A stretch of DNA of 39,873 bases from Draconibacterium orientale (GTDB lineage: Bacteria > Bacteroidota > Bacteroidia > Bacteroidales > JAADGE01): the NCBI GenBank assembly GCA_022729995.1, contig DZBS01000018.1, positions 1-39,873 on the forward strand, written 5' to 3'. The position numbers and the translations under genes are program-made. Below the pieces are notes generated by a model, which was not told where the DNA came from, did not search any database, and saw only the letters and a list, made by a program, of their open reading frames with translations. Below, piece after piece: positions 1 to 39,873 of this stretch (its first letter is position 1; every line of letters begins with the position of its first letter).

Positions 1-363
1 AGTTTGAATATTCAAATTGTTTTCGACAGAAATGCACGCCGAAAAAGAATTACCGACCGTTTAAACCAACGCTTTCAGGAAGGAATGATTAAGGAAGTTG
101 AAAATCTTTTAACAGAAGGTGTTCCGCCGGAAACCCTTGTATATTACGGATTGGAATATAAATTTATAACTCAGTTTATAATGGGCGAACTTTCATATTC
201 CGAAATGGTTTTTCAATTAAACACCGCAATTCATCAGTTCTCGAAACGGCAAATGACTTGGTTTAGAAAAATGGAAACCGACGGACATAAAATTTATAAA
301 ATAGACGGATTTGTTCCTTTAGAAGATAAAATAGAAAAAATAAAAAACCTTTATAACTCTTAA
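1..363 (+). CDS. miaA: tRNA dimethylallyltransferase, C-terminal part (truncated by window start)
   Basis: Frame open to the window edge; FDRNARRKRITDRLNQRFQEGMIKEVENLL...GLEYKFITQFIMGE...IHQFSKRQMTWFRK resembles the MiaA C-terminus. Confidence 0.9.
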   Translation, partial: SLNIQIVFDRNARRKRITDRLNQRFQEGMIKEVENLLTEGVPPETLVYYGLEYKFITQFIMGELSYSEMVFQLNTAIHQFSKRQMTWFRKMETDGHKIYKIDGFVPLEDKIEKIKNLYNS

Positions 364-366
364 AAA

Positions 367-759
367 ATGAAAAAAATAATATTTTTTAAAGCGTTATTAT
401 TTACTGTTTTCTTTTTAGTTTCATGCAAGAACGACGATAAGATTTGCACAACAGAAGCAGTCGCAGGTTTAAATATCACAATAAAAGATGTTGCAACGGG
501 ACTAAAATTATGCGATGGAGTTACTGTAACAGCAAATGACGGCGATTATTCCGAAGCTCTTCAATTATTTACAAATCCCGAACCTGTATTTGTAGGAGCT
601 TTTGAACGAGAAGGAAATTATGTAATAACTGTTACAAAAGAAGGATACCAACCGTTTACAAGCGACACAATGTTTGTAATAAGTGATATTTGCCACGTTG
701 TTACACAACTCGGAGAGTTTGAAATAGCACCGATTAATACCAAAAAAATCAATTATTAA
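367..759 (+). CDS. small putative lipoprotein
   Basis: Signal peptide with lipobox-like LVSC (MKKIIFFKALLFTVFFLVSCKNDD); no family recognised. Confidence 0.65.
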   Translation: MKKIIFFKALLFTVFFLVSCKNDDKICTTEAVAGLNITIKDVATGLKLCDGVTVTANDGDYSEALQLFTNPEPVFVGAFEREGNYVITVTKEGYQPFTSDTMFVISDICHVVTQLGEFEIAPINTKKINY

Positions 760-791
760 AAAACAAAAATTAATCGAATTTTGAAATAAAA

Positions 792-831
792 AAACATTTA
801 TCAGTTTATTTTATAAAACCGATAAATGTTT
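792..831. terminator. bidirectional hairpin terminator between convergent genes
   Basis: AAACATTTATC (792-802) / GATAAATGTTT (821-831), 11-bp perfect stem between convergent ORFs. Confidence 0.7.
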
Positions 832-851
832 GATTTGAAAAATCGGTGTTT

Positions 852-1520
852 TTATTGAACAGTTATCTGCATAGTTTTAATAAGCAAATTTTGTTGTTCT
901 TGAATTTTCTTTTGTTTGTTAAGCTTAGCTTCTTCTTTAAGTTTAATGTTATTTTGTAATTCTGCTATTTTATTTTGATATCCGATAACTTCTTGTTGGT
1001 AACCCGAAATTTCGGCAGTTATAGCAACTTCATCTTCTTTAAAAACGTCCAATAATTTTTGTTGATCTTTAATTTTTTCGGCTAAACCTTGTTTACTTTG
1101 GTCAACGGCAAAATCATACATAATTTTTTTCATTGCTTGGTAGCTTAATTTATGATCTGTTTCATTCATAAAAGTTCCGCCCATATCTGTTGCTGTAGAG
1201 AAAGTTACAGCTCCGTCGGTCGAATATTTAACCATTCCGTAAATATCAACTGTATTTGGCGAAATTAATTTTATTGAAACATTATCAATAAACGATTCGG
1301 TTTTCCAATTTGCTTTATCGGAAAAATAAGTTACAGACATAAGCCTTGCCCATTCTTTCTTAATTGTTTCGGCATTTCTGTCGAAAATATTCACTGTAAT
1401 AGATTTTTTATTTCCAATAGTTCCGTAATTTTCAAAAGTATCGGAAACTTTAATAACATATTGTGAATTTGCATTGCCAAATATCAGCAATAAAATAAAA
1501 ATCAAATTAAACTTCTTCAT
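852..1520 (-). CDS. secreted protein with C-terminal coiled coil, unknown function
   Basis: N-terminal signal peptide; C-terminal heptad-rich Q/K/E/L region (IAELQNNIKLKEEAKLNKQKKIQEQQ). Confidence 0.65.
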   Translation of the reverse strand: MKKFNLIFILLLIFGNANSQYVIKVSDTFENYGTIGNKKSITVNIFDRNAETIKKEWARLMSVTYFSDKANWKTESFIDNVSIKLISPNTVDIYGMVKYSTDGAVTFSTATDMGGTFMNETDHKLSYQAMKKIMYDFAVDQSKQGLAEKIKDQQKLLDVFKEDEVAITAEISGYQQEVIGYQNKIAELQNNIKLKEEAKLNKQKKIQEQQNLLIKTMQITVQ

Positions 1521-1747
1521 AATGTATTTGTTTGGTATATAAATAATTTAGTTAAAAAAATCAATAGTAAAATTAATAAAAAAAATATCCTTCGCAAAAA
1601 GATTAGACAAATGTTATTTTCAATTATTATTGATAAACTTCACTAAATAAACGGCATAAAATTGAATAAATTTCAATTTATAAACTTAATTTCTTTTTTA
1701 ATAATCAAACTTTATTGAATATTTAATATCTTGCAAAAAAATTTATT

Positions 1748-2992
1748 ATGCTGATATTTTTCCTTATAAAAGAAAGTTTTGTTTATGCAATAAACTCACT
1801 TGTTGTAAATAAATTACGAACTTTTTTGTCGTTGCTTGGAATCACAATAGGTATTTTTGCAATGATTTCTGTTTTTACGGTAATTAATTCACTCGAAAGA
1901 AATATAAAAGACAGTATTGGCTCACTTGGCGACAATGTAATTTATCTTCAAAAATGGCCTTGGCAATTTGGAGGCGAATATCGTTGGTGGGATTATATGA
2001 AACGTCCGGTTCCTTCGCTTAAAGAAGCAGAAGAAATTAGAGAACGCTCAAAACTTGTAAAATCTGCTTGCTTTATTGCCGGTGCCCAAAAAACAGTGAA
2101 ATATAAAAGTAACTATGCCGAAAACATTGAAATAGACGCAGTTGAATACACCTATCACGATATAAAAAGTTTTGAATTAATTTCAGGAAGATATTTTACG
2201 CAATCGGAATCGGCTTCGGGAAAAAATATTGCAATTATTGGAAACGACATTGCAACAGAACTTTTTGACGGAAAAGATCCTGTAGGCGAAACAATAAAAA
2301 TTGGCGGAAACAAACTAAATGTTATTGGTGTTTTTAGTAAAGAAGGCGAAGATATGTTTGGAATGGGACTCGACAAAAAAGTTCTTGTTCCCATAAATTA
2401 TTTTAAAAATATTATCAATATAAAAAGCGAAACTACCGGTCCGGCAATTATGATTGAACCAAAAGAAAATGTTTCGCTTACAGATTTAAAAGAAGAATTA
2501 AGAGGAATTGTAAGAACAATTCGAAAACAAAAACCGTCGGTTGAAGATAATTTTGCTTTAAATCAAGCAAGCCTTATTTCTCAAGGATTCGACGGATTAT
2601 TCATAATTATTGATATTGCCGGAATAATTATAGGAGGATTTTCAATTCTTGTAGGCGGATTCGGTATTGCAAATATTATGTTTGTTTCGGTAAAAGAACA
2701 AACTCAACTTATTGGAATTCAAAAAGCTTTGGGAGCAAAAAGATATTTCATTCTTCTTCAATTTCTTTTTGAAGCCATAATTCTTTCACTTATAGGAGGA
2801 ATATTAGGTCTTATATTTGTTTTTGCAGGTGTTAAAATATTCACTTCTATGTATGATATGGAAATATTTATGAGTACCGGAAATGTAATTACCGGACTAA
2901 TATTGTCAATATCAATAGGAATTATCTCAGGTTTTGTTCCTGCAATGCAAGCCTCAAAACTCGACCCTGTTGTTGCAATTTCAACAGTATAG
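1748..2992 (+). CDS. ABC transporter permease, MacB/FtsX family
   Basis: N-terminal NKLRTFLSLLGITIGIFAMISVFTV, MacB_PCD-like periplasmic region, C-terminal FtsX-like TM block (GIQKALGAKR...GFVPAMQASKLDPVVAI). Confidence 0.9.
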   Translation: MLIFFLIKESFVYAINSLVVNKLRTFLSLLGITIGIFAMISVFTVINSLERNIKDSIGSLGDNVIYLQKWPWQFGGEYRWWDYMKRPVPSLKEAEEIRERSKLVKSACFIAGAQKTVKYKSNYAENIEIDAVEYTYHDIKSFELISGRYFTQSESASGKNIAIIGNDIATELFDGKDPVGETIKIGGNKLNVIGVFSKEGEDMFGMGLDKKVLVPINYFKNIINIKSETTGPAIMIEPKENVSLTDLKEELRGIVRTIRKQKPSVEDNFALNQASLISQGFDGLFIIIDIAGIIIGGFSILVGGFGIANIMFVSVKEQTQLIGIQKALGAKRYFILLQFLFEAIILSLIGGILGLIFVFAGVKIFTSMYDMEIFMSTGNVITGLILSISIGIISGFVPAMQASKLDPVVAISTV

Positions 2993-3012
2993 TTTTTTTA
3001 AAAAAAAAGAAT

Positions 3013-3020
3013 TATTTTTG
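3013..3020 (+). promoter_or_regulatory. candidate Bacteroidota -7 element (TATTTTTG)
   Basis: Matches TAnnTTTG, about 75 bp upstream of the acyltransferase start; -33 element weak. Confidence 0.35.
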
Positions 3021-3095
3021 CAAACCAAAATTATAGAACCATTTTATAAAATATTTCTATAATTTTTATATTTATTATTAAAAATTTATAAGAAA

Positions 3096-3656
3096 ATGGT
3101 TGCGATAAAAAAAGTATTTGGAAGATTTATGCTGTGGATATTAGGGTGGAAAATAAAAGGCGAACTTCCAACCGACCCAAAATACGTTGCGGTTATTGCT
3201 CCTCACACAAGCATTGCCGATATACTTATTGGCAAACTTTATAATTATGCTGTTGGTCAGAAGATTAAACTAATGATAAAAAAAGAATTTTTCTGGTTTC
3301 CGCTTAATTTAATTCTAAGATGGTGGGGCGGATTTCCGGTAAATAGAAAACATCCAAAAGGACTTATAAATCAAGTTGTTGACGAATTTAATAACAATAA
3401 CAAAATGATTTTAGGAATAACTCCCGAAGGAACTCGTGCTTTAAGATCTGAATGGAAAACAGGATTTTATAGAATTTCGCAAGAAGCAAATGTGCCAATA
3501 TTTCTAATGTTTGGAGATTTTAAAGAAAAAACCGTAGGATTTCTCGGAAAATTTGAAAAAACCGGAAATATGGAGCAAGATATTATTGAAATTAAAAAAA
3601 GATATGTTGGAATTACAGGTTATCATCCTCAAAAATTTACTGTCGGAGAAATATAA
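3096..3656 (+). CDS. 1-acyl-sn-glycerol-3-phosphate acyltransferase family protein
   Basis: HX4D motif (HTSIAD) and EGTR motif (TPEGTRA). Confidence 0.85.
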   Translation: MVAIKKVFGRFMLWILGWKIKGELPTDPKYVAVIAPHTSIADILIGKLYNYAVGQKIKLMIKKEFFWFPLNLILRWWGGFPVNRKHPKGLINQVVDEFNNNNKMILGITPEGTRALRSEWKTGFYRISQEANVPIFLMFGDFKEKTVGFLGKFEKTGNMEQDIIEIKKRYVGITGYHPQKFTVGEI

Positions 3657-3796
3657 TTTTTTCAACATTCCGTATTTAATATCACTTTTTAAATATCAAA
3701 ATAAATGAAAAATCTATGTATAGCTCTATACAAACAAATGATTGACTATTTAAGATTTTCCTATGTGACCTTTAAAAACAATTTAAATATAAACAC

Positions 3797-4573
3797 ATGA
3801 AAAACTTAAAAGTTACAATAATTCAATCCGACCTAAAATGGGAAGATTCGAAAACTAACATTGAAAATTTTTCAAATAAAATTGATAATATCAAAGAAGA
3901 CACAAACCTGATTGTTTTGCCCGAAATGTTTTCGACAGGTTTTTCTATGAATCCCGAAAAATTTGACAGAGAATTAGCCGAAAGTTCAATTTCTTTTATG
4001 CAAAAAAAAGCATTCGAGAAAAATGCAATAATTGTGGGAAGTGTTATTTTTAAAGAAAATGACAAATACTTTAATCGGCTCATTTGGATGCAGCCAAACG
4101 GGAAATTCGATTTTTACGATAAACGTCATCTTTTCTCTTTTGCGGGTGAAGACAAACATTATTCGTCCGGAAACAAAAATTTAATTTGTAAAATCGGTGA
4201 TTGGCGAGTAAAACCGCTAATTTGCTACGATTTAAGATTTCCGGTTTGGAGCCGAAACAAAAACGATTACGATTTATTAATATACATTGCAAACTGGCCG
4301 GAAAGAAGAATTGACGCATGGGACACACTTTTAAAAGCAAGAGCAATTGAAAATCAAGCTTATGTTGTTGGTGTTAACAGAATTGGGAAAGATATTAACG
4401 AAATAGAACATTCGGGAAACTCACAAATTATTGACCCAAAAGGAAATGTAATTTCTGTTACAAAACCTCATGAAGAAAATACCGAAACTATTGAATTAAA
4501 TTTCGACGAACTTACGGATTTTAGAAATAAATTTAGAGTTTCCGACGATGCAGATACATTCAATATACTATAA
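3797..4573 (+). CDS. nitrilase-superfamily amidase (omega-amidase/YafV-like)
   Basis: Glu-Lys-Cys triad contexts: LPEMFSTGFSMN, YDKRHLFSFAGE, PLICYDLRFPVWSRN. Confidence 0.9.
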   Translation: MKNLKVTIIQSDLKWEDSKTNIENFSNKIDNIKEDTNLIVLPEMFSTGFSMNPEKFDRELAESSISFMQKKAFEKNAIIVGSVIFKENDKYFNRLIWMQPNGKFDFYDKRHLFSFAGEDKHYSSGNKNLICKIGDWRVKPLICYDLRFPVWSRNKNDYDLLIYIANWPERRIDAWDTLLKARAIENQAYVVGVNRIGKDINEIEHSGNSQIIDPKGNVISVTKPHEENTETIELNFDELTDFRNKFRVSDDADTFNIL

Positions 4574-4611
4574 AAATTTAAAAATATTAAATAATATAAA
4601 TAAAAACCAAT

Positions 4612-5364
4612 ATGGCATTACAAGAAGAATTTGAAAAACAAGGTAATTTTTTATTCAAATACAGAGGAATACTTCCGCTAATATTTCTTTTGGGCGGATT
4701 AATTTATTTTGTTGCAGATATTTATACTTCAACCAACGAAACCCCAAAAGTTAGTTTTGAAATAATTCAAATAATTGCAATAGCAACCGGTTTACTCGGA
4801 TTATTTATAAGAAGTTTCACAGTTGGTTACACTCCAAAAAACACTTCGGGACGAAACACCGAGCAACAAGTTGCCGATGAAGTTAATAATTTAGGAATAT
4901 ACTCAATTGTGCGGCATCCTTTATATTTAGGAAATTTTTTCATGTGGCTTGCAATTGCAATTCTTACCGCAAATGTTTGGTTTATAATTGTTTTTACGCT
5001 AATTTATTGGGTATATTATGAAAGAATTATGTTTGCAGAAGAACAATTTTTGAGAAAAAAATTCGGCGAAATTTATATAAATTGGGCAAACTCAACTCCG
5101 GCTTTTATTCCTTGTTTTAAAAAATATAAAAAACCAACATTAAAATTTAGTTGGAAAAAAGTATTTAAAAAAGAAAAAAACGGATTGTTTGCACTTTTCT
5201 TATTAATATTAGTTTTCAATACAATAAAATTTTATTTGGAAACCGGAAAATATATAACAACCGATAAATGGCTGATTTACACAACAATTGTTTCGGGTGT
5301 TTTATATTTTATTCTTAAAATATTAAAAAGAAGAACACAAATATTTAATGAAGAAGGTCGTTAA
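4612..5364 (+). CDS. ICMT/PEMT-like membrane methyltransferase (possibly a lipid A 1-phosphate methyltransferase relative)
   Basis: Multiple TM helices; RHPLYLGNFFMWL and EEQFLRKKFGEIYINW motifs typical of the isoprenylcysteine methyltransferase-like fold. Substrate is inference only. Confidence 0.7.
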   Translation: MALQEEFEKQGNFLFKYRGILPLIFLLGGLIYFVADIYTSTNETPKVSFEIIQIIAIATGLLGLFIRSFTVGYTPKNTSGRNTEQQVADEVNNLGIYSIVRHPLYLGNFFMWLAIAILTANVWFIIVFTLIYWVYYERIMFAEEQFLRKKFGEIYINWANSTPAFIPCFKKYKKPTLKFSWKKVFKKEKNGLFALFLLILVFNTIKFYLETGKYITTDKWLIYTTIVSGVLYFILKILKRRTQIFNEEGR

Positions 5365-5375
5365 AATGTTATAAA

Positions 5376-5416
5376 AGATTCTTCTTTCGATTTACAAATA
5401 ATCGGAAGAAGAATCT
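5376..5416. terminator. hairpin terminator between convergent genes, overlapping the hydF 3' end
   Basis: AGATTCTTCTTTCGAT (5376-5391) / ATCGGAAGAAGAATCT (5401-5416), 16-bp stem with one G-T wobble. Confidence 0.7.
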
Positions 5417-6621
5417 CTGTTTTTAACAAAAGGAGCCACAGCTCTGTCAAAAATTCCTTGAATATATGCAATTGTCATTCCGTAATTTGAAACTGGAATT
5501 CCTGCATCAACAGCAGATTTCAAGCGATTTCTTAGTTGCTTTTCGGTAATCATACAACCGCCGCATTGAATTACCATTGAATATTCTTTTATATCTCTTT
5601 GCAAAGAATCCAAGCCTGCAACAACATCATATTCAATAGTTTTTCCGGTAAAATTTGTAATCCATCGCGGAATTTTTACACGACCTATATCGTCGCAAGA
5701 AGTATGATGAGTGCACGATTCAAGCAAAAGAATTCTGTCGCCGTTTTTTAGCTCCGAAATTTTTGGAGTTCCGGAAAGATATTTGTCAAAATCGCCTTTC
5801 AAACGAGCAAGTAAAATGCTGAAACTTGTTAACGGAATTTCATTTGGAATAGAAGCATCGGCTTTCTTAAAAATCTGACTGTCGGTTACAACAAGTGCCG
5901 GTTTTATTCCGGTTTTTTTCAAAAAAGTATCAACTTCTTTTTCCTTCACAACAACGGCAACACAATCGTTATCCAAAATATCTCTGATTGCCTGAACTTG
6001 CGGTAAAATCAATCTTCCGGCGGGAGCTTCAATATCAATCGGAGTAATAAGCAGAACAATATCTCCGTAAGAAATTAAATTGCCCAACAGCGACGGTTTT
6101 TTATATGCGGATTCGGGAATTGTTTTCTTAATTAAATCAATAATTTCATTAATATCATACATTTCAAAAGAAGAAAAATTAACGGTTTCAGAATTATATT
6201 CCGATTTTATTTTATCTTTTAAATTATTGGAAACTAAAGAAATATCGGCTTTATTATGAATTACAAAAAACGGACAATCATATTTTTTAAACTCACTTAT
6301 TAAATTCATTTCAAAACTTCCGAAAGAATTTTCGGAAATAACAAGAATTGCTAAATCAATTAATTTTATAGTTTCCAGAGTTTTAGAAATTCTTTGTAAA
6401 CCCAAATCGCCGGAATCGTCGATTCCGGCAGTGTCAACTAAAATTACGGGACCAAAACCTGTAATTTCAAAAGATTTTTTCACAGGATCAGTTGTTGTTC
6501 CCGGAACATCAGATACTATTGCAATTTGCTGAGAGGCAAGCATATTAATAATTGAACTTTTGCCCATATTTCTTTTTCCGTAAATACCGATATGCGGTTT
6601 TAGCTCTTTTCCTTTACTCAT
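5392..6621 (-). CDS. hydF: [FeFe] hydrogenase H-cluster maturation GTPase HydF
   Basis: Era/TrmE-like G domain (GKRNMGKSSIINML, DTAGIDDSGDLG, NKAD) plus C-terminal CTHHTSCDDIGRVKIPRW...CGGCM cluster-binding motif. Start moved to internal Met (MSKGKELKPHIGIYG). Confidence 0.93.
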   Translation of the reverse strand: MSKGKELKPHIGIYGKRNMGKSSIINMLASQQIAIVSDVPGTTTDPVKKSFEITGFGPVILVDTAGIDDSGDLGLQRISKTLETIKLIDLAILVISENSFGSFEMNLISEFKKYDCPFFVIHNKADISLVSNNLKDKIKSEYNSETVNFSSFEMYDINEIIDLIKKTIPESAYKKPSLLGNLISYGDIVLLITPIDIEAPAGRLILPQVQAIRDILDNDCVAVVVKEKEVDTFLKKTGIKPALVVTDSQIFKKADASIPNEIPLTSFSILLARLKGDFDKYLSGTPKISELKNGDRILLLESCTHHTSCDDIGRVKIPRWITNFTGKTIEYDVVAGLDSLQRDIKEYSMVIQCGGCMITEKQLRNRLKSAVDAGIPVSNYGMTIAYIQGIFDRAVAPFVKNRDSSSDYL

Positions 6622-6674
6622 ATTTTTTTGTGTAATTTTTAAATTCAAAATTCGAAAATTAAATTAAATATATG

Positions 6675-6707
6675 CTTAAATATATGATAAAATACCATAT
6701 ATTTAGG
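6675..6707. promoter_or_regulatory. dyad-symmetric operator-like element in the hydF/sensor-kinase divergent region
   Basis: TAAATATATG (6677-6686) / CATATATTTA (6696-6705), perfect 10-bp arms, 9-nt spacer. Confidence 0.4.
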
Positions 6708-6740
6708 TAAATTATTTTTATAATTTTCAGACAAATCATT

Positions 6741-9152
6741 TTGATGAAATTTTTTAGAAAATACAGCATAAAACAAAAACTTTTGATTCCGCTTTTGGGA
6801 TTAATGATTGTTCTTTTTGTATCAATATTATCCGGTTCTATTTATATTTTAAACGAAACATATAAATCTCAAACAAAAAAAATTATTCGGAACAAAATAG
6901 AAGAATTCAATGCAATATCAGAAGAAATCAGCAATTATGCATTATATAGCGCAACAATAATTTCCGAGTCGGAAAAAGTAAAAAAATCTTATGAAGAATA
7001 TTACAAAACAGGTGATTTTGAAAAACCTTCGGAAGATTTACAAAGAAAATTTTCAAAAATAACAGACAAAGCATTTGAATTTTCAAATTATGAAACAAAA
7101 ATTCATTTTCATTTACCGCCGGCAATTTCATTTTGCAGATGTTGGACAAATACAAGCGGAGATAACATTTCGGAATTTAGAAAATCAGTTGTTCAAATAT
7201 CAAAAGATCATAAATTCAAAAAAGGAATTGAAACAGGAAGAGCCGGTTTGTCGATAAGAGGAATTGCTCCCATTTTTTCTGACTCAGGAAAATATTATGG
7301 TTCTGTTGAAGTAATTTATAATATAAAATATTTGTTGTCGCATAAGTTTAATCAAAAAAACGAAGATGCAGGCATATTCTTATCAGAAAAATATTTTAAA
7401 ATTCCGGAAAACTATATCGAAATAAATTCAGAAGTTTACAGCACATCAAAAAAAGAAATAGGTAATTATTATTTAATAGAGAAAACATCTAATTTTAATG
7501 AAGAAAATCTTGATAAAAAAAATCTTCGAGATACAAAATCGGGATATAAACTTTTAAAAAAAACACCTTATGAATATGCTGTAATACCAATAATAAGTAT
7601 AACAGGCGACGAAGAAGGTATAATTATTTTACAATTTAATTTAAACAATTTCAGAAATGAAATTCTGAAATTGTCAGCATTGTTTTCATTAATTTTTTTG
7701 ATATTTATTAGTTCTATAATACTAATACTTAACTCAATAAGCAATCATTACATAGCTAACAGAATTCAAAAAACAAACAGATATTTAAAAAAGTTATCAA
7801 AAGGAAAACTAATAAAAATTGACACTCCAAAATATTCAGACGAAATATCTACAATGCAAAATTCTTTAATGGAACTAAGCATTTCATTAAAAGAAAAAAT
7901 AAACTTCTCTGTTTCAATAGGTAAAGGAGATTTTGATTACCAATACAAAGCTGTCGGACAGTTTGACATTTTAGGAAAATCTCTTATTGAAATGAGAGAA
8001 AAATTAATTTTAAGCAGAATAGAACTTGAAAAACAAAAAGATATTGCAGAAGAAAGCTCGGCTTTAAAATCGCAATTTCTAAAAAACATGTCGCACGAAA
8101 TAAGAACGCCTCTTAACGGAATTGTAGGGTTTTCGGAACTTATTGCCAATGACGAAATATCGCCCGAACTTAATAAAGAATACACCGGTATAATTGTAAG
8201 TTGCAGCCGGCAATTACTAAAAATAATTGACGATATTCTGGAAATTTCGGGGTTTGAAACAAATAAGAATAAGCCAATAATTTCGCAAGTAAATTTTAAC
8301 GATGTTCTTTCAAAATTAAGAGATTTCTACTATTTGATTTCCCGAGAAAAAAATATAAACCTTATACTTTCGGGAAGTTTGCAGGATAATCTTAGTTTTA
8401 TAGAAACAGACGAAAACAGACTTTATAAAATCTTGGATTGTTTTGCAAATAATGCATTCAAATTCACCGAAAAAGGAAATGTAGAAATCGGATATGTTAC
8501 TTCTGATAAAAAAATTAGATTTTATGTTAAAGATAGTGGAATTGGCATCGGTAAAGAAAATATAAAAAAAATATTTGAACGTTTTTCTCAAGCAGATGAA
8601 GACATTTCATTGAAATACGGAGGTTTGGGTTTAGGACTTTCAATTGCTTTGGAAAACTCAAAAATGATTGGAGGTGAAATAGACGTAAAATCAGAACGGA
8701 ATAAAGGTTCCGAATTTTCTTTAATTTTACCGTATTCTCCTGTAATTCAAGAAAAAGAAGAAAAATATATTAAAATTATAAATACAAAAACTAAAATTCT
8801 TGTTGCCGAAGATGAAGAAGTAAATATTTTATATCTCAAAACAATTATAGAAAATTTCTCTTCGAATTTTGAGATTTTACATGCAATAAACGGAAAAGCG
8901 GCAATAGAAATTTTTGAAAAAACCGAAAATATTAAAATGGTTTTTATGGATTTAAAAATGCCTATTTTAGACGGGTTTCAAGCAACTGTAGCAATAAAAA
9001 AAATAAATCCGAACATTCCGGTAATTGCACAAACTGCATATACTTCGGAAGAAGAAATAAGAAAATGTTATGAAATAGGAATTCATGATTTTTTAACAAA
9101 ACCAATTTCCAGAGAAAAAATAAATTCGATTATTCAAAAATATCTCAGATAA
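6741..9152 (+). CDS. hybrid sensor histidine kinase/response regulator with extracytoplasmic dCache-like sensor
   Basis: Two TM segments flank a sensor region containing IHFHLPPAISFCRCW (dCache_3-like); HisKA SHEIRTPLNGIVGFSE; HATPase (DSGIGIGKENIKKIFERFSQ, GLGLGLSI); C-terminal REC (MDLKMPILDG). Confidence 0.9.
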   Translation: MMKFFRKYSIKQKLLIPLLGLMIVLFVSILSGSIYILNETYKSQTKKIIRNKIEEFNAISEEISNYALYSATIISESEKVKKSYEEYYKTGDFEKPSEDLQRKFSKITDKAFEFSNYETKIHFHLPPAISFCRCWTNTSGDNISEFRKSVVQISKDHKFKKGIETGRAGLSIRGIAPIFSDSGKYYGSVEVIYNIKYLLSHKFNQKNEDAGIFLSEKYFKIPENYIEINSEVYSTSKKEIGNYYLIEKTSNFNEENLDKKNLRDTKSGYKLLKKTPYEYAVIPIISITGDEEGIIILQFNLNNFRNEILKLSALFSLIFLIFISSIILILNSISNHYIANRIQKTNRYLKKLSKGKLIKIDTPKYSDEISTMQNSLMELSISLKEKINFSVSIGKGDFDYQYKAVGQFDILGKSLIEMREKLILSRIELEKQKDIAEESSALKSQFLKNMSHEIRTPLNGIVGFSELIANDEISPELNKEYTGIIVSCSRQLLKIIDDILEISGFETNKNKPIISQVNFNDVLSKLRDFYYLISREKNINLILSGSLQDNLSFIETDENRLYKILDCFANNAFKFTEKGNVEIGYVTSDKKIRFYVKDSGIGIGKENIKKIFERFSQADEDISLKYGGLGLGLSIALENSKMIGGEIDVKSERNKGSEFSLILPYSPVIQEKEEKYIKIINTKTKILVAEDEEVNILYLKTIIENFSSNFEILHAINGKAAIEIFEKTENIKMVFMDLKMPILDGFQATVAIKKINPNIPVIAQTAYTSEEEIRKCYEIGIHDFLTKPISREKINSIIQKYLR

Positions 9153-9156
9153 AAAA

Positions 9157-9188
9157 AATCGCTCCGACAAAAATTTATCGAAGCGATT
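9157..9188. terminator. bidirectional hairpin terminator
   Basis: AATCGCTCCGA / TCGAAGCGATT stem (one mismatch) between convergent kinase and ppdK, flanked by an A-tract on the left. Confidence 0.75.
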
Positions 9189-9217
9189 ACATTATAAATA
9201 AAAATTCAAATCATCCG

Positions 9218-11926
9218 TTATCTTAAATTTGCCTGAGCTGCAGCTAATCTTGCAATAGGCACTCTGTATGGAGAGCAACTAACATAATCTAAACCTGTTC
9301 TGTGACAAAATTCAACAGAAGAAGGTTCTCCGCCGTGTTCGCCGCAAATTCCCAGTTTAATATTTGGTCTTGTTTGACGGCCTTTTTTAACAGCCATTTC
9401 AACTAATTGTCCAACGCCTTCTTGGTCGAGAACTTCAAAAGGGTCGCTTTTTAAAATTCCTTTTGCAATATAAACGGGCAGGAATTTTCCTGCGTCGTCT
9501 CTTGAATATCCAAAAGTCATTTGAGTAAGGTCGTTTGTTCCGAAAGAGAAGAATTCTGCTGATTCTGCAATTAAATCCGCAGTTAAAGCTGCTCTCGGAA
9601 TTTCAATCATTGTTCCAACCAAATGTTCGATTTTATCGTTTCTTTCAGCAAATATTTTTGCAATTGTATCTCTAACAATTACTTCTTGCATTTTCATTTC
9701 GGCTAATGTTCCTGTTAAAGGAATCATAATTTCCGGAATTGCTTTAATACCTCGCTTTTTGAGATTTAATGCAGCCTCAATAATAGCACGAGTTTGCATT
9801 TCTGTAATTTCGGGATATGTGTTTCCCAAACGACAACCTCTATGACCCAACATTGGATTTACTTCCGATAAATCTTCAACTTTTTGTTTGATAATAGAAA
9901 CATCAACTTTCATAATATCAGCCATTTCTTTTTGTCCTTTATCATCATGAGGAACAAATTCATGCAAAGGCGGATCAAGTAAACGAACAGTTACCGGTAA
10001 GTCTTTCATTGCTTCAAAAATACCTTCAAAATCGGTTCTTTGCATAGGCAATAATTTTTCAAGAGCTTTTCTTCTTTCAGTTTCATTTTCGGCAAGAATC
10101 ATTTCACGCATTGCAACAATTTTTTCGCCTTCAAAAAACATGTGTTCTGTTCTGCAAAGACCAATTCCTTTTGCTCCGAATTCGCGAGCAACTTTTGCAT
10201 CGTGAGGTGTATCGGCGTTTGTGCGAACATACATTCTTGTATATTTATCGGCAAGTTCCATAATTTTACCAAAGTCGCCGCTTAATTCAGGATCTATTGT
10301 AGCAATTTTTCCGTCGTAAACTTCACCTGTAGAACCGTTTAACGAAATCCAGTCGCCTTCTTTATATAATTTCCCGCCGGTTTCCATTGTGCGAGCTTTG
10401 TAATTAATTTTTATTGAGCCTGCACCCGAAACGCAACATTTTCCCATTCCTCTTGCAACAACAGCTGCGTGAGATGTCATACCTCCGCGAGCGGTTAAAA
10501 TACCGTTTGCAATATTCATTCCTTCCAAATCTTCCGGAGAAGTTTCTATTCTGGCTAAAATTGAGTTTGGATATTTAGCGGCTTCGTCGGCAAAGAAAAC
10601 GATTTGACCTGTTGCAGCTCCCGGAGAAGCGGGTAAACCTTTAGCTTTTACTGAAGCATTTGCAACAGCCGATTTTTCAAAAATAGGGTGAAGTAATTCA
10701 TCTAATTTTTCGGGAGATTGTCTAAAAATAGCAGTTTTTTCGTCAATCATTCCTTCATTAAGCATATCAATTGCAATTTTAACCATTGCAGCACCTGTTC
10801 GTTTACCGTTTCGAGTTTGAAGCATCCAAAGTTTTCCTTCTTGAATTGTAAATTCAATATCTTGCATGTCTTTGTAATGTTTCTCAAGATTATTTTGAAT
10901 TTCGTTCAATTCTTTATATTGTGAAGGCATTCTTTCTTCTAATGAAGGATATTTATTTTTTCGTTCTTCTTCGGTAACTTGAGCTAAAATAGCCCAACGT
11001 AAAGAGCCTTCTTTTGTTATTTGTTGCGGAGTTCGAGTTCCTGCAACAACGTCTTCACCTTGAGCATCAATTAAATATTCACCGTTGAAAAGATTTTCGC
11101 CTGTTCCTGCATCTCTTGTAAAAGCAACTCCTGTAGCAGAATCTTGTCCCATATTTCCAAAAACCATTGCTTGAACATTTACAGCAGTTCCCCAATCTCC
11201 GGGAATTTTATTCATTTTTCTGTAGTAGATTGCTCTGTCGGTGTTCCAACTGTCGAAAACCGCCATAACAGCACCCCAAAGTTGATCCCAAGGGTTTGTA
11301 GGAAAATCGTGTCCGGTTTGTTTTTTTACGGCTGCTTTGAATTTTGTAACTAATTCTTTTAAATCTTCAACAGTAAAATCTGTGTCGTTTTCAACTCCGC
11401 GAGATTCTTTAAGTTCTTCCATAATTTCTTCAAACGGGTCGATGTCTTCTTTTGATTCTGGTTTCATTCCCAAAACAACGTCGCCGTACATTTGAACAAA
11501 TCTTCGGTATGAATCCCAAGCAAATCTTTCGTTACCGGTTTTTTTAGCTATTCCTACAACTGCATCGTCGTTTAATCCGAGATTAAGAACAGTATCCATC
11601 ATTCCGGGCATTGAAACTCTTGCTCCCGAGCGAACAGAAAGCAAACAAGGATTTTCGGAAGAACCGAAACTTGTGCCCATAATTTTTTCAACATATTTTA
11701 CGGCTGCTTCAACTTCCAATTTTAAAAACTCAACAGCTTTGTCTTTTCCAAGTTCATTATATTCGGTACAAACTTCGGTTGTAATTGTAAATCCGGGAGG
11801 AACAGGAACTCCTACAAGGTTCATTTCTGCAAGGTTTGCTCCTTTTCCGCCTAATAAATTTTTCATTTCTGCTTTACCTTCAGCTTGCTTATTACCAAAA
11901 GTATAAACTCTTTTCTTGTTAATCAT
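9218..11926 (-). CDS. ppdK: pyruvate, phosphate dikinase
   Basis: Full-length about 902 aa; phospho-His motif GGMTSHAAVVARGMGK, N-terminal GGKGANLAEM, C-terminal GICGEHGGEP. Confidence 0.97.
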   Translation of the reverse strand: MINKKRVYTFGNKQAEGKAEMKNLLGGKGANLAEMNLVGVPVPPGFTITTEVCTEYNELGKDKAVEFLKLEVEAAVKYVEKIMGTSFGSSENPCLLSVRSGARVSMPGMMDTVLNLGLNDDAVVGIAKKTGNERFAWDSYRRFVQMYGDVVLGMKPESKEDIDPFEEIMEELKESRGVENDTDFTVEDLKELVTKFKAAVKKQTGHDFPTNPWDQLWGAVMAVFDSWNTDRAIYYRKMNKIPGDWGTAVNVQAMVFGNMGQDSATGVAFTRDAGTGENLFNGEYLIDAQGEDVVAGTRTPQQITKEGSLRWAILAQVTEEERKNKYPSLEERMPSQYKELNEIQNNLEKHYKDMQDIEFTIQEGKLWMLQTRNGKRTGAAMVKIAIDMLNEGMIDEKTAIFRQSPEKLDELLHPIFEKSAVANASVKAKGLPASPGAATGQIVFFADEAAKYPNSILARIETSPEDLEGMNIANGILTARGGMTSHAAVVARGMGKCCVSGAGSIKINYKARTMETGGKLYKEGDWISLNGSTGEVYDGKIATIDPELSGDFGKIMELADKYTRMYVRTNADTPHDAKVAREFGAKGIGLCRTEHMFFEGEKIVAMREMILAENETERRKALEKLLPMQRTDFEGIFEAMKDLPVTVRLLDPPLHEFVPHDDKGQKEMADIMKVDVSIIKQKVEDLSEVNPMLGHRGCRLGNTYPEITEMQTRAIIEAALNLKKRGIKAIPEIMIPLTGTLAEMKMQEVIVRDTIAKIFAERNDKIEHLVGTMIEIPRAALTADLIAESAEFFSFGTNDLTQMTFGYSRDDAGKFLPVYIAKGILKSDPFEVLDQEGVGQLVEMAVKKGRQTRPNIKLGICGEHGGEPSSVEFCHRTGLDYVSCSPYRVPIARLAAAQANLR

Positions 11927-12045
11927 TTTATATTATTTTTAATAAAAAAAAAACTTCCTTTAAGTTCGGTAAAAATATAAAAAAAAGCAATATTAAAAAT
12001 TTTTTGAAAAACTATTTTTAATAATTTTTTTCAATTTTGTTTTTA

Positions 12046-12053
12046 TAACTTTG
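12046..12053 (+). promoter_or_regulatory. candidate -7 element TAACTTTG upstream of first duplicated gene
   Basis: Exact TAnnTTTG, conserved in the duplicated upstream region at 12770. Confidence 0.5.
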
Positions 12054-12088
12054 TGTATTAAATTAATTTTTACTAAAAACTATTTTAT

Positions 12089-12691
12089 ATGAAAAAAATT
12101 ATTTTTCTTTTATTAACAGCAGTATTATTTACTGTTTTGAGTGGAAACGGAAGAAAAGAGGGAAGATATAAAATAGAAGCTGCTCTAATCGAATATGAAT
12201 TAGATATGATGGGAATGAAAGCCAAATCTTTTTTATATTTTAAAGATTACGGAAAACATCAGTGTATTGAAACTTCTATGGAAATGATGGGTCTTAAATT
12301 GGTAAACAGAACTTTGGAAATAGCCGGTTATACATATACTTTAAATATGAATGAAAAAACCGGAACAAAAATTAAAACTGTTGTTAACGAAGAAGAAATA
12401 GATCCTAATAATATGGATTTTGAAAATATGAGCGATGAAATAAAAACAAAATATAAAATTGTTGAGAAAGGAAATCAAGATTTTGCCGGAAAAAATTGTA
12501 AAGTTTTCGGAATGACAATTGAAGGACAAGATGCTTCATTTTTTGTTTGGAATAATATTCCTTTAAAATATGAAATGTCTCAAAACAATATGAGAATGAT
12601 TATGAAAGCTGTAAGAATTGAAGAAAATCCAAGTTTTCCTGCAGGTATTTTTGAAATTCCCGTTGATTTTAAAATAGAAGAAATCAATTAA
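12089..12691 (+). CDS. secreted protein, tandem paralog 1 (no lipobox)
   Basis: Signal-like N-terminus MKKIIFLLLTAVLFTVLSGNG; mature region highly similar to 12814..13491. Confidence 0.75.
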   Translation: MKKIIFLLLTAVLFTVLSGNGRKEGRYKIEAALIEYELDMMGMKAKSFLYFKDYGKHQCIETSMEMMGLKLVNRTLEIAGYTYTLNMNEKTGTKIKTVVNEEEIDPNNMDFENMSDEIKTKYKIVEKGNQDFAGKNCKVFGMTIEGQDASFFVWNNIPLKYEMSQNNMRMIMKAVRIEENPSFPAGIFEIPVDFKIEEIN

Positions 12692-12769
12692 TATTTTTCT
12701 AAAACAAAAAAACAATTTTAAAAATTTTTAAAAAGCTATTTTTTATATTTTTTTTCGTTTTTGTTTTTA

Positions 12770-12777
12770 TAACTTTG
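12770..12777 (+). promoter_or_regulatory. candidate -7 element TAACTTTG upstream of second duplicated gene
   Basis: Exact TAnnTTTG in the duplicated upstream context TTTTTGTTTTTATAACTTTGTxTA. Confidence 0.5.
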
Positions 12778-12813
12778 TATACTAAATTAATTATTTATCT
12801 AAACTATTTTTCT

Positions 12814-13491
12814 ATGAAAAAAATTATTTTTCTTTTATTAGCCGCAGTATTATTTACTTTTTCGTGTAAAGACGGTGGAAAAGACTCAAAAAATGAAAAT
12901 GACAGTTCGGTTACTGTTAACGGCGAATCCAACGAAAAAGGCGACGCAGTAAAATCGGAAGGCCGATATAAATTAAAAGCTGCTTTAATTGAATATGAAA
13001 TAGATATGATGGGAATAAAAGCCAAATCTACTTTATATTTTAAAGACTACGGAAAATTTCAATGTGTTGAAGCTTCAATGGAAATGATGGGCGTTAGCTC
13101 TGTTAACAGAACTTTGGAAATTGACGGTTATACTTATACATTAAACATGGATCAAAAAACCGGCTCAAAGATTAAATCTGTTGTTAACAAAGAAGATATG
13201 GACCCTAACGAAATGGATTTTGACAATTTGAGTGATGAAATTAAAACAAAATATAAAATTGTTGAGAAAGGAAATCAAGAAGTTGCCGGAAAAAATTGTA
13301 AAGTGTTTGGAATGACAATTGAAGGACAAGAGGCTACTTTTTATGTTTGGAATAATATTCCGGTAAAGTATGAGATGAACCAAAATAATATGACAATGAT
13401 AATGAAAGCTATAAGAATTGAAGAAAATCCAAGTTTCCCCGCCGGTATTTTCGAAGTTCCCAAAGGTTTTACTATTGAAGAAATAAAATAA
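12814..13491 (+). CDS. putative lipoprotein, tandem paralog 2
   Basis: Start at internal Met: MKKIIFLLLAAVLFTFSCKDGG with lipobox Cys, low-complexity linker, then the same mature domain as paralog 1. Confidence 0.8.
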   Translation: MKKIIFLLLAAVLFTFSCKDGGKDSKNENDSSVTVNGESNEKGDAVKSEGRYKLKAALIEYEIDMMGIKAKSTLYFKDYGKFQCVEASMEMMGVSSVNRTLEIDGYTYTLNMDQKTGSKIKSVVNKEDMDPNEMDFDNLSDEIKTKYKIVEKGNQEVAGKNCKVFGMTIEGQEATFYVWNNIPVKYEMNQNNMTMIMKAIRIEENPSFPAGIFEVPKGFTIEEIK

Positions 13492-13525
13492 TTTTTTAAA
13501 ATCTACAATAAAATAATACTCCGAA

Positions 13526-14656
13526 ATGACAGCTTTTATTACAATAAGCATTATTTTCGGAGTATTTTATTTTATAATGATTTCTTCATTTATATTCGGA
13601 ATATTCTTTCCAAAAAAAAATCTGCCGTATAATCACAATCAATTTTCAGAAAAATCGGTGTTTATTTCTGTAATAATTCCTTTTAAAAACGAAGAGAAAA
13701 ATCTTGTAGATTTAATTTCCGGACTTAAAACCCAATCTCTTTCTTCGGATTTATTTGAAGTAATTTTTGTAAACGATTTTTCCGATGATTCTTCGGCTAA
13801 AATTCTCGCAAATCTAATTTTAGGAATAGAAAATTTCAAAATTATTAATTCAAAATACCGAACCGGAAAGAAAAATGCCGTAGGTGAAGGAATAGAAAAT
13901 TCAAAAGGAAATTTAATTGTAACAACAGATGCCGATTGTGAGCACGGAAAAATATGGTTGGAGAAAATCTATAATTTTTATATTGATTTTAAACCAAAAA
14001 TGATTATAGGTCCGGTAAAATTGACAGGCGAAACATTGTTTGAAAAATTTCAATCTCTTGAATATATGAGTTTATCGGCTTCAACCGAAGGTGCTGCAAA
14101 TATAAAACAAGCTTTTATGTGCAGTGCCGCAAACTTAGCTTTTGAAAAGGTAATTTATAATGAATGTAATAATTTATATAAAGAAAAATATGAATCGGGA
14201 GATGATGTTTTTCTTCTTCATAAAATAAAAAAAAAATATAGAAACGACATATTATTTTTAAATTCAAAAGATGCAATTGTTTATACAAAAGCTGAAAAAA
14301 AACTCAAAGGTTTTATAAATCAACGAAAAAGATGGGCAAGTAAAGCAAAAGGCTACAAAGATTCTGATGCTGTAATAATTTCGTTAATTGTAGCTATTTT
14401 TAATATCAATATAATTTTATTTGCAATTTTAACGGCAATTCATACATCATTTTTGTTTACATTCACTATAGTTTTTTTATTGAAAATAATTCCGGATTTT
14501 ATTATTCTTAATAAAAAATCAAAATTTTATAACTCGGGTAAATTGATGAAATTATTTTTACCGTTTTCAATTATTTACCCGTTTTATATATCTTCAATTT
14601 CAATTTTATCAATTTTTTCAAACAAACTAAATTGGAAATCGAAAAAGAATAAATAG
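13526..14656 (+). CDS. glycosyltransferase family 2 membrane protein
   Basis: N-terminal TM, ISVIIPFKNEEKNLVDLI, TTDADCEHG (DxD), QRKRWASKAKGY (Q/RxxRW), C-terminal TM helices. Confidence 0.9.
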   Translation: MTAFITISIIFGVFYFIMISSFIFGIFFPKKNLPYNHNQFSEKSVFISVIIPFKNEEKNLVDLISGLKTQSLSSDLFEVIFVNDFSDDSSAKILANLILGIENFKIINSKYRTGKKNAVGEGIENSKGNLIVTTDADCEHGKIWLEKIYNFYIDFKPKMIIGPVKLTGETLFEKFQSLEYMSLSASTEGAANIKQAFMCSAANLAFEKVIYNECNNLYKEKYESGDDVFLLHKIKKKYRNDILFLNSKDAIVYTKAEKKLKGFINQRKRWASKAKGYKDSDAVIISLIVAIFNINIILFAILTAIHTSFLFTFTIVFLLKIIPDFIILNKKSKFYNSGKLMKLFLPFSIIYPFYISSISILSIFSNKLNWKSKKNK

Positions 14657-14660
14657 AATT

Positions 14661-16097
14661 TTATTTCGAGATAATAATTTTTCCAAAGTAAATTTTATTG
14701 TCTGCTAAAACTTTAAGAATATAAATTCCGTTGTTTAAGTTTTTCAAATCAATACTTGTAACATTCTCATTACTAAACTGATTAAATATTTCTTTCCCTG
14801 AAAAATCAATAACTGAAATCATTTTATTGCCACTCAGTTTAAGAGTAAAATCTCCGGAAGAAGGATTTGGAAAAACATTAATTTCATTATTAACAATATT
14901 TTTTATCGCAACATTTTCGGTAACATTAACTGTCCATTCTTGCGAAAGCGGTAAAGTTTCGTGAGAAACAGTATAAACGACTGTTCCGGAAGAAAAATCT
15001 ACAGTTTGAGCAGATTCCGGTGAAATTTTAAAACCTGAATAAATAGTAATTATCGGTTTCAAAATAGATAAATCTGTTCCTTCATTTACAGATATATCAA
15101 CAGCATACAGCGGACTTCCTGTTATAACAGCATCTCCGATTTGCGATGTTAATACAAAAGATAAAATATCGGGAGTTGCATTTAGAACATTTACAGCCCA
15201 AGTTTTAGAAATCTTTCTTTTTTCATTAGTAACAGTGTAATTAACAGGTCCTGAACTAAAATCGACAGTTACGCCTGAGGCCGGAGAAATTGTATATCCT
15301 GCGGGAATAAGAATTTGAGGAGTTAAAGCGTTCAATTCGGTTTCGGCAGGCATAATAATTTCAATTTTAAAATCCGGAAAATTAACAATTTCTGTTTCAA
15401 TAATTTGAGTAGGAATATTGAACGATAAAATTTCCGGATCCGGATCCAAATATTCACCGTATACATTTGTAATCATCATCATATCCGGAAATAAAATTTC
15501 CGTAACATTAATTGGATTATCAACTCCGCAAAATGGTGCACGAATATATGTATTGTCTGTTTGTCCGACATTATTTGCACCAATGAAAAAAATATTTCCT
15601 TCGAGCGAATAATCCGGAACATAAACTTCTATTACCAATATTCTCCCTTTCGGAATAGTGATTTGTTGGGAAAGAGGAAAATTAATAACTTGTCCGGAAT
15701 ATTCATCAAGAATATTTACGGGCAATGTTCCGAGAAGAGTCAAACTGTCGAGTATAATTGACGATTCATACACACTCATTGTATAAAACTTCAATGAAAT
15801 ACTTTGAGAATTACCAACGGCTGCATCAGCTAAACCAATTCCTATATCGACACTTTGTACAACCCAATCGGAGTTTATATTGAAATAATTAAAAAGATCA
15901 AAAGCTCGATAATATGAATTTTCATAAGTTGCATGTGTAGTTGTAACATTGCATGCAAGTGCGTGAGAATTATCAATAATTTGACTTACAGAATGAGTAA
16001 TCATAAAACTTTTGGTTTGATTTTTTATTTCAAACTGAGCAAATAAATAATATCCTGTAAAAAGATGAAAAATTAATAAAATAAATAACTTTTTCAT
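14661..16097 (-). CDS. secreted protein with Ig-like/DUF5018-type repeats and T9SS type A sorting domain
   Basis: Signal peptide; two repeats (...ISPASGVTVDFSSGPVNYTVTNEKRKISKTWAVNV / ...ISPESAQTVDFSSGTVVYTVSHETLPLSQEWTVNV); C-terminal INVFPNPSSGDFTLKLSG...NLNNGIYILKVLADNKIYFGKIIISK. Confidence 0.88.
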   Translation of the reverse strand: MKKLFILLIFHLFTGYYLFAQFEIKNQTKSFMITHSVSQIIDNSHALACNVTTTHATYENSYYRAFDLFNYFNINSDWVVQSVDIGIGLADAAVGNSQSISLKFYTMSVYESSIILDSLTLLGTLPVNILDEYSGQVINFPLSQQITIPKGRILVIEVYVPDYSLEGNIFFIGANNVGQTDNTYIRAPFCGVDNPINVTEILFPDMMMITNVYGEYLDPDPEILSFNIPTQIIETEIVNFPDFKIEIIMPAETELNALTPQILIPAGYTISPASGVTVDFSSGPVNYTVTNEKRKISKTWAVNVLNATPDILSFVLTSQIGDAVITGSPLYAVDISVNEGTDLSILKPIITIYSGFKISPESAQTVDFSSGTVVYTVSHETLPLSQEWTVNVTENVAIKNIVNNEINVFPNPSSGDFTLKLSGNKMISVIDFSGKEIFNQFSNENVTSIDLKNLNNGIYILKVLADNKIYFGKIIISK

Positions 16098-16130
16098 TTT
16101 TGAAAGATTTGAAATATTTTGTAAAAATAA

Positions 16131-16160
16131 AAAAAGAGGGCTTAAATCAGTCCTCTTTTT
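16131..16160 (-). terminator. intrinsic terminator of the ribosomal superoperon
   Basis: AAAAAGAGGG-CTTAAATCAG-TCCTCTTTTT hairpin immediately downstream of rplQ; T-rich tract on the minus strand. Confidence 0.85.
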
Positions 16161-16183
16161 ACTTTAATAATAAAAAATATTTA

Positions 16184-16723
16184 TTATTTATTATCTTCTG
16201 TGTTTTCGTTTTGAACTTCATCGTTCGATTTTTCAACTGATTTTTCTTTAGCAACAGTTTTTGTTTCTTTTTCAATAGTTTCAGTTGTAGTTTCGGAAGC
16301 TTTTTTGGTTGTTCTTCTTGTTCTTTTTTTCTTAACGTTTTTAGCGTCGTCTGAAATATAAGTATCGTTATAATCAACCAATTCGATAATACACATATCA
16401 GCATTATCACCTAATCTGTTTCCTGTTTTTAAAATTCTTGTGTATCCTCCAGGTCTGTCGGCAATTTTTTTGGAAACGTCTCTGAATAATTCAGTAACAG
16501 CATCTTTGCTTTGCAAAATGCTAAAAACTATTCTTCTTGAATGAGTTGAATCTTCTTTAGCTTTGTTAAGAATAGGTTCAACATACATTCTTAAAGCTTT
16601 TGCTTTTTGAAGCGTAGTTGAAATTCTTTTATGTTCTATTAAAGAAATAGCCATATTAGCCAACATTGCTTTTCTGTGAGAGCTTGTTCTCCCTAAATGA
16701 TTAATTTTTTTATTGTGTCTCAT
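16184..16723 (-). CDS. rplQ: 50S ribosomal protein L17 with charged C-terminal extension
   Basis: [53 protein letters not shown]. Confidence 0.97.
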
Positions 16724-16729
16724 TTTCTG

Positions 16730-17722
16730 TTATTCCTTATCTAATTTATATTTAGAAACGTCCATTCCAAAAGAAAGTCCTCTGTCAATCAATAAGTCTT
16801 CAATTTCGTTTAAAGATTTTTTACCGAAATTTCTGAATTTCAACAAATCATTTCTGTTGTAGATAACTAACTCTCCGAGAGTGTCAACATCAGCAGCTTT
16901 TAAACAATTTAGTGCTCTAACGGATAAATCCATATCAACTAATTTAGTTTTGAGCAATTGTCTCATGTGCAATATTTCTTCATCAAATTCGTCGTTTTCT
17001 TTTTTATCGTCGGAATCTAAAGTGATTTTTTCATCTGAAAATAAAACGAAATGGTGAATTAATATTTTAGCAGCTTCTTTAAGTGCTTCTTTTGGGTAAA
17101 TAGAACCGTCTGTTTGTAGATCTAAAATAAGTTTTTCATAATCGGTTTTTTGACCGACACGATAATTTTCTACTTTATATTTTACATTTTTAATAGGTGT
17201 AAAAATGGAATCTACTGCAATTACCCCGATTTTTTCGCTTACATTAAGCTGTTCTTCTGCAGGTAAATATCCTCTTCCTTTTTCGATTGTAATTTCCATT
17301 TGGAATTTTACATCGCTTTCCATTTTACAAATTGATAATTCCGGGTTTAACACCTGAAATGCAGTCATTGAGTTGTTGATGTCTCCGGCAAGAAATTCAT
17401 TTTTGCCGTTTAAAGTAACAAGAACTCTTTCTTCTTGAATTTCTGGAACAATATTTTTAAATCTAATTTGTTTAAGATTTAAGATTATTGACGGAATATC
17501 TTCAATAACACCGGGTATTGTAGAAAATTCATGGTCAACTCCGTCGACATGAATAGATGTTATGGCAAATCCTTCCAAAGAAGATAATAAAATTCTTCGT
17601 AAAGCATTACCAACCGTTATCCCGTATCCCGGTTCGAGGGGACGAAATTCAAACTGACCGGAAAAATCGTCAGATTTAATCATTATAACTTTATCCGGCT
17701 TTTGGAAATCTAAAATTGCCAT
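16730..17722 (-). CDS. rpoA: RNA polymerase alpha subunit
   Basis: [28 protein letters not shown]; alpha-[18 protein letters not shown]. Confidence 0.98.
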
Positions 17723-17740
17723 AAATATTTTCTTTATTTA

Positions 17741-18349
17741 TTATTTAGAGTATAGTTCAACTATAAGTTGTTCTTTAATATTTTCGGGTATTTCGTCTCT
17801 TTCCGGAACATTTAAAAATTTACCGGTCATAAGATTATTGTCCCATTCTAACCATGAGTATCTTGTATAAGATGAAGTGCCTAAAGAATCAGTAATAACC
17901 TCTAAAGATTTAGATTTTTCTCTAACACTGATAATGTCGCCGGGTTTTAACAAGTATGAAGGTATATTCACACCGCTTCCGTTAACATTTATGTGTCCGT
18001 GAGATACTAATTGACGTGCTTGAGATCTTGATGATGCAACTCCTAATCTGAAAACAACATTGTCTAATCTTGATTCCAAAAATTTTAAGAAAAGCTCACC
18101 TGTAATACCTTTGGTTCTAACTGCTTTTTGGAAAAGATTGTAAAATTGTTTTTCCAAAAGTCCGTAAGTATATTTTGTCTTTTGTTTTTCTTTAAGTTGT
18201 GTACCGTACTCCGAAACTTTTCTTCTTCTTTTGCTTGGACCATGTTGTCCCGGAGGGTAATTTTTTTTCTCGTATGCTTTATCTGCTCCAAAAATAGGAG
18301 AACCGAATTTTCTTGCAATTTTGGTTTTTGGACCTCTATATCTTGCCAT
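17741..18349 (-). CDS. rpsD: 30S ribosomal protein S4
   Basis: [16 protein letters not shown]...[27 protein letters not shown]. Confidence 0.98.
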
Positions 18350-18381
18350 TTATACTTTTATTTAAATATATTTTCAATTAA

Positions 18382-18777
18382 TTAAACTCTTCTTCTTTTT
18401 GGCGGTCTACAACCGTTATGAGGTAACGGAGTAACGTCAATAATTTCGGTAACCATAATTCCGGTTGTGTGAATTGCTCTAATTGCAGCTTCTCTTCCGT
18501 TTCCGGGTCCTTTCACATATACCTTTACTTTTCTTAAACCTAAATCGTATGCTTCTTTAGAACATTCCGATGCTGCGGTTTGAGCTGCATAAGGAGTATT
18601 TTTTTTGGATCCTCTGAATCCCATTTTTCCTGCTGATGACCAAGATATTACTTGTCCTGTGCCATTTGACAGTGAAATAATTATGTTGTTAAATGAAGAA
18701 TGTATGTGTGCTTGACCTTGTGCGTCAACAATTACTTTTTTCTTCTTTAATGCTTTAATCTTTTTTTTCTTTGCCAT
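18382..18777 (-). CDS. rpsK: 30S ribosomal protein S11
   Basis: [44 protein letters not shown]...[13 protein letters not shown]. Confidence 0.98.
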
Positions 18778-18801
18778 GATAATACAATTACAATATTGGT
18801 G

Positions 18802-19152
18802 TTAGTTGACTCTTCTACTTTTTCTGGTTTTAGCATTATTCTTTGTATGCTGACCTCTAACCGGTAATCCCATTCTGTGACGAATTCCTCTGTAACATCC
18901 TATCTCTCTCAACCGTTTTATATTCATTTGTTTTTCGGTTCTGAGTTCTCCCTCGATTTTGTATCCTTCAACGATAATATTTCTGATATTACCTTGTTGG
19001 TCGTCAGTCCAATCTTTAACTCTTGTATTTCTATCAACAGCAGCTTTATCCAAAATCACTTGCGCAGTGGTTTTTCCAATGCCGTGAATGTATGTTAATG
19101 CTATTTCTCCTCGCTTATTATCCGGTATATCAACACCTGCAATTCTAGCCAT
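18802..19152 (-). CDS. rpsM: 30S ribosomal protein S13
   Basis: [34 protein letters not shown]...[25 protein letters not shown]. Confidence 0.98.
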
Positions 19153-19175
19153 AATTTTTTTGATTATTAAATTTT

Positions 19176-19292
19176 TTAACCTTGTCTTTGTTTAAATTTC
19201 GGGTTTTTCTTATTTATAACGTATATTCTCCCTTTCCTTTTGACTATTTTACAGTCAGCAGTTCTCTTTTTTACCGATGCTCTAACTTTCAT
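19176..19292 (-). CDS. rpmJ: 50S ribosomal protein L36 (38 aa; absent from the ORF track)
   Basis: Manual translation of the reverse strand: [38 protein letters not shown]. Confidence 0.96.
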
Positions 19293-19296
19293 TTCA

Positions 19297-19518
19297 TTAA
19301 TTTTTATATCTGTATGTTATTCGTCCTTTGGTTAAATCATAGGGCGACATTTCAACCTTCACTTTATCTCCGGGTAAAATTCTGATATAATGCATTCTCA
19401 TTTTCCCCGATATATGGGCTGTTATTGTATGCCCGTTTTCCAGTTCTACTCTAAACATTGCATTTGGTAATGCATCTGTTATAATTCCGTCTTGTTCTAT
19501 TGAAGATTGTTTTGCCAT
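19297..19518 (-). CDS. infA: translation initiation factor IF-1
   Basis: [70 protein letters not shown]. Confidence 0.98.
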
Positions 19519-19525
19519 ATTAATT

Positions 19526-20863
19526 TTAAATTGAAGTAGCTCCCGCTCTTCCTTTAATTCTGCCGGATTTCATAAGACCGTCGTAATGTCTCATGAGTAG
19601 ATGACTTTCAATATGTTGAAGAGTGTCTAAAACAACTCCTACAAGTATCAATAGTGATGTTCCTCCAAAGAAATTGGCGAATTGATTATTTATTCCCGCA
19701 ATCATTGCAAATGCAGGTAATATTGCTACAAATGCTAAAAATATAGAACCCGGGAATGTTATTCTTGACATAACTGTGTCGAGAAATTCAATTGTTTTCT
19801 TTCCGGGTTTAACACCGGGAATAAATCCTCCGTTCTTTTTCATATCATCAGCCATTTGCGTTGGGTTCACAGTAATTGCGGTGTAAAAATATGTAAAGAT
19901 AACAACTAACAGGAAAAATACAAAATTATACCAAAATCCGGTAATGCTTGAGAATGCTGCACCAATTGCATTTGTTGTTTCGGTATTGAAACTTGAAAAC
20001 ATCATTGGTATAAACATAAGTGCTTGAGCAAAAATTATAGGCATTACTCCTGCTGCATTAATTTTTAATGGGATATATTGTCGAACTCCGCCATATTGCT
20101 TGTTACCAACAATTCTTTTTGCATATTGAACAGGTATTTTTCTAACTGCTTGTACAAGTGCTATTGATGCAACAAATACTAAGAACAGCATTACCATTTC
20201 TACAAGGAAGATAATGAATCCGCCGCCGCCTGCACTAACTCTTGAAACTATTTCAGATGCTAACGACTGTGGAAATCTTGCAACAATACCAATCATGATA
20301 ATTAAAGAAATTCCGTTACCAATTCCTTTGTCGGTAATTCTTTCACCTAACCACATAACAAACATAGTTCCTGCAACCAAAATTACTATTGATGAAACCC
20401 AGAAAAGATTTTGGTTTTGCATTATAAATGCATTTTCACCTAATTGATAATGTAAATTTATTATGTAACTTGGTGCTTGAAATCCTGTAATTAAAACTGT
20501 AAGGTATCTGGTAATTTGATTAATTTTGTTTCTTCCGCTTTCTCCTTCTCTTTGAAGTCTTTGGAAATACGGCACTGCCATTCCCATAAGTTGAATAACG
20601 ATTGAAGCAGAAATATACGGCATAATTCCTAACGCAAAAACTGATGCGTTGGCAAATGCACCTCCGGAAAACATGTTAATCATTGCTACCAATCCGGTGC
20701 TTGCTTGATTTTGCAAACCTGTAAGTGCAAGCGGATCAATTCCGGGCAGAACAACATGTGCGCCGAATCTGTATATTAAAATTAATCCTAAAGTAGCTAA
20801 AAGTTTATTTCTTAGGTCTACGATAGTGTATATATGCTTTAAAGTTTGGAGAAATTTCTTCAT
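19526..20863 (-). CDS. secY: protein translocase subunit SecY
   Basis: 445 aa polytopic; [49 protein letters not shown]. Confidence 0.98.
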
Positions 20864-20867
20864 TAAT

Positions 20868-21314
20868 CTATAGTTTTATAGCTTGTCCGCCTTGTTTTTC
20901 AATTGCTTCTATCGCTGATTTGGAAAATGCATTAGCTGTAACTTCCAATTTCATTGACAATTCACCGTTACCAAGAATTTTTACTAAATCATTTTTTGAT
21001 ATAACTCCGAAATTTCTAAGAGTTTCAATATTGATTACGTTAATAGATTCTTTATTTGCTAAAGCTTCTAACACTTCAAGATTAACCGCTTTATATTCAA
21101 CACGATTAACATTTCTGAAACCGAATTTTGGTAATCTTCTGTGTATTGGCATTTGTCCGCCTTCAAAGCCTGCTCTTTTTGAATATCCTGAGCGAGATTT
21201 TTGTCCTTTATGACCTCTTGTAGAAGTTCCTCCTTTGCCTGAACCGGTACCACGACCAATTCTCTTTCTTTTTCTAACCGAACCTTCTGCGGGTTTTAAA
21301 TTGCTTAAATTCAT
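20868..21314 (-). CDS. rplO: 50S ribosomal protein L15
   Basis: MNLSNLKPAEGSVRKRKRIGRGTGSGKGGTSTRGHKGQKSRSG. Confidence 0.98.
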   Translation of the reverse strand: MNLSNLKPAEGSVRKRKRIGRGTGSGKGGTSTRGHKGQKSRSGYSKRAGFEGGQMPIHRRLPKFGFRNVNRVEYKAVNLEVLEALANKESINVINIETLRNFGVISKNDLVKILGNGELSMKLEVTANAFSKSAIEAIEKQGGQAIKL

Positions 21315-21334
21315 CTTAATTTGATTTTCGAGAA

Positions 21335-21517
21335 TTATTTAACTTCCTCAACTTTTACTAAATGATTTACTTTCTTTACCATTCCCATTATTTGCGGAGA
21401 AGCATCGTGTTCAACGGTTGCTCCGATTTTTCGTAAACCTAAAGCTGTAAGTGTGTCTTTTTGTCTTTTAGAAGATCCTATCTTGCTTCTTGTTTGTATT
21501 ATTTTAATCTTAGCCAT
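21335..21517 (-). CDS. rpmD: 50S ribosomal protein L30
   Basis: MAKIKIIQTRSKIGSSKRQKDTLTALGLRKIGATVEHDASPQIMGMVKKVNHLVKVE. Confidence 0.97.
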   Translation of the reverse strand: MAKIKIIQTRSKIGSSKRQKDTLTALGLRKIGATVEHDASPQIMGMVKKVNHLVKVEEVK

Positions 21518-21530
21518 TGTGTTTTATATT

Positions 21531-22049
21531 CTAACCGTTAAAAACTTTATCTAAAGTAACACCTCTGTTTTCAGCAATGCTAAATGCATCTCTAAGTTCT
21601 CTTAGTGCTTGCATTGTAGCTTTTACAAGGTTGTGCGGATTCGATGAGCCTTTTGATTTTGCAAGAACGTCTGTTATTCCTACGCTTTCAAGTACCGCAC
21701 GCATAGCACCTCCGGCTTTTACTCCGGTTCCGTGTGATGCAGGGATAATTAAAACATTTGCTCCGCCATATTTTGCAACTTGTTGATGTGGAATTGTTCC
21801 TTTATAAATTGGTATTCTGAAGAGATTTTTCTTAGCATCTTCAACACCTTTTTGAATTGCAGTTGTTACTTCGCTTGCTTTTCCCAAACCGTATCCTACA
21901 ACACCATTTTCGTCGCCGACTACAACTATAGCCGAGAAACTAAATGTTCTTCCTCCTTTGGTTACTTTTGTAACTCTTTTAATTGCTACTAATCGGTCTT
22001 TTAATTCAACGTCAGTAGTACTAACTTTTTTCATATTGCTTTTAGACAT
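21531..22049 (-). CDS. rpsE: 30S ribosomal protein S5
   Basis: [42 protein letters not shown]. Confidence 0.98.
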
Positions 22050-22054
22050 TGTTC

Positions 22055-22414
22055 TTAAAATTTAAGGCCTGCTGTGCGTGCAGATTCTGCTAATGCTTTA
22101 ACTCTTCCGTGATATAAATATCCTCCTCTGTCAAATACAACTAATTCAACACCTGCTTCTTTAGCTTTTTCTCCAATTGTTGTTCCCACTAATTGTGCTT
22201 GTTGAATTTTATTTATATCTGTTTTTTCAATTATACCTTTATCTTTTGATGATACAGATAGAATTGTTACTCTATCGTCATCGTTTATCAATTGAGCATA
22301 TATATTTTTATTGCTTCTAAAAACTGATAATCTGGGACGTACAGCTGTACCTGATATATTTTTTCTTATACGTCTCTTAATTCTTATTCTTCTTTCGCTC
22401 TTAGTTAAAGCCAT
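22055..22414 (-). CDS. rplR: 50S ribosomal protein L18
   Basis: [21 protein letters not shown]...[27 protein letters not shown]. Confidence 0.98.
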
Positions 22415-22439
22415 TTCTTTTTTAATTTAAATGAATTAA

Positions 22440-22997
22440 TTATTTGTCAGAGGCAGATTTACCTGCTTTTCTTCTGAGAACTTCATCTGTAAATTTAATA
22501 CCTTTTCCTTTATAAGGTTCGGGTTTTCTATAAGAGCGAACTTTAGCTGCTACATGTCCCAATAATTGTTTATCGAAACTTGTTAATGTTATAAAAGCAT
22601 TTGCTCTTTTTTCTTGTTCTACTAAAACTTTGACTTCTGCAGGCAGCTCAAATATAATCGGGTGTGAATATCCAAGATTTAATTCAAGTAATTGTCCGGT
22701 TGCAACTGCTCTGTAACCAACTCCAATTACTTCCATTTTCTTTGAGAATCCTTCAGAAACTCCAATAATCATATTATTGATTAATGATCTGCTTAATCCG
22801 TGAAATGCTTTGTGTTGTTTCTCTTCGCTCGGTCTTGTAATTGTAAGAACGCCATCTTCTATTTTAACAACTATTTCAGGATTTATTTTTTGAGTTAATT
22901 CACCTAATTTACCTTTAACGGTTACGGTATTATCGTTGTCGATTTTAACTGTTACACCGCTTGGGATATTTATGGGTAATTTTCCTATTCTTGACAT
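22440..22997 (-). CDS. rplF: 50S ribosomal protein L6
   Basis: MSRIGKLPINIPSGVTVKI...YRKPEPYKGKGIKFTDEVLRRKAGKS. Confidence 0.98.
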   Translation of the reverse strand: MSRIGKLPINIPSGVTVKIDNDNTVTVKGKLGELTQKINPEIVVKIEDGVLTITRPSEEKQHKAFHGLSRSLINNMIIGVSEGFSKKMEVIGVGYRAVATGQLLELNLGYSHPIIFELPAEVKVLVEQEKRANAFITLTSFDKQLLGHVAAKVRSYRKPEPYKGKGIKFTDEVLRRKAGKSASDK

Positions 22998-23006
22998 TGC
23001 TTTATA

Positions 23007-23405
23007 TTAATATACGTAACATAATATTTCTCCGCCAATATTTTTCATTCTGGCTTGTTTATCTGTCATTACACCTTGTGATGTAGAGACTACTGCAACT
23101 CCTAATCCGTTTAAAACTCTTGGCAGTTCTGTTGCTCCGGCATATTTTCTTAAGCCCGGGGAACTAACTCTGTCGAGTTTTTTGAATGCGGGGTTTTTAG
23201 TTTTTGGATGATATTTTAAAGCTATTTTAATTATACCTTGTTTGTCGTCTTCTTCAAATTTGTAGCTTAAAATATATCCTTGTTCAAAAAGTATTTTTGT
23301 TATTTCCTTTTTTAAATTAGAAGCCGGAATTTCAACAATTCTGTGTCTTGCCATTGCGGCATTTCGGATTCTAGTAAGATAATCTGCAACCGGATCTGTT
23401 ATCAT
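23007..23405 (-). CDS. rpsH: 30S ribosomal protein S8
   Basis: DPVADYLTRIRNAAMARH...STSQGVMTDKQARMKNIGGEILCYVY. Confidence 0.98.
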   Translation of the reverse strand: MITDPVADYLTRIRNAAMARHRIVEIPASNLKKEITKILFEQGYILSYKFEEDDKQGIIKIALKYHPKTKNPAFKKLDRVSSPGLRKYAGATELPRVLNGLGVAVVSTSQGVMTDKQARMKNIGGEILCYVY

Positions 23406-23429
23406 TTTTAATAATTTTTAATTTTTTGA

Positions 23430-23699
23430 TTACCAACTTGCTTTTTTTACACCGGGAATAAGACCTTGTGAAGCCATTTCTCTAAATGTAATTCTGCTGA
23501 TTCCGAATTGTCTCATGTAACCTTTAGGTCTTCCTGTAAGGCTGCATCTGTTGTGCAATCTAACTTTCGAAGAATTTTTCGGAAGTTTTTGCAAACCGAT
23601 TGAGTCATTGTTAGCTTTTAACTCGGCTCTTTTTTCAGCGTATTTGTCAACTAATTTTTGGCGTTTTACTTCACGCGCTTTCATTGATTCTTTAGCCAT
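23430..23699 (-). CDS. rpsN: 30S ribosomal protein S14 (zinc-independent type)
   Basis: [24 protein letters not shown]...[39 protein letters not shown]; no CxxC pairs. Confidence 0.98.
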
Positions 23700-23711
23700 C
23701 TCTCTATTTAT

Positions 23712-24260
23712 TTATTTTTGAAAAGGAAATCCAAATTCTTTTAATAATGCGTATGCTTCTTCATCGTTATCGGCTGAAGTAACGAATGTTATATTCATTC
23801 CGATAATATCACTTACTTGCTCCAATACAATTTCAGGAAAAATAATTTGCTCTTCAATACCGAGTGTATAATTTCCTCTTCCATCCATTTTACTTGGAAT
23901 TCCTCTAAAGTCTTTAATACGTGGTAACGCAACAACTAACAATTTTTCAAGAAATTCATACATCCTGTCTCTTCTTAAAGTAACTTTCACACCGATTGGC
24001 ATTTCTTCTCTCAACTTGAAATTTGAGATATTGTTCTTTGCTTTTCTTTGCACGGCTTTTTGACCTGCAATGATTGTTAATTCGTCTTGTGCGTTTTGGA
24101 TAAGTTTTTTATCTGCAACTGCTTTTCCGATTCCTTGGTTTAAAACAATTTTTTTAAGTTTTGGAACCTGCATAACACTTTTGTATCCAAATTCTTGTTT
24201 AAGGTTTGGTACAATGTCGTTAAGATATTTTTTCTTTAATGTAGGAATATAGTTCTCCAT
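23712..24260 (-). CDS. rplE: 50S ribosomal protein L5
   Basis: Y...QVPKLKKIVLNQGIGKAVADKKL...LPRIKDFRGIPSKMDGRGNYTLGI. Confidence 0.98.
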   Translation of the reverse strand: MENYIPTLKKKYLNDIVPNLKQEFGYKSVMQVPKLKKIVLNQGIGKAVADKKLIQNAQDELTIIAGQKAVQRKAKNNISNFKLREEMPIGVKVTLRRDRMYEFLEKLLVVALPRIKDFRGIPSKMDGRGNYTLGIEEQIIFPEIVLEQVSDIIGMNITFVTSADNDEEAYALLKEFGFPFQK

Positions 24261-24589
24261 TATTTGATCTCTTGTTTGTTAGTTGACTTCTTTGAATAAC
24301 GGACCAACTTGCCGTTTCTTTCTTCTCTACCGATTCTTGTTGCTTTTCCTGTTTCCGGACAAACCAACATTAGATTTGAAATATTAATCGGTGCTTCTTT
24401 CTTCACAATTCCTCCTTGTGGGTTTTCAGTGTTGGGTTTTGTATGTTTAGATATTATATTAACACCTTCAACAATTGCTTTTCCTTTTTTTGTGAAAATT
24501 TCCAAAACACGACCTTGTTTGCCTTTATCATCGCCGGCGTTGACAAAAACCATGTCACCTTTTTTTATGTGTAGTTTCTTTTGCATCAT
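24260..24589 (-). CDS. rplX: 50S ribosomal protein L24
   Basis: [28 protein letters not shown]...[13 protein letters not shown]. Confidence 0.97.
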
Positions 24590-24603
24590 TATAAACTTTA
24601 TTT

Positions 24604-24969
24604 TTATAATACTTCCGGAGCTAATGAAATTATCTTCATGTTTGTTTTTCTTAATTCTCTGGGCACCGGTCCAAAAACCCGTGTTCCTCTCATTTCTCCT
24701 GCGTTATTAAGCATTACTACTGCATTGTCATCAAATCTGATATAAGATCCGTCGGGTCTTCTTATTTCTTTTTTTGTTCTTACAACTACTGCCTTAGAAA
24801 CTGCTCCTTTTTTAATATCACCGGATGGTAATGCACTTTTTACTGCTACCACCACGGTATCGCCAATTGTAGCGTATTGTTTATTTGTTCCGCCTAAAAC
24901 TCTGATTACCAGAACTTGTTTGGCGCCACTGTTATCGGCAACATTTAATCTGCTCTCTTGCTGTACCAT
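24604..24969 (-). CDS. rplN: 50S ribosomal protein L14
   Basis: [27 protein letters not shown]...[13 protein letters not shown]. Confidence 0.98.
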
Positions 24970-24971
24970 AA

Positions 24972-25229
24972 TTACTTAGCTCTTTCAATGATTTCAACTA
25001 ATCTCCAATTTTTGCTCTTACTCATTGGTCTTGTTTCCATGATTTTAACAGTATCGCCCATTTTACAAGTGTTTTCTTCGTCATGAGCCATATATCGTTT
25101 TGTTTTGGTAACAAATTTACCATAGATAGGGTGCTTGAACTTTCTGTCAACTGCAACAGCAATAGTCTTTTGCATCTTATCGCTAACTACAACCCCTGTT
25201 CTTTCTTTTCTGAGATTTCTTTTTTCCAT
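24972..25229 (-). CDS. rpsQ: 30S ribosomal protein S17
   Basis: [37 protein letters not shown]...[21 protein letters not shown]. Confidence 0.97.
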
Positions 25230-25243
25230 TTTAGTATCTTATT

Positions 25244-25447
25244 TTAGGCTCTTTCTTCACTTAATTCTCTCTTCCTCAATTCAGTTTTTAATCTAGCAAT
25301 GAATCGTTTTGATTCACTGATTTTGTGCGGATTATCTAAATTGGAAACCTTATGGTTTATCCTTAATCGAACTAAAAGTTTTTTTTCTTCTTCGATTTTT
25401 TCGATAATCTCTTGCGTTGTCAGATCTTTAATTTCAGAGTTTTTCAT
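25244..25447 (-). CDS. rpmC: 50S ribosomal protein L29
   Basis: [43 protein letters not shown]. Confidence 0.96.
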   Translation of the reverse strand: MKNSEIKDLTTQEIIEKIEEEKKLLVRLRINHKVSNLDNPHKISESKRFIARLKTELRKRELSEERA

Positions 25448-25878
25448 TATTCTGCTGTATTTTCTACGTAATCTCTTCTAATTACAAATTTTGTTTTTAC
25501 GGGCATTTTTTGAGCTGCGAGTCTAAGAGCTTCTTTAGCTACTTTTAAAGGTACTCCGTCTGCTTCAAATATAATTCTGCCCGGTGTAACTCTGGCTACA
25601 AACATTTCCGGTTCTCCTTTACCTTTACCCATTCTAACCTCTGCCGGTTTTTTAGATATTGGTTTATCGGGAAATATTCTGATCCAGATTTGTCCTTCTC
25701 TTTTCATGTATCTTGTAACTGCTTGACGTGCAGCTTCAATTTGTCTTCCGTTAACCCAAGTCGTGTCAAGAGACTTTATTGCAAATGAACCGAATGCTAT
25801 TGTATTTCCTTGATTGGAATTACCTTTCATTCGTCCTTTTTGCTGCTTTCTGAATTTAGTTCTTTTGGGCTGTAACAT
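25447..25878 (-). CDS. rplP: 50S ribosomal protein L16
   Basis: [37 protein letters not shown]...[21 protein letters not shown]. Confidence 0.98.
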
Positions 25879-25911
25879 TTTTCTAAAATTTCAAATGCGA
25901 TTAATAATTAA

Positions 25912-26631
25912 TTATTTTCTTTTTCTTCTGTTTGGGTTACCGCCTTGTGGACGTGAACTTACAGGTTTTCTTTTCTTTTTATTAAAGTCGGGGCTTAAAT
26001 CTTGTTTTCCAAATTTTTCTCCTCTGCATATCCAAACTTTAATTCCAAGAAGTCCAACTTTTGTAAGTGCTTCAGCATGGTTATAGTCGATGTCTGCTCT
26101 TAGTGTATGAAGCGGAGTTCTTCCTTCTTTATACATTTCGGATCTTGCCATTTCAGCTCCGTTTAATCGACCTGAAACCATAACTTTAATCCCTTCTGCA
26201 CCCATTCTCATTGTAGAAGCAATTGCCATTCTTACGGCTCTTCTGTATGCAATGTTTCCTTCAACTTGTCTTGCTATGTTTTCAGAAACAATAACGGCGT
26301 CTAATTCAGGTTTTTTTATCTCAAAAATATTTATTTGAATATCTTTTCCTGTAATCTTTTTTAATTCTTCTCTTAATTTATCGACTTCTTGACCGCCTTT
26401 TCCGATTATTATTCCGGGACGTGAAGTTGTGATTGTAACGGTTACTAATTTAAGAGTTCTTTCGATTATTATTTTAGAGATACCTGCTTTTATTAAACGA
26501 GTTTTAAGGTATTTTCGAATTTGGAAATCTTCTTTAATTTTTTGTGCGAATTTTCTTCCACCATACCAATTCGAGTCCCAACCTCTAATAATGCCTAATC
26601 TGTTACTGATCGGATTTGTCTTTTGTCCCAT
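25912..26631 (-). CDS. rpsC: 30S ribosomal protein S3
   Basis: [25 protein letters not shown]...[23 protein letters not shown]. Confidence 0.98.
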
Positions 26632-27032
26632 TATCTAATTTCTTTACTGTCAATATATAAAGTTACATGATTCGAACGCTTTCTGATTCTGTGAGCTCTT
26701 CCTTGTGGTGCCGGTCTATATCTTTTTAACATTCCGGCTGCGTCAACTTGAACTGTTTTTACTATCAGATTATGTTCTTCCGGTCTTTTACCGTCATTTT
26801 TGGCTTCCCAATTTGATAATGCAGATTTTAAGAGTTTTTCCATTTTAATGGAAGCTTCTTTTGAACTGAATTTCAATATATCGAGAGCTTTTAATACATC
26901 TACACCTCTAATCATGTCAGCAACGAGTCTCATTTTTCTGGGAGACGTCGGACAATTTCTCATTATTGCAAAATATTGTCCTTTGTTTGCTTCTTTGATA
27001 CTTTCGGCTCTTAGTTTTTTACGTGCACCCAT
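26631..27032 (-). CDS. rplV: 50S ribosomal protein L22
   Basis: [18 protein letters not shown]...[21 protein letters not shown]. Confidence 0.98.
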
Positions 27033-27038
27033 TGCTTT

Positions 27039-27311
27039 CTATTTTTTCTTTTTGTTATCTTTATGGCCTCTGTATGTTCTTGTAGGAGAAAATTCTCCTA
27101 ATCTATGGCCTACCATATTTTCAGTAACATAAACAGGTATAAACTTGTTTCCGTTATGTACAGCCAGTGTATGTCCTACAAATTCCGGAGAAATCATTGA
27201 ACGTCTTGCCCAAGTCTTAATAACTTGTTTTTTTCCTGACTCAGTCATGCTTACTACTTTTCGGTCCAACTTAAAGTCAATGTATGGACCTTTTTTGAGT
27301 GATCTGCTCAT
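27039..27311 (-). CDS. rpsS: 30S ribosomal protein S19
   Basis: [12 protein letters not shown]...[48 protein letters not shown]. Confidence 0.98.
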
Positions 27312-27321
27312 ATGTCAACGA

Positions 27322-28158
27322 TTATTTTTTACGTTTTTTATTCTTTCTTCTTTCGAGGATATATTTATCGGATGCTTTAACTTTTCTTGTTCTGTATCCT
27401 TTTGATAATAATCCTTTTCTTGATCTTGGATGTCCGCCTGATGATTTTCCTTCACCGCCACCCATTGGGTGATCTACGGGATTCATAACAACACCTCTAA
27501 CTCTCGGTCTTCTTCCTAACCATCTTGATCTTCCTGCTTTTCCTGATCTTTCAAGAGCATGATCGGAGTTTGAAACTGTTCCGATTGTTGCTTTACATGT
27601 AATAAGAATTTTTCTTATTTCACCTGAAGGCATTTTAATTATAACATAATTACCTTCTCTGGATATAAGTTGGGCGTAAGTTCCTGCACTTCTGGCAATT
27701 TCTGCACCTTTTCCGGGTTGCATTTCAATTGCATGTATTACAGTTCCAAGTGGTATTTCAGATAAGAATAATGTGTTACCGATTTCCGGAGCAATTCCGG
27801 TTCCTGAAAGTAATTCTTGACCTATTTGTAATCCGTTTGGTGCAATTATATATCTTTTTTCTCCATCAGCATAGAAAAGCAATGCAATTCTTGCCGAACG
27901 ATTTGGATCATACTCAATAGTTTTTACTATTGCAGGGATTAAATCTTTATCTCTTTTAAAATCGATAGCTCTGTAACTTTGTTTATGACCACCGCCGATA
28001 TAGCGCATCGTCATTCTTCCTTGATTATTTCTTCCTCCTGATTTTGCTTTTCCTGTCATCAAAGATTTTTCGGGTTTTGAAGCTGAAATTTCTTCAAAAC
28101 TGCTTGCTATCTTATGTCTCTGTCCGGGTGTTACCGGTTTTATCTTTTTTACTGCCAT
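27322..28158 (-). CDS. rplB: 50S ribosomal protein L2
   Basis: [16 protein letters not shown]...[27 protein letters not shown]. Confidence 0.98.
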
Positions 28159-28164
28159 TTTACT

Positions 28165-28455
28165 TTAAATATTGCTGTAAAAATCTATTGAATCGCCCTT
28201 AGCTAAAGTTATTATTGCTTTTTTGTAAGAACTTGTTCTTCCTCTTACAACTCCGCCTCTTGTAAATCTTGATCTTGATTTACCTCCGTAACGCATTGTG
28301 TTAACTTCGTCAACACTTACGTTATATAGCTCTTCAACAGCTTTTTTAATTTCTATTTTATTGGCGCTTTTTTCGACTATAAAACCAACACGGTTTAACT
28401 TTTCGGTTAATCCGGTCATTTTTTCGGTTATTATCGGTTCTATCAAAATGCTCAT
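28165..28455 (-). CDS. rplW: 50S ribosomal protein L23
   Basis: PIITEKMTGLTEKLNRVGFIVEKSANKIEIKKAVEELYNVSVDEVNTMRYGGK. Confidence 0.97.
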   Translation of the reverse strand: MSILIEPIITEKMTGLTEKLNRVGFIVEKSANKIEIKKAVEELYNVSVDEVNTMRYGGKSRSRFTRGGVVRGRTSSYKKAIITLAKGDSIDFYSNI

Positions 28456-28462
28456 AGCTTTA

Positions 28463-29101
28463 TTATTCTTTAATTAGTCCGAAAGTTTGATTAATTACGT
28501 CAATTGAACTCTCTGTTAACACCAACATTGATGCGTTCATAACGCTATAAGTGTTTAATTCTGAAACCGTTAACACTTTAGAGTCTTTTAAATTTCGGGC
28601 TGACAAATATATATTATTATTTTTATTTGCTAAAACTAAAACAGACTTTTTATCAACAATTTTCAAATTATTTTTAATATTGATAAAGTCTTTTGTTTTA
28701 GGTGCCTGAAAATCAAAGTCTTCAACAATAATAATATTATTATTTAAAGCTTTGTATGTTAATGCGGATTTACGAGCTAATTGTTTTACTTTTTTATTAA
28801 GTTTAAAGTCGTAAGTTCTGGGTCTTGGACCGAATACTCTTCCACCACCTCTGAACAAAGGATTTTTTCTGCTGCCGGCTCGGGCAGTTCCTGTTCCTTT
28901 TTGTTTTTTCAATTTTACGGTACTGTAGGCTACTTCACTTTTTTCTTTGGCCTTATGTGTTCCTTGTCTTTTATTTGCTAAATGTTGTTTTACATCTAAA
29001 TAAATAACATGGTTATTTGGTTCAATTCCAAAGACTCCTTCATCAAGTGTTATTTTTCTGCCTGTATCCACTCCTGATATGTTTAATACGCTAAGTTCCA
29101 T
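28463..29101 (-). CDS. rplD: 50S ribosomal protein L4
   Basis: [13 protein letters not shown]...[49 protein letters not shown]. Confidence 0.98.
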
Positions 29102-29718
29102 TATTTTTCAATTATTATGTATGAACCTTTTGCTCCGGGTACTGAACCTTTAACAACTATTAAATTTTGTTCCGGAATTAGTTTTAATATTTCCAAATTA
29201 AATATTTTCACTTGGTCTCCTCCTGTTCTTCCTGCCATTCTCATTCCTTTAAATACTCTTGAAGGATATGATGATGCTCCTAATGAACCCGGCGCTCTTA
29301 ATCTGTTGTGTTGTCCGTGAGTTTGACCTCCAACACCTTGAAAACCGTGTCTTTTTACAACTCCTTGGAATCCCTTCCCTTTGGAAGTTCCTGTAATGTC
29401 TACGAAACTTATATCGTTAAAGATATCAACAGTTACGCTGTCTCCTAATTTAAAATCTCGAACATAATCTGAAAATTCGACGATTTTTCTTTTTGGAGTT
29501 GAGTTGGCTTTTTTGAAATGTCCTCTTTCTGCTGCGTTTGTTCTTTTTTGTTTTTTGTCTTCGTACGCAATCTGAAGGGCATTATAGCCATCTTTTTCAA
29601 CTGTTTTTACTTGAGTAACGACACAAGGTCCGGCCTCTAAAACAGTGCATGGAATGTTTTTTCCCTCGGCACTGAAAATTGATGTCATTCCAATTTTTTT
29701 ACCTATTATTCCGGCCAT
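29101..29718 (-). CDS. rplC: 50S ribosomal protein L3
   Basis: [15 protein letters not shown]...[53 protein letters not shown]. Confidence 0.98.
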
Positions 29719-29745
29719 TTTATTAAATGTTACTTGTTAAAAAAA

Positions 29746-30051
29746 TTACACTTTTATTTCTACTTCTACACCGCTCGGCAATTCTAATTTCATTAAAGCG
29801 TCAACTGTTTTAGGTGTTGAGCTGTAAATATCTATTAGTCTTTTGAATGATGATACTTGAAATTGTTCTCTTGCTTTTTTGTTTACAAAAGGTGATTTCA
29901 ATACTGTAAAAACTCTTTTACGAGTAGGTAACGGTATTGGACCGCTAACAACTGCACCTGTAGCTTTTACTGTCTTTACGATTTTTTCGGCTGAATTATC
30001 AACCAAATTATGATCGTAGGATTTTAGCTTTATACGAATCTTTTGAGCCAT
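29746..30051 (-). CDS. rpsJ: 30S ribosomal protein S10
   Basis: [64 protein letters not shown]. Confidence 0.98.
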
Positions 30052-30076
30052 TTAAAAAACTTGATTATATTCGTTA

Positions 30077-32179
30077 TTAAATATTATTTCCTGTTACACT
30101 GCTAATTATTTCAGCAGCTATTTTTTCAGTTACTTCTTCATAATGTGAAAATTCCATTGTAGAAGTTGCTCTTCCCGAACTTAATGTTCTAAGAATTGTA
30201 ACGTAACCAAACATTTCCGATAACGGAACTGATGCTTTTATTGCTTTTACATTTAATTTATCTGATGCTCCCGATATTCTTCCTCGTCTTCTGTTAAGAT
30301 CGGAAATAACGTCACCCATATTTGCTTCGGGAGTTAAAACTTCAACATTCATTATTGGTTCCATAATTACGGCACCGGCTTTTTTAGCTGCATCTTTAAA
30401 TGCTATTGAAGCTGCAATTTCGAAAGAAAGTGCATCAGAATCTACATCATGATAAGAACCGTCTATTAAGGTAATTTTTAAACTTTCTGTTGGAAATCCG
30501 GCCAAAGGACCATTTTTCATTGCGTTTGTAAATCCTTTTATTATTGCAGGAATATATTCTTTTGGAATTACGCCGCCTTTTGTTGCATCTATAAATTGAA
30601 GTCCTTTTAATCCTTCATCAATTGGTCCGAGTTTAATGCTTATATCGGCAAATTTACCTCTACCTCCGGATTGTTTTTTAAACACTTCTCTATGGGTAAC
30701 TTCAATTTTAACTGCCTCTTTATATGCAACTTGTGGTCGTCCTTGATTACATTCAACATTAAATTCTCTGAAAAGTCTGTCGATTAGAATTTCTAAGTGC
30801 AATTCTCCCATTCCTGAGATAATTGTTTGTCCTGAATTTTCGTCGATTTTAACTTTGAAAGTTGGATCTTCTTCTGCTAATTTGTTAAGTGCAATTCCTA
30901 ATTTGTCTAAATCTTTTTTTGTTTTAGGTTCGATTGAAATTCCTATAACAGGTTCAGGGAATTTGATTGTTTCAAGAATTATTTGTTTGTTTTCTACAGT
31001 GAGTGTATCTCCTGTGATAACGTCTTTAAAACCTACTACTCCGCAAATATCGCCGGCAGAAACTGATTCAATCATGTTTTGCTTATTGGCGTGCATTTGA
31101 TATATGTGAGATATTCTAACTTTTTGTTTTGTACGAGGATTATATACCTGAGATCCTGATTCAAGAGTTCCTGAATAAACTCTAACGTAGGCAAGTCTTC
31201 CCACAAATCTGTCGGTACTTATTTTAAATACCAGTGCAGATAAAGGTTCTTCGGCATCAGCTTTTCTTGTAACGATTTCATCATTTTTAGGATTAATTCC
31301 TTCAACAAACGGTCTATCTAAAGGGCTTGGTAAAAACTGAACTATTCCGTCAAGTAAATGTTGAACTCCTTTATTTTTGAATGCAGAACCGCACATAACG
31401 GGAATTATTCTTCTATCTACAACAGCTTTTCTTGTTGCAGCCATAAATTCTTCAACAGAGATTGAGTCTCTGTCTTCAAAAAATCTTTCAAGCATGTTTT
31501 CGTCTTGTTCTACGATAGCTTCAATTAGTTTTTCTCTCCATTCTTCAACTTCTGCTTCCATTTCTTGAGGAATTGGAACGAAGCCGTAATTTACGCCAAG
31601 TTTGTCGTCTTCTGTCCAAAGTACAGCTTTTCTTTGAACTAAATCAATAAAGCCTTTAAAATTCTCTTCGGCTCCTATGGGAATTTGAATTGGAATAGCG
31701 TTTGCTCCAAGTCTTTCATTAATTTGTTCAACTACTGCAAAAAAATCCGCCCCTGCTCTATCCATTTTGTTGATAAAAGCGATTCTCGGGACATTATATT
31801 TATCAGCTTGTCTCCAAACTGTTTCAGATTGTGGTTCAACACCGCCGACTGCGCAAAAAACTGCAACGGCACCATCTAAAACCCTGAGAGAACGTTCAAC
31901 TTCAACAGTAAAATCAACGTGTCCGGGAGTATCGATTATATTTATTTTAAAGTCTTCATCTTGGAATTTCCAATATGTAGTGGTTGCAGCAGAAGTAATT
32001 GTAATACCTCTTTCTTGTTCTTGCTCCATCCAATCCATGGTTGCAGCTCCATCATGAACCTCACCTATTTTGTAATTCACTCCCGTGTAAAACAAAACAC
32101 GCTCGGTTGTTGTTGTCTTTCCGGCATCAATGTGTGCCATGATGCCAATGTTTCTTGTATGTTTTAAATCTGTTGCCAT
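30077..32179 (-). CDS. fusA: canonical elongation factor G
   Basis: [42 protein letters not shown]: all canonical G motifs intact. Confidence 0.98.
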
Positions 32180-32187
32180 TTTAATTT

Positions 32188-32664
32188 TTAGAACCTAAAG
32201 TGTGCAAAAGCTTTGTTTGCTTCTGCCATTCTGTGCATATCTTCTTTTCTTTTAAATGCTCCGCCTTCTTCGTTGTATGCATCTAATATTTCACTTGCTA
32301 ATTTTTCGCTCATTGATTTACCTTTTCTGTTGCGAGCATAAGAAATAAGATTTTTCATGCAAACAGAAACTTTTCTGTCTGCTCTTATTTCCATTGGAAC
32401 TTGGAATGTTGCTCCGCCTACTCTTCTGCTTTTAACTTCAACGTGTGGAGTTACATTTTCAAGTGCTTTTTTCCAAATTTCAAGGTTTGTTCCTTCTATG
32501 TCTTTTTTACGTAGTTCAACTATTTCAAGTGCTCCGTAAAAAATATTGAAAGAAGTAGTTTTTTTTCCGTTAAGCATCAAATTATTTACAAATTGTGTAA
32601 CTAATTTGTCGTTAAATTTTGAATCGGGAGTAATTTCTCTCTTTTTTGATCTAGCTTTTCTCAT
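32188..32664 (-). CDS. rpsG: 30S ribosomal protein S7
   Basis: [35 protein letters not shown]...[20 protein letters not shown]. Confidence 0.98.
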
Positions 32665-32683
32665 GTTTTTAAAAAATCAATGA

Positions 32684-33061
32684 TTATTTTTTCTTTGGAG
32701 TTTTTGTACCGTATTTTGAGCGTCTTTGAGTTCTGCCGTCAACTCCTTGAGTATCCAATGTTCCTCTTATAATGTGATATCTAACACCCGGTAAATCTTT
32801 AACTCTTCCGCCTCTAACCAACACTATAGAGTGTTCTTGCAGATTATGTCCTTCTCCCGGAATGTATGCATTTATTTCTTTTCCGTTTGTTAATCTTACT
32901 CTGGCAACTTTTCTCATTGCAGAGTTAGGTTTTTTAGGAGTTGTTGTATAAACTCTCACGCATACTCCTCGTCTTTGAGGGCATGAATCTAATGCAGGAG
33001 ATTTACTTTTTACTTCGATGCTCTTGCGTCCTTTTCTTACTAATTGTTGAATTGTAGGCAT
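32684..33061 (-). CDS. rpsL: 30S ribosomal protein S12
   Basis: [60 protein letters not shown]. Confidence 0.98.
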
Positions 33062-33097
33062 ATATTATATTAAAATATTTTAGTTATTTTCGGCTTG

Positions 33098-33127
33098 CAA
33101 AGGTAAAATTATTTTAATTCAATCCAA
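33098..33127 (-). promoter_or_regulatory. promoter P1 of the str-S10 superoperon
   Basis: Reverse strand TTG-N19-TACCTTTG matches the Bacteroidota -33/-7 consensus (TTG / TAnnTTTG); predicted leader about 30 nt before the rpsL ATG. Confidence 0.75.
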
Positions 33128-33241
33128 CTCTTTTAAAAATAATTTTAAAAAAAAATCATCTTTTTTATTGTTACTAAAAGTATTGATGACTTTTTATTAA
33201 TTTTAAAAGGCTTATTGAATGCTTCCGAATTATTAAGAGTG

Positions 33242-33249
33242 CAAAGTTA
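33242..33249 (-). promoter_or_regulatory. candidate upstream promoter P2 of the str operon (-7 element TAACTTTG)
   Basis: Reverse strand exact TAnnTTTG; -33 region imperfect. Confidence 0.45.
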
Positions 33250-33460
33250 ATTTATTTTATTGAAATATAAAGTTAATAAATCCTTATTCCACAGTTTTTT
33301 TTTAATTTTAATATCACATATTTTAATTTTGTAATACATTATATAAGGTGTAATAAATATTGCATTTTATGCTTTATAAATACGACTATTGAATTTAAAT
33401 AATTATTTTACAGTGTTATATTGAGAAAATATGATTTATAACATAAAACATATTATACTA

Positions 33461-33490
33461 TTGAATGTTATGTTTTTTTTTTTATTTTTG
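33461..33490 (+). promoter_or_regulatory. promoter of the EF-G2-like gene
   Basis: TTG (33461-33463)-N19-TATTTTTG (33483-33490), matching the Bacteroidota -33/-7 consensus; about 50 nt upstream of the ATG. Confidence 0.7.
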
Positions 33491-33541
33491 CATGCTACAT
33501 TAATTTCTAGCGAATAAAAATCACATTCAAAATCATATAAA

Positions 33542-35698
33542 ATGAAAATTTACCAAACAGGAGAAATCAGAAATATTGCATTAATCGGTAACGCAGGTTC
33601 AGGAAAAACCACGTTTGCCGAAGATATGCTTTTTGAAGGCGGGAAAATAACAAGAAGAGGAGCAATTGATTCCAAGAATACTGTATCAGACTATAGATTA
33701 GTTGAACACGAGCAAGGAGGATCTGTTTTTTCATCAGTTTTAAATACCGAATTGAACGGGGTAAAAATCAATATACTTGATGCTCCCGGTGCTATAGATT
33801 TTATTGGCGGAGCTGTTTCGTCGATGAGTATTACAGACACAGCAATTTTGTTTTTGAATTCGCAAAACGGAATTGAAGTTGGAACAGAAATTCATTGGAG
33901 ACAAGCCGACAGGTTGAAAAAACCTGTTATGATAATAGCAAATCATTTAGACCACGATAAAACAAATTTTGACAAAACTATTGACGAAGCCAAAGAAAAA
34001 TTAGGCAAAGGAGTAGTTTTAGTTCAATATCCCGTAAATCCGGGAACCGAATTTAATGCCATTATCGATTTGATAATGATGAAAATGTATAAATGGGATG
34101 AGAAATCTGAAAAAGTTGAAGAATTAGAAATTCCTGACAGCGAAAAAGAAAAAGCAGAAGAATTGAGGAATACTTTAATTGAAGCTGCCGCAGAAAATGA
34201 CGAAAAATTGATGGAAGTATTCTTTGAAAAAGAAACACTGACCCAAGACGAAATGCGAAAAGGAATTTTAGCAGGCATCTTAAACCGTGGATTGTTTCCT
34301 GTTATGTGCTCATCGGCAAAGAAAAATTTCGGAACAAAAAGAATCATGGAATTTATAAAAAACGCATTACCTTCTCCCGACAAAGCTGCGACTCCTGTTA
34401 CAGTGGAAAACCAAGAAATAAAATGCGATTCGACCGGAAAAAAATCTTTATTTGTATTTAAAATGTCTGTTGAAGAGCATTTGGGAGAAGTTGTATTCTT
34501 CAAAGTAATGTCGGGCAAAATTAGCGAAGGAGAAGATTTAATCAATTCAAAAAACAGTTCAAAAGAAAGAGTTTCACAAATTTTTGTATCCAACGGAAAA
34601 ACACGTGAAAATGTTACCGAAATAAACGCCGGTGATATTGGAGCAACCGTTAAATTAAAATCAACCAAAGGAGAAAATACTTTGAGCGAAAAAGGTGCTG
34701 AATACGTATTCCCTAAAATAAAATATCCGAATCCAAAATATCGTGCAGCAATAAAAGCACTTAGTGAATCCGACGAAGAAAAACTTGGTGAATATTTGCA
34801 CAAAATGCGAGATGAAGACCCAACATATATATTAGAATATTCTACAGAATTAAGACAGTTGATTATCCATTCACAAGGCGAGCACCATTTAAATACATTA
34901 AAATGGCATCTTGACAATATATTTAAATTACAAGCAGAATTTATTGCACCAAAAATTGCATACAGAGAAACAATTACGAAATGTTCTCAGGCAGACTACA
35001 GACACAGAAAACAATCAGGAGGTTCAGGTCAATTTGGCGAAGTTCACATGATTATAGAACCTTTTGAGGACGGAAAAGTAAAACCGTCTGCTTTTAAAAT
35101 TGACGGCAAAGAATATGTTGTAAACGTTAGAGACACACAAGAATTTGAACTAAAATGGGGTGGAAAACTTGTATTTTGTAATTGCATTGTTGGAGGTGTT
35201 ATTGAAGCAAGTTATATGCCTGCAATTGTTAAAGGTTTAATGGAAAAAATGGAATTTGGTCCTTTAACAGGAAGTTATGCAAGAGATATCAGAGTTAGCG
35301 TTTACGACGGAAAAATGCACTCTGTTGATTCAAACGAAATTTCATTTAAATTAGCCGGAGCAAAAGCTTTCTCTGATGCATTCAAAAAAGCGGGACCAAA
35401 AATTCTTGAACCTATTTACAATTTAGAAATTATGGTTCCGGGCGACAGAATGGGAGACGTAATGAGTGATTTACAAGGAAGAAGAGCAATAATCCAAGGC
35501 ATGTCAAGCGAAAAAGGATTTGAGGTAGTTAAAGCCAAAATCCCGTTGGCTGAAATCACAAAATATGCAACTGCATTGAGTTCAATAACAGGCGGAAGAG
35601 CAACATTTGAAACAGAATTTTCGGAATATGCTCCCGTTCCCGGAGATTTACAAGATAAACTTATTAAAGCTCATGCTGAAGAAGAAGACGAAGAATAA
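33542..35698 (+). CDS. fusA2: EF-G paralog (EF-G2/FusA2-like) with degenerate GTPase motifs
   Basis: Full-length EF-G architecture with P-loop GNAGSGKTT; DTPGH replaced by DAPGA, RGITI by QGGSVFS, NKxD by NHLD; C-terminal EF-G domains (KQSGGSGQFGEV, EISFKLAGAKAFSDAFKKAGPKILEPI, GDRMGDVMSDLQGRR) retained. Confidence 0.92.
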   Translation: MKIYQTGEIRNIALIGNAGSGKTTFAEDMLFEGGKITRRGAIDSKNTVSDYRLVEHEQGGSVFSSVLNTELNGVKINILDAPGAIDFIGGAVSSMSITDTAILFLNSQNGIEVGTEIHWRQADRLKKPVMIIANHLDHDKTNFDKTIDEAKEKLGKGVVLVQYPVNPGTEFNAIIDLIMMKMYKWDEKSEKVEELEIPDSEKEKAEELRNTLIEAAAENDEKLMEVFFEKETLTQDEMRKGILAGILNRGLFPVMCSSAKKNFGTKRIMEFIKNALPSPDKAATPVTVENQEIKCDSTGKKSLFVFKMSVEEHLGEVVFFKVMSGKISEGEDLINSKNSSKERVSQIFVSNGKTRENVTEINAGDIGATVKLKSTKGENTLSEKGAEYVFPKIKYPNPKYRAAIKALSESDEEKLGEYLHKMRDEDPTYILEYSTELRQLIIHSQGEHHLNTLKWHLDNIFKLQAEFIAPKIAYRETITKCSQADYRHRKQSGGSGQFGEVHMIIEPFEDGKVKPSAFKIDGKEYVVNVRDTQEFELKWGGKLVFCNCIVGGVIEASYMPAIVKGLMEKMEFGPLTGSYARDIRVSVYDGKMHSVDSNEISFKLAGAKAFSDAFKKAGPKILEPIYNLEIMVPGDRMGDVMSDLQGRRAIIQGMSSEKGFEVVKAKIPLAEITKYATALSSITGGRATFETEFSEYAPVPGDLQDKLIKAHAEEEDEE

Positions 35699-35716
35699 AA
35701 TTTACTTTTCAAAAAT

Positions 35717-35746
35717 AAAAAAGCTGTCGAAATCGACAGCTTTTTT
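35717..35746 (+). terminator. intrinsic terminator after the EF-G2-like gene
   Basis: AAAAAAGCTGTCGA-AA-TCGACAGCTTTTTT, perfect 14-bp stem plus T-tract. Confidence 0.9.
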
Positions 35747-35808
35747 ATTTTATTTTTCAATTTATCAATAATTAATTTTACTTTTGAAATCTTACTTTTA
35801 TTAAATAT

Positions 35809-36885
35809 ATGAAAATACTTGACAAATATATAATTCGTAAGTTTCTGAGTACTTTTGTTTTTTCTATAATCCTTATAATAAGTATAGCAATTATTATCGA
35901 CCTTACAGAAAAAATGGATAATTTTATAGAAAAACAAGCTCCGCTTAACGCAATTATTTTTGCATATTACATGAACTTTATTCCATATTACACAAATCTT
36001 TTCATGTTTCTGTTTATTTTCATTTCTGTTGTATTTTTCACTTCAAAAATGGCAGGAAGATTAGAAATAATTGCAATGATAAGCAGCGGAATAAGCTTCA
36101 ACAGATTAATGTTTCCATATTTTATTTCTGCACTTTTATTAGGAATTTTGTCTTTCGTTCTGAGTAATTTTATTATTCCGCCTGCCAATGCTGTGAGGCT
36201 AAAGTTCGAAAATACTTATATAAACGGCACTTATTATCACAGCGGAAGGAATATTCATAAGCAAATTTCTCCGGGTGTTTTTCTGTATGTAGAAAATTTT
36301 AATACATTAAATAATTCGGCAAACCAATTTTCTTTAGAAAAATACAGCAAAAAAGAAATGGTTTCAAAACTTATGGCTCCGCGTGCAATCTGGGACAGCA
36401 CAAAAAACAAATGGCATTTAACACAATACTATATTAGAAATATTAACGGCGACAAACAAAGAATTATTGAAGGAAGAAACCTCGACACTGCAGTTAATAT
36501 TACACCAAAAGATTTTAAAAGACGAGATGCCGAAAAATCTACAATGAATTATAGAGAACTTAACGAATACATTAGCGAAATAAAATTAAGAGGAGAATCA
36601 AATTTAAACACATATTTGCTTGAAAAAAATCAGCGATGGGCATTCCCGTTTTCTACTTTTATTTTAACTTTAATAGGCGTTTCGTTAGCTTCTAAAAAAA
36701 CAAGAGGCGGAACCGGAATGAATATCGGTATTGGAATTCTGATAAGTTTTGCATATATTTTTCTTATGAGAATGTCGGCACAGTTTTCAATAAAAGGAAA
36801 TTTATCTCCTGTATTGTCGGCTTGGATTCCAAATTTAATATTTCTAATTTTAGGAGGATTTCTTTACAGAATTGCTCCAAAATAA
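35809..36885 (+). CDS. LptF/LptG-type permease (YjgP/YjgQ family), probable lipopolysaccharide export permease
   Basis: MKILDKYIIRKFLSTFVFSIILIISIAIIIDLTEKMDNF; six-TM layout with central soluble domain; C-terminal KKTRGGTGMNIGIGI. Confidence 0.92.
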   Translation: MKILDKYIIRKFLSTFVFSIILIISIAIIIDLTEKMDNFIEKQAPLNAIIFAYYMNFIPYYTNLFMFLFIFISVVFFTSKMAGRLEIIAMISSGISFNRLMFPYFISALLLGILSFVLSNFIIPPANAVRLKFENTYINGTYYHSGRNIHKQISPGVFLYVENFNTLNNSANQFSLEKYSKKEMVSKLMAPRAIWDSTKNKWHLTQYYIRNINGDKQRIIEGRNLDTAVNITPKDFKRRDAEKSTMNYRELNEYISEIKLRGESNLNTYLLEKNQRWAFPFSTFILTLIGVSLASKKTRGGTGMNIGIGILISFAYIFLMRMSAQFSIKGNLSPVLSAWIPNLIFLILGGFLYRIAPK

Positions 36886-36926
36886 AATATGCTGTATGAA
36901 TTTAATAAATTATCATACAGCATATT
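36886..36926. terminator. bidirectional terminator between convergent permease gene and eno
   Basis: AATATGCTGTATGA (36886-36899) / TCATACAGCATATT (36913-36926), perfect 14-bp stem. Confidence 0.85.
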
Positions 36927-36946
36927 ACAAATATTATTCAAATCAA

Positions 36947-38215
36947 TTAATAAATCCCAAATCTTGCCGATTCACCAAGTTGCTCTTCAATTCGTAACAA
37001 TTGATTATATTTTGCAGTTCTTTCCGAACGAGATGCAGAACCTGTTTTAATAAATCCGGTATTTAAAGCTACCGACAAATCTGCAATTGTTGTATCTTCG
37101 GTTTCTCCGGAACGATGACTTATTATTGTTGAATAACCGTTTTGTTTTGCCATTTGAACTGTATTTATTGTTTCTGTTAATGTGCCTATTTGGTTAAGTT
37201 TAATTAAAATTGAATTTGCAACTCCTTCTTGAATTCCTTTTATAAGTCTTTCGGGATTTGTAACAAATAAATCATCGCCAACCAAGTGAATTTTGTCGCC
37301 CAATTCGTCGGTAAGAAGTTTCCAACCGTCCCAATCGTCTTCCCACAAACCGTCTTCTATTGAAGCAATAGGATATTTATCAACAAAATTTTTCCAATAT
37401 GAAACCATTTCTTCGGAAGAAAATTCTTTGTTAATAGATTTAAGTTTATAAATTTTCTTTTCTGTATCATAAAACTCGGAAGCAGCAGCGTCTAAAGCCA
37501 AAACAATATCTTTTCCTATTCCGTAGCCGGATTTTTCTATAGCTTTTAATACATATTCAATTGCTTGTTCATTTGAATTCAAATTTGGAGCAAAACCTCC
37601 TTCATCGCCCACATTTACAGAAAATCCGTCGTTTTTAAGAACTTCTTTTAAATAATGAAAAACCTCCACTCCCATTCGTAATGAATCGCTAAAATTTCTT
37701 GCACCAATCGGCATAATCATAAACTCTTGAATATCAATATTATTATCGGCATGCGAACCGCCGTTTAAAATATTCATCATTGGAACCGGCAAAGTATAAG
37801 CATTAACTCCGCCAATATATTTATGTAAGGGTTGTGAATGAATTTGAGCTGCTGCTTTTGCTGCGGCAAGAGAAACACCGAGAATTGCATTTGCTCCCAG
37901 ATTTGATTTATTAGGAGTTCCGTCGAGTTGAATTAATGCGGCATCAATCAAACTTTGGTCGTCGACATACATTCCTTTTAATTCTTCATTAATAATTTTA
38001 TTGATATTTCCAACAGCTCTTGAAACTCCTCTTCCCAAAAATTTACCTTTGTCATTGTCTCTGAGTTCAACCGCTTCGTGCTTTCCGGTTGATGCACCGG
38101 AAGGAACTGAGGCTCTTCCAAAAGCACCGTTATTTGTATATAAATCTACTTCAATTGTAGGGTTTCCGCGAGAATCTAAAATTGTTCTGGCAATAATTTG
38201 AGCTATTTGAGACAT
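36947..38215 (-). CDS. eno: enolase
   Basis: [72 protein letters not shown]. Confidence 0.98.
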
Positions 38216-38333
38216 AATTTTCGTTTTTCTTACAAATTTAATTCTTTTTCCGATAAAACGATAAAAAAAGATATTGTTAATAAAGATTTAAATAATAGTT
38301 TTAAATTATGTGTGAATTATGCAATTTTTGAAA

Positions 38334-38341
38334 TATATTTG
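38334..38341 (+). promoter_or_regulatory. candidate -7 element for the bcp-recA unit (TATATTTG)
   Basis: Exact TAnnTTTG 31 bp upstream of the bcp ATG; no good -33 TTG. Confidence 0.45.
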
Positions 38342-38371
38342 TGTGAATTTCAAGAATAAAAAATTATATAT

Positions 38372-38821
38372 ATGCCAAAACTACAAATTGGAGACAAAGC
38401 CCCGCATTTAGATAAAATAATTAGTCCCGAAAAGTTATCGGGAAAAAAGCTTGTTTTATATTTTTATCCAAAAGATAATACTCCGGGTTGCACTGCCGAA
38501 GCATGCGATTTGAGAGATAATTATACGGAATTAAACAATAAAAATTTTGTTGTTGCGGGAATAAGTCCGGACAGCAAAGAATCTCACGAAAAATTTTCAA
38601 AAAAATTTGAACTTCCATTTACTTTGATACCCGATACAGAAAAAGAAATATTAAATGCTTACGGTGTTTGGTCCGAAAAAAGTATGTACGGAAAAAAATA
38701 TATGGGAGTTGTCAGACAAACTTTCATTATAAATGAAAAAGGAATTATAGAACACATTTTTGAAAAAGTAAAAACTAAAGAACACACAAATCAGATTTTT
38801 AAAGAACTAAATATCAAATAA
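38372..38821 (+). CDS. bcp: thioredoxin-dependent thiol peroxidase (peroxiredoxin Bcp)
   Basis: [23 protein letters not shown] with peroxidatic Cys and second Cys five residues downstream. Confidence 0.95.
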
Positions 38822-38829
38822 TTAATAAA

Positions 38830-39855
38830 ATGGCAAAAAAAGAAAACGAAATCACAGATAATAAATCAGATAAACTAAAAGCTCTTCAAGCTACACTTGA
38901 TAAAATTGACAAAGAATTCGGCAAAGGAACAATAATGAAATTATCGTCAGATGCTGTTGTTTCAATTCCTTCAATTTCATCAGGTTCCATAGGATTAGAC
39001 GTTGCAATGGGTGTTGGCGGATATCCAAAAGGAAGAGTAATTGAAATATACGGACCTGAATCGTCGGGAAAAACAACCTTAGCATTACATGCAATTGCTC
39101 AAGCACAAAAAGCCGAAGGAATTGCCGCATTTATTGATGCAGAACACGCATTCGACAGTGCTTATGCAGAAAATTTAGGAATCGACATTGATAATTTACT
39201 TGTTTCGCAACCCGACAACGGAGAACAAGCTCTCGAAATTGCCGACCATCTAATCCGCTCCGGAGCTGTTGATATTATTGTTATCGACTCGGTTGCAGCA
39301 CTTACTCCGAAAGCCGAAATTGAAGGCGATATGGGCGATTCAAGAATGGGACTTCAAGCCAGATTAATGTCGCAAGCTTTACGAAAATTAACATCAAGTA
39401 TCAGCAAAACAAAAACTTGCGTTATTTTCATTAACCAATTAAGAGATAAAATTGGTGTTATGTTTGGAAATCCGGAAACAACAACAGGTGGAAACGCTTT
39501 AAAATTCTATTCTTCAATGAGATTGGACGTAAGAAAAGTTGGTCAATTAAAAGATAACGACGACGCTACCGGAAACAGAACAAGAGTTAAAGTTGTTAAA
39601 AACAAAGTTGCTCCGCCATTTAAAAAAGCTGAATTCGATATTATTTTTGGAGAAGGAATTTCAAAAATTGGTGAAATTATAGACATAGGTGTTGAGCTTG
39701 AAATTGTTACCAAAAGCGGTTCGTGGTATTCTTACGGCGACACAAAATTGGGACAAGGAAGAGACGGAGTTAAAGCAATTCTAAAAGACAATGTCGAATT
39801 AGCCGACGAAATTGAAGCAAAAATTAGATCTCATTACAGCACAAAATTATCTTAA
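38830..39855 (+). CDS. recA: recombinase A
   Basis: [65 protein letters not shown]. Confidence 0.98.
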
Positions 39856-39873
39856 CAGTCTTCAGTCTTCAGT
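39856..39873. repeat. start of a heptamer tandem repeat (CAGTCTT)n, truncated by window end
   Basis: CAGTCTT CAGTCTT CAGT directly after the recA stop codon. Confidence 0.5.

Follow-up and report, generated by a model that had tools for sequence, protein, structure and literature searches.

A second elongation factor G of the EF-G2 type encoded divergently from a str-type operon in Draconibacterium orientale

Our analysis indicates that the window (the whole stretch of Draconibacterium orientale DNA that was analysed, 39,873 nucleotides) encodes, in addition to a canonical elongation factor G, a further member of the EF-G2 kind already known from Bacteroides. A profile, a tree and an insert in domain IV all support orthology of this second gene, fusA2, with the EF-G2 family of Bacteroides, and we consider it likely, taking the explanation as a whole, that fusA2 is activated by a Cur-like regulator on carbon shortage and that its product translocates without GTP hydrolysis, or with hydrolysis strongly reduced.

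Results

The genes and the intergenic region on which the analysis centres are the following:

33542 to 35698, plus strand: fusA2, EF-G2 (EFG II subfamily), 718 amino acids (ORF, NCBIfam, Pfam and tree)
33062 to 33541, unstranded: intergenic region of 480 bp separating the divergent genes rpsL and fusA2 (ORF map; layout conserved in relatives)
32684 to 33061, minus strand: rpsL (S12), which heads the divergent str-type operon (ORF read by eye)
32188 to 32664, minus strand: rpsG (S7) (ORF read by eye)
30077 to 32179, minus strand: fusA, canonical EF-G, GTPase motifs all intact (TIGR00484 and motifs)

The fusA2 reading frame starts with ATG and has no internal stop, and its 718-residue product contains all five Pfam domains of EF-G (GTP_EFTU, EF-G D2, EFG_III, EFG_IV and EFG_C). 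It scores 1162.1 bits against the NCBIfam profile NF058620 (EFG2_Bacteroid, cut-off 1000), compared to just 479.9 bits for the fusA product of the same window; with the canonical EF-G profile TIGR00484 (cut-off 659.4) it reaches 524.4 bits and the fusA product 1022.8 bits. The canonical motifs RGITI, DTPGH and NKMD are absent from it. In a maximum likelihood tree of 83 proteins (quick LG+G4 search with SH-aLRT support, without bootstrap, and with spdEFG2 sequences left out), a branch with 100% SH-aLRT support parts 58 EF-G2s from 19 canonical EF-G and Tet rows, and the fusA2 product lies in a 20-row clade (SH-aLRT 98) nested in a 32-row clade (100) together with the Bacteroides-type proteins L006 and L007. 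The first-pass annotation had taken the protein for an ortholog of B. thetaiotaomicron EF-G2, a claim borne out by the profile score, by the placement among EF-G2s and away from EF-G and Tet proteins, and by the shared domain-IV insert described below; a position outside the EF-G2 clade, which would have counted against it, was not seen.

The EFG II subfamily is defined by the loss of RGITI with a Ser in its fourth position (Margus et al., 2011, PMC3150367). The fusA2 product shows this loss with Ser at position 4, has the P-loop Gly and is encoded alongside an EFG I; unlike the subfamily at large, it has Phe where a nearly invariant Leu follows the P-loop. It resembles the B. thetaiotaomicron protein (fusA2, BT_2167; NF058620) in passing the cut-off of the subfamily profile, in its length of 718 residues, and in having an upstream Cur-like palindrome and a Bacteroidota-type promoter. 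The features of the coding sequence that bear on mechanism, all on the plus strand, are:

33587 to 33613: P-loop (G1) GNAGSGKTT, residues 16-24, retained (codon arithmetic, alignment)
33710 to 33736: switch I (G2) EQGGSVFSS, replacing ERGITITSA of fusA, with Ser61 kept at the Mg-coordinating Thr position (alignment with the window's own fusA)
33779 to 33793: G3 DAPGA, residues 80-84, with Ala84 in place of the catalytic His (alignment)
33941 to 33952: G4 NHLD, residues 134-137, replacing NKxD (alignment)
35072 to 35155: domain-IV insert of 28 residues (511-538) that canonical EF-G lacks (alignment)

Codon arithmetic puts the P-loop, G3 and G4 exactly where they had first been read, and alignment agrees with the loss of the His and with the replacement of RGITI by QGGSVFS in switch I. 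Since the GTPase motifs of the fusA product are all intact, GSA included, as had also been claimed, that protein is a valid internal control. The changes in fusA2 are thus real, but to call its catalytic motifs degraded, as the first-pass annotation did, overstates them: all 58 EF-G2s keep the P-loop GK (with T as the next residue in 56 and S in the other 2) and Asp80, every one of them has S or T at position 61, where EF-G has its Mg-coordinating Thr, and N134 is conserved in 57. The nucleotide pocket has been remodelled, with its phosphate and Mg ligands apparently still under selection, and the invariant GK and Asp80 suggest that nucleotide binding, possibly hydrolysis, is still selected for. 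The catalytic His is found in none of the 58, its place being taken by A (22), Y (14), F (8), L (8), S (4), P (1) or M (1), and its loss is therefore common to the whole EF-G2 group.

The G3 of T. thermophilus EFG II (EF-G-2; PDB 1wdt/2dy1) also lacks the His and reads LLDAPGYGDF, with Tyr at this position (the 1wdt G-domain letters used were identical to the PDB chain at 147 of 147 positions). This member of the EFG II subfamily is nevertheless reported to be GTPase-active, with a higher intrinsic activity than EFG I, and to function in poly(Phe) synthesis at a slightly lower level (PMC3150367). Motif loss alone accordingly says little in favour of an enzyme without GTPase activity, the His being absent across EF-G2s and from one reported to be active. 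The earlier interpretation is upheld in part: orthology and the starvation role gain support, but the altered motifs do not by themselves warrant the step to a GTPase-free translocase. It could be argued from the Thermus protein, and from the conservation of GK, Asp80 and Ser/Thr61, that the fusA2 product still hydrolyses GTP, slowly or intrinsically, as an auxiliary translocase whose role in starvation comes from its regulation and not from GTP saving. We think this unlikely, though it is the most serious of the alternatives: T. thermophilus EFG II belongs to a distant subgroup; of the EF-G2 groups for which functional data exist, that of Bacteroides is the nearest and is described as GTP-independent (PMC10294740); and the fusA2 product shares 56% overall identity and the domain-IV insert with that group.

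This insert appears as a difference in length between flanking conserved columns, which enclose 53 residues in the fusA2 product and 25 in the window's fusA. The same span has 23-27 residues in the canonical EF-G and Tet rows (37 in one pair), 24 in L089 and L095, the earliest-branching EFG II rows, which have no insert, 44 in 28 EF-G2s, and 53-55 in 30 of the 58 EF-G2s, including nearly all of those of fusA2's order. The insert is thus about 19 residues long in most other Bacteroidota EF-G2s and 28 in fusA2's order, and the 28-residue form is also present in L006 and L007. In B. thetaiotaomicron EF-G2, a 26-residue region unique to that factor is reportedly responsible for the missing GTPase activity and for ribosome release. 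The 28-residue insert resembles that region, and we infer that the two are the same; it would then be a stronger pointer to the GTPase-free type than the loss of the His. The mechanism of the fusA2 product should, in our view, be argued from orthology and from this insert, not from the His, and on that basis a GTPase-free, energy-sparing mechanism is plausible.

The domains that face the ribosome are the best preserved. Domains IV (75% identity) and V (68%) are the most similar to those of Bacteroides-type EF-G2, and the G domain (49%) is the least similar; to EF-G2s of the order, domains IV and V of the fusA2 product are 68-87% identical, and His593 at the tip of domain IV is invariant in the alignment. 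This pattern fits a retained ribosome-facing role, and the earlier statement that the ribosome-binding domains are retained agrees with it and with the five Pfam domains. An AlphaFold2 model of the fusA2 product, built with its own fusA as the sole second row, had a mean pLDDT of 37 and was discarded. L006 and L007, which were compared in place of BT_2167, share the His-less G3 and the domain-IV insert with the fusA2 product and differ from it in detail, with DCPGS or DCPGA in G3 (DAPGA here), YGYSV in G2 (QGGSV here) and NQLD in G4 (NHLD here). The guanine-recognition residues are altered further in parts of the family than in the fusA2 product itself: G4 is NHLN, without the Asp, in six relatives (L038, L039, L040, L042, L044 and L046), whose G5 is TAAK, and the G5 Ser is replaced by Ala in 13 EF-G2s.

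The best PDB match of the fusA2 product is 7uvp/8dmf, a chain of 718 residues whose alignment covers the full length at 911 bits, with a His-less G3 (DCPGS) and the domain-IV insert, yet was deposited as Tetracycline resistance protein TetQ. On the strength of that name, fusA2 might be read as encoding a factor that protects ribosomes (Tet-like) or is specialised in recycling (spdEFG2-like), and not a translocase. This is very improbable, and the Tet-like reading was rejected: the Tet profiles score far under their cut-offs (256.2 bits for tet_protect, whose cut-off is 775, and 125 for Tet(Q), whose cut-off is 1425), and the Tet-like rows of the tree, from which spdEFG2 was left out, fall with canonical EF-G and apart from the EF-G2 clade. 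Because the chain aligns with EF-G2 along its whole length, the name looks like a misannotation, and 7uvp/8dmf appears to be a Bacteroides-type EF-G2.

Scarcely credible, and likewise rejected, is the view that fusA2 is a decaying, non-functional paralogue, for which one could cite the altered GTPase motifs and an EF-G2 gene broken across contigs in a genome of the same genus (G298), but against which stand the intact frame here and in nearly all relatives, the conservation of domains IV and V and of promoter elements, and the position of that break near a contig end, where it may be an assembly join. The broken gene (L102, on contig C211 of G298) is interrupted at residue 471, with its 3' part on C482, and is followed by AT-rich sequence with a hemerythrin-like reading in reverse; the break is probably an assembly join and possibly an insertion. 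Several relatives in the family also have a third EF-G of about 690-700 residues (for example L084 and L096), and none was found in fusA2's own whole genome (G000).

Most members of the family share the divergent arrangement of fusA2 and rpsL-rpsG-fusA: it recurs in 11 further genomes of this family (G298, G299, G301, G305, G307, G309, G311, G312, G314, G316 and G317) and in three further families of the order (G323, G324 and G331). It is absent from G306, G310, G327, G332 and G319 and from both Bacteroides-type genomes, where EF-G2 instead has for neighbours what look like hemW and an RprXY-like two-component pair. An LptF/LptG-type permease gene (35809 to 36885, plus strand) lies 3' of fusA2, an adjacency kept in two genomes whose str operon lies at another place (G306 and G310). 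The window also encodes, as first noted, a HydF-like GTPase (5392 to 6648, minus strand) and a pyruvate phosphate dikinase (ppdK; 9218 to 11926, minus strand), both read by eye.

Within the intergenic region, three elements could contribute to the control of fusA2:

33430 to 33445, unstranded: Cur/BT4338-like palindrome TATGATTTATAACATA, one mismatch to TATGTTnTAnAACATA (consensus match, PMC6989115)
33461 to 33463, plus strand: putative -33 element TTG (read by eye; also present at the corresponding position in the aligned upstream regions of many relatives)
33483 to 33490, plus strand: putative Bacteroidota -7 element TATTTTTG (TAnnTTTG); most EF-G2 genes of the family are preceded by TAnnTTTG at a comparable distance

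In B. thetaiotaomicron, BT4338 (Cur) binds a palindrome with this consensus in the fusA2 promoter, and carbon limitation raises fusA2 238-fold and lowers fusA 10-fold (PMC6989115). The Cur-like site of fusA2 lies 37 bp upstream of the -7 element. Searching the region 35-72 bp upstream of the -7 element in ten non-redundant family members with TATGTTnTAnAACATA gave combined P values of 3e-7 and 4e-6 in two runs, which are optimistic since the distance window was picked after viewing the alignment and the relatives are not independent; controls with four scrambled (reversed or swapped) consensuses and two adjacent windows gave P values of 0.46-1. The signal is clear in five of the ten (the window, L038, L040, L044 and L050) and undetectable in several family members (L036, L037, L042 and L043), so that the position of the site is conserved in about half of the relatives. 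Genome-wide, the consensus is not enriched (4 sites, compared to 10 for the reversed control), and none of the three other sites precedes genes that are evidently for sugar use. A protein of the CRP family encoded in the genome, L070, is 48% identical to L124 of a Bacteroides-type genome, with an identical stretch LSNMTTSNAIRTLS in the DNA-binding domain, and the pair are candidate Cur-like regulators. The predicted site supports, independently of orthology, the starvation role proposed in the first-pass annotation, with the reservation that its position is conserved in only about half of the relatives.

Discussion

Bacteroides EF-G2 has been described as enabling GTP-independent translation (PMC10294740), and the explanation that we favour is that fusA2 encodes the same kind of factor. 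When carbon is short, a Cur-like activator of the CRP family would bind some 37-60 bp ahead of the -7 element and turn fusA2 on. The EF-G2 produced would bind the ribosome and drive tRNA-mRNA translocation slowly, either without GTP hydrolysis or with hydrolysis strongly reduced, and could thereby keep translation going as canonical EF-G falls. We infer the GTPase-free mechanism from the absence of the catalytic His together with the domain-IV insert, which would handle release from the ribosome.

The 480-bp region shared with the str-type operon would suit a reciprocal control of EF-G and EF-G2, an idea that can be carried further. In some relatives both the Asp of G4 (NHLN) and the Ser of G5 (TAAK) are lost. 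A bolder proposal, which we regard as rather improbable, is that EF-G2 in this family is evolving past the Bacteroides state to a translocase that is no longer specific for guanine, and that the divergent promoter region which it has in common with the canonical translation operon exchanges EF-G for EF-G2 on starvation.

The classes of EF-G2 without an insert, with about 19 residues and with 28 residues, together with the His-less but reportedly active Thermus protein, form a natural series in which one can ask which change abolished GTP hydrolysis. The identification of fusA2 widens the range of the starvation EF-G2, and with it that of the domain-IV insert and the predicted Cur-like promoter site, past Bacteroides to another family of the same order.
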